Shown here in pieces: positions 1 through 64,000 of a DNA stretch of 64,000 nucleotides (positions are counted from its first letter, which is position 1; each line of letters opens with the position of its first letter). The notes under the pieces were generated by a model. The model searched no databases. It was given only the letters and a program-made list of their open reading frames with translations, and was not told where the DNA came from. Origin of the DNA: Methylophaga thalassica MP (GTDB lineage: Bacteria; Pseudomonadota; Gammaproteobacteria; Nitrosococcales; Methylophagaceae); the NCBI RefSeq assembly GCF_000214595.1, contig NZ_AFIG01000001.1, forward strand, positions 1,096,382 to 1,160,381, read 5' to 3'. A program made the translations under genes and the position numbers.

Positions 1-716
1 TCAGTGAGATTATTGATAGAGAAGTACAGCATTTATTGGAAACAAATAATGCGACTTCCAGCCAGGCAGTAAAACAGATCGTAAGAATGCGGTTTAATCC
101 AAACCTTAATAGCGCCTGGTTTAGCGGGGTGATGGAGCTGATCAATATGATTACATTGCTGTCAGTGATTCTGACGGGAGCCGCGTTGATACGAGAGCGT
201 GAACACGGCACCTTAGAACATTTACTGGTGATGCCCATCACACCCTTTCAAATCATGATGGCGAAAATCTGGTCGATGGGGCTGGTGGTGTTAATGACCA
301 GTACTTTTTCACTTTATGTTGTCATTCAGGGCTGGCTGAATATGACGATTGCTGGTTCCATTTTGCTGTTTCAGTTAGGGACGGCTTGCTTTTTATTCTC
401 TACTACATCATTGGGCATTTTATTGGGCACACTGGCCCGAAGCATGCCACAGCTGGGCCTGTTATTACTGTTATTGATATTGCCGTTACAGATGTTGTCT
501 GGTGGGATGACACCCTTCGATAGCATGCCAGAAATTGTGCAAAACATTATGCAGTTTGCACCGACTTCGCATTTTGTCAGTACTAGCCAGGCGGTGCTTT
601 ATCGTGGTGCTGGTTTCTCCATCATTTGGCCCGATTTATTAGCCAATGTGGCGATTGGTAGCGTGTTTTTTTTATTTGCTCTGGCATTATTCAGAAAAAG
701 TCTGGCAAGTGTTTGA
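1..716 (+). CDS. ABC-2 type transporter permease, 3' part
   Basis: The reading frame is open from base 3, so this is the C-terminal part of a gene that begins outside the window. It reads as the membrane subunit of an ABC-2 type exporter of the YhhJ/YbhR kind. The stretch IREREHGTLEHLLVMPITPF near base 190 is the conserved cytoplasmic segment of this family. About six hydrophobic helices follow, and the end (ALFRKSLASV) is typical. Such permeases work with one or two ATPase domains and an HlyD-like periplasmic adaptor to export hydrophobic compounds; those partners should lie upstream. A TTG at 36 is not the true start because the frame continues upstream. Substrate unknown. Confidence 0.88.
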   Translation, partial: SEIIDREVQHLLETNNATSSQAVKQIVRMRFNPNLNSAWFSGVMELINMITLLSVILTGAALIREREHGTLEHLLVMPITPFQIMMAKIWSMGLVVLMTSTFSLYVVIQGWLNMTIAGSILLFQLGTACFLFSTTSLGILLGTLARSMPQLGLLLLLLILPLQMLSGGMTPFDSMPEIVQNIMQFAPTSHFVSTSQAVLYRGAGFSIIWPDLLANVAIGSVFFLFALALFRKSLASV

Positions 717-919
717 ACAGTGCTTAAGTCATCATTTGTTGGACAAGTTTTACGTCGTACTTCAGTATATCTGAGGATAGCCGATTGAATTTTAATTAAG
801 TCCATAAAATTAAGTCATAAAATGATAGGGTTATAACATTATTGGTCATTTTCAAAGCTTCGCACATAGCAGACAGATGACGAGTAAGAAAAATAGCCAA
901 GGTAAGGAGGGAATAGACC

Positions 920-1684
920 ATGAATTTAGAAGAGAAAATCTGCCAGAGTTGTACAGAAGAGAATAGTTTGGATTTCGACTTTACTATGGCTTTTCAACCC
1001 ATCATTAATTGCAGTAATGAGACTGTTTATGGTTACGAGGCGCTGGTTCGAGGCATTAATAACGAGTCAGCCTATTCTGTAATATCCAGAGTTAATGATA
1101 ATAATCGTTATTTATTTGATCAGCTCTGTCGGGTGAAAGCGATTTCACTTGCATCGAAGTTGAATATTACTTCGATGCTGAGTATTAACTTCCTACCTAA
1201 TGCGATTTATGTGCCGGAGCGTTGTATCCGCACTACCTTTGAAGCAGCTAAACAGTATGACTTCCCCTCTGAGAGAATTATGTTTGAGTTCACTGAGGTC
1301 GAAAAAATGGACGATACCGAGCATGTTAAACGTATCGTCGATTATTACCAGTCGCTGGGGTTTAAAACGGCAGTGGATGATTTCGGCTCTGGCTATTCAG
1401 GACTGAATCTGCTTGCCGACTTTCAGACAGACATTATTAAATTGGATATGGCGCTCATCAGAAACATTGATTCGAATAAGGTACGTCAATCTATCGTCAA
1501 GAATTGTTTAACCATGTTTAATGAGCTAAATATCACGACATTGGCTGAAGGCATTGAAACATATGAAGAATATGTCTGGTTACGTGATGTGGGGATCGAA
1601 CTCATGCAAGGCTATTATTTTGCAAAACCCGGGTTTGAGAGTTTGCCCGACATAAATCATGGACAATATACACAAGCAGGCTAG
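920..1684 (+). CDS. stand-alone EAL-domain c-di-GMP phosphodiesterase
   Basis: The protein has 254 residues, nearly all of it one EAL domain, with no GGDEF, PAS or membrane segment. The catalytic set looks complete: E in YEALVRG (about residue 40), N in SINFLP, E in FEFTE, the DD pair of VDDFGSGYS, K in IIKLD, E in AEGIET and Q in MQGYYFAKP. It is therefore predicted to hydrolyse cyclic di-GMP to pGpG in the cytoplasm. A strong ribosome site (AAGGAGG) precedes the ATG. The short N-terminus has a CQSC pair but no recognisable sensor domain. It is monocistronic, and what controls its activity cannot be read from the sequence. Confidence 0.92.
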   Translation: MNLEEKICQSCTEENSLDFDFTMAFQPIINCSNETVYGYEALVRGINNESAYSVISRVNDNNRYLFDQLCRVKAISLASKLNITSMLSINFLPNAIYVPERCIRTTFEAAKQYDFPSERIMFEFTEVEKMDDTEHVKRIVDYYQSLGFKTAVDDFGSGYSGLNLLADFQTDIIKLDMALIRNIDSNKVRQSIVKNCLTMFNELNITTLAEGIETYEEYVWLRDVGIELMQGYYFAKPGFESLPDINHGQYTQAG

Positions 1685-1848
1685 TGATAGCGTATTTGCA
1701 TAGAATAATTGATATATGCTGTTGTTTTCCTGTGCTGGTAAATGCGGTTCAAACAAAACATTGATGCATATATCACCTATAATCTACAGTTGATATCACT
1801 TCTCCAGGTGGTTAACGACAGGCAGATTCAGAAAAATAAGAGAGTCAG

Positions 1849-2316
1849 ATGACAATGTTTACCTGGTTAGCTAATCTTGGTGACGTTACCCATGCCGTAC
1901 AATTGGCGTTAACGCCTGCATTCTTGCTTACTGGTATGGCGGGAATCCTTAATGTAATGGCAAACCGACTTGCTCGGATTATAGACAGAGCACGTGTTTT
2001 GACCGATCAAATGTCTTCGGTAACTGAGCTGTCTGAGCCTTGTCGACAAGAAATATCTGTATTGGGACTTCGCCGTCGAGCGGCAAGTAATGCGATCACC
2101 ATGTGCGTTCTGTCTGCACTCTTAATTTGTTCTGTGGTGTCGGTGATGTTTCTGGAAGCACTGCTTGATTTCAATTTACGCTGGCTAATAGGTGCATTAT
2201 TCATGGGCTCGACATTGGCACTGGTATTCGGGCTTGCGTTTTTCCTTCGAGAAGTTCATCTGGCAACACGCAACAGTTATAAGATGATTCCGTCAATGCA
2301 AAGAAAGAAGCATTGA
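1849..2316 (+). CDS. DUF2721 family membrane protein
   Basis: A 155-residue protein with a hydrophobic segment at about 15-35, a basic cytoplasmic-looking stretch (ANRLARIIDRAR, then LRRRAASNAI) and two further membrane helices at about 85-135. This arrangement, with the early LTPAFLLTGMAGILNV and the central RAR motif, matches the DUF2721 family of small inner-membrane proteins with no known function. The start ATG follows a purine-rich AGAGAG. It stands alone between the EAL gene and the MscS gene on the same strand. Family assignment is by pattern; function unknown. Confidence 0.8.
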   Translation: MTMFTWLANLGDVTHAVQLALTPAFLLTGMAGILNVMANRLARIIDRARVLTDQMSSVTELSEPCRQEISVLGLRRRAASNAITMCVLSALLICSVVSVMFLEALLDFNLRWLIGALFMGSTLALVFGLAFFLREVHLATRNSYKMIPSMQRKKH

Positions 2317-2425
2317 ACAGGACGCCTTATCAAGCACGGATAATATTCAGCCAAAATATGAGAATTATTGCTTTTGATTCTCAGCCCCGATATATATTGT
2401 TTTATTGACGAGAAACTGCATCACT

Positions 2426-3460
2426 ATGGCATCAGACTCTCTTGGATTAATGGATACGCTTAACATATTGTCGGCTCAGTTACTTGAACTATGGCAAGCG
2501 ACGATCAGGGTGATGCCCTCTTTTGTTATTAGTTTGCTGGTTTTTCTTATCTTCTTTTTTCTGGCAAAGCCATTCTCTGCTTTACTTGTTCATCCCATCG
2601 GCTATATCAGTACCAGTAACCTTGTACAGAATGTTGTCAGGCGCGCTATTAGCCTGTTTATTATTTTAATCGGTTTGTATATTTTTCTGAGTATTGTTGG
2701 CTTGACGCAGGCTGCACTTGCCATTGTCAGTGGAACGGGTCTGTTAGGCATTATTATTGGTTTTGCTTTTAAGGATATTGCAGAAAACTTTATTTCGAGT
2801 TTGCTGCTGAGTGTGCAACGTCCGTTTTTGATCGGCGATGTGATTGAAGTGCAGGGACTAAAAGGGGTAGTAAACAAAGTCACAGCCCGTGGCACAACCT
2901 TAGTCGATTTTGATGGAAATCATATCCAAATTCCCAACGCGACTATTTATAAAAATGTCATTAAAAACTTTTCGGCTAATCCCTGGGTAAGAGGCAGTTT
3001 TATAGTTGGGATTGGTTATGATGCCAGTATTCAACAATCACGTCAGACCATTTTGGCTGTGTTGAATGAACAAAATGAAGTGTTAAAAGATCCTGAACCA
3101 CAGGTGCTTATTGACTCATTAGGCTCATCCACGATCAATATCGTGATTAATTTTTGGGTGGATGGTCACCAATATGCGCTAAATAAGGTGGCTTCGGTTT
3201 TGATGCATAAAACTGTTCGACGCCTTGAATCCGCTGGTATCAATATGCCCGATGATGCGCGTGAGGTTATTTTTCCTCAGGGCATACCTGTCGTCCAAGT
3301 CAATCCGCAACAGTCAATGATGGCAAAGGCGGTCGATAAGCCTCCCGTCCAGAATGACAGTGCTGAGGTGAGCACACAACAACTTACCAGTGATACACAA
3401 GATATTATTGATCAAGCGAGAAATGCACGCGATCCAGAGGAAGGCAAAAATATTATTTAA
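2426..3460 (+). CDS. MscS-family mechanosensitive channel
   Basis: The protein (344 residues from the ATG at 2426) carries three N-terminal membrane helices followed by the MscS pore helix and beta domain. The third helix region reads AALAIVSGTGLLGIIIGFAF, the Gly/Ala-rich pore-lining segment of MscS. It is followed by KDIAENFISSLLLSVQRPF and GDVIEVQGLKGVVNKVTARGT, the hallmark middle beta domain. Such channels open on membrane tension during hypo-osmotic shock and release solutes. The C-terminal 60 residues are hydrophilic and probably disordered. A TTG seven codons upstream (2405) could extend it but has no better ribosome site. Confidence 0.92.
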   Translation: MASDSLGLMDTLNILSAQLLELWQATIRVMPSFVISLLVFLIFFFLAKPFSALLVHPIGYISTSNLVQNVVRRAISLFIILIGLYIFLSIVGLTQAALAIVSGTGLLGIIIGFAFKDIAENFISSLLLSVQRPFLIGDVIEVQGLKGVVNKVTARGTTLVDFDGNHIQIPNATIYKNVIKNFSANPWVRGSFIVGIGYDASIQQSRQTILAVLNEQNEVLKDPEPQVLIDSLGSSTINIVINFWVDGHQYALNKVASVLMHKTVRRLESAGINMPDDAREVIFPQGIPVVQVNPQQSMMAKAVDKPPVQNDSAEVSTQQLTSDTQDIIDQARNARDPEEGKNII

Positions 3461-3528
3461 ACAAACTCCTCGCAGAGTTTGATGTTGGTTTTTTAGACTC
3501 AAATAAGCAATATAAACAGGAGCCCACA

Positions 3529-4332
3529 ATGGGGCAGGCAACACCATCAAACCTAAGTTTCTGGCAAAAATTACATAATAAAATAGACCATCTTTATAAT
3601 GGCTCAACTCCGAGTTCCAGACGCTTTCGTTGGGGATTATTAGCATTTGATGCTATTACCATTGTTTATTTTATATTGGCCTCTTTTTATCACCACATAG
3701 ATGATTTCCATATTCTGGAAGAGGCGATTGGGATTATTTACTTGCTCGAGCTAATGGCCAGGCTCTATATCAGCAAATCAAAATTCCAAGAATTGTTCCA
3801 TCCTGTTGGTTTGGCTGATATTATCGTCATTATTTCTTTGCTTGCACCCTCTCTTGCAGAGAATTTCAGTTTCCTGAGAGTGATAAGAACACTTCGTTTA
3901 TTGCGCTCTTATCACATGCTGAGAAATCTTAGAAAGCAGTCACGTTTTGTGAGAATGCATGAAGATGTGATCTTCAGCGTGGTAAATTTGTTCGTGTTTA
4001 TCTTTGTGATCACTGCTGTCGTATATGTCAGCCAGGTGCATATCAATGATGATATCAATGACTATATTGATGCGTTGTATTTCACGATTGCCACCTTAAC
4101 CACTACTGGGTTCGGCGATATCACATTGGTGGGACATGACGGCCATATCCTGGCGGTGCTGATTATGATTTTTGGCATCTCTTTATTTTTACGTTTGATT
4201 CAGACTATTTTTCGACCAGGGAAAATTCGTTATGAATGTCCGTCATGTGGCCTGAACCGACATGACCATGATGCCGTGCATTGTAAACACTGTGGTGAGG
4301 TGATTCATATCACTACAGAAGGTGAGTACTAA
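3529..4332 (+). CDS. voltage-sensor-like K+ channel with C-terminal zinc ribbon
   Basis: A 267-residue six-helix ion channel subunit. Helices S1-S3 lie at about 35-110. An S4-like helix follows with regularly spaced arginines (VIRTLRLLRSYHMLRNLRKQ, about 118-137). S5, pore and S6 come next, with the selectivity filter TLTTTGFGD at about 189-197. GFGD replaces the commoner GYGD. After S6 the protein does not end in a long coiled coil or RCK domain but in a compact zinc-ribbon-like tail with CPSC (237-240) and CKHC (252-255). The start has a good ribosome site (ACAGGAG). It probably forms a tetrameric K+ channel. It is 68 bases downstream of the MscS gene, so both may serve osmotic or ionic balance. 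Confidence 0.9.
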   Translation: MGQATPSNLSFWQKLHNKIDHLYNGSTPSSRRFRWGLLAFDAITIVYFILASFYHHIDDFHILEEAIGIIYLLELMARLYISKSKFQELFHPVGLADIIVIISLLAPSLAENFSFLRVIRTLRLLRSYHMLRNLRKQSRFVRMHEDVIFSVVNLFVFIFVITAVVYVSQVHINDDINDYIDALYFTIATLTTTGFGDITLVGHDGHILAVLIMIFGISLFLRLIQTIFRPGKIRYECPSCGLNRHDHDAVHCKHCGEVIHITTEGEY

Positions 4333-4372
4333 GTCTGCTGATATGATAAATGGGCAGAAAGTTAGCTGAAGA

Positions 4373-5743
4373 CTAGACGACTTCCACACGATTACGCCCA
4401 TTCGCTTTAGCCAGATATAAGGCATTATCAGCGCGATTAAAAAAGTCAGTCGTCGTATCACCTGCTTGATATGATGTTATGCCAATACTCACCGTGAAGT
4501 GCGGCAATGATGCGTCTCTATAGGTATCAATTTTCGTCTGTAAAAGCTTTGCAATCTCCAGGGATTGCTCGTGTTCGGTTTGTTTTATCAGTACAGCAAA
4601 TTCTTCTCCACCGATACGGAAGATAGTATCGGTTTCCCGAAGTCGGTTTTTTAACAGTTCAACAAGCTTAATGAGTACGGCATCGCCCACCTCATGACCA
4701 TATTGATCATTGACCTTTTTAAAGTGATCGGCATCAATCAGAAGTAAGCTTAACTTGGCGCCACGTGATGCCAAATTTAATTGCATTTTTAACTGTTCAT
4801 CCCATTTGTGACGATTATAAGCGCCTGTCAGTTTATCCAGAGTCGCGAGTTCAATCAGTTGTTTCTCTATTTCATCGCGGCTGATTATTTCATGGCTAAA
4901 TTGTTTTAATAACAGTTTTAATTCATGTTCAAATTGAGAAAGTTCATCTCGTTCGTCAGCGATATTGTTATCTACCTCGAAATCGACAACCTCCCTATGT
5001 TCAATAGCATTTCTGAATAAATGTATTGTGTCACGTGTTTGGGTAATTCGTTGACGAAAATACTGGATGGTATATTGCGTTAAATACAAACCAATAATGA
5101 ATGCACACACACCTAAAATGCTGGTCATAATCATGAAGTTTGATTCATGCTTTTCAGTATAAATAGCGGTGCTGACGGTTAATGCGTTCAGGTGATTGAG
5201 TAATTTTCCAAGCTCATCATCCAGTTGTTGATCTTGTTGTTCGAGATGCTCCCAGTTAATTGATTCTCCAGTGAGCATGGCTTGAATACTAGCCATAAAA
5301 CTTTTTTCAAATGCCAGTCTGACCTGATGAAGTTTGTTCATTGAAGTCAGCAACAGTTGATGTTGTTCTTGTTTAAAGCGAATGCGACCTTTTTCAATCC
5401 CACTTTCGATAATGGCTGATGCTTTATACATTTGCTCAGAGAGATGCTGATTATAACTCTCCAGTTGTTGGTGTATGTCAGTAGGATTGATGTTGTTATT
5501 GGATGGTTTATGATTGGTTTGACGAAATAATTCAATCAGAATATGTTGCCGAAGCTGAAGCAGTTCAATTTCTGAAACGACCTCAGTTAATGGGGTATCT
5601 ACCTCAGCCAGCTCAATCATCTCAGACCGAATTTGCTGCAGTCCTATCATTGAATAGATGATCATAATGATTAAAAAGGACAATAAGATAATTGAAAGTC
5701 CACCGATCTTTCTGCTGATTGATGAGTTTACCCAACGTAACAT
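4373..5743 (-). CDS. membrane-bound GGDEF diguanylate cyclase
   Basis: A 456-residue protein with one membrane helix at about 12-32, a helical periplasmic region of about 155 residues, a second helix near 195-215, a short linker, and a C-terminal GGDEF domain. The active-site motif is GGEEF (about 378-382), preceded by RETD, an intact RxxD inhibitory site five residues upstream. It is predicted to make c-di-GMP from two GTP under control of the periplasmic helical sensor and to be product-inhibited. The start at 5743 has AGGAG eight bases upstream; the longer frame from 5764 lacks this. It is convergent with the K+ channel gene. Confidence 0.93.
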   Translation of the reverse strand: MLRWVNSSISRKIGGLSIILLSFLIIMIIYSMIGLQQIRSEMIELAEVDTPLTEVVSEIELLQLRQHILIELFRQTNHKPSNNNINPTDIHQQLESYNQHLSEQMYKASAIIESGIEKGRIRFKQEQHQLLLTSMNKLHQVRLAFEKSFMASIQAMLTGESINWEHLEQQDQQLDDELGKLLNHLNALTVSTAIYTEKHESNFMIMTSILGVCAFIIGLYLTQYTIQYFRQRITQTRDTIHLFRNAIEHREVVDFEVDNNIADERDELSQFEHELKLLLKQFSHEIISRDEIEKQLIELATLDKLTGAYNRHKWDEQLKMQLNLASRGAKLSLLLIDADHFKKVNDQYGHEVGDAVLIKLVELLKNRLRETDTIFRIGGEEFAVLIKQTEHEQSLEIAKLLQTKIDTYRDASLPHFTVSIGITSYQAGDTTTDFFNRADNALYLAKANGRNRVEVV

Positions 5744-6082
5744 TAAAATTGCTCCTGAATCCAAGCGTACAGTTTAGCAATATGCTGCTTATACATCAGT
5801 GTTTTAAATCCTTATTTAATTTATGTTAGTGACATGATTTAATGTCTATGCCCCAGGGAAGAGGGCAAGTGAAAAAAATTAAGGAAGATAAAAATGAAAA
5901 ATATCACCTTGATGCTAGCTGTGATTTTTTGCCAGCTTGTGTGACCTTAGCAGGCGATTATCAATCTTTTGTGTTTGTCATCAGCTTTCAGAATTATTGA
6001 TCGAGATACAGGCGAGTAATTAGAAGGGGAGAGCCCTTATCATTAAAGATCTAATAATAAGTTGTTGTGTGTCGTTCCACTC
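5744..6082. other. intergenic region with a short broken secreted-type frame
   Basis: No convincing intact gene. At 5894 an ATG after GGAAGATAAAA opens MKNITLMLAVIFCQLV and stops at 5944. The start looks like a signal peptide, and a one-base shift would continue through ACVTLAGDYQSF to a stop near 6000. This may be the remnant of a small exported protein or chance. The rest is AT-rich and should hold the promoters for the divergent GGDEF and hydrolase genes, but I cannot place them firmly. Confidence 0.35.
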
Positions 6083-6706
6083 ATGATACAAGTATTATTT
6101 GTACATGGTATGGGCCGATCTCCTTTGTCAGCCTGGCCGCTGCTTAGACAGCTAAGAAAACAGGGCATTAAAACATCGACATTTAGCTATTTCGTGTCGT
6201 CACAATCGTCTGAGATGATTCAGTTTAGACTGGCAAAACGAATCCGGGATATAGCTAATCAAGGTGAATATGTGCTGATTGGTCATTCACTTGGTGGCGT
6301 GTTAATTCGATCGGCATTGGCCAATATGGATGACAAGGTTCGTTTGCCAGAACGTTTATTTTTACTGGGTTCGCCAGTTCGAACATCACGATTAGCTATG
6401 TTCTTTCAACGCTATTGGCTTTTTCGTTTGTTAACAAAAGACTGCGGTAAACTATTGGCAACGAGTGAACGGATGCAAGCGATTCCTGCTAGTCATTGCC
6501 CAACAACGGCTATTGTTGGCGTTAAAGGCATAAACGGAAAAAACAGCCCATTTAAGAGTGAGTTAAATGATGGGGTGGTGTCTTTGTCGGAGGTCAGTGC
6601 TGACTGGATGACAGAGCAAATTCAGCTACCCGTGATGCATAGCTTTTTACCATCCAGCAGGCAAGTATCGAATCTGATTATAAAGAAACTCGGCTTATTG
6701 AGTTAA
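6083..6706 (+). CDS. alpha/beta hydrolase, lipase/esterase-like
   Basis: About 207 residues from the ATG at 6083. It starts directly with a beta strand and the oxyanion motif VLFVHGMG, then GHSLGG with the nucleophilic serine about 65 residues later, a candidate acidic residue late in the chain (NDGVVSLSE), and MHSFLPSS near the end as the likely catalytic histidine. This order fits a minimal alpha/beta hydrolase of the triacylglycerol lipase/PGAP1-like type, probably cytoplasmic because there is no signal peptide. No strong ribosome site is seen at 6083 or at the TTG at 6062, so the start is uncertain. A terminator separates it from the convergent rnk gene. Natural substrate unknown. Confidence 0.82.
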   Translation: MIQVLFVHGMGRSPLSAWPLLRQLRKQGIKTSTFSYFVSSQSSEMIQFRLAKRIRDIANQGEYVLIGHSLGGVLIRSALANMDDKVRLPERLFLLGSPVRTSRLAMFFQRYWLFRLLTKDCGKLLATSERMQAIPASHCPTTAIVGVKGINGKNSPFKSELNDGVVSLSEVSADWMTEQIQLPVMHSFLPSSRQVSNLIIKKLGLLS

Positions 6707-6711
6707 TAGAC

Positions 6712-6749
6712 TGGCTCAGGGTAAAACTATCCTGAGCCATCTTCTTTTT
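6712..6749. terminator. bidirectional terminator between hydrolase gene and rnk
   Basis: A perfect nine-base stem (TGGCTCAGG at 6712-6720 with CCTGAGCCA at 6731-6739) and ten-base loop is followed on the plus strand by TCTTCTTTTT. It sits between two convergent genes and overlaps the rnk stop codon. Confidence 0.85.
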
Positions 6750-7164
6750 AGCGATGGTATTCGCCAGCACGTTCCGGTTGATACAGAATTTCATCAACAC
6801 GAACCTGAATGGTTTTGCCATCACGCCCAGGCCAATCAATTTCATCACCTTCCACCAGGCCTAGCATGGCGCTACCGGCAGGTGCCAGAATGGAAATGGT
6901 TTTGCCATCGGCTGTCATATCTTTTGGATAAACCAAGGTCAGACAAAATGTTTGATTTGATGATGAAACTGAAAATCTGACCGTTGAATTCATCGTAACC
7001 ACATTGGGTGGAATCGCAGTTGGTTCAACGATATCTGCACGTTCAAGTTCAGCTTCAAGATAGCTTGTTCGTTCTACTTCATTGGACGGTAAAGTATCCA
7101 GAATCTGTTCTAAGCGGCTTAAGTCCAGTGCTGAAACAATAATATTCGGTTGTGACACATTCAT
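6748..7164 (-). CDS. rnk: regulator of nucleoside diphosphate kinase, Rnk
   Basis: A 138-residue protein with a short helical N-terminal domain (about 1-50) and a GreA/GreB-type C-terminal FKBP-like domain. The latter contains VRFSVSSSNQTFCLTLVYP, then ILAPAGSAMLGLVEGDEIDWPGRDG, the typical Rnk/GreA C-terminal signature. Rnk binds RNA polymerase at the secondary channel but lacks the long coiled coil that gives GreA its cleavage activity; in E. coli it also affects nucleoside diphosphate kinase levels. Length fits Rnk (about 136). AGAGG precedes the ATG. It is monocistronic. Confidence 0.92.
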   Translation of the reverse strand: MNVSQPNIIVSALDLSRLEQILDTLPSNEVERTSYLEAELERADIVEPTAIPPNVVTMNSTVRFSVSSSNQTFCLTLVYPKDMTADGKTISILAPAGSAMLGLVEGDEIDWPGRDGKTIQVRVDEILYQPERAGEYHR

Positions 7165-7797
7165 TTAATAACCTCTCAATTGCAAGATGTAGCTATGCTG
7201 CGAACACTTGCGATAGATAAAAAGGGAAATAAAAATAGGCGAGGAACATAAACTGTTCTGAGCGCTATCATGCCATAAAGGTATGAAAGTGGTAAGTCAT
7301 ATTCTCTTTTTCAACAGGTTGCCTTGTGACAATGACATCCAGTGTAAATAAGGATGAAGGATATTGCATATGAGTTAGGCTGAGTTTAGCTTAGCGGTTA
7401 ATAATGATTAGATAAGTAAAACTGCCACAAAATAATGAAAAGAACGGCACTAATAATTAAACTGATATCGATAATGACTGACAGTATTTTTATTCTCAAA
7501 CAATGTTGCCATAAAGGCGGTCGACAACAGTAATTACGGGGACAATACTAATACAACGACAATTAATGAGAACTGAGAGTGAGTTGTTGGTTAGGTTATG
7601 CGGATGATTGACCAGAATTGATGGTTTTTAAACAGTCTTGTATAAATTGAACAAAAAGGGGTGATTGACTGCCATCAGTGCCTTTGTCTATTTAAACCTT
7701 TTCCGGTGAAAAATGCTTATTCAGCTCTTATTCGAGAGGCTAAATCATCAATTTTATATAACGACTGAAATTAAGTTCATTAAACAAGGAAGAGAAA
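7165..7797. other. 633-base intergenic region, no convincing gene
   Basis: This AT-rich stretch between divergent rnk and the DUF2157 operon holds only short frames. A hydrophobic minus-strand frame ending at 7398 (LRIKILSVIIDISLIISAVL and on) has no usable start or ribosome site. The region probably carries promoters for both flanking units. I cannot identify operators or an RNA structure in it. Confidence 0.5.
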
Positions 7798-8772
7798 TTG
7801 ACTATCCAAAAACGATCATCAGTTATTGCTTTGTTTGAGGCGGGGGCGATTTCTAGCCAGAAAATGCCTGCGGTATTGACATTATTAGGGTTAAAACCAG
7901 ACAAAGACGGTTGGTTAAAGATTTTTCAAATGTTATTACTTTGCTTTGGTAGTTGTGCCATTGCATTTTCAGTCATCTTTTTTATTGCCTATAACTGGGC
8001 GGATATGAGCCGTCTTAGCAAATTTACCTTATTGGAAAGCAGCATTGTTTTCTCCGTTATTTTGTATTGGCGATTGGCACGAACAGGTTTAGCAGGCCGC
8101 TTAGCCTTACTGGTTGCCAGCTTGCTGGTCGGCGCATTAATGGCTTTTTTCGGGCAAACATATCAAACCGGAGCTGATACCTGGCAGTTATTCTTTTACT
8201 GGGCTTTATTCATCACACCTTGGGTTGTCATTTCTCAGTTTTCTACATTATGGTTAGTTTGGTTGTCACTGTTGAATCTGTCACTCGTACTCTATTTTGA
8301 TATTTTTCATTCAGTATTCGGCCTGTTCTCTGATTCAAACAATAGTCTGTTCTGGTGTCTGTTTTGGTTTAATACACTGGCATTAATTATTTGGGAGATG
8401 TTCAGCCAGAAAATGGTCGCACTCACAGAGCGGTGGCCACAGCGAATACTTGCGGTGATAAGTGGCTGGGCAATCACCACACTAGTGATTTATGCCATTG
8501 TGGATGAATCTGAAAATGCGTTTTCCCCATCAATTACCTGGTTAGTTTGGATATGCCTGTTTATGTGGGTATATCGTCGACGCTGTACTGATTTATTTAT
8601 GTTGGCGGGTGGCTGCTTATCGTTGATTGTTGTGGTGATAACCCGGTTGGCGATGCAAATTATGGAGACCGGTGAGGAAGGGGCTCTGCTGTTTTTGTCA
8701 GTCCTTATTATTGCAATGGGATCCGGCGCGACCTACTGGTTGAAACAGGTTCACAAGGAGATTGAATCATGA
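7798..8772 (+). CDS. DUF2157 membrane protein
   Basis: A 324-residue protein with a hydrophilic N-terminus of about 45 residues followed by about ten membrane helices. The early part (ISSQKMPAVLTLLGL, then WLKIFQMLLLCFG and FIAYNWADMSRLSKF) matches DUF2157, where a conserved FxxxNW-like segment follows the first helix. Function is unknown. The start is TTG, but AAGGAAGAGA just upstream is a good ribosome site and no nearer ATG fits. Its stop overlaps the next start (ATGA), so it is the first gene of a three-gene operon with the DUF4401 and GDYXXLXY genes, a trio that often occurs together. Confidence 0.85.
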   Translation: MTIQKRSSVIALFEAGAISSQKMPAVLTLLGLKPDKDGWLKIFQMLLLCFGSCAIAFSVIFFIAYNWADMSRLSKFTLLESSIVFSVILYWRLARTGLAGRLALLVASLLVGALMAFFGQTYQTGADTWQLFFYWALFITPWVVISQFSTLWLVWLSLLNLSLVLYFDIFHSVFGLFSDSNNSLFWCLFWFNTLALIIWEMFSQKMVALTERWPQRILAVISGWAITTLVIYAIVDESENAFSPSITWLVWICLFMWVYRRRCTDLFMLAGGCLSLIVVVITRLAMQIMETGEEGALLFLSVLIIAMGSGATYWLKQVHKEIES

Positions 8773-9824
8773 ATCAACACAGCATTGTTTGGAATACCCT
8801 GAAACAAGCTGAGCTGGTAACTGGGGAGAAACCTCAGGGATTGACTCCCAGCACACCTTGGTACATTAAAACCTTATTGGCGATTGCCGGCTGGTTAGCA
8901 TCGCTCTTTATATTGTCTTTTCTTGGCTTAATGTTTAACCAATTATTAGAGTCAGTCGTTGCAGATATTATTCTGGGTAGTGGGATGATCTTTTTAGCTT
9001 ACCACTTACTTTTAAAACAGCATTCTGATTTTGTTGAGCATTTAGGTTTAGCGATGAGTCTGGCAGGTCAGGCACTGTTTATTTTTGCCGTTATTCAGTG
9101 GCAAAGCACGACATACCTGACAAGCTGGCTGGCTGCATTGTGTTTAAACATTGGGCTAGTGATATTAATGCCGCACTTTGTGCATCGGGTTATTTCTGCT
9201 TTTTTTGTCTGTATCTGCCTGGCAGGAGTGATGACAGAGTTGGGTCTTTATTCGCTTGCTATTCCTGTTGTTATGCTGTCGTGCGCCTGGTGTTGGTTAC
9301 ATGAGTTTGTTTCTGTGCGCTGGCATGGACATATTACAGCGATGGGGTATGGCTCTATCCTGGCCTTGCTCGTAATTCAAACTACGCAGATATTTGATTC
9401 TGGAATGACGTTGTTGATGGATGAGCATCTGCTTGAGCAGTACATCCGTTTTTCCTGGACTTCGGTGATAGCAGCCGCTGTTATTCTGTACGTTACGGTG
9501 ATGTTAATTAAACAGCATCAGTCTTTAACACATTCATCTTCTATTTATATTTTTCTGTTGGCCCTTATATTTGCTGCGGTGGCATTTAATATCGCTGGTT
9601 TGTATATTGCCGTGATGATTATGGTATTGGGCTTTGCCAGTGGGCATCGCCTGTTAATAGGTTCTGGTATTGTTTTTTTGCTGTTTTGTATTAGCCATTA
9701 TTATTACGTTTTGAATACGACGCTATTAATGAAATCCATCAGTTTATTGGTGTTGGGGATCGTTTTAATCGGCTTATATTGGTGTTTACCTAAACTGTTT
9801 GGAGGTAAACATGAAGCTAACTAA
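8769..9824 (+). CDS. DUF4401 membrane protein
   Basis: A 351-residue polytopic membrane protein with about ten helices after an N-terminal cytoplasmic piece containing PWYIKTLLAIAGWLASLFIL. That opening and the alternation of short loops match DUF4401. It overlaps the upstream DUF2157 gene by four bases and the downstream GDYXXLXY gene by 14, so the three proteins are likely co-translated and may form one inner-membrane complex. Biochemical function is unknown. Confidence 0.83.
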   Translation: MNQHSIVWNTLKQAELVTGEKPQGLTPSTPWYIKTLLAIAGWLASLFILSFLGLMFNQLLESVVADIILGSGMIFLAYHLLLKQHSDFVEHLGLAMSLAGQALFIFAVIQWQSTTYLTSWLAALCLNIGLVILMPHFVHRVISAFFVCICLAGVMTELGLYSLAIPVVMLSCAWCWLHEFVSVRWHGHITAMGYGSILALLVIQTTQIFDSGMTLLMDEHLLEQYIRFSWTSVIAAAVILYVTVMLIKQHQSLTHSSSIYIFLLALIFAAVAFNIAGLYIAVMIMVLGFASGHRLLIGSGIVFLLFCISHYYYVLNTTLLMKSISLLVLGIVLIGLYWCLPKLFGGKHEAN

Positions 9825-10308
9825 GCTTGTCGCTGTACTGGGGTTGTTGCTGATATTGCTTGCTGTGAACTGGTCAATTTATAAACAGGAGCAGGTTTTA
9901 GCACAGGGTAAAACCGTTTTATTGAAATTAGCTCCGGTGGATCCTCGCTCATTGATGCGAGGGGATTATATGGCGCTGCAATTTGAGATAGCCAATCAGA
10001 TTCGCTCAGCACTTCTTCATCAAAACGCTGACTCGCAAACGCCGTATAAATTAGAACCGCAAGAGGGCTATGTGGTGGTAAAACTCAACCAGCAAAATCA
10101 GGCTGAGTTTGTCAGAATTGACCATGGTGACGCCTTAGTGGGAAACGAGTTGCGTTTATTTTTTCGGGTTAGACACGGCATGGTTAAGTTTGCTACCAAT
10201 GCCTTTTTTTTCCAGGAAGGCAAAGCATCAGAATACGAAAACGCCGAGTTTGGTGAGTTCAGGGTAGGGGATGATGGTAACTTGCTTCTCGTTGATTTAA
10301 AGCAGTAA
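9811..10308 (+). CDS. GDYXXLXY-domain exported or membrane-anchored protein
   Basis: About 165 residues. An N-terminal hydrophobic helix (LVAVLGLLLILLAVNWSIY) serves as anchor or signal. It is followed by the defining motif PVDPRSLMRGDYMALQFEI, a GDYxxLxY domain with F for the last Y, and a beta-rich soluble part, presumably periplasmic. GGAGGT lies four bases before the ATG at 9811; the upstream TTG at 9799 lies on this ribosome site and is rejected. It is the last gene of the DUF2157-DUF4401 operon. Function unknown. Confidence 0.88.
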   Translation: MKLTKLVAVLGLLLILLAVNWSIYKQEQVLAQGKTVLLKLAPVDPRSLMRGDYMALQFEIANQIRSALLHQNADSQTPYKLEPQEGYVVVKLNQQNQAEFVRIDHGDALVGNELRLFFRVRHGMVKFATNAFFFQEGKASEYENAEFGEFRVGDDGNLLLVDLKQ

Positions 10309-10327
10309 GTTACCACCACCATTTTTG

Positions 10328-11386
10328 CTAGACATCGCGTTTACGTAATTTCTGATACAGCGCTGTTAACAAGGCTTCGGTGTCGTTCCAGCCCATGCAG
10401 GCATCGGTGATAGATTGACCATATATAGGTTGATCTGAATCATTTTGTTTACCCGCTTCAATATAGCTTTCCAGCATTAGCCCTAATATGCCGCTGTTAC
10501 CAGCAAGATGTTGATCAACCACATGGTGGGCTATTTCCATTTGGCGTTCATATTGTTTTAGTGAGTTGTCATGGCTACAGTCAATCAGTACTTTTTCGTG
10601 ACAGTCATTGGCTGACAGTTGACTAAGCGCATGATGTATTGAGTCAGCGTCATAATTTGTCAGCCCTTGTCCTCCACGCAAGATAAGGTGGGTGTCAGGG
10701 TTGCCTCGGGTATTAATAATACTGATTTGTCCGTCATCATCGATACCAAGTGTATGGTGTCCGCGCGATGAAGCATGCATGGCATTGATCGCACTGCTTA
10801 TCCGGCCATCGGTGCTGTTTTTGATACCTACCGGGCAGGGCAGATGACTAACTAGTTCACGATGAGGTTGAGACTCTGATGTACGTGCACCTATTGCTGC
10901 CCAGCTGATAAGGTCATCCAGGTAACTCATCACCAGAGGATGCAGTGCTTCGCTAGCCAGTGGTAAGCCTAACGCTGACAATTGCAGTAATACCTGTCTT
11001 GAACGGTGTAAACCTAAAGCCATGTTGCCACGACCGTCTCTTAACGAATCGTAGGCAAGTCCCTTCCAACCATGGGTTGTTCGTGGCTTTTCCACGTAAG
11101 AACGCATCACAATCAGCAACTTATCATCCACTTGCCTGGCAAGTTTTGCCAGTCGTTTTCCATAATCTAAAGCAGCCGCTTCATCATCAATCGAGCATGG
11201 ACCAACAATAACCATGAAGCGATTATCATGACCATTTAATAGCCTAACGATCTGCATCCGTTGTTGCTGAATTTGTGATGATAACTGAGTGTTTAGTGGC
11301 AAAGTGTCTCTGAGTTGCCTGGGGGTAGGCAATTTCAACTCATCTGAAGCTAACTGATGTTGTTGACGCTGAATGGTTGAGGTCAT
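10328..11386 (-). CDS. aroF: 3-deoxy-7-phosphoheptulonate synthase (DAHP synthase, class I)
   Basis: A 352-residue enzyme that condenses phosphoenolpyruvate and erythrose 4-phosphate, the first step of the shikimate pathway. Seen motifs: VGPCSID (metal-binding Cys), VMRSYVEKPRTTHGWKGL (PEP site), IGARTSESQPHRE, GIKN, LRGGQG, IDCSHDN (metal His), LMLESY (metal Glu) and SITDACMGW (metal Asp). It resembles AroF slightly more than AroG (GLPLASEAL, then GNPD), but several family-conserved positions differ (GARTSES for GARTTES), so isozyme naming is tentative. AAGGAG precedes the ATG. The 5' region holds an aromatic leader peptide and a terminator, implying control by transcription attenuation. Confidence 0.93.
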   Translation of the reverse strand: MTSTIQRQQHQLASDELKLPTPRQLRDTLPLNTQLSSQIQQQRMQIVRLLNGHDNRFMVIVGPCSIDDEAAALDYGKRLAKLARQVDDKLLIVMRSYVEKPRTTHGWKGLAYDSLRDGRGNMALGLHRSRQVLLQLSALGLPLASEALHPLVMSYLDDLISWAAIGARTSESQPHRELVSHLPCPVGIKNSTDGRISSAINAMHASSRGHHTLGIDDDGQISIINTRGNPDTHLILRGGQGLTNYDADSIHHALSQLSANDCHEKVLIDCSHDNSLKQYERQMEIAHHVVDQHLAGNSGILGLMLESYIEAGKQNDSDQPIYGQSITDACMGWNDTEALLTALYQKLRKRDV

Positions 11387-11456
11387 GAGATGTGGCTCCT
11401 TAAACAGTGGAGACCGGACTGAGTCAGAATAGGCATAGCAAATACTCTCTACATAT

Positions 11457-11493
11457 AAAAAAACCCCGGTGGACTGACTGACCATTCGGGGTT
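11457..11493 (-). terminator. intrinsic terminator in the DAHP synthase leader (attenuator)
   Basis: Read on the minus strand, AACCCCG (11493-11487) pairs with CGGGGTT (11468-11462); TGG and CCA can extend the stem inside, and seven T follow. It lies about 70 bases before the DAHP synthase start, on the same strand and after the leader peptide, not at a gene end, which marks it as an attenuator. Confidence 0.88.
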
Positions 11494-11498
11494 CTTAT

Positions 11499-11558
11499 GG
11501 TAGTCAGCGAATGCCGGACTACCTTGAACTATTAATTAAGTACTATAGGTGAGCCGGC
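11499..11558 (-). promoter_or_regulatory. competing RNA stems of the aromatic attenuator
   Basis: Minus-strand RNA shows three mutually exclusive pairings. B-C: 11558-11548 (GCCGGCTCACC) with 11523-11513 (GGTAGTCCGGC). C-D: GGTAGTC (11523-11517) with GACTACC (11505-11499), seven perfect pairs. D-E: CTGACTACC (11507-11499) with GGTCAGTCAG (11483-11474) inside the terminator loop, one bulge. Inferred logic: a ribosome stalled on the aromatic codons leaves B free, B-C forms, D is released to pair with E and the terminator is blocked. A ribosome at the leader stop covers B, C-D forms and transcription ends. Pairings were found by eye, without energies. Confidence 0.65.
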
Positions 11559-11668
11559 TTCTGGCTAAAAAAATAGCCATAAGCAAACCACCAAAACATA
11601 ACAACGCTATCTACCAGAGGCAGATATTGCCGAATTTGATTTGAAGCAAAGGTTGTTTGTGAGTTCAT
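11543..11668 (-). CDS. aromatic leader peptide of the DAHP synthase gene
   Basis: A 41-codon frame from ATG at 11668 to TAG at 11543. Its end reads MFWWFAYGYFFSQKPAHL: eight of ten codons at 11596-11567 are Phe, Trp or Tyr, including tandem TGG TGG and TTT TTT. This is the hallmark of attenuation leader peptides such as those of trp and pheA, here covering all three end products of the pathway that DAHP synthase opens. The stop sits just inside the first competing RNA stem. The ribosome site is weak, and an internal ATG (codon 24, 11599) could be the real start and would keep all control codons. The upstream gene ends at 11737 on the same strand; whether a separate promoter exists is unclear. 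Confidence 0.82.
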   Translation of the reverse strand: MNSQTTFASNQIRQYLPLVDSVVMFWWFAYGYFFSQKPAHL

Positions 11669-11736
11669 GAGTTGAATTCTAGGCTATCAAATCGATTTTG
11701 AAAACCTCTTGTCCTTATTAATTATTGACTGTGAGT

Positions 11737-12804
11737 TTAATGACACCACGGACAGGCAAGGGGTTCACCGATAAAAAGGCCTTCTCCAGGTTGCTGTACG
11801 GATTTCCAATAGGCTTCTATTAAGCTATCACCACCAACATAGCTTGGGATGAGAATTTGTGCATTAGGAAATTTTTGTGGGTAGTTGCAAGGTTCAATAA
11901 CGGTGCCATAGCTCCCTGTCGCTCCTGCCTCAAGCCAGCGAAAGGCTTTCATCTGACCTTGACTGCTAATGCCTGCGCCGCCGGTAGAAGTAAGATGATC
12001 AGCAATAGCGCCCGGGAGATAATGATTGCTTTTGATATCAGGTACCTGTGTGTAGCCGGTCAGATAAAACAAAATATTGTTTTTATTCTTAATACTGGTG
12101 CCCTGTGATCGAAGATGATCATCAACATAATGAATTTGTAATCCGTTTTGTTCTGGCCAGATATCAGCAAGTTTCTTGAACATCCGCCAGCGCGTGCTTC
12201 GTTGAACATCCTGAGTTCGAACTAAATAGGCATCTCCATGTGGCTGGCTATTGTCAGCTTTCACCCCTCTGTCGATCAGTTCTTTAACTTCGTCAAATCG
12301 AGGACCAGTCAACATCATAGTCAATCGAATGGTATCGCTTTGCCACAGTTGATGAGACTTTGCATTAAAAAAAGGACTGTTAGCTGTCATATGGCAACCT
12401 GATATGTGGCTTTTATTGTGACTGCAATATTTTTCGTCAAAGCCTAAGCTAAATGCACTGGTGATAGACATACAGCCAACACGATACGGAGCATGCCAGG
12501 TCAGCAGTAACACTTTTATCTGGTCAGTTAAATACGGTTTAATTTGTTGTTGAATATCGGCGAATTGGCTGGGACTTATCGTGCTATTGTTTGCTGTGCT
12601 TAGTTTTATGCCGACAAGTTGTGACTTCGGTACAGCACGCTTTTGGAGATAATAATCAGCAATCTTTTTCGACAGAGAATCATGTTGTTTGAATAAAACA
12701 AGCACATTTTTCCCTGTGAGTTGTTTTACCTGGTCAGCAGAACAGGGTAGAACCATCACAAAAACTGAAACTGTAAGAAAGAGAAGTTTTAATATTGATG
12801 ACAA
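11737..12804 (-). CDS. TIGR03790-type exported protein
   Basis: A 355-residue protein starting with a Sec-type signal peptide (LKLLFLTVSVFVMVLPCSA). The mature part begins with VLVLFKQHDSLSKKIADYYL and the phrase RAVPKSQLVGIKL, and later has LTGPRFDEVKELIDRGV and the closing GEGLFIGEPLACPW. These are features I associate with the TIGR03790 family, exported proteins of unknown function often found in bacteria with elaborate envelopes. It ends in a CPWC pair two residues before the stop. The only in-frame start is TTG at 12804, without a clear ribosome site. No terminator is visible between its stop and the leader peptide downstream. Family call is from memory of motifs. Confidence 0.7.
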   Translation of the reverse strand: MSSILKLLFLTVSVFVMVLPCSADQVKQLTGKNVLVLFKQHDSLSKKIADYYLQKRAVPKSQLVGIKLSTANNSTISPSQFADIQQQIKPYLTDQIKVLLLTWHAPYRVGCMSITSAFSLGFDEKYCSHNKSHISGCHMTANSPFFNAKSHQLWQSDTIRLTMMLTGPRFDEVKELIDRGVKADNSQPHGDAYLVRTQDVQRSTRWRMFKKLADIWPEQNGLQIHYVDDHLRSQGTSIKNKNNILFYLTGYTQVPDIKSNHYLPGAIADHLTSTGGAGISSQGQMKAFRWLEAGATGSYGTVIEPCNYPQKFPNAQILIPSYVGGDSLIEAYWKSVQQPGEGLFIGEPLACPWCH

Positions 12805-12875
12805 GTGACATTACTCATTGCGGTGAGTAGTTAGTCTAAGCAAGTAAAAAGCCTAAATCAATGAAAGGAAAATGA

Positions 12876-13328
12876 ATGAATAGGTCACCAGCTGGCTTAC
12901 GTTTAATAGCGATAATGGAGGCATCAAAGGGGACGATAGCCTTATTGATAAGCCTCGGACTACATGAGTTAATGGGCCAAAATCTTCAGCAATTGGCTGA
13001 AAAGCTTATTAATCATCTTCATCTTAACCCAGCCAGTTATTATCCGGGTCATCTGTTACAGGCACTGGCGGATATAAACAATACGAAATTGATTATAGTG
13101 ACAATCGCAGCGTTGCTTTATAGTTTTATCCGCTTTGTTGAAGCTTATGGTTTATGGCATCAGTATCGCTGGACGGAGTGGCTGGCTTTAGTCAGCAGTG
13201 TTGTATATTTACCTTTTGAGCTTTACGAACTCTACCAAAAAGTTACTTTATTAAGCTCACTGTTATTGATGATCAACACCTTGGTTGTCGTATATCTAGC
13301 CACTGTTCTAAACAAAGCCAGAACATAA
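12876..13328 (+). CDS. DUF2127 membrane protein
   Basis: A 150-residue protein with four hydrophobic helices. The N-terminal GLRLIAIMEASKGTIALL and the central FVEAYGLWHQYRWTEWLALV, then YLPFELYEL, are the DUF2127 signature (RlIaifkaikgl, then R.vEayGLw..R.WAEwla). Family members are small predicted inner-membrane proteins of unknown function. AAAGGAAA precedes the ATG at 12876. It is divergent from the TIGR03790 gene and is followed after about 80 bases by the diguanylate cyclase gene on the same strand, which may share its transcript. Confidence 0.87.
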   Translation: MNRSPAGLRLIAIMEASKGTIALLISLGLHELMGQNLQQLAEKLINHLHLNPASYYPGHLLQALADINNTKLIIVTIAALLYSFIRFVEAYGLWHQYRWTEWLALVSSVVYLPFELYELYQKVTLLSSLLLMINTLVVVYLATVLNKART

Positions 13329-13410
13329 AGTAACATTATTATGCTTGTGTACAAGTTAAGCTGTGATTAGTATGGGCAAATAGCCTACGAATCAGGTAAA
13401 GGTCTTTTTG

Positions 13411-15057
13411 ATGCGTGATAAGTCTAGTCCCAAGACAGCGGAAAAGTGGCGTGAGCAATTCATCGAACTTAGCCATGAACTTGAGCAGCAAAAGTTATAC
13501 GAACAGTTATTGGAACGTGGTCTTTCCCGTTTAGCATTGGCTGCCAATGGCATCGATGGTTGTCTTGATCCGCACCTTGATGCACTTAGAAAAAATCTTC
13601 GTGCCTCTGTCACCGATAAAACGGAGGTGGAGAAAACTCTTGCGGAGATAGAATCTGCAATCACGGCGATGGATGCCAAAAAAGCATCTAAATCGGATAT
13701 TGCTCAACTGCTTATAGCGTTGATCGATAAAATCAGTTGGCCGAAAACGCAAAAAAAACAGTTTGATAAACTCCGCAAACGTGCTGAAAAAAGTTCTGAT
13801 AAACAATTATCAGAGATTCTTGATGAAATCGCCCATCTAATCGAAGAAAGTTTTTCAGCAAAAAAAACAAAAGACCGAAATGGTTTTTTTTCACAGTTTT
13901 TACCGCTGAAACAGACAAAGTCCTCTTACACTGTTGTAGAGACTGACTTATCAGAGCAGGAAAGCAATGATGACGATAAGCCAGATTTTATTCATGAATC
14001 ACGAAAAGATGACTTTACTCCACAGATATTACTGACCGTATTACTGGAGAGGCTATCACTACCGACAGAGTTGAGTTCAAAAGCATCGCAATTAAGATTA
14101 AAAATACATGATGGCCTCAAAACGGAAGATGTGCCTGAAACCATATCTTCTATTGCGGATCTGGTCAGTGAGCTCAGCTCATCTGCCATGGCAGAAAAAA
14201 AAGAATATGAAAAATTTCTGCGAGACTTAACAAAGAAAATTACCTCGCTGGATAAATATCTGTATGAAGTGGTTAAGCAAGACCTCTCTGCTTTTGAACA
14301 AAGGCACAAATTGGCCGGAGATGTTGAGCAGACCATGGTTGAGTTAAGGACAGATATGGAAGGTGCGGCGGATTTTGTCGAAATAAAGTCTGTGCTTAGT
14401 CAACGTCTGGATCACCTCAATGAGCAGATTACTAATTATCAGCAAGCCGATAATACCCGCTTTGCTGAGTCTCAAAAGCAGATTGAAGCGTTAACACAGC
14501 GTCTGCATGAAATGGAGTCTGAAGCAAACGAACTCCGACTGGCTACCAGTAAGGCCCGTGCGTTGGCAATGAAAGATCCCTTAACCGGAATATGGAACCG
14601 TCAGGCTTTAACTGAAGTGCTACAGACGGAATACAGCCGCTGGGCTCGCTACCAAAAACCCCTAACCATGGTGGTGTGGGATGTTGACTACTTTAAAGCG
14701 GTAAATGACAAGTTTGGCCATAGTGCAGGGGATGTCGTGTTAAAAACCATCGCTCGCATTTTTAAAGACTCCACACGCCAGGCGGATTTTATCGCGCGCT
14801 TTGGGGGAGAAGAATTTGTTGGTTTGTTTCCTGAAATTAATTTAGAGCAAGGGTTGGAGATGGCGAATAAAATTCGTCAGACAATCGAAAACACGCAATT
14901 CCAACATAATGGTATCTCTGTTCCGATAACAACATCTGCCGGTTTAGCGACCTTTGAAAAAGGCGACACCATTGAGGATGTTTTTACCCGTGCCGATAAA
15001 GCTTTGTATGAAGCCAAAGGGCAGGGTCGAAATAATTGTCAGATAGAAAGAAAGTAA
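13411..15057 (+). CDS. soluble diguanylate cyclase with long coiled-coil N-terminus
   Basis: A 548-residue cytoplasmic protein. Residues 1-380 are charged and helical with heptad-like stretches (HLNEQITNYQQADNTRF, RLHEMESEANELRL) and no membrane helix. The C-terminal GGDEF domain has ALAMKDPLTGIWNRQAL at its start, the GTP-binding DVDYFKAVND, the active site GGEEF at about 465-469 and RQAD five residues upstream as an intact inhibitory site. It is predicted to synthesise c-di-GMP on dimerisation through the coiled coil. The start at 13411 is preferred over the TTG three bases upstream. The input signal is unknown. Confidence 0.92.
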   Translation: MRDKSSPKTAEKWREQFIELSHELEQQKLYEQLLERGLSRLALAANGIDGCLDPHLDALRKNLRASVTDKTEVEKTLAEIESAITAMDAKKASKSDIAQLLIALIDKISWPKTQKKQFDKLRKRAEKSSDKQLSEILDEIAHLIEESFSAKKTKDRNGFFSQFLPLKQTKSSYTVVETDLSEQESNDDDKPDFIHESRKDDFTPQILLTVLLERLSLPTELSSKASQLRLKIHDGLKTEDVPETISSIADLVSELSSSAMAEKKEYEKFLRDLTKKITSLDKYLYEVVKQDLSAFEQRHKLAGDVEQTMVELRTDMEGAADFVEIKSVLSQRLDHLNEQITNYQQADNTRFAESQKQIEALTQRLHEMESEANELRLATSKARALAMKDPLTGIWNRQALTEVLQTEYSRWARYQKPLTMVVWDVDYFKAVNDKFGHSAGDVVLKTIARIFKDSTRQADFIARFGGEEFVGLFPEINLEQGLEMANKIRQTIENTQFQHNGISVPITTSAGLATFEKGDTIEDVFTRADKALYEAKGQGRNNCQIERK

Positions 15058-15180
15058 ATTCAGGAACTATTCACAGCAGTATGACTGTCAACTAATACAG
15101 ATATTCAATTAAGACAATGTGAAGTCGTTTGAATATCGTTAAGGTTAATCCTTATTTTTTGAACTCAAAAAGGAGACAGT

Positions 15181-15615
15181 ATGAGTATTGTGAAGACTGG
15201 TTCGGCCATCTATAAAAGCCTCGGCAAAAAAGGAGAAGCCAGCGTCAGCACTGAAACGCCGGCACTCAAGGATCATCCTTATGGTTTTACTAGTCGATTT
15301 GAGGGTGGCAAAGGCACCAATCCCGAAGAACTCCTTGCAGCGGCCCATGCGGCCTGCTTCACCATGGCGCTCTCTTTTGCATTGGAAGGAGAAGGCTACA
15401 AAGACGGTGATTTAAAAACCGACGTATCTATCTTTCTCGATGAAGACGGTGATGGCTTTCGTATTAGCCGATCAAAATTATCTCTTACCGCGAAGGTGAA
15501 AGGTATCGATGAAAAAGAATTTGATCGTATAGCTCATGAAACTAAATTAGGTTGCCCTGTGAGTAAGTTATTTAATGCCGATATCGAGTTGGAATATACG
15601 CTTAACGCCGCATAA
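15181..15615 (+). CDS. osmC: OsmC-family peroxiredoxin
   Basis: A 144-residue protein matching OsmC in length and order: GFTSRFEGGKGTNPEELLAA, then AHAACFTMALS with the first redox cysteine, and ETKLGCPVSKLF with the second. OsmC reduces organic hydroperoxides using this Cys pair and acts as a homodimer in the cytoplasm; in E. coli it is induced by osmotic stress and stationary phase. AAAGGAGAC precedes the ATG. A strong terminator follows, so the gene is its own unit. Confidence 0.94.
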   Translation: MSIVKTGSAIYKSLGKKGEASVSTETPALKDHPYGFTSRFEGGKGTNPEELLAAAHAACFTMALSFALEGEGYKDGDLKTDVSIFLDEDGDGFRISRSKLSLTAKVKGIDEKEFDRIAHETKLGCPVSKLFNADIELEYTLNAA

Positions 15616-15634
15616 AAGCGTTCAGTAGAACTAT

Positions 15635-15680
15635 TGGCCTCACATAATAAATAGTATTTGATTATGTGAGGCCATTTTTA
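15635..15680 (+). terminator. terminator after osmC
   Basis: A perfect 14-base stem (TGGCCTCACATAAT at 15635-15648 with its complement at 15661-15674) around a 12-base loop, followed by five T. It ends just before the VOC gene, so a GTG inside its right arm is not a real start. Confidence 0.92.
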
Positions 15681-15692
15681 TGGATACCAATT

Positions 15693-16088
15693 ATGCATAT
15701 TAAGTCACTGGACCACCTTGTTTTAACGGTTAACTCGATTAACGACACGGTTGATTTCTATTGTCATATTTTAGGAATGGAAAAAATCGTCTTTGCAGAG
15801 AATCGTGTTGCGTTATTATTTGGTAGTCAAAAAATTAATCTGCATGAGCGTGGTAAAGAGTTCGAACCCAAAGCACAATATGTCAGGACTGGAAGTGCTG
15901 ACTTATGTTTCATCGTAGAAACACCGTTAACCAGTGTTATTGCTGAACTTAACCATAAACAGGTAAAAATTATCGATGGTCCAGTGATGAGGACAGGTGC
16001 TCAGGGCGCTATTGAATCTGTTTATCTTTATGATCCAGATGGCAACCTTATTGAATTATCTAACTATATAGAGCCTTCGGCTCGGTAA
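15693..16088 (+). CDS. VOC-superfamily (glyoxalase/dioxygenase fold) protein
   Basis: About 131 residues from the ATG at 15693. It has the paired beta-alpha-beta-beta-beta modules of the vicinal oxygen chelate fold: IKSLDHLVLTVNSINDTVDF with the first metal His, LHERGKEF in the middle, SADLCFIVETPL, and a final YLYDPDGNLIELSNY carrying the metal Glu. Proteins of this shape include glyoxalase I, fosfomycin resistance enzymes and ring-cleavage dioxygenases; this one is close to generic VOC proteins near 130 residues. The substrate cannot be told. It starts right after the osmC terminator and must have its own promoter or depend on read-through. Confidence 0.88.
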   Translation: MHIKSLDHLVLTVNSINDTVDFYCHILGMEKIVFAENRVALLFGSQKINLHERGKEFEPKAQYVRTGSADLCFIVETPLTSVIAELNHKQVKIIDGPVMRTGAQGAIESVYLYDPDGNLIELSNYIEPSAR

Positions 16089-16149
16089 AAATAGTCAACA
16101 GCAATCAATTTGCATGTTTGTCAGCAAGTATTTTAATCAGAGTGAGTTT

Positions 16150-17799
16150 ATGGAATTGAACCTAATCCTTAAGAAAAATGATAAACCTAGTTTGAGTCAG
16201 GCCAGCGCATCATCTACCTTGCTAAGGCATATTGCTATTGCTTGTGCATTCGCTATCGGCCTGGCCACCAGTCAGCTCAGTTATGCCATTACTGATCCTG
16301 TGTCGCCACCGGCAGGTGAGAAATTCAGCTATGCCTGGTTAAAAGGCTATGCCAGAGCATTATCTGAAAAAGCCTATATCAGCCACAAGGGCGAGTTACC
16401 CAAAAGCATTAAAGGTATGAGCTGGGATGATTATCAGCAATTACAGTTTAAAAAAGATAAGGCACTTTGGCGAAATGATGATAGTGAGTTTCGTGCGGAG
16501 CTTTTTCATTTAGGTCTGTATTTTGATACGCCAGTACATATCTCAGAGCTAAAAGATGGCAAAACAACGCCGATTGAGTACTCATCTAAAATGTTTGATT
16601 ATGGCAAAACAGGGATTGATGGTAAGACATTACCTGAAGACTTAGGTTACGCCGGATTTAGAATGCAATTTCATACTGACTGGAAACGGGACGTGATTGC
16701 TTTCCTGGGGGCCAGCTACTTCCGTGCCGTGGGTAAAGAAATGCAGTACGGTTTATCTGCACGTGGATTGGCGGTGGATACGGCGATGCCTCGACCTGAA
16801 GAATTTCCGATGTTTACCCATTTCTGGTTGGAGCAGCCAAAGCCGGGCAGTGATATTACCACTGTCTACGCACTTCTGGATTCTGAAAGTGTGACTGGGG
16901 CCTATCGTTTTGATATTCAACCAGGTGACCGACTGAAAGTGAAAGTGGATGCAGCACTGTATCCGCGTAAAGCAATTGAACGTTTAGGTATCGCACCGTT
17001 AACCAGTATGTACATGATCGGTGAGAACGATAAACGCACAGACTGGGACTGGCGACCTGAAATTCATGACTCCGATGGCTTATCAGTTCATATGGGCAAT
17101 GGCGAGTGGATTTGGCGTCCGCTGACAAATCCTCGTAATCTGAGATTTAATGCCTATGCCGACAATAATCCACAAGGATTTGGCCTGATGCAACGTGATC
17201 GCAAATTTGATCACTATCAGGATGATGGGGTGTTTTATGACCGCAGACCCAGTCTCTGGATTGAACCGGAAGGCAATTGGGGGAAAGGTTCAGTACAGTT
17301 AGTTGAGATCCCGACCCTGGATGAAACCTTCGATAATATTGTGGCTTTCTGGAACCCAGACAAACCTGTGAAACCAGGTGAAGAATTACTTTATAGTTAT
17401 AAAATGTATTGGGGTGGTGTGCCACCAGTTGAGCCTGAACGTGCCAAAGTGGTAGATACGTTTACCGGCATTGGTGGCGTAATAGGTCAACACCGTCAGT
17501 ATTACAGTAAACGATTTGTCATCGATTTTGCCGGTGGCAGTTTGCCAATGCTAGCTGATGATGCCCAAGTGAAACCTGTCATTACGACTTCTGCGGGTAA
17601 AGTGGAAATTACCTCAGCTCGGCCTCAGCATGCAATTGATGGATACCGGGCCATGTTTGATGTGGTGCCACCCGATAACAGTACAGATCCGATCAATCTG
17701 CGAGTTTACCTTGAAGCTGGGGGGCAACCTCTAACGGAAACCTGGATTTATCAATGGACTCCGCCACCGCAAAATGAGCGGGATTTACATAATCCTTAA
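16150..17799 (+). CDS. opgD: periplasmic glucan biosynthesis protein, OpgD/MdoD-like
   Basis: About 549 residues: an N-terminal signal segment (LRHIAIACAFAIGLATSQLSYA) and then the MdoG fold. Conserved stretches include FLGASYFRAVGKEMQYGLSA, YALLDSESVTGAYRF, IHDSDGLSVHMGNGEWIWRP, GFGLMQRDR and RPSLWIEPEGNWGKGSVQL. The C-terminal IDGYRAMFDVVPPDNSTDPI resembles E. coli OpgD more than OpgG. These proteins act in the periplasm on osmoregulated glucan backbones. E. coli OpgD uses a twin-arginine signal, but no RR is seen here, so Sec export is likely. No opgH partner is nearby. An ATG at 16114 would add 12 residues; 16150 has a slightly better ribosome site. Confidence 0.88.
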   Translation: MELNLILKKNDKPSLSQASASSTLLRHIAIACAFAIGLATSQLSYAITDPVSPPAGEKFSYAWLKGYARALSEKAYISHKGELPKSIKGMSWDDYQQLQFKKDKALWRNDDSEFRAELFHLGLYFDTPVHISELKDGKTTPIEYSSKMFDYGKTGIDGKTLPEDLGYAGFRMQFHTDWKRDVIAFLGASYFRAVGKEMQYGLSARGLAVDTAMPRPEEFPMFTHFWLEQPKPGSDITTVYALLDSESVTGAYRFDIQPGDRLKVKVDAALYPRKAIERLGIAPLTSMYMIGENDKRTDWDWRPEIHDSDGLSVHMGNGEWIWRPLTNPRNLRFNAYADNNPQGFGLMQRDRKFDHYQDDGVFYDRRPSLWIEPEGNWGKGSVQLVEIPTLDETFDNIVAFWNPDKPVKPGEELLYSYKMYWGGVPPVEPERAKVVDTFTGIGGVIGQHRQYYSKRFVIDFAGGSLPMLADDAQVKPVITTSAGKVEITSARPQHAIDGYRAMFDVVPPDNSTDPINLRVYLEAGGQPLTETWIYQWTPPPQNERDLHNP

Positions 17800-17803
17800 C
17801 AAT

Positions 17804-17835
17804 AAAAAAGCAGATGTTTAACATCTGCTTTTTTT
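17804..17835. terminator. terminator after the glucan gene
   Basis: AAAAAAGCAGATGT (17804-17817) pairs with ACATCTGCTTTTTT (17821-17834) around a three-base loop, with T runs on both strands. It lies between convergent genes and can serve both. Confidence 0.9.
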
Positions 17836-17905
17836 ATGTGTGACATAGTGGGATAGTTATATAAAGGCGGCCAGTATTTGATTGACCTGCTCAGCTATTG
17901 GCCTA

Positions 17906-19594
17906 TTAATTATATTCACCAGCGCGTAATAACGGTAACAGTTCTGTTAGTGGACGTTCAGGTAAATCGATAAAAACATCTTTATCATCAGGCTCATTGT
18001 CCAACATACTTAATAAGCCGTTTAAGCCATGGCAAACGGCATCCGTTCTTACTTTCTGGCTACTGAAGTTATTGATAAAACCACCTATAGCCTGTTTGGG
18101 ATTAGTAATATTGTAGGTATTGTTTTCGTTATAGGTGTTTTGTAATAACCAGCGACTGGTTTTACGCATAGCATCACGATACTGATCACAGTCACCTAAT
18201 TTCTGTTGTTCACAGAAAGGTACCATTTCTCCCATGACTTCATTGATCCAGCCATTACCGCTGGTTGTCATGGCATCGAGGTAGCGACCATGATTATAGG
18301 CATCGTCAGGCTGGTTGATCTGTCGCTCTAATAGTACGTTGCCAATTTGTAAAATAGTTTTTATGTAAACGGGTGTGGGATCAACTTTAGCCAGATCGAT
18401 TAAAGCCATCATTATCCAACTGGATGATATGGAATTAGCCGGACGATATTCATCACCGACCAGTGCGCCATGCAGGCCGACCTCACGAATTAACTGGCTG
18501 GCCACTTGTTTGGCACCCTCTAAATAGCGTTGATCTTTTGTTATGGCATAGAGACGAGAGAGGGCAGATACCACCTGACCGGAATAAAGAATGGACTGTT
18601 TGTTGTTGTAGTTCCACTTATCATCTTCGCATTGAGCAACCGGTGTCACAGTGCCATCATCATGGATCATCTTGAGTAGCCAGTTGCCAGCCGATTGCGC
18701 GGATTGCAGGTATTTCTCTTCATCAGGTGTCATATTGTGGAGCAACAACAGGGTAAAAATCGTTTTAGATGTGGTACCAACAACAATACGACAGGTTTCT
18801 TCATTAGTTTCAGGATCGACACCATAATCGAATCCACCTGCATTGGGGCCTGATGTTAACTGTCTGTCGAGTAGAAACTGTGCCATGCCTTCAAAGTAGG
18901 ATTGCAACTCGATATCTTTCTGGTGTTGATTTAGACGTATTAGTGTATTTAATGTTGTCGCTGAGTAAGTCGTTCGCAGCAGTTTCTCAGATGTATCATG
19001 CTCGGCGTCATAAAACTTGAAAATACCGGAATAGTCATTATTAATGGCACGTAATAAATACGCTTTACTTTGCTTTATTTGATTCTCAATACCTTCTCTA
19101 TCAACATGACGAACGATGACGCGATCACCCTGAACCTCATAAGCGTTGTCTTCATTATTTACCATGGCATAAACGTGATCTGGGTGATAGTCGAAACTCA
19201 CTTTGAAATAATAGTCATTCAGATCGGTTTTAGACGTGATAACCGTATCGGCTAACGATGCTTGTGTGGCTTGCTGCAGTGTTTCTGTCAGTGAGGCTCC
19301 CGATGCATCTCCTTCACCAAACACGTTACCTTCGTGATAACTGACAATGTGAACACGCCAATGCGTTTGCTGATAATGGTTATTCCATTCTTTTTCTAAT
19401 TGAGTGAGTGCTGTTTTGGTTGAATTATCTTCATTTTCCATGGCTATGCTACGCACATAACGAACCACTTCATGCCTGAAGGTTTGATGATCTATCTGTA
19501 ATGCCTCGTTCTCTAACTTTGTTTCTGCGACATCGGCTTGTACCAGAGGCATAAACAAAACAGTCACACATAAGGTGACAATCAATCTCATCAT
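17906..19594 (-). CDS. periplasmic helical-barrel (six-hairpin glycosidase-like) protein
   Basis: About 562 residues with a Sec signal (MMRLIVTLCVTVLFMPLVQA). Residues 20-180 are a mixed domain I do not recognise. From about 190 on there are repeated paired helices of alpha/alpha barrel type: LIRLNQHQKDIELQSYFEGM, ILYSGQVVSALSRLYAITKD followed by QRYLEGAKQVASQLI, and SGNGWINEVMGEMVPF. These resemble six-hairpin glycosidases, epimerases and lyases acting on sugars. No catalytic residues can be assigned. AAGGAG sits six bases before the ATG at 19594. It is convergent with the OpgD-like gene, which hints at a glucan- or polysaccharide-related role, but that is inference. Confidence 0.6.
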   Translation of the reverse strand: MMRLIVTLCVTVLFMPLVQADVAETKLENEALQIDHQTFRHEVVRYVRSIAMENEDNSTKTALTQLEKEWNNHYQQTHWRVHIVSYHEGNVFGEGDASGASLTETLQQATQASLADTVITSKTDLNDYYFKVSFDYHPDHVYAMVNNEDNAYEVQGDRVIVRHVDREGIENQIKQSKAYLLRAINNDYSGIFKFYDAEHDTSEKLLRTTYSATTLNTLIRLNQHQKDIELQSYFEGMAQFLLDRQLTSGPNAGGFDYGVDPETNEETCRIVVGTTSKTIFTLLLLHNMTPDEEKYLQSAQSAGNWLLKMIHDDGTVTPVAQCEDDKWNYNNKQSILYSGQVVSALSRLYAITKDQRYLEGAKQVASQLIREVGLHGALVGDEYRPANSISSSWIMMALIDLAKVDPTPVYIKTILQIGNVLLERQINQPDDAYNHGRYLDAMTTSGNGWINEVMGEMVPFCEQQKLGDCDQYRDAMRKTSRWLLQNTYNENNTYNITNPKQAIGGFINNFSSQKVRTDAVCHGLNGLLSMLDNEPDDKDVFIDLPERPLTELLPLLRAGEYN

Positions 19595-19802
19595 ACATAT
19601 CTCCTTTTGAAACCAAAAAGTAAGAAGGATTGTGTGTTGGAGTGATGAAATACGAAATATATCCATACCAATTAAGAATTATTGAAAATCGCACATTCAG
19701 AAAAAGGGGATGATCGTGTAAGCTTTCTTAAGAATGACCACATTCATTCATGGTTAACACTAAATTAGAGTTGCCATTATTCACATTTGTTATGAGGTAG
19801 GT

Positions 19803-20198
19803 ATGTTGAAAGGCAGTTGTTTGTGTCAGTCTGTTCAGTATGAGATTGATAGTGAACTCGGACCCACGATGATCTGTCATTGCCAAAATTGTCGAAAAGC
19901 CAGTGGCTCTGCTTATGCGATTAATGCGGCTGTAGAGAGCAATAAGTTTCACCTTAATACTGGCGAGAAGGCGATAGCCGAATATGAATCTTCACCGGGT
20001 GTTTTCCGGGTGTTTTGTCAGCACTGTGGTTCACAGCTTTATAGTAAACGTAGCACCATGCCTGAAATTATACGGTTACGTTTAGGCACACTCGATACGG
20101 CGGTCGATATCAAACCACAAGCCCATATCTTTGTGAGTTCAAAAGCATCTTGGCATCAAATTTGTGATGACGTCCCTCAGTTTGCTGAACGCCCATAA
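19803..20198 (+). CDS. GFA/CENP-V family zinc protein
   Basis: A 131-residue protein of the GFA fold. Zinc ligands are visible as GSCLCQSVQY near the start, CHCQNCRKASGS in the middle and FCQHCGSQLYS after it. Family members were named after a glutathione-dependent formaldehyde-activating enzyme, but most have unknown substrates and the name should not be taken as function, even in a methylotroph. GAGGTAGGT precedes the ATG. The stop is directly followed by the ATG of the permease gene, so the two are likely co-expressed. Confidence 0.9.
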   Translation: MLKGSCLCQSVQYEIDSELGPTMICHCQNCRKASGSAYAINAAVESNKFHLNTGEKAIAEYESSPGVFRVFCQHCGSQLYSKRSTMPEIIRLRLGTLDTAVDIKPQAHIFVSSKASWHQICDDVPQFAERP

Positions 20199-21410
20199 AT
20201 GCAGTCTTCAGTAGTTTTGAATACTGTCATTATTGTTATTGCCTCAGCTGTAGCAGCTTATCTGGCTTTTTCTAAACGCTTAAAACAGTCCTCATCATGG
20301 AAAGCAACAGTCACGCCGCTGGCATCCATCATGGGGAGTGGTTTCCTTATTAGCGCACCACTACTGGCAAATACGGTAGGCAACTATGCTGTCTTATGTA
20401 TGGTGGCATTATTGCTTATAGCCTATGCCGTTGGACATGCTATTCGTTTTAATATTCGTCACTTTGAACCGATAGAACATCAGCAGGGAACCGCACAAAA
20501 CGTCGCTTTTTTGTCGAGAATTGTACTGGCTGCCGCCTACTTTATTTCCGTGACTTATTATTTACAGTTGCTTGCTGCTTTTGTATTAAATGCTGTTGGT
20601 GTAAGTGGTGATGTTTATGCCAATATCATTACCACGGCTCTGTTAGTAGCGATTGGCGGTATTGGCATGTGGCGTGGGTTAGACGAGTTGGAGAAAATCG
20701 AAACCTATGCTGTGAGTCTAAATCTGGGAATGATTGTCGGGCTTCTGTTTGCATTATGTGCATACAACATACATTTACTTCTGGGCGGCGAGTGGCGGTT
20801 ACCTGATATGTCCTCAGAGATAAATCTGCATGATTTTCGGGTATTACTGGGCTTATTGATCGTGGTTCAGGGCTTTGAAACTTCACGTTATTTGCAAGAT
20901 GAGCATTCAGCAGATGAAAGAATTCAAACCATGCGTAGGGCTCAAATTATCTCTGCCGTGATTTATGTGATGTTTATCAGTCTGTCGACCGTGCTATTCC
21001 ACTCCGGACTGGATGCCGATGTGACAGCTATCACTAACATCATGCTACCTGTTGCTGTGGTTTTGCCAATATTAATTTCTATTGCTGCTGTGGGTAGTCA
21101 GTTCAGCGCCGCGGTTGCCGATACCTCAGGTGCCGGTGGTTTGGTGCAGGATATTGTGCAGCACAAGCTATCTATTCGATATGTTTATCTGATTATTATG
21201 GTTGTCACCATCATGCTTACCTGGGCAACCAATGTGAATGAAATCATTGCTTATGCTTCTCGTGCGTTTGCATTATTTTATTTTCTGCAAAGTCTGGTGG
21301 CTTCTATTGTTGCGCATCAGCAAAAACAGACCTGGCAAAGTCGTTTTTTTGCGTTGATTTCGATAATGTGTTTTAGCGTATTTGTTTTTGGTATACCTTC
21401 TGGTGGCTAA
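20199..21410 (+). CDS. APC-like multipass membrane transporter, unassigned
   Basis: A 403-residue protein with about eleven hydrophobic helices. The segment TPLASIMGSGFLISAPLLANTVGN near the start resembles the unwound first helix of APC-superfamily (LeuT-fold) transporters, and RVLLGLLIVVQGFETSRYLQ resembles the family's sixth helix. I do not recognise a named subfamily. It starts immediately after the GFA stop codon without a spacer, so translation is probably coupled. Substrate unknown; an amino acid or amine would be typical of the fold. Confidence 0.65.
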   Translation: MQSSVVLNTVIIVIASAVAAYLAFSKRLKQSSSWKATVTPLASIMGSGFLISAPLLANTVGNYAVLCMVALLLIAYAVGHAIRFNIRHFEPIEHQQGTAQNVAFLSRIVLAAAYFISVTYYLQLLAAFVLNAVGVSGDVYANIITTALLVAIGGIGMWRGLDELEKIETYAVSLNLGMIVGLLFALCAYNIHLLLGGEWRLPDMSSEINLHDFRVLLGLLIVVQGFETSRYLQDEHSADERIQTMRRAQIISAVIYVMFISLSTVLFHSGLDADVTAITNIMLPVAVVLPILISIAAVGSQFSAAVADTSGAGGLVQDIVQHKLSIRYVYLIIMVVTIMLTWATNVNEIIAYASRAFALFYFLQSLVASIVAHQQKQTWQSRFFALISIMCFSVFVFGIPSGG

Positions 21411-21461
21411 AAAGAAATGAGTCGTATCGACGTTAAACTCTTATGATGCGAGGAAGAAAAA

Positions 21462-22091
21462 ATGGAAAACATTTGGCTGCAAGCGGTAAAGCGCATACAT
21501 GCTATTGCAGAGACAGGACGTGAATTTAGTCATAACGAATATGATCTTGAACGCTATCAGGATATTTCAACACTAGCTCAGCAACTGTTGGCTTCATTAG
21601 CTAATACACCCTTAACCGCGATTGAAAATTTATTTCGCCCTGATGTCGATGATGGCGGTTACATTACACCAAAAATTGATGTTAGAGGCGTCGTATTCAA
21701 AGATAAACGTGTATTACTGGTGAAAGAAAAGATTGACGGTTTGTGGAGTTTACCCGGTGGTTATGCTGATTTAGGTCTATCGGCAGCTGAGAATACCGAA
21801 AAAGAAGTGTTTGAAGAGGCCGGAATTATTGTCAAAGCGTCACATTTATATGCAGTCAGACATAAAGCTAAAGGTGAATATACACCGGATATCCGTGATT
21901 TTTACAAGCTTTTTTTCTTATGTGAAGCGCTGCCGGAGCAAGAAATAAAAGCTGGGATGGAAACGGATGATGTGGGCTATTTTTCGATTGATGATTTGCC
22001 ACCCTTGTCCAAAGGGAGAGTGATTGCCACTGATATTCATCATGCTTGGGAGTTTGTGTGTAATCCTGCTCGACCTACCTTATTTGATTAG
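21462..22091 (+). CDS. NUDIX hydrolase with N-terminal helical domain
   Basis: A 209-residue protein. Residues 1-60 form a helical domain (WLQAVKRIHAIAETGREFS, then YDLERYQDI) typical of one group of NUDIX enzymes. After it comes a beta strand with KIDVRGVVFKDKRVLLVKEK and the NUDIX helix GGYADLGLSAAENTEKEVFE with EAGI after it. The first glutamate of the classical box is replaced by Leu and the Arg by Lys; the EVFEEAG metal site is intact. Such proteins hydrolyse nucleotide-sugar or ADP-ribose-like diphosphates. GAGGAAG precedes the ATG. Substrate unknown. Confidence 0.88.
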   Translation: MENIWLQAVKRIHAIAETGREFSHNEYDLERYQDISTLAQQLLASLANTPLTAIENLFRPDVDDGGYITPKIDVRGVVFKDKRVLLVKEKIDGLWSLPGGYADLGLSAAENTEKEVFEEAGIIVKASHLYAVRHKAKGEYTPDIRDFYKLFFLCEALPEQEIKAGMETDDVGYFSIDDLPPLSKGRVIATDIHHAWEFVCNPARPTLFD

Positions 22092-22126
22092 ACCAACATT
22101 TATTTTTAATACCCTATGGAGATGAA

Positions 22127-22591
22127 ATGAAATTTATTCAATTTTTTGCTCTGGCATTACTGTTAGCTGCCAGTCAGATAACCCTCGCTGATACGGCATC
22201 AGAAAAAGAAGCGGCTGAACTGATGGAAGCGGTCGGCATGAAGTCAGCATTAGAGCAGTCAATGGAACAGATGCTGGATGTGCAAATTAACAATAACCCA
22301 TCATTGGCGCCATTTCGTTCGGTGATGTTGACGTTTTTCAAAAAGTATATGAGTTATGAAAGCTTAAAGCCTGACATTATTCGAATTTATGCCGACGCGT
22401 TTACCGCACAAGAGTTAAAAGATATCCGTGATTTTTATGGCAGTAAAACAGGGCAAAAAGCGATTAAATTGATGCCTCAGCTGATGCGCCAAGGCGGTGA
22501 AATCGGTGCTAAACGAGTACAAGCTCATATCGGTGAGTTAGAGGCGATGATTAAAGCTGAAGCGGAACGCCTTAAAAAAGAAGCAAAATAA
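22127..22591 (+). CDS. DUF2059 exported protein
   Basis: A 154-residue protein with a signal peptide (FIQFFALALLLAASQITLA) followed by a helical DUF2059 domain. The signature is the run AAELMEAVGMKSALEQSMEQ near the start and FTAQELKDIRDFYGSKTGQK with AIKLMP in the second half. These small periplasmic proteins are widespread in proteobacteria and have no proven function. TGGAG precedes the ATG; a terminator-like hairpin follows the stop. Confidence 0.9.
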   Translation: MKFIQFFALALLLAASQITLADTASEKEAAELMEAVGMKSALEQSMEQMLDVQINNNPSLAPFRSVMLTFFKKYMSYESLKPDIIRIYADAFTAQELKDIRDFYGSKTGQKAIKLMPQLMRQGGEIGAKRVQAHIGELEAMIKAEAERLKKEAK

Positions 22592-22598
22592 GTTTAAT

Positions 22599-22637
22599 AA
22601 TTCAACCCGGTAGCTGCGTATGCTATTGGGTTGAATT
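22599..22637 (+). terminator. terminator-like hairpin after the DUF2059 gene
   Basis: AATTCAACCCGGTAGC (22599-22614) pairs with GCTATTGGGTTGAATT (22622-22637), 16 pairs including a G-T wobble, around a seven-base loop. The following bases are only weakly T-rich (TCATTGTC), so termination is likely but not certain. Confidence 0.65.
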
Positions 22638-22786
22638 TCATTGTCATATCTTTGCATAGTTTTACACGCTCATTAACTCAGCTTTAACTTTATATCAGTA
22701 ATACTCTTTGGCAACGATGAGACGCCTTCCATGCTGACTGTAACTGGCTCATCGTTATCCATTTTTGCCAAGAGGAGTCATTGCTA

Positions 22787-23097
22787 ATGAAAAAGCCGAT
22801 GAGGGTCACATTACAATCTGTGACGAATCAAGAAACAAATATCTATGTTGCCTCACCGCTGTCATTTCATATCGATAGTCAGGATGAGTTATTGATGATG
22901 GCTGAATGCCTGCAAAAGCGGGGAGACTTTACTACAGAGTCTGCGGCGTCATTTGCACTGGGCTTGAAGTTACTCAGTGATGCGATGGCTGAAAACAAAA
23001 ACAAAGCCATATTTTCTGATTTTCAACCATTTTTAAACACTTCATGGATCTGCTCAAACAGTCTTCTCAACAGGAGATGCTAACTCGATATGGCTAA
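22787..23097 (+). pseudogene. DUF3861-like protein, frameshifted near its end
   Basis: The frame from ATG 22787 (ribosome site AGAGGAG) encodes MKKPMRVTLQSVTNQETNIY and continues to ALGLKLLSDAMAENK and IFSDFQPF, matching small DUF3861 proteins. In frame 1 it then ends as LNTSWICSNSLLNRRC at 23083. One extra T in the TTTTT run at 23030-23034 would instead give QPFFKHFMDLLKQSSQQEML and a stop at 23097, the expected kind of C-terminus for the family. So either a one-base deletion, a sequencing error in a homopolymer, or slippage. The core of the domain is intact and it may still work. Function of the family is unknown. Confidence 0.7.
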
Positions 23098-24023
23098 CTC
23101 TTAACGAGTGTCATTTGTTGCCTGTAGCGTAAAAACAGATTGTTTGAAATTAATGCCGTTATCACGATGGCTGCTCCAAGTATTTCTGCATGACTAAATG
23201 AGCGACCATTGATTACCCCAATGGTAAATGCGGTAATAGGGACAAAATTAATAAATAAAACACCATTTACGGGACCGAGTAATTTAATGCCCGCATTCCA
23301 GCTTAAGACGGCAATTAATGCCCCCATAATGACCAAATAAGCGATGGTCCAATGAAGCTCACCAAGTGTTGCCAGGGTGGGTGTATGAATATCATGATTC
23401 ATGGTTAGTACAAACGTGATGATACCGATGGCAATGGCACCCAATACACAGGTAATGGTGGTGTAACGAAGTGGAGACCAGTCTGGGAAGCGTTCTGCTC
23501 CCATCGTATAAGCGACCCAGCAGATAGCACCGCTCAGGAATAACAAATCCCATTCCAACTTACCCCCAGCAAAGGCTTGTTGTGGGTGATCACTGGTTAT
23601 CACTAAAAACACACCAAGAAATGCAGCCATAATTGTCACTAAGGTAAAGGTATGGGGTTTATGGCCTTTTAGAAACCAGCTAAGTAAAACCGTTATCATC
23701 GGCATCATGGCAATAATGACGGCGCCATGTTCTGGTTTAGAGTGTGTGAGTCCGCTAAACGCCAGCAGATTGAATCCTGCAAACCCTAATGTACCGAGAA
23801 AAAGTAATGGTAATAATCTGTTATGAAGCCGAAATGCTTGTTTGCCTTCAACACACCATAAGATGACGACAAAAAGCACAGCAGCAATTCCATAACGAAT
23901 CAGCGTGATGTAGTAGGGATCAATAATCTCTAAAGCAGGCTTAGCTATAGGAAACATTCCACCCCATGAAAGTGTGGCAGCAAGCAGCATCACAATCCCC
24001 CAGCTCATATTTTTTGTATCCAT
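23094..24023 (-). CDS. DMT-family (EamA) transporter
   Basis: A 309-residue protein of ten membrane helices in two five-helix EamA repeats. The first begins LLAATLSWGGMFPIAKPALEIIDP with the following ITLIRYGIAA; the second begins WDLLFLSGAICWVAYTMGAERF. This is the drug/metabolite exporter family of the inner membrane; substrates range from amino acids to metabolites and cannot be predicted. AAGGA lies seven bases before the ATG at 24023. It is divergent from a LysR regulator about 100 bases away, the usual arrangement for a regulator controlling its neighbour. Confidence 0.92.
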   Translation of the reverse strand: MDTKNMSWGIVMLLAATLSWGGMFPIAKPALEIIDPYYITLIRYGIAAVLFVVILWCVEGKQAFRLHNRLLPLLFLGTLGFAGFNLLAFSGLTHSKPEHGAVIIAMMPMITVLLSWFLKGHKPHTFTLVTIMAAFLGVFLVITSDHPQQAFAGGKLEWDLLFLSGAICWVAYTMGAERFPDWSPLRYTTITCVLGAIAIGIITFVLTMNHDIHTPTLATLGELHWTIAYLVIMGALIAVLSWNAGIKLLGPVNGVLFINFVPITAFTIGVINGRSFSHAEILGAAIVITALISNNLFLRYRQQMTLVKS

Positions 24024-24125
24024 CACTCGATCCTTTTTTTACCGTGGTGTTATTGTAACTTTTTCCTATAAATCTATAATTGATGTTTTTAGAAAATTAT
24101 TGTTTCTGAATATTTAGGAATGGTT
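24024..24125. promoter_or_regulatory. shared promoter region of the DMT exporter and lysR genes
   Basis: About 100 bases of AT-rich DNA between divergent starts. LysR proteins usually bind T-N11-A sites in such regions; several matches exist here because of the base composition (for example around TATAAATCTATAATTGATG), so I cannot choose an operator. Confidence 0.5.
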
Positions 24126-25013
24126 ATGCAATCGCTGGATGATATGGTGATCTTTGGCGCTGTAATTGATGCAGGTGGATTTACTGCTGCAGCAAAACAA
24201 CTAGGTATTTCAACACCTGTAGTAAGCAAAAGAATTACAGCATTGGAAAAAGAACTCGGAGCAAGACTGTTATTCCGATCAACACGCCGGTTAAGTTTGA
24301 CTGAAGAAGGCCGTATTTTTTATCACCATTGCCGTAAAGTAATATCGGTAGCTCATGAAGCTGAGGCGGCAGTGACGTATTTAAACGATACACCCCGTGG
24401 TTTATTACGCATTACAGCACCGGTTACCTTTGGATCACATCAGGTGGCTGAAGCGATTCCAGGTTTTCTTGATGAATATCCTGAAGTGTCTGTTGAAATG
24501 GATGTTAGTGACAGAACGGTTGATTTGGCCGATGAAGGTTACGATATTGCTATTCGTTTAACTCGAGAGCCGCCACCACTGTATGTGGCTAAACTCCTTA
24601 GCACAACACATCGCGTTGTTTGTGCATCACCCGCGTATTGGCAGAAGTTTGGCAAACCAAAGGTACCGGCAGATTTGGCAGCGCATCAAGCCATTGTTTA
24701 TACCCCCAATCCGACTTATAACCATTGGATTTTTGAAAAAAACACGGAAATAGAAACGGTTGAGGTCAAAGGGCGGTTTAATGTCAATAACACCGATGCG
24801 ATGTTGGAAGCCGCTATTGGTGGCATGGGGGTCATTATGTTGACGTCCTATACCGTCGATAAAGCTATCGCATCAGGACAGTTAGAAGCGGTGCTGGAAG
24901 AGTATGAAACGCCGGGGGCAAATATCTATGCGATGTATTTGCCCACTATGTATTTATCGAGCAAAGCCCGGGCATTTATTGATTATATGAAAGCATGGTG
25001 TCAGAAAAAATGA
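24126..25013 (+). CDS. LysR-family transcriptional regulator
   Basis: A 295-residue regulator. Residues 1-60 form the winged HTH (DDMVIFGAVIDAGGFTAAAK, then QLGISTPVVSKRITALEKEL and RSTRRLSLTEEG). The rest is a periplasmic-binding-like effector domain, with LLRITAPVTFGSHQVAEAIP and DVSDRTVDLADEGYDIAIRL, the pattern of the CrgA/AaeR-like subgroup. TAGGA lies six bases before ATG 24126, better than the ATG at 24120. It probably controls the divergent DMT exporter and itself. The effector is unknown. Confidence 0.94.
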   Translation: MQSLDDMVIFGAVIDAGGFTAAAKQLGISTPVVSKRITALEKELGARLLFRSTRRLSLTEEGRIFYHHCRKVISVAHEAEAAVTYLNDTPRGLLRITAPVTFGSHQVAEAIPGFLDEYPEVSVEMDVSDRTVDLADEGYDIAIRLTREPPPLYVAKLLSTTHRVVCASPAYWQKFGKPKVPADLAAHQAIVYTPNPTYNHWIFEKNTEIETVEVKGRFNVNNTDAMLEAAIGGMGVIMLTSYTVDKAIASGQLEAVLEEYETPGANIYAMYLPTMYLSSKARAFIDYMKAWCQKK

Positions 25014-25027
25014 GATGGCTGCAGTCA

Positions 25028-25065
25028 GAAAAAACGACATGACATGTTAGCCATGCCGTTTATTT
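25028..25065. terminator. bidirectional terminator between lysR and the antiporter
   Basis: AAACG-A-CATG (25032-25041) can pair with CATG-C-CGTTT (25052-25061), with one mismatch, and a run of six T follows on the minus strand. It separates two convergent genes. Confidence 0.65.
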
Positions 25066-25067
25066 CT

Positions 25068-26339
25068 CTATGCTGATTTCTGAGCTTCAATACTACGTTT
25101 AATCAGTGGTGCAATGGTTGAACCCTGAACAACGATTGAGAAAATCACCACAACATAGGTCATCATCAATAATAGGGTGTGGTAATCGACACCATTTACA
25201 AATAAAACTTCTTTTGGAATAGAGGCTGCCATGGCCAGTGCCAGACCGCCACGCAAGCCTCCCCAAGTCAGGATTTTAATAGCGTGTGCGTCGTAGGTTC
25301 TGAAGCGTTTAAAACCAATATAAGGAACAGCGACGCTAGCAAAACGGGCCAGAAGAACCAAAGGAATCATCACCAGTCCCAGGCCGATTTCTGTCCAGCT
25401 AACTGGCAGAATTACTAACATCAGGCCGATTAACAGAAAAAGAAGCGCATTTAGGAATGCATCTACCGTGTGCCAGAAGTGTGACAAGGTAAACTGACTA
25501 TGTTCCGAGAAACCGACGGTACGGGTGATATTGCCGATAACAATACCACTCACCACCATGGCTAGAGGTCCTGAGACATCAATCACATTGGCTAATGCAT
25601 AACCTGCACTTGGAATACATAAAGTAATTAGCAGTTCAATACTGGAATCATTACTACGACAGATACACCAGTGAGCTACAAAGGCCAGCACAGCGCCAAA
25701 TACGATACCGCCAACCGCATCCACCAAAAACAGCTCTGCTACCCCAGAAAAGGTAGGTTCAGCACCTGAGAACGCTAAAGCAAAGATAGTGGTAAAAACG
25801 ACCAGACCGACACCGTCGTTAAACAGCGATTCACCTTCTACCTGCACAGATATTTTTTCAGGTGCGTTCATCTTTTTGATAATCGCGAGTACGGCTATCG
25901 GATCCGTCGGGCTGATTAATGCGCCGAATAACATGCAATAAATTAATGGCAGGTTCCAGCCCAAAAGACCTAATACCCAGAAACTGGCATAGCCAATCAA
26001 TACGGTAGAAAGTAGGGTGGAGAACAACGCCATGATGGTGATTTCCCAGCGTTGCTGACGAAGCAGATGTAAGTCAATTTCCAGGGCGCCAGCAAACAGA
26101 AGAAAGCCTAACATCCCTTTTAATAACAAAAGATTAAAGTTTAATCCCTGAAACGCTTCGCTGATGGAAGCGGCCAGATCATTACCACCAAATTTAATTA
26201 ATGCCATCAACAGAAGTGACATGGCTACTGAGCCAGTGGTGATAGCAATAGTCGTTTGCAACCTCAGTAGATATTGATTAGCAAAAGCAATAAATACCGA
26301 CACCGCCGATAAAAAGCAGAGGAAATACCAAGCGTTCAT
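25068..26339 (-). CDS. CPA1-family Na+/H+ antiporter
   Basis: About 423 residues and twelve or more membrane helices. The segment CMLFGALISPTDPIAVLAII and EGESLFNDGVGLVVF are the conserved ion-binding helices of CPA1 (NhaP/NHE-like) antiporters, with the ND pair as the likely ion site; ILTWGGLRGGLALAMA is another family hallmark. It should exchange protons for Na+ or K+ across the inner membrane. GGAG lies six bases before the ATG at 26339; a TTG at 26351 is less likely. There is no large C-terminal regulatory domain. The upstream 380 bases contain no clear gene. Confidence 0.93.
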   Translation of the reverse strand: MNAWYFLCFLSAVSVFIAFANQYLLRLQTTIAITTGSVAMSLLLMALIKFGGNDLAASISEAFQGLNFNLLLLKGMLGFLLFAGALEIDLHLLRQQRWEITIMALFSTLLSTVLIGYASFWVLGLLGWNLPLIYCMLFGALISPTDPIAVLAIIKKMNAPEKISVQVEGESLFNDGVGLVVFTTIFALAFSGAEPTFSGVAELFLVDAVGGIVFGAVLAFVAHWCICRSNDSSIELLITLCIPSAGYALANVIDVSGPLAMVVSGIVIGNITRTVGFSEHSQFTLSHFWHTVDAFLNALLFLLIGLMLVILPVSWTEIGLGLVMIPLVLLARFASVAVPYIGFKRFRTYDAHAIKILTWGGLRGGLALAMAASIPKEVLFVNGVDYHTLLLMMTYVVVIFSIVVQGSTIAPLIKRSIEAQKSA

Positions 26340-26721
26340 GGGTTGCTCCAAATTTTTAAATTTTAAGATCTGTTTTCAGAGCAAACGCATTAGCGCTACT
26401 GTGAGAACAGTACTTAAATATTGACTGAATCAATGGTGTGTAGAGCTAAAGTCGAGCAATTTGTTCCCGATCACATAGCCACAAAATATGATCGCTGTGA
26501 GACAGCATTGTTATCACAGAAGTGATGCCAAAATTGGAATTTGCTAATAGACAAATCGAGATGTGGGACCTTACTACTTCTGCTTTGAACATTTCAGCCA
26601 TCGTTCAGACAAGCGCGACAAGTTTAATGCTATTCCATCGGCCTGTAAAAACTAATTTTGTCAGTTTTAACGGTCGCTATGAAAATGGTTAATTTAGTAT
26701 TAGCAACGCAGTTGGTTTGTT
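26340..26721. other. intergenic region upstream of the antiporter, no clear gene
   Basis: About 380 bases without a convincing gene. A minus-strand frame of 51 codons (26601-26446, starting MAEMFKAEVVRSHISICL) exists but has no ribosome site and no recognised family. The region presumably holds the antiporter promoter; none can be placed reliably. Confidence 0.45.
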
Positions 26722-26974
26722 TTATTTACGCGGACTTTTAAGATCAAAATAACCATAGGTGGCGACAATTAAAATACAGCCAGTGGGGAAGGCGAGACAA
26801 AAGTAGGTGCCATGATACGCAAACAACACCAAAGCCGGTTCTCCTGACTCATGACATAGACTTTGCTGAACACTTTAACCAGCGGGCAGCCACGCCCCAG
26901 ACAGCAAAACAGCTAATTAATAACAAAAAGATATGGCGTTTATCACGATAAACAAAGGTCTTGAGTTCGGTCAT
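26722..26974 (-). pseudogene. small two-helix membrane protein, frameshifted
   Basis: From ATG 26974 the frame reads MTELKTFVYRDKRHIFLLLI, then SCFAVWGVAARWLK, and soon stops (26849). In another minus-strand frame, directly after, protein-like sequence resumes: HESGEPALVLFAYHGTYFCL and AFPTGCILIVATYGYFDLKS, ending PRK at 26722. Together they make a plausible protein of about 83 residues with two membrane helices, broken by a frameshift near 26865-26875. Codon use in both halves looks coding. I do not recognise the family. Alternatives: two tiny overlapping genes, or a sequence error. Confidence 0.55.
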
Positions 26975-27021
26975 TTTTTCTCTGCCGCTTTACGTTTTTT
27001 CAATCAGTTTTTCAACAAAGT

Positions 27022-27057
27022 GATAAACGATACTCTCTCAGCTAACTATCGTTTATC
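27022..27057. repeat. 11-base perfect inverted repeat
   Basis: GATAAACGATA (27022-27032) and TATCGTTTATC (27047-27057) flank a 14-base spacer. No T run follows on either side, so it is not a standard terminator. It lies about 90 bases before the start of the large lipid-recycling gene and about 50 bases upstream, in minus-strand sense, of the broken membrane gene. It could be an operator for a dimeric regulator or an mRNA hairpin. Confidence 0.6.
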
Positions 27058-27149
27058 TAGTGGCAGGATCTAACTGCTGCACTTCCCTAATAGTAAATGG
27101 CTGTTGTATCGTGTTGCCTGTCATTGATGATTCACCAAAAGGACTATGC

Positions 27150-30100
27150 ATGCGAGCGCTATTTGCTATCAAGGGATTCTTGTTATTCAGTTTGATTGCT
27201 TTTTTGAATGCCTTTGTCGATCTTGGGCATAAAATACTGATACAAAACACTATTTTTAAAACCTATGACGGTGATGTGCAAATTATGCTGTCTGCACTGG
27301 TCAATGCCTTAATTCTGTTACCGTTTATACTGATGATGACACCATCATCGTTTCTTTCTGATAAATATGCTAAAAATAAAGTGATGCAATACAGCGCCTT
27401 ATCCGCCGTCGTTGCCACCATTTTGATTACGATTTTTTATTATTTAGGTTGGTTCTGGGCTGCCTTTTTAATGACACTGGCATTGTCGATTCAAAGTGCG
27501 ATTTATTCTCCAGCCAAGTATGGCTATATAAAAGAACTGGTCGGTGTAAAACAGCTTGCCTCAGGCAATGGTGTGATTCAGGCGGTGACGACAACAGCAA
27601 TTTTGCTGGGGACACTGGCATTTAGTTTTGGCTTCGAGTCTTTATTGAGCAATCATTATTATCGTCAGCCTGAGGATATTTTGCCGTTGATTGCATCGCT
27701 GGGTTGGATTTTAGTGCTTTTATCCACAATCGAGTGGTTCGCGACATTAAAGCTCGAGCAAAAATCTAGCATCAGAAAAGAGCATGAATTCGATACTAAA
27801 GCTTATCTTAGTGGTCGCTCCGCCATTACTATTATGAAAGAGTTGTCCAGTAACCAGGTGATCTTTCGATCAGTGATTGGTCTGGCTGTGTTCTGGTCTT
27901 TATGTCAGGTTATGCTGGCTACCTTTCCGGCTTTTGCTAAAGATATTGCTGGCATCGACAACACCATTATTATTCAAGGCACGATGGCTTTTGCCGGTAT
28001 CGGGATTGTGATCGGTGCATTTATGGCTGGCAAAGTCTCATCAAATTATATTGAAACCGGGCTTATTCCAGTGGGCGCAATGGGCGTTGCATTAACAGTC
28101 GCTTTTGTCAGCTTTGCTATCACGCCATTTTTACAGGCTATTAACTTCTTTTTACTCGGGGTATTTGGTGGACTTTATCTGGTGCCACTGAATGCTTTGA
28201 TTCAATATCATGCCAAAGCGGGTCAGATGGGCCGTATCCTTGCAGGGAATAACTTTGTTCAAAACATTGCCATGTTGTCATTTCTGATCCTGACGATGCT
28301 GGCCGCTTATGCGGGTATGAACAGTCTGGGCATTTTTGCCATTTTGTTGGCGGTGGCTCTAATTGGTGCTGTCTACACTATCACGCAGTTACCTCAGTCA
28401 CTGGCTCGTCTTGTTGTCTCATTGGTGTTTTCATTACGTTACCGACTGACAGTACTCAATATGGAACGCATTCCTGCCAGTGGCGGTGTATTGATGCTGG
28501 GGAATCATATCAGCTGGATCGACTGGGCGATTGTACAAATGGCAAGCCCACGTCCGCTTCGCTTTGTCATGGCAAAATCAATATATGAACGTTGGTATCT
28601 GCGTTTTATCTTTGAGTTCTTTAATATTATTCCTGTTGGTACAGGGGGCAGTAAACAAGCACTTGATGCGGTACGGGAAAGCTTAAATAACGGTGAAGTC
28701 GTGTGTTTATTCCCGGAAGGCGCGATCAGTCGTAATGGGCATTTGGGCGAGTTTCAGCGTGGCTTTGAAGTCGCTGCAGCAGACGCCAATGCGGTGATTG
28801 TGCCTTTTTATCTGCGTGGTTTATGGGGAAGTCGTTTTTCCCGCTCAAGTGATCGTTTAAAAACACTGCGCAGTAAACAGTCTTTTTCAGATTTAATTGT
28901 GGCTTTTGGCGAACCACTCGCCATTAATTCAGATCGGGTTGCGGTGAAACAAGCTGTTTTGCAGCTCTCAGTAGATGCCTGGACGAGTTATACCGAAACC
29001 TTGGAGCCATTACCTGAAGCCATTATCAAAGGTTTAAAACGTCAGGGTAGTGAAATGGCCGCCGCTGACATCATAGGCTCTGCGATGAGTGGTCACAGGA
29101 TGTTGAGCGCATCGATTTTATTTTCTAAACAGATTCCTACTGACTGCCATCAAAATATCGGCATTTTAATGCCAAGCTCCAGTGCAGGGATTATTGCCAA
29201 TATTGCCAGTTTGTTGAAGGGAAAAACGCTGGTCAATCTCAACTTTACCGCCTCAGCTGAGGCGGTGGCTGCAGCCATCCAAAAAGCTGATATCAACACG
29301 ATTATTACTTCCAGAAAATTTGTGGAAAAACTCAGCAATAAAGGGTTTGATGCGAGCCTTATAGATAAGGCGAAAAATCTGCTCTATATGGAAGATTTAC
29401 GTCAGAATATTAAAAAGCGTGACTTCATCAGCATGATGATTTTTGTCCGTTTAATGCCGCTGGAAGTTATCAAAGCGCGTTATATGACCGCGGTAAAAGC
29501 AGAAGATCCTGCGGTGATTCTATTTTCATCCGGCAGTGAAGGGTCGCCGAAAGGTGTCTTACTGTCGCACCGAAATGTTATCAGTAATATCAAACAGGTA
29601 GCGGATGTTCTTAATACAGAACGTGATGATGTGGTTATGTCTGTTTTGCCGCTGTTTCATGCTTTTGGCTTAACCGTGACCACCTTATTACCACTGGTCG
29701 AGTCACTACCAGTGATTTGTCACCCGGACCCAACCGATGTCAGAAATATTGCCAAAGGCATCGCGACTTTCCGTGGCACGATTCTGTGTGGTACATCAAC
29801 ATTTCTTCGTATGTATGTGCGTAACCGTATAGTGGAACCGTTAATGTTGGAGTCTTTACGTATTGTTGTCTCCGGTGCTGAAAAACTGAATCCAGATGTG
29901 CGTGACAGCTTTAAAATTAAATTTAATAAAACCATCTACGAAGGTTACGGTGCAACGGAAACTACACCCGTGGCAAGTGTGAATATTCCAGATAAGCTGG
30001 CGCCTGATACTCTAACAACACAGGTGGGCAGTAAGTTGGGTACCGTCGGCATGCCTCTGCTTGGTACACAATTCAGAATTGTTAATCCTGATACATTTGA

Positions 30101-30593
30101 AGATTTAGCAGCGGGTGAAGATGGTTTAATTCTGATTGGCGGTAATCAAGTGATGATGGCTTATCTTAATGATCCTGAAAAGACTGAAGCAGTGATTACT
30201 GAGCAGGATGGCGTACGTTGGTATCACACTGGTGATAAAGGGCATCTTGATGAAGATGGTTTCCTGGTGATTGTGGATCGTTATTCTCGTTTCGCTAAGG
30301 TCGGTGGAGAAATGATTAGCCTTGGTGCCATCGAATCAGCACTAAAGCCATATATCAACGAAGAGGTGGAAATACTAGCCACCACGGTCGCCGATGATAA
30401 AAAAGGTGAAAAAGTCGTGTTGCTATACACCCAGGAACAAGCGGAGTCTGAGATAAAACAGGCGATCAGTGAACAATTATCACCGTTAATGCAGCCCAGC
30501 AAACTGTTCTATGTAGAGGAGATCCCCAAACTGGGTACAGGCAAAACTGATTTAAATGCAGCAAAAAAATTGGCTGCACATGCTGTTGAGTGA
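27150..30593 (+). CDS. aas: three-domain MFS / acyltransferase / acyl-ACP synthetase (LplT-Aas fusion)
   Basis: An 1147-residue protein. Residues 1-430 are an MFS transporter like LplT (SDKYAKNKVMQYSALSAVVA). Residues 440-640 are a PlsC-type acyltransferase with NHISWIDW (HX4D, about 452-457) and FPEGAISRNGHLGEFQRGFE. Residues 660-1140 are an AMP-forming synthetase with SSGSEGSPKGVLLSH (about 791), GYGATETTP (about 930), YHTGDKGHLDEDGF and PKLGTGKTDLN. Together these flip lysophosphatidylethanolamine inward, activate a fatty acid on ACP and re-acylate the lipid. In E. coli LplT and Aas are separate proteins; here they are one chain. AAAAGGA precedes the ATG at 27150. Confidence 0.94.
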   Translation: MRALFAIKGFLLFSLIAFLNAFVDLGHKILIQNTIFKTYDGDVQIMLSALVNALILLPFILMMTPSSFLSDKYAKNKVMQYSALSAVVATILITIFYYLGWFWAAFLMTLALSIQSAIYSPAKYGYIKELVGVKQLASGNGVIQAVTTTAILLGTLAFSFGFESLLSNHYYRQPEDILPLIASLGWILVLLSTIEWFATLKLEQKSSIRKEHEFDTKAYLSGRSAITIMKELSSNQVIFRSVIGLAVFWSLCQVMLATFPAFAKDIAGIDNTIIIQGTMAFAGIGIVIGAFMAGKVSSNYIETGLIPVGAMGVALTVAFVSFAITPFLQAINFFLLGVFGGLYLVPLNALIQYHAKAGQMGRILAGNNFVQNIAMLSFLILTMLAAYAGMNSLGIFAILLAVALIGAVYTITQLPQSLARLVVSLVFSLRYRLTVLNMERIPASGGVLMLGNHISWIDWAIVQMASPRPLRFVMAKSIYERWYLRFIFEFFNIIPVGTGGSKQALDAVRESLNNGEVVCLFPEGAISRNGHLGEFQRGFEVAAADANAVIVPFYLRGLWGSRFSRSSDRLKTLRSKQSFSDLIVAFGEPLAINSDRVAVKQAVLQLSVDAWTSYTETLEPLPEAIIKGLKRQGSEMAAADIIGSAMSGHRMLSASILFSKQIPTDCHQNIGILMPSSSAGIIANIASLLKGKTLVNLNFTASAEAVAAAIQKADINTIITSRKFVEKLSNKGFDASLIDKAKNLLYMEDLRQNIKKRDFISMMIFVRLMPLEVIKARYMTAVKAEDPAVILFSSGSEGSPKGVLLSHRNVISNIKQVADVLNTERDDVVMSVLPLFHAFGLTVTTLLPLVESLPVICHPDPTDVRNIAKGIATFRGTILCGTSTFLRMYVRNRIVEPLMLESLRIVVSGAEKLNPDVRDSFKIKFNKTIYEGYGATETTPVASVNIPDKLAPDTLTTQVGSKLGTVGMPLLGTQFRIVNPDTFEDLAAGEDGLILIGGNQVMMAYLNDPEKTEAVITEQDGVRWYHTGDKGHLDEDGFLVIVDRYSRFAKVGGEMISLGAIESALKPYINEEVEILATTVADDKKGEKVVLLYTQEQAESEIKQAISEQLSPLMQPSKLFYVEEIPKLGTGKTDLNAAKKLAAHAVE

Positions 30594-30632
30594 GTCTAGA
30601 ACAATGAAACCGTGTTGGCTTGGAAGAGAGAT

Positions 30633-31238
30633 ATGACAGATATGCAGCAGATGACCGATTTTTTAATGGAGCTGGATGCGCTAAAGCATATTAATCGTCG
30701 TAGTTATATTACCGGTGGTGAACGTCTTGAAAACTCTGCAGAGCATTCCTGGCATCTGGCGATGGCGTGCTGGAGCTTGGCTGCGCATTTTCAGTTAGAT
30801 ATAGATATGGCGAAATTACTGCAATATGCGCTGGTTCATGATCTAGGTGAAGTTGATGCCGGCGATACGTTTCTGTATTCGCCGCAAAGAGATACGGCGA
30901 ATCAGGCGGAACGACAGTGTGTGGAACGCTTTGCCAAGCATCAAGGTAATGGTATCCAAGACCTGCTTACCGTCTGGGATGAGCAGGAGTTTGGTGATAG
31001 CACTGAAGCAAAATTGATGAAGGCGGTGGATCGGCTTTTGCCTTTTTTATTGAATATTGCTGCTGAAGGTAAAACCTGGAAATTACATCAAATAAAGGCC
31101 TCGCAAGTACACACTGCTCATGCCTTTATTGCAGAGACATTTCCTGAACTGCATCAATGGATTAGTGAGAAGATTGCATTTGCAACAGAGCAGGGCTGGT
31201 TATTAGCGGATGATAAGTCTGAAGTTGCCAGTAAATAG
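30633..31238 (+). CDS. HD-domain phosphohydrolase (YfbR/HDDC2-like)
   Basis: About 201 residues. The metal-binding HD set is visible: H in ENSAEHSWHLAM, HD in YALVHDLGEVDAGD and a late D in KAVDRLLPF. This layout and length match the HD family containing 5'-deoxynucleotidase YfbR and human HDDC2, which dephosphorylate deoxynucleoside monophosphates in the cytoplasm. The ribosome site GGAAGAGA supports ATG 30633 over the TTG at 30612. It follows the Aas fusion by about 40 bases and may be on the same transcript. Confidence 0.88.
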   Translation: MTDMQQMTDFLMELDALKHINRRSYITGGERLENSAEHSWHLAMACWSLAAHFQLDIDMAKLLQYALVHDLGEVDAGDTFLYSPQRDTANQAERQCVERFAKHQGNGIQDLLTVWDEQEFGDSTEAKLMKAVDRLLPFLLNIAAEGKTWKLHQIKASQVHTAHAFIAETFPELHQWISEKIAFATEQGWLLADDKSEVASK

Positions 31239-31282
31239 ACTCTACAGGCATACTCCATTGTTCCAATGACAAGGAGAGACAA

Positions 31283-31432
31283 ATGACATTAGCTTTAACC
31301 CCACTGATTTCACTGATTGCCGGCATTTTAATTCTACTGGTACCACGTCTGCTGAATTATATTGTTGCCATTTACCTGATTATTATTGGCTTAGTTGGTT
31401 TGTTTGGTACGCATATCAATCTCACACCATGA
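31283..31432 (+). CDS. DUF3096 small membrane protein
   Basis: A 49-residue protein beginning MTLALTPLISLIAGILILLV and continuing PRLLNYIVAIYLIIIGLVGL. This closely follows the DUF3096 pattern: two short hydrophobic helices joined by PRLLNYIVAIYLI. AAGGAGAGACAA is an excellent ribosome site, and a terminator follows the stop, so this is a real small gene. Function unknown. Confidence 0.92.
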   Translation: MTLALTPLISLIAGILILLVPRLLNYIVAIYLIIIGLVGLFGTHINLTP

Positions 31433-31463
31433 ACCAGCATAATTAAACGTGAATGATGAATAA

Positions 31464-31491
31464 GCCTCGACAAAATAGTCGGGGCTTTTTT
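31464..31491 (+). terminator. terminator after the DUF3096 gene
   Basis: GCCTCGAC (31464-31471) pairs with GTCGGGGC (31478-31485), eight pairs with one wobble and a six-base loop, followed by six T. Confidence 0.9.
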
Positions 31492-31510
31492 ATAGAAGTG
31501 TAATCAGCTA

Positions 31511-32131
31511 ATGACCTTATCTAATGTTATCGTCTTATTTTTAATGCTCGCTGCCATGGCAGCCTTGCCGAGTGCCAGTGTTATGTTGGTTGTATCCAGA
31601 ACATTATCGTGTGGCGCGAAACACGGTGTAATGGTGAGTTTTGGCATCGTTCTGGCAGATTTGCTGTATTTGTTATTAGCTATTTTTGGACTGGCCGTGG
31701 TGGCAATGTGCTTAGAACAATATTGGCCGTTAGTACAAATAATGGCAGCGCTGATATTACTGATATTCAGCTATCAGCTTTGGCGAGCAGGCAAACTTGA
31801 TACTGTCTCGTCAGCACATAATAAACACAGCGGATGGGCGAGTTTTGTTGCAGGATTTACGTTAACCGCGGTCGATTATAAGGCTATTGTTTTTTATCTT
31901 GGCATTCTACCGGTTTTTATCAATGACAATGAAATCACATTATCTTCATCACTGATATTGTTAATTACTACTGCTGTAGCAGTAGCTTCGGTAAAATTAA
32001 CTTATGTTTATCTTGCCAATCTTGTGCAGCAGCATTTTTTGCCATTACAAAAAGGTCATCAAATCATGTCCGTCATGCTGCTGCTGACAGCGTTGTGGTT
32101 AATGATTAATCTGATAGTGAAATTTATATAA
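31511..32131 (+). CDS. LysE/RhtB-family exporter
   Basis: A 206-residue protein of six membrane helices. The N-terminal ALPSASVMLVVSRTLSCGAK HGV stretch is the LysE/RhtB signature (PGP of canonical members is PSA here), and LTAVDYKAIVFYLGILPVFI corresponds to the second conserved segment (NPKA of canonical members is DYKA). These proteins export amino acids or small metabolites; the altered motifs suggest a divergent subgroup. The BFD-like ferredoxin gene follows after 15 bases and may be co-transcribed. Confidence 0.87.
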   Translation: MTLSNVIVLFLMLAAMAALPSASVMLVVSRTLSCGAKHGVMVSFGIVLADLLYLLLAIFGLAVVAMCLEQYWPLVQIMAALILLIFSYQLWRAGKLDTVSSAHNKHSGWASFVAGFTLTAVDYKAIVFYLGILPVFINDNEITLSSSLILLITTAVAVASVKLTYVYLANLVQQHFLPLQKGHQIMSVMLLLTALWLMINLIVKFI

Positions 32132-32146
32132 ATTTAAGGGTAAAAC

Positions 32147-32350
32147 ATGGGGGATGATAGCCAAACTCGTCCGGATGACATCATTTGTGATTGCAGTGGC
32201 ACCACGAGGGCGAAGATAGAAAGTTTGTTTGAGCAGGGTATTATCGATATCGATACAATCTCACGAAAAACAGGCGCTGTCTCAGGCTGTGGCTCATGTG
32301 AGTGGGATATTGAAGCCTTGCTGGATGAACTGGTACAGCGACTTTCCTGA
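32147..32350 (+). CDS. BFD-like [2Fe-2S] protein
   Basis: A 67-residue protein with four cysteines in the BFD arrangement: CDC at about 15-17 and GCGSCEWD at about 48-51. This domain binds a 2Fe-2S cluster. In bacterioferritin-associated ferredoxin it releases iron from bacterioferritin, and it also occurs in nitrite reductases and oxidoreductase subunits. The acidic N-terminus is longer than in Bfd, and no bacterioferritin gene is near, so the exact partner is unknown. It may form an operon with the LysE-like exporter upstream. Confidence 0.85.
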   Translation: MGDDSQTRPDDIICDCSGTTRAKIESLFEQGIIDIDTISRKTGAVSGCGSCEWDIEALLDELVQRLS

Positions 32351-32376
32351 TCAGGTTTTCAGGTTTTCAGGTTTTC
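32351..32376. repeat. 8-base tandem repeat, 3.25 copies
   Basis: TCAGGTTT occurs three times in a row plus TC, right after the BFD gene stop and over the end of cysZ. On the minus strand it encodes the last residues (ENLKT) and the stop codon. One copy more, or a loss down to two, would leave the same stop. Confidence 0.85.
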
Positions 32377-33090
32377 TATATACAACATTGTAGCGCCAGC
32401 GACTGCTGCGGGAATGACTAAAAAGTTAACAATAGGAATCATAGTAGCGATTAGCGTGGCAAAACCAAATCCCAGTGCCAGACTCCGATGCTGACGAAGT
32501 TTTTCACGCTGTTCTTTAAAACCCAATAAATGATTTCCCATCGGATAATCATGATAGTCAAGCGCCAATGTCCAGCTTGATAAGAAAAACCATAAAACCG
32601 GCGCGATAAGGTTCAAGCCTGGAATCCACGAGAGTAATAATAAAGGCAACATCCAACGCAATAAATAAGCCGTTTTACGCAGTTCATTCATCACCATTTT
32701 AGGCGTGTCTTTAATGACCTGTGTCCATGGCATATCTGGCGGGCTTGCCCCTGAAACCTGCTTTTCAACCATCTCTGCCAGAATACCGTTGAACGGTGCC
32801 GCGAGTATATTGGCGATAATAGAAAACGTAAAAAACACAATTAAGGCCAATAAGATCACAAAAAGTGGCCAGATAATCCAGGTCAGCGCACTTTCTAACC
32901 ATGCCGGTAACCAGTTTGGCATCAGTGCCTCAAGCCAGCCTTCGAAATGAGATAAACCAAACCAGATAGCGCCACTGAATAACAAGATATTTATCAGCAT
33001 TGGTAAATAAGCAAAGCGTCTGATACCGGGCTGATTAATTAAACTGAACCCCTGAATTAAGTAACGTGCGCCTTGGATCATTTTTAGCAT
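32359..33090 (-). CDS. cysZ: sulfate transporter CysZ
   Basis: A 243-residue EI24-fold membrane protein. It opens with RYLIQGFSLINQPGIRRFAY, has ILAAPFNGILAEMVEKQVSG in the middle, and WSLALDYHDYPMGNH-like sequence (TLALDYHDYPMGNHLLGFKE) near residue 190, all typical of CysZ. CysZ takes up sulfate for cysteine synthesis. Length matches E. coli CysZ (253). TGAGG precedes the ATG. No other cys gene is in the window. Confidence 0.93.
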   Translation of the reverse strand: MLKMIQGARYLIQGFSLINQPGIRRFAYLPMLINILLFSGAIWFGLSHFEGWLEALMPNWLPAWLESALTWIIWPLFVILLALIVFFTFSIIANILAAPFNGILAEMVEKQVSGASPPDMPWTQVIKDTPKMVMNELRKTAYLLRWMLPLLLLSWIPGLNLIAPVLWFFLSSWTLALDYHDYPMGNHLLGFKEQREKLRQHRSLALGFGFATLIATMIPIVNFLVIPAAVAGATMLYIENLKT

Positions 33091-33142
33091 AAGTGCCTCA
33101 TTCAGTGTTGCAGTAGTGGCTTAACCATAAATAGCTTGATGA

Positions 33143-33178
33143 TTAAGAAAGCGGCATCAGTCAATACCGATGCCGCTG
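33143..33178 (-). terminator. terminator after queF
   Basis: AGCGGCATC (33150-33158) pairs with GATGCCGCT (33169-33177) around a ten-base loop; on the minus strand TTTCTT follows, ten bases after the queF stop. Confidence 0.8.
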
Positions 33179-33187
33179 GATAATAAT

Positions 33188-33577
33188 TTAAGGGAGGGTG
33201 ACAGGCTCTGGTGCTACCCAGCCTTCTTTACGATACTCCGCGACCACTGTGGTATAGACACCACCACGCACGTTGAATATACCTGTTATACGCATAAATC
33301 TGGGCTGACATACTGCCACCAGATCATCCAGAATAGTGTTGGTCACTTTCTCGTGGAATGCGCCCTGATCGCGGTATGACCACATATAAAGTTTGAAAGC
33401 CTTTAATTCAACACATTTTTCATCTGGAACATAGTCGAGTTTGATTGTGGCAAAATCAGGTTGTCCTGTCTTAGGACACAGACAGGTAAATTCAGATGTT
33501 TCGATGTGAATGGTATAATCGCGGTCCGGTGTTGCATTATCGAAAGTTTCTAATTGTTTGCTTGGCTGTGTAGACAT
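33188..33577 (-). CDS. queF: 7-cyano-7-deazaguanine reductase QueF
   Basis: A 129-residue enzyme of the short (YkvM-type) QueF class that reduces preQ0 to preQ1 with NADPH in queuosine synthesis. Seen: [20 protein letters not shown] with the nucleophilic Cys and catalytic Asp, [20 protein letters not shown], the QueF motif with the substrate-binding Glu and His, and [13 protein letters not shown]. The long two-domain form of E. coli is about 280 residues, so this is the type I enzyme. No preQ1 riboswitch is evident in its short leader. Divergent from zipA. Confidence 0.95.
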
Positions 33578-33639
33578 GGTTGCTCTCTGAAGTAATAAAA
33601 TAAAACGACTATTATCTCTTAACTGAAAGATTATATTAA

Positions 33640-36460
<2,821 letters not shown>

Positions 36461-36462
36461 TG

Positions 36463-37506
36463 ATGACAGCACTTGCAGACGCTATTAAAAAAATCGCCAC
36501 CGGACCTCATCTCAGTAAAGACCTGACTGAGCAAGAAGCGTTTGATGTAATGATGGAGATTTTGTCAGGCAATGCAGATCCTGTTAGAGCCGCGATATTC
36601 TTCATTGCCATGCGAATGAAGCGTGAGACCAATGAAGAAAACTTAGGTATTCTCAGAGCATGCCAGTCAATAACTATGTGCCAGTCGGTGGATGTCGACC
36701 AATTATTTATTTTTTCTGACCCGTTTAATGGCTTTAATCGTCATTGCCCAATGACTGCATTTTTGCCTGCTGTTTTGGCTGCCTGTGGGTTACCGTCAAT
36801 GTCTCAGGGTGTGTTTGAGATGGGTCCTAAATTTGGTGTTACACATGCTCAGGTCTTATCACTGGCTAGCTACAATATTGAAAAATCGACGGCCGAGGCG
36901 GCTGACGCCGTGATGAATAATCAGATTGGCTGGTCCTATTTAGATCAGGCTCAGGCAAGTCCTGCCTTATTTGCATTACAAACACTACGCACGCAAATGA
37001 TTAAACGTCCGAGTCTGGCGACATTAGAAAAAATGATTATGCCCTTAAAAGCAAAAAAACAGACACATTTGGGTATTGGTTTTGTGCATAAAGAATATCC
37101 GAACATTCTGGGCTGGTTAGCTGAGGCATTTGGTTATAATTCCGCTTTTATCGCCAGAGGCCTTGAGGGTGGTTTAGTACCGACATTACGTGAGCCGTCA
37201 AATAATCATCGTTTGTTAAACGGTAAATTACAGGCTTGCACACTGGATCCTGAAGAGTTTGGTATTGAACAAGATACCCGAGGTGTTAAAACGGATGATG
37301 ATGTCACTGCCCAACGCACACTGGATGAAGGTCAGCAAGCTTTATCAGGCGTAAAAGGCCCTGCATACGATAGTCTTGTCTATGGCGCTGCCATCATACT
37401 TTGGCATTGTGGCGTCATGGTGTCTCAGCGTGAAGCCGCAGATTATGTCAGGAGCATTATTGATAATGGTAAAGCGAAAATGCACTTTGAAGCAGGTCTC
37501 GGCTAA
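36463..37506 (+). CDS. ybiB: YbiB/TrpD2-family protein
   Basis: A 347-residue member of the anthranilate phosphoribosyltransferase-like family. The N-terminal helical domain (DLTEQEAFDVMMEILSGNAD) and the alpha/beta part resemble TrpD, but the glycine-rich PRPP loop of TrpD is replaced (SDPFNGFNRHCPMTAFLPAV), as in TrpD2 proteins. E. coli YbiB lacks TrpD activity and binds nucleic acid; it is under LexA control there. AGGA lies six bases before ATG 36463, immediately after the ligA stop. Residing behind ligA fits a nucleic-acid role, but that is inference. Confidence 0.88.
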   Translation: MTALADAIKKIATGPHLSKDLTEQEAFDVMMEILSGNADPVRAAIFFIAMRMKRETNEENLGILRACQSITMCQSVDVDQLFIFSDPFNGFNRHCPMTAFLPAVLAACGLPSMSQGVFEMGPKFGVTHAQVLSLASYNIEKSTAEAADAVMNNQIGWSYLDQAQASPALFALQTLRTQMIKRPSLATLEKMIMPLKAKKQTHLGIGFVHKEYPNILGWLAEAFGYNSAFIARGLEGGLVPTLREPSNNHRLLNGKLQACTLDPEEFGIEQDTRGVKTDDDVTAQRTLDEGQQALSGVKGPAYDSLVYGAAIILWHCGVMVSQREAADYVRSIIDNGKAKMHFEAGLG

Positions 37507-37922
37507 TGGTTTTTCAGCGCACATTAACATTTAAAAGTCCCGGACGAGGTACCACTAATATCACCCCTGATATACAAGAACTTGTTGCAGAGTCTGGTGT
37601 GTCTACAGGTACTTGTCATGTCTTTGTTCAACACACCAGTGCTTCATTAATGCTCTGTGAAAACGCTGATCCAGATGTGCGTCACGATCTTGAAACCTTT
37701 ATGCAGCATTTGGTGCCAGATGGCGATCCGATGTTCAGGCATCAGGATGAGGGACCGGATGATATGAGTGCCCATATTCGTACGGTTTTAACCAATCCAG
37801 ATCTAACTGTTCCGATAAGTGGGGCACAGTGTGATTTAGGCATTTGGCAAGGAATTTATTTGTGGGAACATCGTACCCATCAACAACGCCGTCGCATTAT
37901 TGTGACGATAATAGGTGAATAA
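37506..37922 (+). CDS. yjbQ: YjbQ family (UPF0047) protein
   Basis: A 138-residue protein with the UPF0047 fold. Conserved elements are VFVQHTSASLMLCENADPDV, RHQDEGPDDMSAHIRTVL and a final WQGIYLWEHR. The histidines in these motifs line a pocket; YjbQ proteins have been linked to a weak thiamine-phosphate synthase activity, but the natural role is unsettled. The ATG overlaps the ybiB stop by one base (TAATG), so translation is probably coupled. Confidence 0.93.
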   Translation: MVFQRTLTFKSPGRGTTNITPDIQELVAESGVSTGTCHVFVQHTSASLMLCENADPDVRHDLETFMQHLVPDGDPMFRHQDEGPDDMSAHIRTVLTNPDLTVPISGAQCDLGIWQGIYLWEHRTHQQRRRIIVTIIGE

Positions 37923-37927
37923 CATTT

Positions 37928-38452
37928 ATGTCAGAGTTTGAATATGATCAGGATGCAGAGTGGCCAGCTGATTGGGAATTTGAAAAAAGTAAAACACAGG
38001 TAAAACAAGAGCTTAATGCGTTAAAAGATCTTGGTCGTTCATTAATAGAGCTGTCAGCTAAAGATTTGCAAAAATTAGACTTATCTGAAGATCTTTATGA
38101 TGCAATTATCAGCGCACAATCAATGAGTAAAGGTGCTTTGAAACGTCAGGTTGGGTATATCGGTGGTCTGATAGCTGATAGCGACCATGAAGCGATAAGC
38201 CAGAAGTTACAGCAGTTAAAACAGCCGCATCAGGGCCAGGTAAAACAGTTTCATCAAATCGAGCAATGGCGAGATAGATTGCTGGCAGGTGAAAATGAGG
38301 TCTATGCTGAATTAATCGCTGAGTTTGATGACTTTGATGTTCAGCATGTCAGACAGCTGGTCAGAAATGCACAACGTGAAGCGAAACAAGAAAAACCACC
38401 GAAGTCAGCACGACAATTATTCCAGTACTTACAATCACAGCAACAAGCTTAA
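37928..38452 (+). CDS. darP: ribosome biogenesis factor DarP (YjgA)
   Basis: A 174-residue, mostly helical, highly charged protein of the YjgA/DUF615 family: KSKTQVKQELNALKDLGRSL, KGALKRQVGYIGGLIAD, QIEQWRDRLLAGENEVYAEL and ARQLFQYLQ. DarP associates with the 50S ribosomal precursor and promotes peptidyl transferase centre maturation. It starts six bases after yjbQ and ends overlapping the convergent sensor kinase gene by four bases. Confidence 0.95.
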   Translation: MSEFEYDQDAEWPADWEFEKSKTQVKQELNALKDLGRSLIELSAKDLQKLDLSEDLYDAIISAQSMSKGALKRQVGYIGGLIADSDHEAISQKLQQLKQPHQGQVKQFHQIEQWRDRLLAGENEVYAELIAEFDDFDVQHVRQLVRNAQREAKQEKPPKSARQLFQYLQSQQQA

Positions 38453-39801
38453 ATTCGGGGTAATTCCACAATAAAACTTGCGCCACCTAAACGGCCCCGT
38501 TCAAGGTGGATATTACCTTCGTAAGCCATAATAATATCGCTGACGATGGCAAGGCCGATACCTTGCCCCTCTGCTTGGGTATCAATGCGGTGTCCGCGTT
38601 TGATAATGTAGCTTTCAGCACGTGTCGGAATACCAGCACCATCATCTTCTACACGGATTTTGACCATATTTCCTGAGCTTGTGGCAATAACATGCACCTG
38701 ATGTTTGCAATATTTGTATGCATTTTCCAGCAAATTGCCCAAAAGCTCATACATATCACCTTCATCAGCATGAATATAGGCATCACGCTCAATCTCACAT
38801 TGATGACGTATAGCCTTGTTTTTATAGACTTTGTCTAAACTTCCGATAATTTTATGGATAATCTCACCGAGTGATACAGGGGCGAGTAAACTACTTTTAC
38901 CTTCGGTAGAGGCACGTTGAAGTTGGTAATCGACAAGGGTACTTATCCTGTCCAGTTGTTCATACCCCGTGCTTTTAAGACTCTGCAAATCATGATTATT
39001 GGCCAGTTCACCACGAAAAACGGAAAGAGGCGTTTTAAGACTGTGTGCCAAATCAGCAAGAGAATTTTTGTAGCGTTGACGACGTGATTGTTCGTGATCT
39101 AAAAGCGCGTTGATATTGTTGGTGAGTTGTTTCAGCTCACGTGGATATTCATCATTTAAACGATGATGTTCACCGGTTTCAATTGCATGTAGATCCTTAG
39201 CAACATCGTGTAATGGCCGTAAGCTCCACTTCAATATCAACCATTGTGCAAGTAATAGCATGAGACCTGTACCGCCTAACCAGTACCATAAACTACGTTG
39301 GAAACTGGCTGTTGTCTCCTTTATCGTCGACATGTCTTCAGCCACATTAATCGTGTAGTCCAGTTCTTTACCTGTCTCGGTTTCCCAGACAATACCAAAG
39401 GCCAGATTTTGCAATTTCATGCCTCCGTCAACATCTACCACCGTGTAATGTTCATTGGATGGTCCGGGTTGAAAGGGTAAAGACAAGAAATGGCCAATGG
39501 CGGACGGGGATTGCCAGACAATTTTCCCATTACTGGTTATTTGTGCATACAAGCCGGAATTAGGAATAGAAAATTTAGGTTCTGCCAGATCGTGAGTCAT
39601 TTTTAACTCACCTTTATCATTAATTTCTGCTGCGGTAAGTAGCGTGTAAACGTAGTTCTTTAAACGTTTCTTCTGTTCCAGCTCCGCGCTGCTTTTAAAT
39701 GCATTATTAAGACTGATCGCAGATAGTCCAAGAAACGCAGTTAAAACAAGACTGACAGCAACAAGAACCCGGTTGGATAAAGAAAAATTAATGACTTTCA
39801 C
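38449..39801 (-). CDS. PhoQ-like sensor histidine kinase
   Basis: About 450 residues. Membrane helices at about 10-30 and 165-185 flank a periplasmic sensor of about 130 residues. Then come a HAMP-like linker, the dimerisation box LADLAHSLKTPLSVFRGEL with the phospho-accepting His, and the ATPase domain with NLLENAYKYC (N box), VEDDGAGIP (G1) and GQGIGLAIV (G2). Sequence flavour is that of PhoQ-type kinases. The GTG at 39801 overlaps the response regulator gene by 14 bases. It is expected to phosphorylate that regulator. The signal is not known; PhoQ senses divalent cations and peptides. Confidence 0.92.
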   Translation of the reverse strand: MKVINFSLSNRVLVAVSLVLTAFLGLSAISLNNAFKSSAELEQKKRLKNYVYTLLTAAEINDKGELKMTHDLAEPKFSIPNSGLYAQITSNGKIVWQSPSAIGHFLSLPFQPGPSNEHYTVVDVDGGMKLQNLAFGIVWETETGKELDYTINVAEDMSTIKETTASFQRSLWYWLGGTGLMLLLAQWLILKWSLRPLHDVAKDLHAIETGEHHRLNDEYPRELKQLTNNINALLDHEQSRRQRYKNSLADLAHSLKTPLSVFRGELANNHDLQSLKSTGYEQLDRISTLVDYQLQRASTEGKSSLLAPVSLGEIIHKIIGSLDKVYKNKAIRHQCEIERDAYIHADEGDMYELLGNLLENAYKYCKHQVHVIATSSGNMVKIRVEDDGAGIPTRAESYIIKRGHRIDTQAEGQGIGLAIVSDIIMAYEGNIHLERGRLGGASFIVELPRI

Positions 39802-40471
39802 GGGGCAGGTTAAGCCTGTAACCACGACCACGTAGTGTCTCTATCGGATTTAGCTGTTTGTCTGGATCCAGTTTACTACGTAAGCGTTTTACAAATACCT
39901 CAATGACATTACTGTCACGATCCTGATCCTGTTCATAGATGTGGTCGGTCAGTTCTGTTTTTGAAATCACTTCACCGGCGTGCAGTAATAAATAATGAAG
40001 CAGGCGGTATTCATAAGCCGTTAATTCAACAAGTTCGTCATGTTTAGTGACTTCTTGTGTGGCCGGATTCAGTGTAATCGGGCCACAACTTAGTGTTGGG
40101 TTTGACCAGCCGGAAGCTCGACGACTAAGCGCATTGATTCGTGCAATCAACTCTTCAAAATGAAAGGGTTTCACAAGGTAGTCATCTGCGCCAGATTCAA
40201 GCCCTTCCACTTTGTCCTGCCAACGACTACGGGCGGTTAATATCAGGATAGGGTAATCAAAACCTTGTTTACGCAAGGATTGAATAAGTTCAATACCTGA
40301 AAGTTTAGGCAATCCTAAATCGATAATGGCGACATCATAAGGATATTCAGAGCCCATAAACAGACCTTCATCACCATCAGCTACTGCATCGACAGTAAGA
40401 TTATGCTGCTTTAATTGTTGGGTAATTTGTTCGCGAAGATGCTTTTCATCTTCCACTAATAGTACGCGCAT
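39788..40471 (-). CDS. OmpR/PhoP-family response regulator
   Basis: A 227-residue two-domain regulator. The receiver has the acidic pair in LLVEDEKHLR, the phosphorylated Asp in DVAIIDLGLPKLSG, T in ILTARSRW and K in YLVKPFHFEEL. The C-terminal winged helix has ELTAYEYRLLHYLLLHAGEV and VFVKRLRSKL, then LRGRGYRL. GAGG precedes the ATG. It is six bases after a PepSY gene and overlaps the kinase gene, so PepSY, regulator and kinase are one operon in the PhoP-PhoQ style. Confidence 0.95.
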   Translation of the reverse strand: MRVLLVEDEKHLREQITQQLKQHNLTVDAVADGDEGLFMGSEYPYDVAIIDLGLPKLSGIELIQSLRKQGFDYPILILTARSRWQDKVEGLESGADDYLVKPFHFEELIARINALSRRASGWSNPTLSCGPITLNPATQEVTKHDELVELTAYEYRLLHYLLLHAGEVISKTELTDHIYEQDQDRDSNVIEVFVKRLRSKLDPDKQLNPIETLRGRGYRLNLPRESH

Positions 40472-40477
40472 GCAACC

Positions 40478-40768
40478 TCATGGAACGGAGTGGCCAGAGT
40501 CACGATCAAAGCGATGTATTTTCACTTTACCGTCGTTATGCAGCACTTTAACACGAAAAATAATTTTATTGCCGTAGTGTTCTTCGTCTACAGAAAGTAC
40601 TTTTCCGCCAGTCTCCACTTTAGCCAGTTCTGCTGCAGTGTGGTCCGATAGTGGTAACGTTATTTCATTTATATTATTACCTGGTTCTTGTTCGTAGGGG
40701 AGGTGGTCATCTGCCCAGGCAGGTAGGCATAAACTGGCAACGAATAGCAGTAACATGACTTTATACAT
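40478..40768 (-). CDS. PepSY-domain periplasmic protein
   Basis: A 96-residue exported protein: signal peptide VMLLLFVASLCLPAWA, then a single PepSY-like domain (AAELAKVETGGKVLSVDEEH, IIFRVKVLHNDGKVKIHRFD). Small PepSY proteins are commonly encoded just before PhoPQ-like two-component genes, as here, and are thought to modulate periplasmic signalling or proteolysis. Six bases separate it from the response regulator start. Confidence 0.88.
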   Translation of the reverse strand: MYKVMLLLFVASLCLPAWADDHLPYEQEPGNNINEITLPLSDHTAAELAKVETGGKVLSVDEEHYGNKIIFRVKVLHNDGKVKIHRFDRDSGHSVP

Positions 40769-40846
40769 GGCTGTGCCTTACTATCTCTATGATATTTGAA
40801 TATAGCGGGTTCAGCGGGCTGAAATGTCCTTTTTTAAATACTTGCA

Positions 40847-41320
40847 TTAGTCGATTAACTCGGGTGTAACGGCTCCTAGAGCACCATCTGCTCTGGCTCG
40901 CAGGTAGCTATAAATTCTGTCTCTGTTTTTCATTACATTATCATTTGACTGCCAGGCTGGCATTTCGCCCATACGGCCTTTTTTCCCTCTGGCAACGATC
41001 TTAAAGAAATCATCACGATCCGTGTTTTTTAATGTATTGGTAAGGTCACTGGCTGCGAGCCCTTGACCAAAAGTGCCATGACAACGAGCGCACCATGTTC
41101 TGTATACCTTGTAACCGATAAACGTATCTGAATCTACTTTATTATTTTGTTTGACTGTATAAGGTCTTCCATCGGCAAGCACTGGCAACGGGATAAAAAG
41201 TGCAGAAGTAAATGAGCATATAACAGCGACCGATGCCATGATATATCTTAGGCTAAACTTCATTGTCAGCACTGCTAGAGAGGTTCGTCTAACCTGAAGG
41301 TTGATTATTTTTCTTTGCAT
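40847..41320 (-). CDS. c-type cytochrome, methanol metabolism-related type
   Basis: About 157 residues: an exported monohaem cytochrome with GYKVYRTWCARCHG (haem site CARCH), GEMPAW with the probable axial Met, and a C-terminal IYSYLRARADGALGAVTPEL. The last motif matches the group of small cytochromes annotated as methanol metabolism-related, which act near PQQ alcohol dehydrogenases. It likely passes electrons in the periplasm. GAGAGAG supports the start at 41320, giving a long n-region before the signal helix; an inner ATG at 41263 is an alternative. It is 78 bases upstream of the PepSY gene on the same strand. No dehydrogenase gene is in the window. Confidence 0.82.
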   Translation of the reverse strand: MQRKIINLQVRRTSLAVLTMKFSLRYIMASVAVICSFTSALFIPLPVLADGRPYTVKQNNKVDSDTFIGYKVYRTWCARCHGTFGQGLAASDLTNTLKNTDRDDFFKIVARGKKGRMGEMPAWQSNDNVMKNRDRIYSYLRARADGALGAVTPELID

Positions 41321-41730
41321 ATTTCTCTCTCAATTCATTATATGCTAAGCATCAGCACCAATATGATCCACTAAGCTTTACTTGCATGCCATGATTTAGG
41401 TCATTTTTAATTATATTGATGTTTTATAATGCCCTAACGGCAATGCTTTGAAACAGAATTAATGTCATTAATAGTCAAAATTTAATTCATTTACTGAGAT
41501 TAATATTAATGAAGTAGCCGTTTTACTAAGCGCTGATTCTTCCTATCTATTTAATAGATAAACCATAGCAAAGTGAAACTGAACTACTCCTGAATGAATT
41601 GTCTAATCTCAGATATCAATTTTTCGTATTCTCGTGAACTATCTCACAGGCATATCTCATAAAGTGTGTTTTACTGTGCCGTCGTGTGATGTAGTTCAAA
41701 TATTTAAATAACTTTTAAAACTCAGGAATC
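41321..41730. other. 410-base intergenic region, no gene seen
   Basis: Strongly AT-rich divergent promoter region between the cytochrome and the GGDEF-EAL gene. A perfect TATAAT occurs near 41425 on the plus strand but without a good -35 at the right distance. No coding frame or stable hairpin stands out. Confidence 0.5.
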
Positions 41731-44073
41731 GTGTTGAAAACGGTTAGTCAAAGTGATGTAGAACCTGGCGTTCAGCAATTTGAGATAAACAAAATGCGTA
41801 TAGGCATTTTGTTACAGCAAGGTGTTATCGCTTGCATAACAAATATTGTTATTCTGCTATTAACCCTTATCGCACTGTATTCTTACAATGACTTAAAGTT
41901 ATTGCATCTATGGGGCGCAACTATCTTTCTGACTATTGTGCTTCGATTTTTGATAGTCAAATATCTCAACGTGTATTTTTCTCAACATCCTGATGATCCC
42001 AGCGTTGTTTCACGTTGTGAAAAAATCTATGCCGCTGGTGTATTTCTATCTGGTCTGGCTTGGGGCAGTCTGGGTTTTGCGTTTGATGCTGAGACGCAAT
42101 TCAATCATCAGCTGATTATTCCACTCGTGGTTGCTGGGCTATGCTCAGGTGCCATTTATTCGATGTTGAGCAGCTTTATAAGCTTTATTTCTTATGTTTA
42201 TCCAATGCTTATTTCCGTTATCCTGGCGATGTTCTATGTCGATCTTAAGGTTGAAGCACTGACACTTGTCACATATATGATTGCCTGCACGATGCTATTC
42301 AGAAACCTGCATGAGAGAGTCACCGAAAGTTTGCGATTACGTCAGGAAAACCGGCACTTGGTGCGTCATTTAACGAGTGTCAATGCGTCACAAACAAAGT
42401 TAGTTGAAACATTACAAAAGAAAGAGATTTTTCTGACACAAACCTTCGAAAATGCTGGTTTTCCCATCTTTTTAATGACGGCAGACATGGTCATATTAGA
42501 TGCAAACAAAGCCGGATGTAAGCTATTCGGTTACAGTAAGACAGAATTCAAAGGCATGAATATGTTATTGCTATTGCATGAAGATGAATGCGGTGAAGCG
42601 AGTCGCGACTTTTATAGACTTATTGATGGTGATTTGCAGCAATATCAGATTACAAGAAAATGCTTGAGTCGCGATAAACGACCTCTGTGGTTAACAGGGA
42701 CAGTTTCTGCGGTTAGAAATACGAATAACAAAGTCGATTATTTTGTCATTCACGCACAAGATATTACAGAGCAAAAGTCACTTTCGGAAGATCTTCAACA
42801 TCTCACTTTACATGATACGCTGACCGGGCTCCCTAACCGTTTTGCTATAGAAAAACACTTGCAGTTATTACTTCAGGAAACCGCTGCGCCAAACCATGTC
42901 TTTTGTTATATCGATGTGGATCAGTTTAAGGTCATCAATGATACCTGCGGCCATAAAGCAGGGGATAAACTACTTACTCAGATAGCAAACATTATCAAGT
43001 GTGAGCTACAACCATCGGATATTCTGGCCAGATTAAGTGGTGACGAGTTTGCTGCTGTATTAATTGATACTACTTCTGAGCAGGCTAAAGAAAAACTCAA
43101 CCGTGTGATGGAGAAGATCAGACGTTTCGAGTTTATTGATAATGATTTACTGTTTACCTCGTCTATCAGTGTTGGCATGGTCAATATCAGACCAGAAAGT
43201 ACGATGACTGAGATTTTTAAACAGGCGGACAATGCCTGTTACGCAGCAAAAGAATCAGGCAGGGATCGACTGCATGTGTTTAGTGACAGCGATGAAGAAC
43301 TTGTACAGCGCAGTGGCGAAATGCGTTGGGTATCTAGAATTCAGCAAGCACTGAGTAATAACAAACTGGTTTTGTTCAGCCAGCCTATTGTGGCTACACA
43401 TAAGAAAAACAGTACGAAACCGCATTGTGAACTACTGATAAGAATGTTGGATGAAGATGGCACAATTATTCCTCCAGGTCATTTTCTGCCCGCAGCAGAG
43501 CGGTATAACCTTGCTGCTTCTATTGATATGTGGACAGTTAGCCATGTGTTGTCACGTCTGGAAGAGGCGAGAAAAGCCGGGCGTGATATCAGTGGTGTAT
43601 ATGGGATCAATTTATCCGGTCAATCGCTTGGGGATACCCGATTTTACGACAAAATCATCAAGCTAATTATTTCCGCTGATTTAGTTGATTCAGGTGCCGT
43701 TATTTGTTTCGAAATTACTGAAACAGCAGCCATCTCGAATATGCATAGCGCGCTTTACTTTATTAATGAGCTGAGAAAAGTCGGCTGCTTATTTGCATTG
43801 GATGATTTTGGTAGTGGTCTGTCTTCATTTGCTTATTTGAAACAACTGCCGATTGACTTTCTCAAGATTGACGGAATGTTTGTCAAAGACTGTGTGGAAA
43901 ATTCAGTGAACCTTGAAATTGTTAACTCTATCAATGGCATCGGTCAGGTGTTGGGACTCAAAACCGTGGCTGAGTTTGTTGAAGATGATGTGACACTAAT
44001 CAGCTTACAACATATAGGCGTTGATTTTGTGCAAGGATATAACATTGGTCGCCCTGAAGCCTGGGTGGTTTAG
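41731..44073 (+). CDS. membrane GGDEF-EAL protein with PAS domain
   Basis: A 780-residue protein: about six membrane helices in the first 190 residues (a MASE-like sensor), a coiled coil, a PAS domain (about 230-350), GGDEF (about 355-515) and EAL (about 530-775). The GGDEF active site reads SGDEF and lacks the RxxD inhibitory site (QPSD instead), so cyclase activity is doubtful though possible. The EAL set is intact: ELLIR, GINLSGQSL, FEITET, DDFGSG, LKIDG, AEFVED and FVQGYNIGRP. It is more likely a phosphodiesterase. Start is GTG 41731 or TTG 41734, after CAGGAATC. Convergent with hrpA. Confidence 0.92.
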   Translation: MLKTVSQSDVEPGVQQFEINKMRIGILLQQGVIACITNIVILLLTLIALYSYNDLKLLHLWGATIFLTIVLRFLIVKYLNVYFSQHPDDPSVVSRCEKIYAAGVFLSGLAWGSLGFAFDAETQFNHQLIIPLVVAGLCSGAIYSMLSSFISFISYVYPMLISVILAMFYVDLKVEALTLVTYMIACTMLFRNLHERVTESLRLRQENRHLVRHLTSVNASQTKLVETLQKKEIFLTQTFENAGFPIFLMTADMVILDANKAGCKLFGYSKTEFKGMNMLLLLHEDECGEASRDFYRLIDGDLQQYQITRKCLSRDKRPLWLTGTVSAVRNTNNKVDYFVIHAQDITEQKSLSEDLQHLTLHDTLTGLPNRFAIEKHLQLLLQETAAPNHVFCYIDVDQFKVINDTCGHKAGDKLLTQIANIIKCELQPSDILARLSGDEFAAVLIDTTSEQAKEKLNRVMEKIRRFEFIDNDLLFTSSISVGMVNIRPESTMTEIFKQADNACYAAKESGRDRLHVFSDSDEELVQRSGEMRWVSRIQQALSNNKLVLFSQPIVATHKKNSTKPHCELLIRMLDEDGTIIPPGHFLPAAERYNLAASIDMWTVSHVLSRLEEARKAGRDISGVYGINLSGQSLGDTRFYDKIIKLIISADLVDSGAVICFEITETAAISNMHSALYFINELRKVGCLFALDDFGSGLSSFAYLKQLPIDFLKIDGMFVKDCVENSVNLEIVNSINGIGQVLGLKTVAEFVEDDVTLISLQHIGVDFVQGYNIGRPEAWVV

Positions 44074-44080
44074 GCACACA

Positions 44081-47000
44081 TCAGCATTGTTGCCATTGTT
44101 TTTCCAAACGCTTAGCTGAAATGGGGTAGGCCGTTTTGAGTTCCTGAGCAAAGACGGAAATACGAAATTCCTCAAGCATCCAGCGGTACTCTTTAAAATC
44201 AGCCGTTTCGATTTTATTGACCTTATTAATAAACTTTTGCCAGTGTGGCATGACTTCTGCCATACGTTGTTTGTCTTTATTAGGATCTGTTAATAAACGA
44301 TCAAGTCTGATACCTGCTGCCTGGCAATACACTGGCAAACGTTTTAACGCCTCATCTGGCGTATCGTGAACAAAGCCTTGATAAATCAGAAAGCCCAGTT
44401 GTTGTTTTATATCGTTTACAGAATTGATAGCTGCCAGTGGAATATTGCCTGTTAAACGTTTGGCAATGGCATGATATTCGGCAAGCGGTTTGGCAATATT
44501 CTGAGCCAGTTTGGCAGCCAGGTTAATCAGATCACTTTTTCTTTCTGTGATGCGCTTTTCAAATGCTGTTTTATCAGTGATGGTGGGCTGATCAAGAATA
44601 AAACAGCGGTCAAACGCCACATGAATCAGATCGCTTTTCAGCTGCTCGCAAGGGCTAATATCTGTCTGCTTATTATCAGCGTAGGGTGAAGGCGGCACAT
44701 TGGCATAATGCAGGCACATCTGTTTGATGTCGGGCAGGTTTTTATGTAAATACTTAACGGCATCAGCCTGGTTCAGCATAAACAGACGACGCAGTCCATA
44801 ACGTGTTAGTTCTGCAGCCTGCGCTTTCGTATCCATCAAGGTTAAATCAACACAATCCCCTTTGTCGACCAGTGCGGGATAGGCTGTAACTTCTAAACCA
44901 TTCTGTTCCAGTGTGATTTGCTCTGGTAACGTATCAAATGACCATGACGTGAGTCCTCTCTTTTCATAGTCACTATCTGGAATTTGTCTGAAACTGGCTG
45001 CGGCTTCACGAGCCCAGTTTTCCTTCAGCTTATCCAGATCACGACTTTCATCGAGCAACTCTCCCTGATCATCCACCAGCTTAAAATTCATTTGTAGATA
45101 AAGCGGTAGTTCTTCTGTCCGCCAGTCTGACATATCAATTTCAACGCCAGTGAGTTTTCGTAATTGTTCACTCAGGGCAGGTAATAAAGCCCCAGATGTA
45201 CTCGACATGGCTTTTATGCATTGATCAGCATACTGGGGCACTGGAATAAAATGACGACGTAACGATTTCGGTAAAGCTTTAATCAGGAAAATGACTTTTT
45301 CGCGTAATAATCCCGGCACTAACCATTCATAACGTTCACTGCTGGTTTGATTCAGTAGTGATAATGGAATGGTTTGTGTTATGCCGTCTTCTGCTTTTCC
45401 CGGCTCAAAATGATACTCAAGCGGCAGCGGGACTCTGTTGATTAATATTTGATCCGGGAACTGGTCCGCAGTAACTTGCTCGGCCTGATGCTGCATAAGC
45501 ACTTCTTTGCTGAGCATCAATAAATTGGGATCTTTCTTTTCTGCCTGTTTCCGCCATTTCTCGAAACTGGCACCGTTAACAATGTTATCGGGTACTTTTT
45601 TTCGATAAAAATCAAACAACGTATCGTCATCGACCAGTACGTCACGGCGTCGCGATTTTTGTTCAAGCAGCTCAATTTCTTCAATCAGACGACGGTTATG
45701 CTGGAAAAACTTCGCCTGACAATGCCAGTCACTCTCTACAAGCGCCGAGCGAATAAAAATCTCATTGGCTACAGGCGGATCGATAGGGCCGTAATGAATA
45801 CGGCGACGGCTGACAATTGGCAGGCCATTGAGAGAGACTGATTCGAAAGCAACAACTTGGGCAGGCTTTTTCTCCCAGTGCGGATCTGAATATTGTCGTC
45901 TAACTAAGTCCCCAGCAATAGGTTCAATCCATTCCGGTTCTATTTTGGCCACAATCCTGGCGTAGAGCTTACCGGTTTCAACCAACTCAGCCGCCATAAT
46001 CCATTTTGGTCCTTTTTTATGTAAGGCTGAACCTGGGAATATTTGTAACTTTAAATTGCGACCACCGGTATATTCAAACTTATCGGTTTTTGTTGCCACA
46101 TGACTGAGCAAACCAGCAAGTAGAGCGCGATGGATACTGTCGTAACTCGCTTCTTGCTGGTTAAACTTGAGACCAAGCTCAGCGAGTTGAACATGTAACT
46201 GCTGATGAATGTCATGCCATTCACGTAACCTCAAAAATGATAGAAACTGCTCTTTGCAGTACTTTCTCAGCTTATTCTGGCTGAGATGTTTTTTCTTATC
46301 GTGATAATGATTCCATAGCTTAATAAAGGCAATAAAATCAGAACGTTCATCTTTATATTTAGAATGCGCCTCATCAGCCGCCTGCTGTTTATCCATCGGT
46401 CTTTCACGTGGATCCTGAATACTTAAAGCACTGGCAATAATCAGTACTTCGGTGAGACTGTTTTGCTCTGCACCAGCCAGTAACATTCTGGCAATTTTAG
46501 GATCAATCGGAAGTTTGGATAGCTGTCTACCCACCTCAGTAATATTGCGTTGTTTATCAACAGCACCGAGTTCATCTAACAGGCGGTAACCATCATTAAT
46601 CATTTTTTGTGGCGGTGGATTAATGAAGGGGAATTTCGCCGGATTACCTAATTTCAGGGCCGACATCTGTAAAATGACGGAGGCGAGGTTGGTCCTCAAC
46701 ACTTCAGGATCGGTAAAGGCCGGACGATTATTAAAATCATCTTCGTCATATAAACGAATACAAATACCCGCCGCAACTCGACCACAGCGACCTGAACGCT
46801 GATTAGCGCTGGACTGAGAAATTTTTTCTATTGGCAGTCGCTGCACTTTGTTACGCACACTATAGCGACTGATGCGGGCATTGCCCGGATCAACCACATA
46901 GCGTATGCCGGGCACGGTCAATGATGTTTCCGCGACATTGGTAGACAAAATAATGCGTCGTTGACCACCCGTTTTAAACACACGATTTTGCTCAGCGGCT

Positions 47001-47968
47001 GACTGTCTGGCAAACAGAGGCAGAATTTCCGTTTGCGGTGGATGGTGCTTGCGTAATGCTTCGGACACATCACGTATATCGCGTTCACCGGCAAGGAAAA
47101 TCAGAATATCGCCAGGGCCTTCACGACAAAGTTCGTCCACGCCAGCAACGATGCCTGACACCATATCGTAATCGGGTGAGTCTTCATCGGTGGTGAGAAG
47201 AGGACGATAACGCACTTCTACCGGATAGGTGCGACCACTGACTTCGATGACCGGCGCATTATCAAAATGTTTGGAGAAACGCTCTGTGTCGATGGTCGCA
47301 GAAGTGATAATGACTTTGAGGTCAGGACGCTTGGGTAACAACTGTTTGATATAACCTAGTAAAAAATCGATATTGAGGCTTCGTTCATGTGCTTCGTCAA
47401 TAATCAGGGTGTCGTATTGATTCAGAAAGCGGTCATTTTGTGTTTCTGCCAGCAAAATACCATCGGTCATTAATTTGATGTAGCTGCTTTCTGTATTGAC
47501 CTGATCATGAAAGCGGACTTTATAACCCACCGTTTGACCGATCTCGGAGCCCAGTTCCTCAGCAATACGTGTCGCAACAGTTCTGGCAGCAATACGACGT
47601 GGTTGTGTATGCCCAATCAAACCTGTGACACCACGGCCCAGTTCCAGACAGATTTTAGGGAGTTGTGTTGTTTTTCCTGAACCGGTTTCACCGCAAAGAA
47701 TAATCACCTGATTATCCTGAATGGCTTTCGCCACTTCATGACGACGTTCAATAACGGGTAAATCAGCACTGAAGTCTGGTTTCGGGATGTTCTTGAGACG
47801 GGTTTGGGCTCGCTCAACTGATTTCAGCACTCGCTGAGTAAACTGACCAATAGCCTCAGCATTTGCCTTATTCTTTTGTAATTGCTGCCACTGACGTTGA
47901 AGACGGTATCTGTCTGTCAGCATTGCGGATTGAATGAGTTGCGTTAAGTTTTGCTCAGAATTAGTCAC
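44081..47968 (-). CDS. hrpA: ATP-dependent RNA helicase HrpA
   Basis: A 1295-residue DEAH-box helicase, the usual HrpA size (about 1300). Walker A is GETGSGKTTQLPKI (about 93-106), the DEAH box is in DEAHERS (about 191), motif III is SATID, and motif VI is QRSGRCGRVAAGICIRLY. These are followed by the winged-helix/ratchet domains and the long C-terminal HrpA region. It unwinds RNA; in E. coli HrpA has been tied to mRNA processing and rescue of stalled ribosomes. The start is GTG at 47968. Convergent with the GGDEF-EAL gene. Confidence 0.97.
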   Translation of the reverse strand: MTNSEQNLTQLIQSAMLTDRYRLQRQWQQLQKNKANAEAIGQFTQRVLKSVERAQTRLKNIPKPDFSADLPVIERRHEVAKAIQDNQVIILCGETGSGKTTQLPKICLELGRGVTGLIGHTQPRRIAARTVATRIAEELGSEIGQTVGYKVRFHDQVNTESSYIKLMTDGILLAETQNDRFLNQYDTLIIDEAHERSLNIDFLLGYIKQLLPKRPDLKVIITSATIDTERFSKHFDNAPVIEVSGRTYPVEVRYRPLLTTDEDSPDYDMVSGIVAGVDELCREGPGDILIFLAGERDIRDVSEALRKHHPPQTEILPLFARQSAAEQNRVFKTGGQRRIILSTNVAETSLTVPGIRYVVDPGNARISRYSVRNKVQRLPIEKISQSSANQRSGRCGRVAAGICIRLYDEDDFNNRPAFTDPEVLRTNLASVILQMSALKLGNPAKFPFINPPPQKMINDGYRLLDELGAVDKQRNITEVGRQLSKLPIDPKIARMLLAGAEQNSLTEVLIIASALSIQDPRERPMDKQQAADEAHSKYKDERSDFIAFIKLWNHYHDKKKHLSQNKLRKYCKEQFLSFLRLREWHDIHQQLHVQLAELGLKFNQQEASYDSIHRALLAGLLSHVATKTDKFEYTGGRNLKLQIFPGSALHKKGPKWIMAAELVETGKLYARIVAKIEPEWIEPIAGDLVRRQYSDPHWEKKPAQVVAFESVSLNGLPIVSRRRIHYGPIDPPVANEIFIRSALVESDWHCQAKFFQHNRRLIEEIELLEQKSRRRDVLVDDDTLFDFYRKKVPDNIVNGASFEKWRKQAEKKDPNLLMLSKEVLMQHQAEQVTADQFPDQILINRVPLPLEYHFEPGKAEDGITQTIPLSLLNQTSSERYEWLVPGLLREKVIFLIKALPKSLRRHFIPVPQYADQCIKAMSSTSGALLPALSEQLRKLTGVEIDMSDWRTEELPLYLQMNFKLVDDQGELLDESRDLDKLKENWAREAAASFRQIPDSDYEKRGLTSWSFDTLPEQITLEQNGLEVTAYPALVDKGDCVDLTLMDTKAQAAELTRYGLRRLFMLNQADAVKYLHKNLPDIKQMCLHYANVPPSPYADNKQTDISPCEQLKSDLIHVAFDRCFILDQPTITDKTAFEKRITERKSDLINLAAKLAQNIAKPLAEYHAIAKRLTGNIPLAAINSVNDIKQQLGFLIYQGFVHDTPDEALKRLPVYCQAAGIRLDRLLTDPNKDKQRMAEVMPHWQKFINKVNKIETADFKEYRWMLEEFRISVFAQELKTAYPISAKRLEKQWQQC

Positions 47969-47997
47969 AAGAATTTTATTGCAAAAAGGGAGGTATT

Positions 47998-48945
47998 CTA
48001 CAGCTTCCAGGCTAATGAGACAGTATATTTAAAGTCATTGGGATCGGTATCGTCATGCACAGTAGAGTCATATTCATTGGTAACTCCCAGTTTCAATGCA
48101 ACACCGACGAAACTGTTTAAGTCAAGAATCCAGTCCAGAGAAGTGAGATTCCTATAGTCTCTATCATTGAGGCTGGGGTAATACGTATTAGAGAACTCTA
48201 CGTGTTGGTATTGATTCATATCCCATTTGGTTTCAATACCTAACATTCCCTCAGGCGTGAAATCTTGTTGTTCGCCACCAAAGGTTCGATTAAAACCTAA
48301 ACCACTTCTGCCAACAAAAAACCATGTGTCGGTATTGACAAACTCATAACCAAAACCGGCATTGGCGTTAGTACGGTAATCCCAGTCTTTGAACTTATCC
48401 AGGTCAAAACGGCCACCGGCAAACTGGAACCAGGGTGAATCAGGGCGTAGCCAGTCTCGGTTCATTGAGGTAAAAAAACTTTGTGCTGACAATTCGTGAT
48501 CAGATTCAGCGCGGAAGAATGCCGTCTTGTGAGATGTACGCATTTGTTTTGACTCATAATCAGCGTTAAAACCAATATTGAGCTGATTTGTACTGGATTT
48601 TCCGGCAGTACCACCTAGTCCCAGATCCAGTCTTCGTTTCCAGTTTGTGTAAAGACCTGTACCAAATAAGCCATCATCAGCATCGACATGCTGTACTTCT
48701 GGTTTTGCTTGTGGCGGCGGAGTGGTTGGCTCTGTATTGGTCGATGAGACCAGACTTTTAATGCGCGATCGCGGAATAATCATGACACCGAGTAGCGGGT
48801 GGTTTAGCTTTAAGGTGTCATCGGTTTCGGAGACGATGTCAGCCGTCAGCGTATCACCGTTAACAAGTTCAATCTTACTGGGGGTTGCTTGAGATACTAG
48901 TGGTGTTAACAAAATAGCTAAGAGTAGATATCTGATATATATCAC
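47998..48945 (-). CDS. DUF481 outer-membrane-like protein
   Basis: About 315 residues: a signal peptide (YLLLAILLTPLVSQA), an Sm-like N-terminal domain (KIELVNGDTLTADIVSETDD, then IPRSRIKSLV), a Pro-rich linker with TTPPPQAKPE, and a C-terminal DUF481 beta barrel of amphipathic strands ending in KYTVSLAWKL, a proper outer membrane end. DUF481 proteins are salt-induced or outer-membrane proteins of unknown function. GGAGG lies nine bases before a GTG at 48945 and inside the longer frame from ATG 48963, so the GTG is the likely start. Confidence 0.88.
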   Translation of the reverse strand: MIYIRYLLLAILLTPLVSQATPSKIELVNGDTLTADIVSETDDTLKLNHPLLGVMIIPRSRIKSLVSSTNTEPTTPPPQAKPEVQHVDADDGLFGTGLYTNWKRRLDLGLGGTAGKSSTNQLNIGFNADYESKQMRTSHKTAFFRAESDHELSAQSFFTSMNRDWLRPDSPWFQFAGGRFDLDKFKDWDYRTNANAGFGYEFVNTDTWFFVGRSGLGFNRTFGGEQQDFTPEGMLGIETKWDMNQYQHVEFSNTYYPSLNDRDYRNLTSLDWILDLNSFVGVALKLGVTNEYDSTVHDDTDPNDFKYTVSLAWKL

Positions 48946-48971
48946 TAGCGAATTCCTCCGCATAACTGCAT

Positions 48972-48998
48972 AAAAAAGCAGCCTGAATCAGGCTGCTT
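48972..48998 (-). terminator. terminator after the pentapeptide gene
   Basis: On the minus strand AAGCAGCC (48998-48991) pairs with GGCTGCTT (48983-48976) around a seven-base loop and runs into six T. It is 25 bases after the pentapeptide-repeat stop. Confidence 0.88.
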
Positions 48999-49022
48999 GA
49001 AAGTAATGGCTTAGATCCTATT

Positions 49023-49493
49023 TTATTGACATCCACTGTTGTTTATTTCACCGTCCGGCATGATGGTGTTACAGAAGGTGACTCCACGAAGTTCAGCGCC
49101 TTCGAGGCTAGCACCTGTTAAATCTGCATCACTTAAATCAGCAAAGATAAGCTGAGTGCCTGATAAATTTGTTTTTCTGAGGTTCGCACCAGCCAATTCT
49201 GTGTAATCCATCAGTGCATTACTTACATCAGCACCCTCTAGAATGGCTCCCTGCATTCTGGAATGGGTAAACCAAACACCATGTAATTTAGCATCAGTGA
49301 GGTTAATGCCTTTGAGGTTGGCTTCACTCATATCAGCGCCTTTCAAATCATGACCTGTCAGATCAGCTTCACTCAAGTTACAGAAGTTACACTGTAAGGT
49401 TTTAAGTAATCTGTCGAGATACACTTTGTCGTAAGCAGAAGCATTTGTCGCTATTATTGATAAGCCGACTAAAAGAAGCATTTTTTTCATCAT
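49023..49493 (-). CDS. exported pentapeptide-repeat protein
   Basis: A 156-residue protein: signal peptide (MLLLVGLSIIATNASA) followed by about 20 pentapeptide units of A(D/N)LXX type, for example ADLTGHDLKGADMSEANLKG and ADLSDADLTGASLEGAELRG. These fold as a right-handed square beta helix. Four cysteines flank the repeats (CNFCNL at the start, FCNTIM and the final GCQ), probably disulfide-bonded in the periplasm. The cytoplasmic pentapeptide proteins that protect gyrase lack a signal peptide, so that role is unlikely. GGAGAGAG precedes the start. Confidence 0.9.
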   Translation of the reverse strand: MMKKMLLLVGLSIIATNASAYDKVYLDRLLKTLQCNFCNLSEADLTGHDLKGADMSEANLKGINLTDAKLHGVWFTHSRMQGAILEGADVSNALMDYTELAGANLRKTNLSGTQLIFADLSDADLTGASLEGAELRGVTFCNTIMPDGEINNSGCQ

Positions 49494-49518
49494 TTTCTCT
49501 CTCCTGGTAATTTTTATT

Positions 49519-50109
49519 TTATGACCATTTATTCATGAAAAATGCTTGCTCAACTGGGCGACGTTTACGAGGGGACAATTCCCTCTCTAGTTGTTCTTCA
49601 GTGAGGTTATCTAATGCAGCCTGGTGTCCGATAGCAATAACAGACCAAATATGGATATCAGCAGGAATATTGAAAGACTCACGTAGCACTTTGTCATCAA
49701 ATCCCCCCATCTGGTGACTCATCAGTCCCATCGCTGTAGCTTGTAAACATAGACTGATACTGGCTGCACCCGTGTCATAACCAGACCAACGATTGGGTTT
49801 ATCATTTTGACTAAAGTTGGGGACAGAGGCAGTAACTATTAAAACAGGTGCATTTTTTGCCCATTCCTGATTGCCAGGCACAAGTGCAGAAAGCACTTTT
49901 TTCCAAGCAGATTCGTCAGTATTTTTATCACAAACCAGATAGCGCCATGGCTCATCACCAAAACAAGAGGGAGACCAGCGGGCAGCTTCGCAAAGCGCAG
50001 TGATTTCTTCCAATGTCACCATAACGGTGGGATCATAAGCACGACCACTCCAACGTTCTGCCATTACTTTTTCTATGGGTTGAGCTGTGTCTGCTGGTTT
50101 TTGAATCAT
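49519..50109 (-). CDS. nitroreductase-family FMN protein
   Basis: A 196-residue nitroreductase fold protein. Seen: ERWSGRAYDPTVMVT with FMN-binding Arg residues, LCEAARWSPSCFGDEPWRYL (the ARWAPS-like motif), GAASISLCLQATAMGLMSHQMGG, and VIAIGHQA near the end. Such enzymes bind FMN and reduce nitro groups, quinones or enones with NAD(P)H; the physiological substrate is unknown. AAGGTGAT precedes the ATG, four bases after the yhbY stop, so it is second in a yhbY-nitroreductase transcript. Confidence 0.93.
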   Translation of the reverse strand: MIQKPADTAQPIEKVMAERWSGRAYDPTVMVTLEEITALCEAARWSPSCFGDEPWRYLVCDKNTDESAWKKVLSALVPGNQEWAKNAPVLIVTASVPNFSQNDKPNRWSGYDTGAASISLCLQATAMGLMSHQMGGFDDKVLRESFNIPADIHIWSVIAIGHQAALDNLTEEQLERELSPRKRRPVEQAFFMNKWS

Positions 50110-50113
50110 ATAA

Positions 50114-50407
50114 TCACCTTGGTAGTTGGATTAAAGCTTTTTTTGATGGCCGATAAAATCCACCGATATGACCGATCACTTGAACCAAATCTGCGCCACT
50201 TTCTTCAGCAATTTTATCTAACATGGCCTTTCTATCTGCGCGTTCTTGACCACTTACTCGGACCTTGATTAGCTCGTGATGTTCCAGTGCATTATCAATT
50301 TCGGCAAGCACCGAATCAGTTAAACCACTGTTACCAATCATAACAACCGGTTTTAAGGTATGGGCAAGCCCTTTGAGATAACGTCTTTGTTTGTCAGTAA
50401 CTGCCAT
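50114..50407 (-). CDS. yhbY: ribosome-associated RNA-binding protein YhbY
   Basis: 97 residues from ATG 50407, identical in length to E. coli YhbY. CRM domain with QRRYLKGLAHTLKPVVMIGN and GLTDSV (the GxxG-type RNA loop), HHELIKVRVSGQERADRKAM, and GADLVQVIGHIGGFYRPSKK. It binds pre-50S ribosomal particles. AGGTGAG fits the ATG at 50407 better than the GTG at 50419. It is divergent from rlmKL, another 23S rRNA gene. Confidence 0.95.
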   Translation of the reverse strand: MAVTDKQRRYLKGLAHTLKPVVMIGNSGLTDSVLAEIDNALEHHELIKVRVSGQERADRKAMLDKIAEESGADLVQVIGHIGGFYRPSKKALIQLPR

Positions 50408-50456
50408 TAGTGTGCTCACCTGTATTAAAATGTTTTGATTATATCAGGAAGGCAAT

Positions 50457-52661
50457 ATGGCTAAACAACACAAGTTTACGGTGACAGCAGCGAGAGGTAT
50501 GTTGCCACTGCTTGCGGAAGAACTAAAACAGCTAGGTATTAAAAATACCAAGCAAGATCAGGGAAATATCCGTTTTACAGGCACTTTGGCCGAGGCATAT
50601 ACAGTATGTTTGTGGTCTCGCGTCGCTATCCGAGTCTTGTTACCTATTGCCCATTTAACAGCAGAAACGCCGGAACAGCTTTACGAAGGGATTAATGCAC
50701 TTCCATGGGAAGACCATATTAATGAGCTTGATAGCACTATTGCTGTTGACTTCAATAGTTTTCGTTCAAAGATAAAACATACTCAATACGGTGCTCAGCG
50801 CGTAAAAGACGCGATTGTTGATCGTTTTCGTACGCTTTTTGGTCAACGACCCTCCGTTGATCTCTACCAGCCTGATGTGCGTATTAATGTTTATCTGAAA
50901 CACAATCAAGCCACGGTTAGCATTGATTTATCGGGCGAAAGTTTGCACAAGCGTGGTTACCGAGTCAGTAATACCGCGGCGCCGCTGAAAGAACATCTGG
51001 CTGCAGCCATCTTACTGAGTGCAGAGTGGCCTAAACTGGCACGACAAGGCTGGGCATTAATCGATCCCATGTGCGGATCTGGGACATTTCTTATCGAAGC
51101 CGCGATGATTGCTGCTGATATCGCCCCTGGCATTTTACGTGACTATTACGGCTTTAGTTTTTGGAAACAGCACGATAAAGACATATGGAAACAGCTCAAA
51201 GCAGATGCAGAGCGAAGAAGACAAGCCGGTCTAGCGCGATGCCCTGTGATTGTTGGGGGAGATGCTGACGCATCCGCGGTTGAAGCCGCTAAAAATAATA
51301 TTGCAGAAGCAGGTCTCAGTGACCGCATACACGTTAGCCAACGTGATTTGCTTGAATGGCCAAGACTGGCAACAGAACTACCGAAAACAGGTTTATTTGT
51401 CTGTAACCCCCCTTACGGTGAACGTATTGGCCGTACGGATGAATTACATTATCTGTACGAAAGCCTCGGCAATATTATTAATGAGTCATTCGCAGGCTGG
51501 CGCACGGCTTTGATAACAGATAATGCGCAATTAGGTAAATTTACTGGCCTGACGCTATTTGATACCGTGCCTTTTGATAATGGCCCCATCGCCTGTGACG
51601 TGCTTTTCTATCGTGCACCACGCCCGGTACGTACAAACGAACTTACAGCATCGCCAACCCAGTTTGTCGATGACGAAGAAGAAAGCCGTGAACAAGCGCC
51701 TGTTGAAATGACCGAACAAGGTGCGATGTTTGCCAATCGCTTAAAGAAAAATAAAAAACACTTGGCGAAGTGGGCGCGTAAGTCGGGATTGAGTTGTTAT
51801 CGGGTTTATGATGCTGATTTACCTGATTATGCGTTAGCCATTGATCTTTATGATGACCATATCCACGTTCAGGAATATGCACCACCCAAGCAGATTGATC
51901 CTGAAAAAGCCGTAGAACGACTGCAGGAAGCGATGCAGATTATTCCTGAGGTCTTCGAAGTACCTGTCACCCATGTAGCATTAAAAGTCAGGAAGAAACA
52001 ACGTGGTAAAGAACAATACGAAGCACAGGCTGCCAAAAACCAACGCTTTGAAGTGCGTGAAAATGGGCTGCGCTTTTGGGTAAACCTGACCGATTATTTA
52101 GATACAGGTTTATTTCTTGATCACCGTGATACCAGACAACTTGTCAGAGAATTAGCCAAAGGTAAGGACTTTCTCAATTTATTCTCATACACCGGATCGG
52201 CCAGTGTTTATGCGGCGGCAGGTCAGGCAAGATCAACAACCAGCGTCGATATGTCCAATACCTATTTGGCGTGGGCTGAAGACAATATGAAACTAAATGG
52301 TTTTGTCGGTGAACTGCACCAGTATATTCGGGCTAATTGTATTGAGTGGCTGGAACAGGCACAGGAAGATGAAAAACGTTACGGCCTAATTTTCCTTGAT
52401 CCACCAACGTTTTCTAATTCAAGCCGGATGGAAGGGGTCTTTGATATTCAGCGAGATCACAGCACGCTGATCAAGCAAGCAGGTGCGTTACTGACATCAG
52501 ACGGAGAATTGATTTTCTCCACAAATCGTCGTGATTTTGAATTAGATAGCGACGCTTTAAATCAATTTGTAATTGAAGATATCAGTACGGCCACCATACC
52601 GCGAGATTTTGAGAGAAATAAAAAAATTCACCGTTGTTGGCGAATTAAGCCGAGATCGTGA
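50457..52661 (+). CDS. rlmL: bifunctional 23S rRNA methyltransferase RlmKL
   Basis: A 734-residue fusion as in E. coli RlmKL (702). The N-terminal half has a THUMP domain and the m2G2445 methyltransferase with DPMCGSGTFLIEAAMIAADI and NPPYGER. The C-terminal half is the m7G2069 enzyme (RlmK) with LDHRDTRQLVRELAKGKDFL, NLFSYTGSASVYAA, and DPPTFSNSSRM. It methylates two guanines in the helix 74 region during 50S assembly. AGGAAGGCA precedes the ATG. Convergent with the parA-like gene, three bases apart. Confidence 0.97.
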   Translation: MAKQHKFTVTAARGMLPLLAEELKQLGIKNTKQDQGNIRFTGTLAEAYTVCLWSRVAIRVLLPIAHLTAETPEQLYEGINALPWEDHINELDSTIAVDFNSFRSKIKHTQYGAQRVKDAIVDRFRTLFGQRPSVDLYQPDVRINVYLKHNQATVSIDLSGESLHKRGYRVSNTAAPLKEHLAAAILLSAEWPKLARQGWALIDPMCGSGTFLIEAAMIAADIAPGILRDYYGFSFWKQHDKDIWKQLKADAERRRQAGLARCPVIVGGDADASAVEAAKNNIAEAGLSDRIHVSQRDLLEWPRLATELPKTGLFVCNPPYGERIGRTDELHYLYESLGNIINESFAGWRTALITDNAQLGKFTGLTLFDTVPFDNGPIACDVLFYRAPRPVRTNELTASPTQFVDDEEESREQAPVEMTEQGAMFANRLKKNKKHLAKWARKSGLSCYRVYDADLPDYALAIDLYDDHIHVQEYAPPKQIDPEKAVERLQEAMQIIPEVFEVPVTHVALKVRKKQRGKEQYEAQAAKNQRFEVRENGLRFWVNLTDYLDTGLFLDHRDTRQLVRELAKGKDFLNLFSYTGSASVYAAAGQARSTTSVDMSNTYLAWAEDNMKLNGFVGELHQYIRANCIEWLEQAQEDEKRYGLIFLDPPTFSNSSRMEGVFDIQRDHSTLIKQAGALLTSDGELIFSTNRRDFELDSDALNQFVIEDISTATIPRDFERNKKIHRCWRIKPRS

Positions 52662-52663
52662 TA

Positions 52664-53419
52664 TTAAAAATCTGACAGTGTCTGTTTAATTTCACGCCAT
52701 AATTCGGCATAAGCCTGACTAACGGTCGATTGTTTATCAAAAGCGGGGAGAGGTTGGCGATAATCACCCATTCTTTCGACGATTGCTGCGTAAGGAATCG
52801 CTGTTTTTAAACCATTTTTCAGCATCTTTGGTGGATGAGCAAGCATGACACGATGCATGCTTCTGCGTCTGTCGACCATATTAAAAAAGGCATGCAGACG
52901 TTTTGGCTTTAATTTATGTTCTTTAAAAAAGTCACGAGTCTGCTCAAATGTTCGCAGAGACAGATGCGTTGGAATCAATGGCAGAAATAACGAGTCGGCA
53001 GTGGCGAATATTTGTTCTGTGAGTAAGGAAAAACTCGGTGGGCAATCCAAAATCATCAACGCATAATTTTCACTGAATGGCTCAACCAGCTTAGCAATCA
53101 GATTCTGTTTACCTTGATCACTTTGTTCACTAAGTTGGTGATCCAAATGACGGAAGGAAAAATCAGCTGGAATAATATCCAGATTCTCAAATTCTGTGCT
53201 TCTGACTAAATCCCCGATAGGCGTTTTGCCAGTTAATAATTTTTTCGGTTTTGTTTCTGATTTTGCAGTGGTATTAAATAACCAGCTGGACGCGCCTTGA
53301 GGATCCAAGTCCCATATCAGAGTCGGAATTCCCTCATTGGCGGCATGCCAGGCAATATTAACGGCGGACGTCGTTTTACCGACGCCGCCTTTTAAATTAA
53401 AAAAAGCAATGGTTTCCAT
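52664..53419 (-). CDS. orphan ParA-family ATPase
   Basis: A 251-residue ParA/MinD-type ATPase: FFNLKGGVGKTTSAVNIAW (deviant Walker A with the signature Lys at residue 10), LIWDLDPQGASSW (Walker A'), and LMILDCPPSFSLLTE (Walker B). The chain has no N-terminal HTH, so it is of the small type that positions plasmids, chemoreceptors or carboxysomes by nucleoid gradients. There is no parB partner. It starts seven bases after ppk1 on the same strand, so it is very likely co-transcribed with polyphosphate kinase. Its cargo may be polyphosphate granules, an inference. Confidence 0.9.
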   Translation of the reverse strand: METIAFFNLKGGVGKTTSAVNIAWHAANEGIPTLIWDLDPQGASSWLFNTTAKSETKPKKLLTGKTPIGDLVRSTEFENLDIIPADFSFRHLDHQLSEQSDQGKQNLIAKLVEPFSENYALMILDCPPSFSLLTEQIFATADSLFLPLIPTHLSLRTFEQTRDFFKEHKLKPKRLHAFFNMVDRRRSMHRVMLAHPPKMLKNGLKTAIPYAAIVERMGDYRQPLPAFDKQSTVSQAYAELWREIKQTLSDF

Positions 53420-53426
53420 AGTAAAT

Positions 53427-55514
53427 CTAAAACGATTTCGCCATTTGTTCCAGCAAGGCAGTTTGTGCCGAAATTTGTGGCGCTGACTCTTCTCTGTCAA
53501 CACGGTGATAACGACCATCAGCATTTAGAATCCATGCCTGTGTGTTATCAGTGAGATAAAGTTCTAAATCTTCCATAATACGGGTGCGTAATTTTTTCGA
53601 TTCAATCGGGAAACAGGTTTCAACACGACGTAATAAATTCCGTTTCATTAAGTCTGCACTACCAGCCCAGATTTCAGGTGAACCCTGGTTTTCAAAGTAG
53701 AAAACACGAGTGTGTTCGAGAAAACGACCGATAATACTTCTGACCTGAATATTCTCAGACAGGCCTTCAACTCCTGGTTTCAGACAACAAATGCCACGGA
53801 CAATCAGATCGACTTTAACGCCAGCCATTGAGGCGCGATAAAACGCCTGAATCATTTCCTGTTCAACAACAGCATTCACTTTAACGATGATTCGGGCTGG
53901 TTTGCCTGCTTTTGCTGAATCAATTTCTTTTTCGATTTTTGCCAGCAAGCCTTCATGCAAAGTGAATGGTGCATGCAGCAATTTATGCATCTGAGGAATT
54001 TTACCGAGGCTGGTCAGCTGAATGAACAGATTGTTAACGTCTTCGCCTATCTGTTTATCAGAAGTCAGTAGACCGTAGTCGGTATAAATACGAGATGTAC
54101 TGCGGTGATAGTTACCTGTACCCAGGTGAACGTAACGACGTAGCTTGCCATTTTCACGGCGGAGGATAAGCAGCATTTTCGCATGGGTTTTGTAACCCAC
54201 GATACCATATACCACATGGGCACCCGCTTCCTGCAGACGTGATGCTAATGCGACGTTAGCTTCTTCATCAAAGCGTGCACGCAGCTCCACCACAACGGTC
54301 ACTTCTTTACCTGCCTGAGCAGCCGTAACTAAGGCATCAACAATCGGTGATTTAGCGCCGGTACGATATAAGGTTTGTTTTATAGCTAGGACACTACTGT
54401 CAGCCGCTGCCTGACGAATCATGTCAATAATTGGTGTGAATGACTGATAAGGGTGGTGCAACAGCATATCTTGCTTACGCAGAGCATCAAAAATATCGAC
54501 ATCCAGACTTAAACCGCTCGGGCGACCTTGAGTGAATGGTCTGAATTTTAAATCCGGTCTATCCACCAGTGAACAAACCGTTTGAATACGGCTCAGGTTA
54601 ACTGGACCATTTACCAGATAAACGTTGTCACGTTCCATCGCACATTCATTACGCAGAAACTCAACCATATCTTCAGGACAGTTATGTGCAATTTCCAAAC
54701 GCACTTCATCACCGTAGTTACGTTGTGTTAGTTCGTCTGCAATGGTGGCAAGTAAATCACTGGTTTCTTCAGTATCAATGGCCAAATCGCTGTTGCGTGT
54801 CACCCGGAACTGGAAACAACCTTTTATTTTCATGCCAAAGAATAGATCTTCAGCAAAGGCATGGATAATGGATGACAGGAACACAAATTTGTATTCGCCT
54901 TCGGCTACCATTTCAGGTGGAAGCTGAATAACACGTGGAAGCGCACGAGGCGCTTGTAATATGGCGTAACCACGGTCACGACCAAAGGCATCTTTGCCGA
55001 CCAGTGACACAATAAAGTTCAAACTTTTATTGAGTAAACGTGGGAAGGGATGTGCCGAGTCCAGCCCCATTGGACTGAGGATAGGTAAAATTTCTTCCTG
55101 AAAATAGTCTTTCAGCCAGGCATTGTGCTCATCTGTCCATTGTGCACGTGGTAAAACCTGGATAGATTCCTGATCTAACTCAGGTAATAACACGTCATTC
55201 AAAACACGGTATTGTTCTTCGACCAGTTCATGCGCGCGCTGGTTAATTAATTTCAAACATTCCTGTGCAGTGATCTGATCGGATTCAATGTAAGGATCAC
55301 CAATTTCGATCTGCTGAATCAGGCCGGCAACACGCACTTCAAAAAACTCATCCAGATTGGTACTAGAGATACATAAATAGTTGAGACGTTCCAGCAAAGG
55401 CACATTAGGATCAAGCGCTTGCTGCAAAACGCGCCAGTTGAATTCAAGTAAACTTAATTCACGGTTGATGTACAGAGCCGGGTTATTTAAATCTAAAGCG
55501 TTTTCTTCAGTCAT
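53427..55514 (-). CDS. ppk: polyphosphate kinase 1
   Basis: A 695-residue PPK1, the usual size (688 in E. coli). Order: N-terminal helical domain (INRELSLLEFNWRVLQQALD, SSTNLDEFFEVRVAGL), head domain, and two phospholipase-D-like catalytic domains with IDMIRQAAADSSVLAIKQTL, VGYKTHAKMLLILRRENGKL with the phospho-accepting His, and the C-terminal ARIIVKVNAVVEQEMIQAFY and WAGSADLMKRNLLRRVE. It makes polyphosphate from ATP at the membrane. AAGGCAAT precedes the ATG. A ParA gene follows seven bases downstream. Confidence 0.98.
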   Translation of the reverse strand: MTEENALDLNNPALYINRELSLLEFNWRVLQQALDPNVPLLERLNYLCISSTNLDEFFEVRVAGLIQQIEIGDPYIESDQITAQECLKLINQRAHELVEEQYRVLNDVLLPELDQESIQVLPRAQWTDEHNAWLKDYFQEEILPILSPMGLDSAHPFPRLLNKSLNFIVSLVGKDAFGRDRGYAILQAPRALPRVIQLPPEMVAEGEYKFVFLSSIIHAFAEDLFFGMKIKGCFQFRVTRNSDLAIDTEETSDLLATIADELTQRNYGDEVRLEIAHNCPEDMVEFLRNECAMERDNVYLVNGPVNLSRIQTVCSLVDRPDLKFRPFTQGRPSGLSLDVDIFDALRKQDMLLHHPYQSFTPIIDMIRQAAADSSVLAIKQTLYRTGAKSPIVDALVTAAQAGKEVTVVVELRARFDEEANVALASRLQEAGAHVVYGIVGYKTHAKMLLILRRENGKLRRYVHLGTGNYHRSTSRIYTDYGLLTSDKQIGEDVNNLFIQLTSLGKIPQMHKLLHAPFTLHEGLLAKIEKEIDSAKAGKPARIIVKVNAVVEQEMIQAFYRASMAGVKVDLIVRGICCLKPGVEGLSENIQVRSIIGRFLEHTRVFYFENQGSPEIWAGSADLMKRNLLRRVETCFPIESKKLRTRIMEDLELYLTDNTQAWILNADGRYHRVDREESAPQISAQTALLEQMAKSF

Positions 55515-55580
55515 ATTGCCTTTCAGATCGTTTTACACAGATTTTTTTATAATAATGCAGTTTTATGACAATGCGATGAA

Positions 55581-56060
55581 TTACCATCGGTATTTGTCGT
55601 ACATTTCGGGGTTTGCCCAGAACCGGCTATTCAGCCAATCACGTTTAGGCTGATAGTTTTCTATCGCATAACTAAAAATGCGCAAGCCTTCCTCTGTACC
55701 CGCAATATGTTTAAAGCCCATTGCCAGATAGTCGGTGAATTGCCAGTCGTTTTTAGCCGCCAGTTCAGTATGGCTGATGAGAATAACATGAGGCGCATAT
55801 TGATTCTTGATCATACCAAGCCAGGCTTGGGCTGCTGGTTTTTCGAGTGACTCCGTTAAGTGACTGATAACGGCCAGGTCTACTGGTTCAATATCATGCA
55901 GTTGCTGCTGTTTAAACGGTGTCGTCAGATGCTGCAATCTAGTATCATTATCGGTTTGCAGACAACTAGCTGCTGTCTCTCCGGCCGTTAAAATCGTTTT
56001 AGGATTGAACTGCCTGATGAGAGGGGTAAGCAAGCTGGATAGGGCGATAGAATCTGTCAT
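55581..56060 (-). CDS. DUF6231-like protein of unknown function
   Basis: About 159 residues from ATG 56060 and no signal peptide. The chain alternates strands and helices in Rossmann-like fashion: [38 protein letters not shown] and [13 protein letters not shown], then [12 protein letters not shown] and a C-terminal [20 protein letters not shown]. This fits a small group I recall as DUF6231, with unknown role. No ribosome site is visible, and its start codon overlaps that of ycgN on the other strand. It lies upstream of ppk1 on the same strand, 66 bases away, and may be co-transcribed. Confidence 0.6.
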
Positions 56061-56520
56061 GACTAAGCAGCATAAAACATCTACTGAATTCTGGAAACAC
56101 AAACGACTCAGTCAGATGACACACGATGAATGGGAAAGCCTGTGTGATGGCTGCGGGCGTTGCTGTCTTCACAAACTGGAAGATGAAGATGATGGACGCA
56201 TGTATTACACAAAAGCCGCATGCTCTTTATTAGATATCCATAGCTGTCGCTGCAAGGATTATGAGAATCGTCAAACCGTCATTCCGGACTGTATTCAATT
56301 AAGCATCGAAAATGCGCACTATTTTGACTGGTTGCCTGCAACCTGTGCTTATCGTTTACTAGCCGAAGGTGAAGATTTGCCTGAGTGGCATCCGCTGATT
56401 AGCGGTGATCCGGATAGTGTTCATCAAGCGGGTATTTCTGTGCGTGGTATTGCTCAACCGGAAGATGAAATAGAAGAGCTGACTGAAGCCATTATTTCGC
56501 TGAGCTATGAGGCCAATTAG
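56059..56520 (+). CDS. ycgN: YcgN family (UPF0260) cysteine-cluster protein
   Basis: 153 residues from ATG 56059, the same length as E. coli YcgN. The conserved Cys-rich part reads [20 protein letters not shown], then [20 protein letters not shown], and later IPDCIQL and [20 protein letters not shown]. The cysteines suggest a metal or iron-sulfur site (the YkgJ/zinc- or iron-chelating type), but function is unknown. The start overlaps the DUF6231-like start codon. The gene leads a forward run. Confidence 0.94.
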
Positions 56521-56524
56521 TTAA

Positions 56525-56953
56525 ATGACACCACAAGAGAGCCGAGAGTTTACTGCCCGATTAGAACAAGCCGCTATATTGCTGCTTGAGATGGAAATTT
56601 ACCGTAAACCTGATGATTTGGCTCGTCGATTTGGCCTTCCTGTACCGGTTGTACGTTATTGGTGGCGGCAAACGGATCAAAAAACCCATCCGGTTGACCA
56701 GAGTCAACTGTCACCCCGCGAAGTGAAAGTGATACGCAAAGCCTCACAAACACTGGAAGGTTGGGAAAAAGTGAAACGCTACCGCCCTGAATGCGGCGCT
56801 CGTCTTACTGGGGGTAAGCGTTGTAAACGCTCAGTCGCTATCAGGCCACCCGAAGGCTGGGGCATCGGTGCATTGGCTGATCGTTGTCGTTTACATGGTG
56901 GCTTATCGAAACGACCAAGAAAAAAAGTGAAAGATGATGACGAGCTGTTGTAA
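56525..56953 (+). CDS. small protein with HTH-like N-terminus and Cys/HGG motif
   Basis: A 142-residue basic protein. The N-terminal half is helical with a possible HTH (LARRFGLPVPVVRYWW). The C-terminal half carries ECGARLTGGKRCKRSVAIRP and, later, DRCRLHGGLSKRPRKKV. The spacing C-G-A then K-R-C-K then R-C-R-L-H-G-G-L-S is the HGGxSTG-type motif known from phage-like and genomic island proteins; here STG is SKR. Three Cys and one His could bind a metal. It begins four bases after ycgN, on the same transcript. Function unknown; nucleic-acid binding is plausible from charge. Confidence 0.65.
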   Translation: MTPQESREFTARLEQAAILLLEMEIYRKPDDLARRFGLPVPVVRYWWRQTDQKTHPVDQSQLSPREVKVIRKASQTLEGWEKVKRYRPECGARLTGGKRCKRSVAIRPPEGWGIGALADRCRLHGGLSKRPRKKVKDDDELL

Positions 56954-56996
56954 TCTAACCTTTAATAAACAAGCCTGAGCCATTGCCTGATAATTG

Positions 56997-57452
56997 ATGA
57001 TAGATAATACGGACGTTCTTAAAGAAATTTACACACTGTCTCAAGCTGGCAAGACAGGAACGGTCTTTATCACAACAACAGAAAACCGAGCCTGTCATAT
57101 TCTGCTGGAAAATGGCCGGGTCGTCGCTTTATCACACGGATCTCTGCGTGGCGAACAAGTATTAAAACACTGGTTTAATTTGGATATTGAGCGGTATTCT
57201 TTTAAAACTAATCTCAAAATGCCATTAGCCGGACGCAGCTTTCTTGATGATGACACCGACATATTTCAGTTTTTAAATGTGTCATTTGAAGAGCGCAGCA
57301 GCGAGGCTGCTAAACCCCTATCAGCAAGTAAAAAACGCATTTACCGTGGTGTTGAAATTGAGGAGACTGAAACCTCAACTGAGTCAAATAAGCCACGTGA
57401 AAAAGTGAAAAAGCCATTACGAATCTACCGTGGCCAAATTTTAGAAGATTAA
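56997..57452 (+). CDS. DUF4388/PATAN-like protein with repeated RIYRG tail
   Basis: About 151 residues. The first 90 resemble a DUF4388 (PATAN-type) domain: VLKEIYTLSQAGKTGTVFIT, ACHILLENGRVVALSHGSLR and GEQVLKHWFNLDIERYSF. Such domains are found in signalling proteins tied to type IV pili and polysaccharide secretion. The tail contains a short element twice: KKRIYRGVEIEE and KPLRIYRGQILED, about 35 residues apart, separated by acidic linker. The start ATG 56997 lacks a strong ribosome site. Role unknown; the nearby c-di-GMP genes are at least 13 kb away. Confidence 0.6.
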   Translation: MIDNTDVLKEIYTLSQAGKTGTVFITTTENRACHILLENGRVVALSHGSLRGEQVLKHWFNLDIERYSFKTNLKMPLAGRSFLDDDTDIFQFLNVSFEERSSEAAKPLSASKKRIYRGVEIEETETSTESNKPREKVKKPLRIYRGQILED

Positions 57453-57515
57453 CATCAGTAACAAGCCAACTTGAAAATCGGTATCATAAGCCGACTTTAA
57501 CCTCTTCCAAATAAT

Positions 57516-58820
57516 ATGACGCTGACTATGAAATATACTCCAAGTGATTTTAATCCCGGTTTGTGTGATTTTCTTGATGCCTCACCAACACCGTATCATG
57601 CGGTTGCATCCATGCAGACATTACTGGAAGACAATGGTTTTATTCAGCTTCATGAAGCTGACAGCTGGGGACAGTTAGACGCTGGTCAGTATTTTGTTAT
57701 TCGTCAGGCATCTATCATTGCGTTTACGCTAAACGGACAAGAATTAGTAAGTAGTGGCATACGCATGGTCGGTGCACATACTGATAGCCCTTGCCTGAAA
57801 GTGAAACCCAAACCGGAAAAGGTGAAACAGACCTTATTGCAACTTGGTGTTGAAGTCTACGGTGGTGCTTTATTAAATCCGTGGTTTGATCGTGATTTAT
57901 CACTGGCTGGCAGAGTGAGTTATGAGAATGCTCAAGGGCAGATTGAACAGGTCATTATTGATTTTAAAGAGGCTATTGCAACGATCCCAAGCTTAGCGAT
58001 TCACCTGGATCGTGAAGTGAATCAGAACCGTAATATTAATCCGCAATTGCATTTACCACCGATTCTGGCTCAAGTCGATGATGGCGATAGCCTGGATTTC
58101 CGCGCTTTATTGGAACAACAATGTCGGCAACAGTATCCAGATATCAATATTGGCCGGGTGCTGGACTATGAAATGTGTTTTTATGACACCCAAAAAGCCG
58201 CAGTGATTGGTTTATCTGCTGATTTTATTAGTAGTGCCAGATTGGATAATTTGCTGAGCTGTTATATCGGTTTGCAGGCCTTACTGGCTGCCGATAAAAC
58301 ACGACCTGCCTTACTGGTGTGCAATGACCATGAAGAAGTGGGCAGTCAATCTGTTTCCGGTGCGCAAGGCACATTTTTGCAGTCAGTACTGCAACGTCTG
58401 GCCATCAACAATGAAGCCTATCAGCGCATGGTGGAACAATCAATGATGATATCGGCTGACAATGCCCATGCGATACATCCGAATTACGCTGACAGACATG
58501 ATGCTGAACATGGTCCCTTATTAAACAAAGGACCGGTCATTAAGACCAATGCTAATCAGCGTTATGCCACCAGCAGTCAAACCAGCGCCATATTCAGGCA
58601 ATTATGCCAGCAGCATAATGTGCCAGTGCAGGATTTTGTGGTCAGAACAGATATGGCCTGTGGCAGCACGATTGGCCCCATTACTTCTTCACATATCGGC
58701 GTTAAAACAATCGATATTGGCTTGCCCACATTTGCCATGCATTCGATACGCGAACTAGCAGGTAGTCAGGATGCGGTGATGCTCTGTAAAGTGCTGACCG
58801 CCTACTTTAATCAAAAATAA
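57516..58820 (+). CDS. apeB: M18 family aminopeptidase
   Basis: A 434-residue zinc aminopeptidase of the M18 (aspartyl aminopeptidase-like) family. Metal and catalytic motifs: [76 protein letters not shown] and FAMHSIREL. It removes N-terminal amino acids from peptides as a dodecameric cytoplasmic enzyme. Start ATG 57516, or ATG 57528 four codons later; neither has a strong ribosome site. It is in the forward run after the PATAN-like gene. Confidence 0.95.
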
Positions 58821-58838
58821 TCTAGGAGTTTTTATTCT

Positions 58839-59123
58839 ATGGCTGAAACAGTAGACGAATTAACCGTTGAATATCATGAAGGCGAGACCATGACGGTTAA
58901 AGAGTTAGATAAAGTCATCTTAACCAAAGGTGCGTGGGCAACGGTAATGTTCCGTTATCAGGATTTAGATCGCAAAACAGGCGAATTTGGCCCAGATAAA
59001 TACACCATTCGTCGATACCAGAAGCGTAATGGTGAGTACAGCCAACGCTCGAAATTTAATATTTCCAGCCGTGATCAAGCATCGCAGATTATCAACGCAT
59101 TAACTAAATGGACCGATGAATAA
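58839..59123 (+). CDS. conserved small protein, unknown function
   Basis: A 94-residue hydrophilic protein. Its core ELDKVILTKGAWATVMFRYQ, DKYTIRRYQKRNGEYSQRSK and FNISSRDQASQIINAL is a pattern I recognise from uncharacterised proteins in many gammaproteobacteria. The fold looks like four strands and a helix, somewhat like PC4/p15-type single-stranded DNA binders, but that is speculative. TAGGAG precedes the ATG. The last eight bases overlap the DUF445 gene, so the two are coupled. Confidence 0.8.
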   Translation: MAETVDELTVEYHEGETMTVKELDKVILTKGAWATVMFRYQDLDRKTGEFGPDKYTIRRYQKRNGEYSQRSKFNISSRDQASQIINALTKWTDE

Positions 59124-59838
59124 GAGTTTAATTACCCATCTGGTGGCTGCCACCTTTGTTGCCACCGGTTTATTTGTTGATTCTCAAGCCTCAAAGGCCA
59201 TTCTGGCCACAGGTTTGTTTGCTTTGGCTGGCAGTCTGACTAACTGGATTGCCATTCATATGCTGTTTGAGAAAGTCCCAGGACTATATGGTTCTGGCGT
59301 GATTGTTGAACGCTTTGAAGAGTTTAAAGCGGGCATCCATAAGCTGGTGATGCAGCAATTTTTCAGTAAAGACAATGTCGATCGGTTTCTGGCTGAATTA
59401 GTGGCAGATAATGCTCAACATCCGCTGGATTTCTCCGATGTGATTGAAAATACTGACTTAGCGCCCGTCTACGATAGCCTTGTCGCTACAATTATGGAGT
59501 CGTCTTTTGGCAGTATGTTATCGATGTTTGGTGGCAAGTCTGCTTTAGAGCCGCTGCGTGAGCCTTTTATTAAAAAGATGACACGCTCGCTGGATGATAT
59601 TGCCCATAGCGATTCATTTCAGCAAAGCGTCCGGTCTAAGTTAAACAGCCACAACGTCTTTGATGATATTCATCTGCAAATTGAACATATTGTGGAATCA
59701 CGACTGGAAGAACTGACACCACAAATGGTGAAAAACATAGTTCAGGACATGATTCGTACCCATTTAGGCTGGTTAGTTGTCTGGGGTGGGGTCTTTGGTG
59801 GTTTGATTGGTTTTATTACCAGCTTCTTACCACTATAG
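59116..59838 (+). CDS. DUF445 membrane protein
   Basis: A 240-residue protein with a membrane helix at each end (VAATFVATGLFVDSQASKAI and GLFALAGSLTNWIAIHMLF at the start; GGVFGGLIGFITSFLPL at the end) and a helical middle. GALAGxxTNWxAIxMLFxxxP and a C-terminal VxxWGxxxGxxIG are the DUF445 (YheB-like) pattern. The middle would face one compartment as a helical bundle. Function unknown. It overlaps the upstream small gene and its stop is directly followed by the methyltransferase ATG. Confidence 0.87.
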   Translation: MNKSLITHLVAATFVATGLFVDSQASKAILATGLFALAGSLTNWIAIHMLFEKVPGLYGSGVIVERFEEFKAGIHKLVMQQFFSKDNVDRFLAELVADNAQHPLDFSDVIENTDLAPVYDSLVATIMESSFGSMLSMFGGKSALEPLREPFIKKMTRSLDDIAHSDSFQQSVRSKLNSHNVFDDIHLQIEHIVESRLEELTPQMVKNIVQDMIRTHLGWLVVWGGVFGGLIGFITSFLPL

Positions 59839-60483
59839 ATGAGTGTTATTTGTCCGCTGTGCCAGCATCAGGCCAGTGTGTTTTATCAGTTCAAAAAACG
59901 TTTATATCATCAATGTCAGTTTTGTTATGGCATTTTCATGGATCCGGCTTTATGGCCGGATCGTGAAGCAGAACAACGGCGTTATCTGGAACATTTGAAT
60001 GATGTGGAAGATAGCCGCTTTCAGCGATTTGTTGCCCCGATTACCGAGCTTGTTCAGCAATTGTTTCAACCTCACCAACTGGGGTTGGATTTCGGTGCCG
60101 GTCATGCCCCGGTCATTACTCATGTACTGCAGCAATCGGGTTTTGCTATTGCCGCGTATGACCCTTTATTTTTTAATGATAATGCACTTTTAGAGCAGCG
60201 ATATGACTATATTTGCAGTTGTGAAGTCATTGAACATTTTCATCATCCTGCACAAAGCTTTTCTCAGTTAAGAAATCTGTTGAAGCCTGGTGGTCGACTG
60301 TTTTGTATGACAGAAATCTACCATGAAGGTATCGATTTTCATCGCTGGAATTATAAAAACGATCCGACACATGTCTTCATGTATCACCGTAACACTATCA
60401 GCTATATTGCTGATAAATATGGTTTTAAACAAGCAGGTATTGAAGGTCGTTTAATTCAATTCCAGGCTAATAGCTCGCTATAA
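59839..60483 (+). CDS. class I SAM methyltransferase with N-terminal zinc ribbon
   Basis: A 214-residue protein. The first 35 residues carry a four-Cys ribbon (CPLCQHQASVFYQFKKRLYH, then CQFCYGIFMD). The methyltransferase core follows with LGLDFGAGHAPVITHVL (SAM-binding motif I), AAYDPLF and YICSCEVIEHFHHPAQSF, and LKPGGRLFCMTEIY. This is the Methyltransf_11/23 type acting on a small molecule or a modified base; the target is unknown. It begins directly after the DUF445 stop and ends 17 bases inside the convergent yigZ gene. Confidence 0.88.
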   Translation: MSVICPLCQHQASVFYQFKKRLYHQCQFCYGIFMDPALWPDREAEQRRYLEHLNDVEDSRFQRFVAPITELVQQLFQPHQLGLDFGAGHAPVITHVLQQSGFAIAAYDPLFFNDNALLEQRYDYICSCEVIEHFHHPAQSFSQLRNLLKPGGRLFCMTEIYHEGIDFHRWNYKNDPTHVFMYHRNTISYIADKYGFKQAGIEGRLIQFQANSSL

Positions 60484-61051
60484 ATTGTTGGCGGATAGCC
60501 TGCTGATGTTTGGCGGGTAACACCAGGGTGACGACGACTTTATCAGTAAAATTCTGCTCAATGATTTCCCCGCGTAGCTGTTTGAGTTGATATTCCAGCA
60601 ACTGAAGCTGTGCGTAATCAATCTCTAATGTCATTTGTGCCATTTCTACCCATTTAACAATATTTGCTTCGGCAATCGCTTGTTTTGCGGCTGCACCATA
60701 AGCTCGGGTAAGACCGCCGGTACCGAGTTTGATACCACCAAAATAACGGATCACACCAATCACGGTATTAATCAGATCCTGTCCTTCTAACGGCGCCAGT
60801 ATCGGACGGCCTGCGGTGCCGGACGGTTCCCCCGCATCATGGAACCGTTCGGTCAAAAAACCTTCTGGTTGGCGAATACGCCAGGCAAAAGCGAGATGAT
60901 TTGCTTGAGGATGTTGTCGGGCTAGCTGACCTAATTTACGAAGAGCGTCATCTTCACTCTGGCAGGGCATGATAACGCCAATAAATCGTGATTTTTTTAT
61001 TTCATATTCCACTTCAGTCGTGGTTTCTACAGTGTAAAATTCTGTGGCCAT
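60467..61051 (-). CDS. yigZ: YigZ/IMPACT family protein
   Basis: About 194 residues from ATG 61051; E. coli YigZ has 204. The N-terminal IMPACT domain has EYEIKKSRFIGVIMPCQSED, HLAFAWRI, DAGEPSGTAGRPIL and VIGVIRYFGGIKLGTGGLTR, with AYGAAAKQAI after it. The C-terminal half is a ferredoxin-like fold similar to elongation factor domain IV. Bacterial members have no firmly proven function; eukaryotic IMPACT acts in translation control. The longer frame from 61093 adds an unlikely N-terminus. Convergent with the methyltransferase gene. Confidence 0.93.
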   Translation of the reverse strand: MATEFYTVETTTEVEYEIKKSRFIGVIMPCQSEDDALRKLGQLARQHPQANHLAFAWRIRQPEGFLTERFHDAGEPSGTAGRPILAPLEGQDLINTVIGVIRYFGGIKLGTGGLTRAYGAAAKQAIAEANIVKWVEMAQMTLEIDYAQLQLLEYQLKQLRGEIIEQNFTDKVVVTLVLPAKHQQAIRQQFIASY

Positions 61052-61258
61052 GAACACTCGGCTATAGGAAAAAATAAGCCAACAATTTACCATACTGTGC
61101 CTAACAACATTTTTGTCGCGGCTATAAGGCGACTTGCTGAGCTTAGTGTATGGCTCAGCGTCAGTCTGATTGGATAGGATGATTTGATTCTATCGTCGCA
61201 TAACAGCTTACCGGCAAGGTGTTGAATAAAAAATTATGAAATTACGGAGCAAACCACA

Positions 61259-64000
61259 TTGTCAGATAGTGCATTTATCGTAGGCCAGCGCTGGGTCAGT
61301 AACAGTGAAGCAGAGCTGGGTCTGGGTATTATTCAGGAAAGCAGCGGACGTCGTATTGAAGTATTTTTTCCTGCCGCAGCAGAAAGTCGTTTTTATGCTG
61401 CCGATAATGCGCCATTGAGTCGGGTTATCTATTCTGAAGGTGACAAGGTCAGCACCCGTGAAGACGTGAGTTTTGTGATTAGTGCCGTGCAGCCCTTTAA
61501 TGGCTGTTATATCTATCAAGGTGATACAGATGCCGGTGAGCCGATCAGTATCCACGAAATGGATCTGGATAGCCGTGTGCACTTTAATCAACCGCAGGAC
61601 CGCTTTTTTGCTGGCCAGGTCGATAAAAACAGTCAGTTTGAATTACGTGCCAAAACACTCAATTATCAACATGAACTGGTGAAGTCACCTGTATATGGAT
61701 TATTAGGTGGACGAGTTCAGCTTTTACCTCATCAACTCTATATTGCTCAACAAGTGGCACAGCGTTTCGCGCCGAGGGTGCTATTAGCCGATGAAGTGGG
61801 CTTAGGTAAAACCATCGAAGCGGGTTTGATTCTGCATAAACAAGTGTTATCGGGTCAGGTCAGACGCGCGCTTATTGTGGTGCCTGATGCCTTATTACAT
61901 CAATGGCTGGTTGAAATGCTACGCCGCTTTAATCTCACATTCACATTGATTGACCATGAGCGCCATGAAGCACTGCAAGAGCTGGATGAAGGTAATCCTT
62001 TTGACAGTGCACAATTTGTTCTGTGTGGTTTGAACGATTTATTAGCCAATCCGCAAATGCAAGTGGATATGCTGGCAGCCCAGTGGGATATGCTAATTGT
62101 TGATGAAGCCCATCATCTGGAGTGGTCACCTGACCAGTCAAGCGAAGGTTATCAACTGATAGAAACGCTGGCTGCACAAATTCCTGCTTTATTGTTATTA
62201 ACTGCGACGCCGGAGCAATTAGGCATCGAAAGCCATTTTGCGCGTCTGCGTTTATTAGACTCAGACAAGTTCTTTGATTTTGATGACTTCGTGAAGCAAG
62301 AAGCCGCTTATCAACCTGTCAGCGAATTAATTGAACAGCTTGATGCGGCTGAAACCTGGGCACAATTATCAGCAGCACAACAGTCGCAGCTTAAGGACTA
62401 CATTGATGAGCTGTTATTTGAACAATTAAGCTCAGAAGACCAGTTTACAGTCGCTAAAGTGGATGTGATTCAACAATTGCTCGACAGACACGGTACTGGT
62501 CGGGTGTTGTATCGCAATACGCGTGATGTAGTGAAAGGTTTCCCCAATCGTATTCTTCATCAGTATGAATTGTCACTTCCGCAAGCGTTGGTCGGTGAAG
62601 ATGTCAGCCATATTATTCTGCCAGAGCAGCATTTTACTGAGGCTGACTGGTTAAAAAATGATAGCCGTGTGAGCTGGCTGGTCGATTTCTTAAAAGCGCA
62701 CCGTGATGACAAAATTTTGATTATCTGTGCTCAAGCCGACACAGCTCAGCAGCTTGAAAACTACCTGAATATTAATCAAGGCATCCGTTCAGCGGTATTC
62801 CACGAAGGTTTAAGCCTGGTGAACCGTGACCGGGCGGCGGCCTATTTTGCTGATGACGAAGAAGGGGCACAATGCCTTGTTTGTTCTGAAATTGGCAGTG
62901 AAGGGCGCAACTTCCAGTTCTCGCATCATCTGGTGTTATTTGATTTACCGGTAAATCCGGACTTGCTGGAGCAGCGGATCGGCCGTTTAGACCGTATCGG
63001 TCAGCATCATGATGTGCATATTCATGTGCCTTATTATGCGGGTACAGCTCAGTCTGTGTTATTGCATTGGTATCACGACGGTATGAATGCGTTTGAACAG
63101 GTTTTGGCGGCGGGGCAACGTATTGCCGGAGAAACCAAACAACAGTTGCAAGCCGCAATGGCAGAACCTGGAAACAACAAAGCATTAGACAGTTTAATAA
63201 AACAAACACAAAAAGTGACTGAGCAAACCCTGGCTGAATTACAGTCGGGTCGTCACCGTTTATTGGAACGCCATTCTTATAATGAATCCCATGCCGAATA
63301 TGTGGTCGGCGAAGTCGAGTCGCTGTCACGTTCACTTGAACTGGCGGGATTTATGGATGATGTGTTTGATGCCTTTGGTGTGGATCAGCAGCCGCATAGT
63401 ACCGACAGCATTATTATCGAGCCTGGCACTCACATGCAGACCCAGTTTCCAGAGCTGCCAGATGAAGGCTTAACGGCTACTTATCAGCGTCATAAAGCCT
63501 TAGGGCGTGAAGATATGACATTCCTGACCTGGGAACATCCTATGGTGCTGGGCGCCATTGATATGGTGTTAAATAGTGAGCTTGGTAATAGCGCTTTCTG
63601 CACACTGGCAACAGATGAGATGAAAGCTGGCAGCCTGTTACTTGAAGCGATATTTGTTATGCGAACCGTGTCTGAACGTGATTTACAGATTCAGCGTTTT
63701 ATTTCTGAAAGCCATATCAGACTGGTGGTTGATGAGCGTGGCAGACAATATCAAACCCTGTTTGAAGAGCAGGATTTTAATAAAATGGCTGGGCGTATTC
63801 CGCGCGCCACCGCACAAGAACTGATTCGTCATGCCCGAAGTCCCGTGGAAAACTTGCTGGAGCAAGCCAAAAAAGCGGTTGTTGATATGGAAAAAACGCT
63901 TAAACAAGAAGCGCTGGACAATATGAACAATGAATTGGAGCAAGAGTATCAACGGCTCAGCGCACTAGCGAAGGTCAATCCAAATATCCGACCACAAGAA
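61259..64000 (+). CDS. rapA: RNA polymerase-associated helicase RapA (HepA), 3' truncated by window
   Basis: The frame opens with TTG at 61259 (GGAG nine bases upstream; protein start SDSAFIVGQRWVSNSEAELG) and stays open for 914 codons to the window edge. E. coli RapA has 968 residues, so about 50 are missing. Order: N-terminal Tudor-like domains, SWI2/SNF2 ATPase with ADEVGLGKTIEAG (about 173-185) and DEAHHLEW (about 282), helicase C with CSEIGSEGRNFQFSHHLVLF and DRIGQ, then the RapA C-terminal domain. It frees stalled RNA polymerase for recycling after transcription. Confidence 0.96.
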   Translation, partial: MSDSAFIVGQRWVSNSEAELGLGIIQESSGRRIEVFFPAAAESRFYAADNAPLSRVIYSEGDKVSTREDVSFVISAVQPFNGCYIYQGDTDAGEPISIHEMDLDSRVHFNQPQDRFFAGQVDKNSQFELRAKTLNYQHELVKSPVYGLLGGRVQLLPHQLYIAQQVAQRFAPRVLLADEVGLGKTIEAGLILHKQVLSGQVRRALIVVPDALLHQWLVEMLRRFNLTFTLIDHERHEALQELDEGNPFDSAQFVLCGLNDLLANPQMQVDMLAAQWDMLIVDEAHHLEWSPDQSSEGYQLIETLAAQIPALLLLTATPEQLGIESHFARLRLLDSDKFFDFDDFVKQEAAYQPVSELIEQLDAAETWAQLSAAQQSQLKDYIDELLFEQLSSEDQFTVAKVDVIQQLLDRHGTGRVLYRNTRDVVKGFPNRILHQYELSLPQALVGEDVSHIILPEQHFTEADWLKNDSRVSWLVDFLKAHRDDKILIICAQADTAQQLENYLNINQGIRSAVFHEGLSLVNRDRAAAYFADDEEGAQCLVCSEIGSEGRNFQFSHHLVLFDLPVNPDLLEQRIGRLDRIGQHHDVHIHVPYYAGTAQSVLLHWYHDGMNAFEQVLAAGQRIAGETKQQLQAAMAEPGNNKALDSLIKQTQKVTEQTLAELQSGRHRLLERHSYNESHAEYVVGEVESLSRSLELAGFMDDVFDAFGVDQQPHSTDSIIIEPGTHMQTQFPELPDEGLTATYQRHKALGREDMTFLTWEHPMVLGAIDMVLNSELGNSAFCTLATDEMKAGSLLLEAIFVMRTVSERDLQIQRFISESHIRLVVDERGRQYQTLFEEQDFNKMAGRIPRATAQELIRHARSPVENLLEQAKKAVVDMEKTLKQEALDNMNNELEQEYQRLSALAKVNPNIRPQE

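Follow-up and report, generated by a model that had tools for sequence, protein, structure and literature searches.

The locus described here raises the question of whether one short leader peptide, placed ahead of the gene for DAHP synthase (3-deoxy-7-phosphoheptulonate synthase), could report the supply of phenylalanine, tyrosine and tryptophan together. It lies in a stretch of 64,000 nucleotides from Methylophaga thalassica MP (contig NZ_AFIG01000001.1), hereafter the window, and a first-pass annotation of the letters alone had proposed an attenuator sensing all three amino acids before this gene. The aromatic run and the stems found in relatives support that proposal, while the sensing of each amino acid is a step that we infer. 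The element is very probably a ribosome-mediated transcription attenuator that couples the expression of DAHP synthase to the charging of three tRNAs. The coordinates of the features are collected in Table 1.

Table 1. Features of the candidate attenuator and its surroundings in the window.
Feature	Position	Strand	Evidence
Promoter-like site: -35 TTTTCA, 17 nt, -10 TAGAAT	11676..11704	-	consensus match, 9/12
Leader peptide ORF, 41 codons, MNSQTTFASNQIRQYLPLVDSVVMFWWFAYGYFFSQKPAHL	11668-11543	-	ORF translation; kept in Methylophaga relatives
Control codons F W W F A Y G Y F F (segment 0, codons 25-34)	11596-11567	-	8/10 aromatic
Whole attenuator by covariance model R1	11458..11596	-	80.5 bits, E 4.8e-19
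Segment 1, GCCGGCTCACC, final sense codons; partner segment 2	11548..11558	-	duplex -15.8 kcal/mol
Segment 2, GGTAGTCCGGC; partner segment 1 or 3	11513..11523	-	duplex test, simulation
Segment 3, GCTGACTACCA; partner segment 2 (termination) or 4 (antiterminator)	11498..11508	-	duplex test, RNAalifold, simulation
Segment 4, TGGTCAGTCAG, within terminator 5' half and loop; partner segment 3	11474..11484	-	duplex test, simulation
Intrinsic terminator hairpin, AAGAACCCCG..CGGGGTTTTT, -16.5 kcal/mol	11459..11496	-	folding and comparison of 109 terminators
17-codon ORF in the gap between terminator and DAHP synthase	11436..11383	-	stop overlaps DAHP synthase ATG (TCATGA)
DAHP synthase, gene taken as regulated	10328..11386	-	TIGR00034, NF009395

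The minus-strand leader of 41 codons containing FWWFAYGYFF, with eight of ten residues aromatic, had been read from the sequence and was confirmed by translation and by a shuffle test. No other ORF of 8-60 amino acids on either strand of the window reaches 8/10 aromatic residues, and no ORF of this kind appeared in 100 shuffles of the window in two-base blocks. ORFs with at least 7/10 aromatic residues arose 15 times in total over the 100 shuffles. The window also holds ORFs at 7249 and 34002, both on the minus strand, with 7/10 aromatic residues each. The locus has two of the parts expected of an attenuator, namely a short upstream ORF rich in codons for the products and an intrinsic terminator between that ORF and the gene.

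A contig search gave one relative, from Methylophaga sulfidovorans (L003), whose DAHP synthase is 87% identical to that of the window and which bears out the Methylophaga context that had been assumed; whole-genome searches were then made. Among 57 genomes of the window's family a DAHP synthase match was found in 55, and in only five is the enzyme of the window's type: the window's own genome, a species mate, and three others (G053, 87% identical; G036, 65%; G037, 67%). The leader is present in all five. The first and last aromatic codons of the run switch between F and Y among these genomes and are always aromatic. Comparison with related genomes had been named as the check on the proposal, and in that comparison the peptide, the aromatic run and the stems are all kept, the stems with compensatory changes. 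In G037 (locus L007) the leader-type DAHP synthase is broken over several frames; no such damage is apparent in its leader, its stems or its terminator.

Leaders of the same plan also stand outside the genus, in families f184, f154, f143, f205 and f145, ahead of DAHP synthases that share 43-60% identity with that of the window. The f184 leaders read FFWWFGYGFYFSQ and similar, many of them with a run resembling that of the window, FFWWFGYGFYF, and the leaders of the other families mostly contain [FY]GYWFS or GYWYWF. An ORF was counted as a leader when it held W together with F or Y, had 5/10 aromatic residues or a YWF, FYW or WFG motif, and lay at most 130 nt from a T-run. Applied to 208 loci, which are best matches (up to 30 per search) and yield counts that are not frequencies, the rule gave 115 distinct leaders, 86 loci without one and 7 identical to one already listed. 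Six of the 115 (L036, L040, L018, L025, L027 and L082), which differed in place or type, were removed by hand, and 109 were kept. F, W and Y all occur within the last 22 residues in 109/109 of these, the rule itself having required W and F or Y, and the exact string GYWF is found in 61/109. On inspection, ten of the 86 rule-negative loci have a leader as well (L048 and L073 being one place). Among the loci set aside, L036 and L040 (f16, genomes of 0.3-0.4 Mb) have small ORFs, VCGFYGNYYIQWKM and VCGFYAKYYIVWRT, before DAHP synthase, which are perhaps a relic of the leader in a reduced genome or else chance in AT-rich DNA.

The descent of the gene and its leader was examined with a midpoint-rooted protein tree of 71 rows chosen by hand from the 208 loci. 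The 38 leader-bearing enzymes form one group together with that of L036 (0.3 Mb genome, long branch), with support of 100/99, and the remaining 32 rows fall outside it. Among the loci examined the leader thus belongs to one DAHP synthase clade. As the L036 enzyme lies within this clade on its long branch, the ORF ahead of it may be a relic. Methylophaga is nested inside f184 (support 100/97 and 98/91), which suggests that gene and leader entered Methylophaga together, and its leaders share descent with the f184 elements. A covariance model, R1, was built from 18 f184 sequences and no Methylophaga sequence. In the 57 family genomes it scored 73-81 bits in exactly the five that have the window-type DAHP synthase; elsewhere its best scores were 26-31 bits, from four further genomes and from a second match in G053.

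Downstream of the peptide come two strong hairpins, first GGTAGTC..GACTACC and then the terminator, CCCCG..CGGGG. An intrinsic terminator with seven T about 70 bases ahead of the gene had been claimed, and the seven T stand at 11463-11457 (minus strand) with a gap of 70 bases. A simple terminator scan did not list the window's terminator, presumably because it allowed loops of only 3-8. The terminators of the window and of M. sulfidovorans are the weakest of the 109 compared (-16.5 kcal/mol against a mean of -24.5 kcal/mol). The terminator is conserved in its place, lying 71-101 nt past the leader stop in 109/109 leaders.

The gene starting at 11386 matches TIGR00034 (aroFGH) with 402 bits (cut-off 173) and NF009395 with 461 bits, and a Shine-Dalgarno-like AAGGAG precedes it at 11401-11396 (minus strand). 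The 17-codon ORF in the gap is present, with variable residues, in all four of the Methylophaga sequences printed, and none was seen in the six f184 sequences printed; its overlap with the start of DAHP synthase makes translational coupling possible. The window's genome encodes a second DAHP synthase, 46% identical to the first, and no such leader was found ahead of it. The gene upstream of the leader (11737-12804, minus strand) matches TIGR03790 with 215 bits, and in L003, L006 and L007 the stretches upstream of the leader hold the C-terminus of a similar protein at their end.

The folding energy of the leader RNA is -72 kcal/mol, compared with -47.2 kcal/mol for shuffles (z -5.9; 0/200), and the RNA 3' of the peptide taken alone gives z -4.8 against shuffles. 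For comparison between loci the RNA was divided into segments, of which 1 comprises the last sense codons, 2 and 3 the arms of the middle hairpin, 4 the 5' half of the terminator and its loop, and 5 the terminator's 3' half. The first-pass annotation had described three competing pairings. The competition stands and the count does not, as there are four mutually exclusive pairings (1:2, 2:3, 3:4 and 4:5) plus a hairpin that involves the control codons. The duplex energies of cognate and non-cognate segments were compared in 21 representatives less than 80% identical, with 5000 permutations; L104, one of the 109 leaders, was excluded since its segmentation failed. Cognate duplexes were better for 1:2 (z -7.0), 2:3 (z -6.5), 3:4 (z -5.3) and 4:5 (z -7.8), each with 0/5000, and the control pairings 1:3, 1:4, 2:4, 3:5 and 1:5 were non-specific (z +0.3 to +0.7; 3008-3830/5000). 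Kinship could inflate these scores, but it would inflate the controls equally. The tests of 2:3 and 4:5 are partly circular because the borders of segments 2, 3, 4 and 5 were set by folding, and those of 1:2 and 3:4 are the more independent. Within the window alone, non-cognate duplexes were as good in 3/20 cases for 1:2, 7/20 for 2:3, 5/20 for 3:4 and 14/20 for 4:5; the pairing evidence is that of the set of 21 sequences and not of the window by itself.

The position of helix 1:2 relative to the aromatic run is also kept. It starts 2-10 nt past the last aromatic codon in 20/21 representatives and 8 nt past it in the window. RNAalifold, applied to 15 Methylophaga and f184 sequences, gave 28 pairs in three hairpins with 8 pairs changed on both sides, and at two places where the 2:3 stem of the window has T-A most f184 sequences have C-G. 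The mutually exclusive pairings of terminator and antiterminator that characterize an attenuator are therefore kept by covariation. Covariation is seen for the control-codon hairpin 0:1 among the Methylophaga and f184 sequences; over all 21 representatives this hairpin was unsupported as a general feature (z -1.6; 264/5000).

The effect of ribosome position was simulated. For a ribosome whose A site held any one of the window's eight aromatic codons, on RNA that extended as far as segment 4, the model gave 7-11 expected pairs of 1:2 and 7-10 of 3:4. When the ribosome was placed at the stop codon, 2:3 had 12.2 expected pairs and 3:4 had 0.4, and 2:3 also wins without a ribosome. At equilibrium the complete RNA of the window retained the terminator in every ribosome position tried, so that the switch must be kinetic. 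Over the 21 representatives stalling lowered the mean of 2:3 from 9.0 to 4.0 pairs, with a loss of at least 3 in 13/21, and raised the mean of 3:4 from 5.3 to 7.7 pairs, with a gain of at least 3 in only 8.

From these comparisons we infer a scheme of translation, stalling, response to each amino acid and kinetic antitermination. The leader AUG would probably lie at the transcription start or next to it. With Phe-, Tyr- and Trp-tRNA all charged, the ribosome would reach the stop codon and cover segment 1, leaving 2 to pair with 3 and 4 free, and the terminator would form and transcription stop. If any one aromatic tRNA were short, the ribosome would wait at one of the eight codons just upstream of segment 1; 1:2 would then pair, 3:4 would pair before segment 5 is made, and with the terminator blocked the gene would be transcribed. 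The lack of translation would lead to termination, as amino acid plenty would. In the E. coli trp leader, which has four segments, stalling frees 2:3 as the antiterminator, whereas 2:3 would be the termination state in the window. The E. coli his leader, in which seven His codons sense one amino acid, has six segments; A:B, C:D and E:F terminate and B:C and D:E antiterminate. This order matches that of the window, with 0:1, 2:3 and 4:5 against 1:2 and 3:4, but the 0:1 hairpin of a his-like scheme is the one that the 21 representatives do not support.

The proposed start of transcription is drawn from the promoter-like site. Two such sites were found in 800 bases, with 1.3 expected by chance. 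Because the -10 box in the window ends 7 nt upstream of the leader ATG, transcription may begin at the AUG or close beside it. In 33/33 Methylophaga and f184 leaders a -10 box ends 6-7 nt before an in-frame ATG, against a background of 94/6880 ATGs in the loci (the 33 leaders included). No Shine-Dalgarno-like site was seen ahead of the window's leader ATG, and 3/33 of these leaders have one before the in-frame ATG. The translation of the window's leader is probably leaderless. A leaderless start in all families was rejected, as the promoter lies at that distance in just 8/75 GYWF-type leaders; a Shine-Dalgarno-like site precedes 51/75 of them.

Codon choice within the leaders is strongly biased. 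In the Methylophaga and f184 leaders TTT accounts for 125/140 Phe codons and TAT for 70/75 Tyr codons, against 30/119 and 62/211, respectively, in their DAHP synthases. In the GYWF strings counted, TTT is used in 58/59 and TAT in 57/59. The preference may serve to provide slower codons or may serve RNA structure.

It had been stated that classical leaders sense one amino acid. This is too broad, since the thr (Thr, Ile) and ilvGMEDA (Ile, Val, Leu) leaders of E. coli are multivalent. The E. coli leaders named trpL and pheL (PMC11802643, as far as its available text goes) resemble the scheme proposed for the window in that stalling at product codons chooses between terminator and antiterminator, but they sense one amino acid each. 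The same annotation regarded the leader as an alternative to the TyrR and TrpR control known from E. coli. This fits the window's genome, where neither TrpR nor a TyrR-type DNA-binding domain (HTH) was found with searches that were each positive in E. coli, 1/14 control genomes.

Attenuation of a DAHP synthase gene has been described in C. glutamicum, where aroR-aroF has a Phe-Tyr-Phe leader (PMC4046766, PMC11802643). According to the second paper, AroR responds to Phe but does not respond to Tyr. Both systems place an aromatic-codon leader before DAHP synthase, with attenuation, but the C. glutamicum leader has no Trp and belongs to another phylum, and the likeness follows the papers' description only. 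In the uORFC-13-1 motif of Acholeplasma, an ORF with one or more Phe codons precedes an apparent terminator, and aroF comes next (PMC8632094); in the available sections only Phe is named, and the phylum and the structure differ from those of the window. In 2009 aroF and aroH of Shewanella were listed as predicted RNA-regulated genes, with aroF noted as an 'attenuator sensing tyr-tRNA' on the authority of a paper of 1980 on E. coli (PMC2659441, in part). Attenuation of E. coli aroF also appears as a hypothesis (PMC8632094); it concerns one amino acid, and the accessible text describes no leader of the window's plan. Among the titles and abstract openings surveyed in the open-licence literature, none concerned a DAHP synthase leader covering Phe, Tyr and Trp together, which is weak evidence of absence. 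What would be new here is a single leader for three aromatic amino acids, in one enzyme clade and in many genomes; ribosome-mediated attenuation itself was already known.

The leader may also be related to an RNA family. The whole window was searched with Rfam, and positions 11380-11760 were searched up to E 10. No family was found in the whole window, and around the leader there were three chance-level matches, none of them to P15. In 5/15 relatives, RF00627 (P15, 'Pseudomonas sRNA P15') matches at the leader's place before DAHP synthase with 70-126 bits. The window does not reach the gathering score (70 bits), with no P15 match up to E 10 in 11380-11760, and for this reason is not filed under P15. 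When the P15 consensus is translated it gives Y-Y-F-G-Y-W-L-S-H-W-R-A-stop, followed by a stem and a terminator, which is the end of such a leader. P15 shares with the window's leader its place and a comparable leader end, but Rfam types it as a gene (sRNA), the parts of the entry seen carry no leader peptide or attenuator logic, and the window is not a match. R1 scored 29.9 bits at the P15 locus L067 and 28.7 at L188, while at L063 (23.8), L065 (23.1) and L035 (20.2) it did no better than opposite-strand matches (<=23.6 bits). The DAHP synthases of the window and of the P15 loci lie in one clade. A class-wide search found P15 at the cut-off in 1/342 genomes, more weakly in 5, and in 0/14 control genomes. 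Four of the six matches precede DAHP synthase; for G068 and G324 (28-30 bits, other families) there was no DAHP synthase in the stretch examined. To serve as an attenuator leader is a likely function of P15. No leader peptide in P15 was found in the open-licence literature searched, which is weak evidence as subscription papers lie mostly outside it.

A trans-acting sRNA with its own terminator, standing before DAHP synthase by accident and with an incidental ORF, is what the Rfam classification of P15 at this place in 5/15 relatives would imply. We find this scarcely credible. The element occurs in 38/39 tree rows of one DAHP synthase clade, on the coding strand ahead of the gene and with its ORF kept, and its alternative pairings would be needless for an sRNA. 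In addition, the available text of a 2008 paper doubts a trans-acting role for P15 and suggests a riboswitch from synteny with a TPP riboswitch (PMC2527527). The peptide could instead act through its own sequence, with the nascent chain (GYWFS or YGYFFSQKP) causing arrest when a free amino acid, or some small molecule of another kind, is present. TnaC is an example of nascent-chain arrest in response to a small molecule. Each group of leaders has its own conserved residues past the aromatic run (SQKPAHL, SRSRA, SHWRA), and GYWF is kept in 61/109 leaders; both would suit an arrest peptide. However, complementarity persists although the C-terminal residues vary from group to group, and these residues occupy the same place as segment 1, so that RNA pairing explains their conservation. 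The extreme synonymous choice (TTT 58/59, TAT 57/59) is likewise needless for an effect of the peptide, and we consider arrest by the nascent chain improbable.

A narrower form of attenuation deserves more weight. The leader might in practice answer to one or two amino acids, the other aromatic codons being bystanders or padding, much as AroR of C. glutamicum with its Phe-Tyr-Phe is reported, in the text available, as responsive to Phe and not Tyr (PMC11802643). In the window and in many f184 leaders the two Trp codons precede the end of the run by 7 and 8 codons, with Phe and Tyr lying at that end, and F and Y interchange at several positions. Against this, Trp is present in 109/109 leaders (though the rule required it) and in the ten loci that the rule or the segmentation had missed and that were checked by eye. 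GYWF, which puts Tyr, Trp and Phe codons just before segment 1, is found in 61/109 leaders, and in the simulation of the window a stall at W26 or W27 is as effective in setting the switch as one at Y or F. A response restricted in this way is possible but rather unlikely, and coupling to all three tRNAs is the reading that we prefer.

A second small ORF, located by a search for the W-R-F motif, lies in the gap between terminator and DAHP synthase at 42/108 leader loci (L035, L072, L124, L164, L165 and others). Its codons are UGG-CGA-UUU, with Arg CGA and Phe TTT in 42/42, and Tyr codons often precede them. For this region RNAalifold gave 14 pairs in 12 f154 sequences, 3 of them changed on both sides, and the loop GCCACC of its hairpin complements a downstream GGTGGC. 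No such second ORF was found in the window. Where present, the ORF could act as a further attenuator, perhaps a translational one.

Taken together, these observations would fit a wider picture in which the leader is an OR gate for three tRNAs, an ancient and portable unit belonging to one enzyme clade that entered Methylophaga with its gene, P15 is its terminated product and the W-R-F ORF, where present, is a second aromatic checkpoint; our confidence in this combination is evenly divided. If the OR gate is real, a shortage of Phe, Tyr or Trp would each open the entry step of the shikimate pathway. One RNA switch would then be seen to read all three end products in an organism where TrpR and TyrR were not found, and P15, an orphan RNA family, would gain a testable function. 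The leader would also offer a simple genetic system in which to study the integration of several tRNA signals by attenuation, and to learn whether the switch is tuned by leaderless translation and by slow codons such as UUU and UAU.
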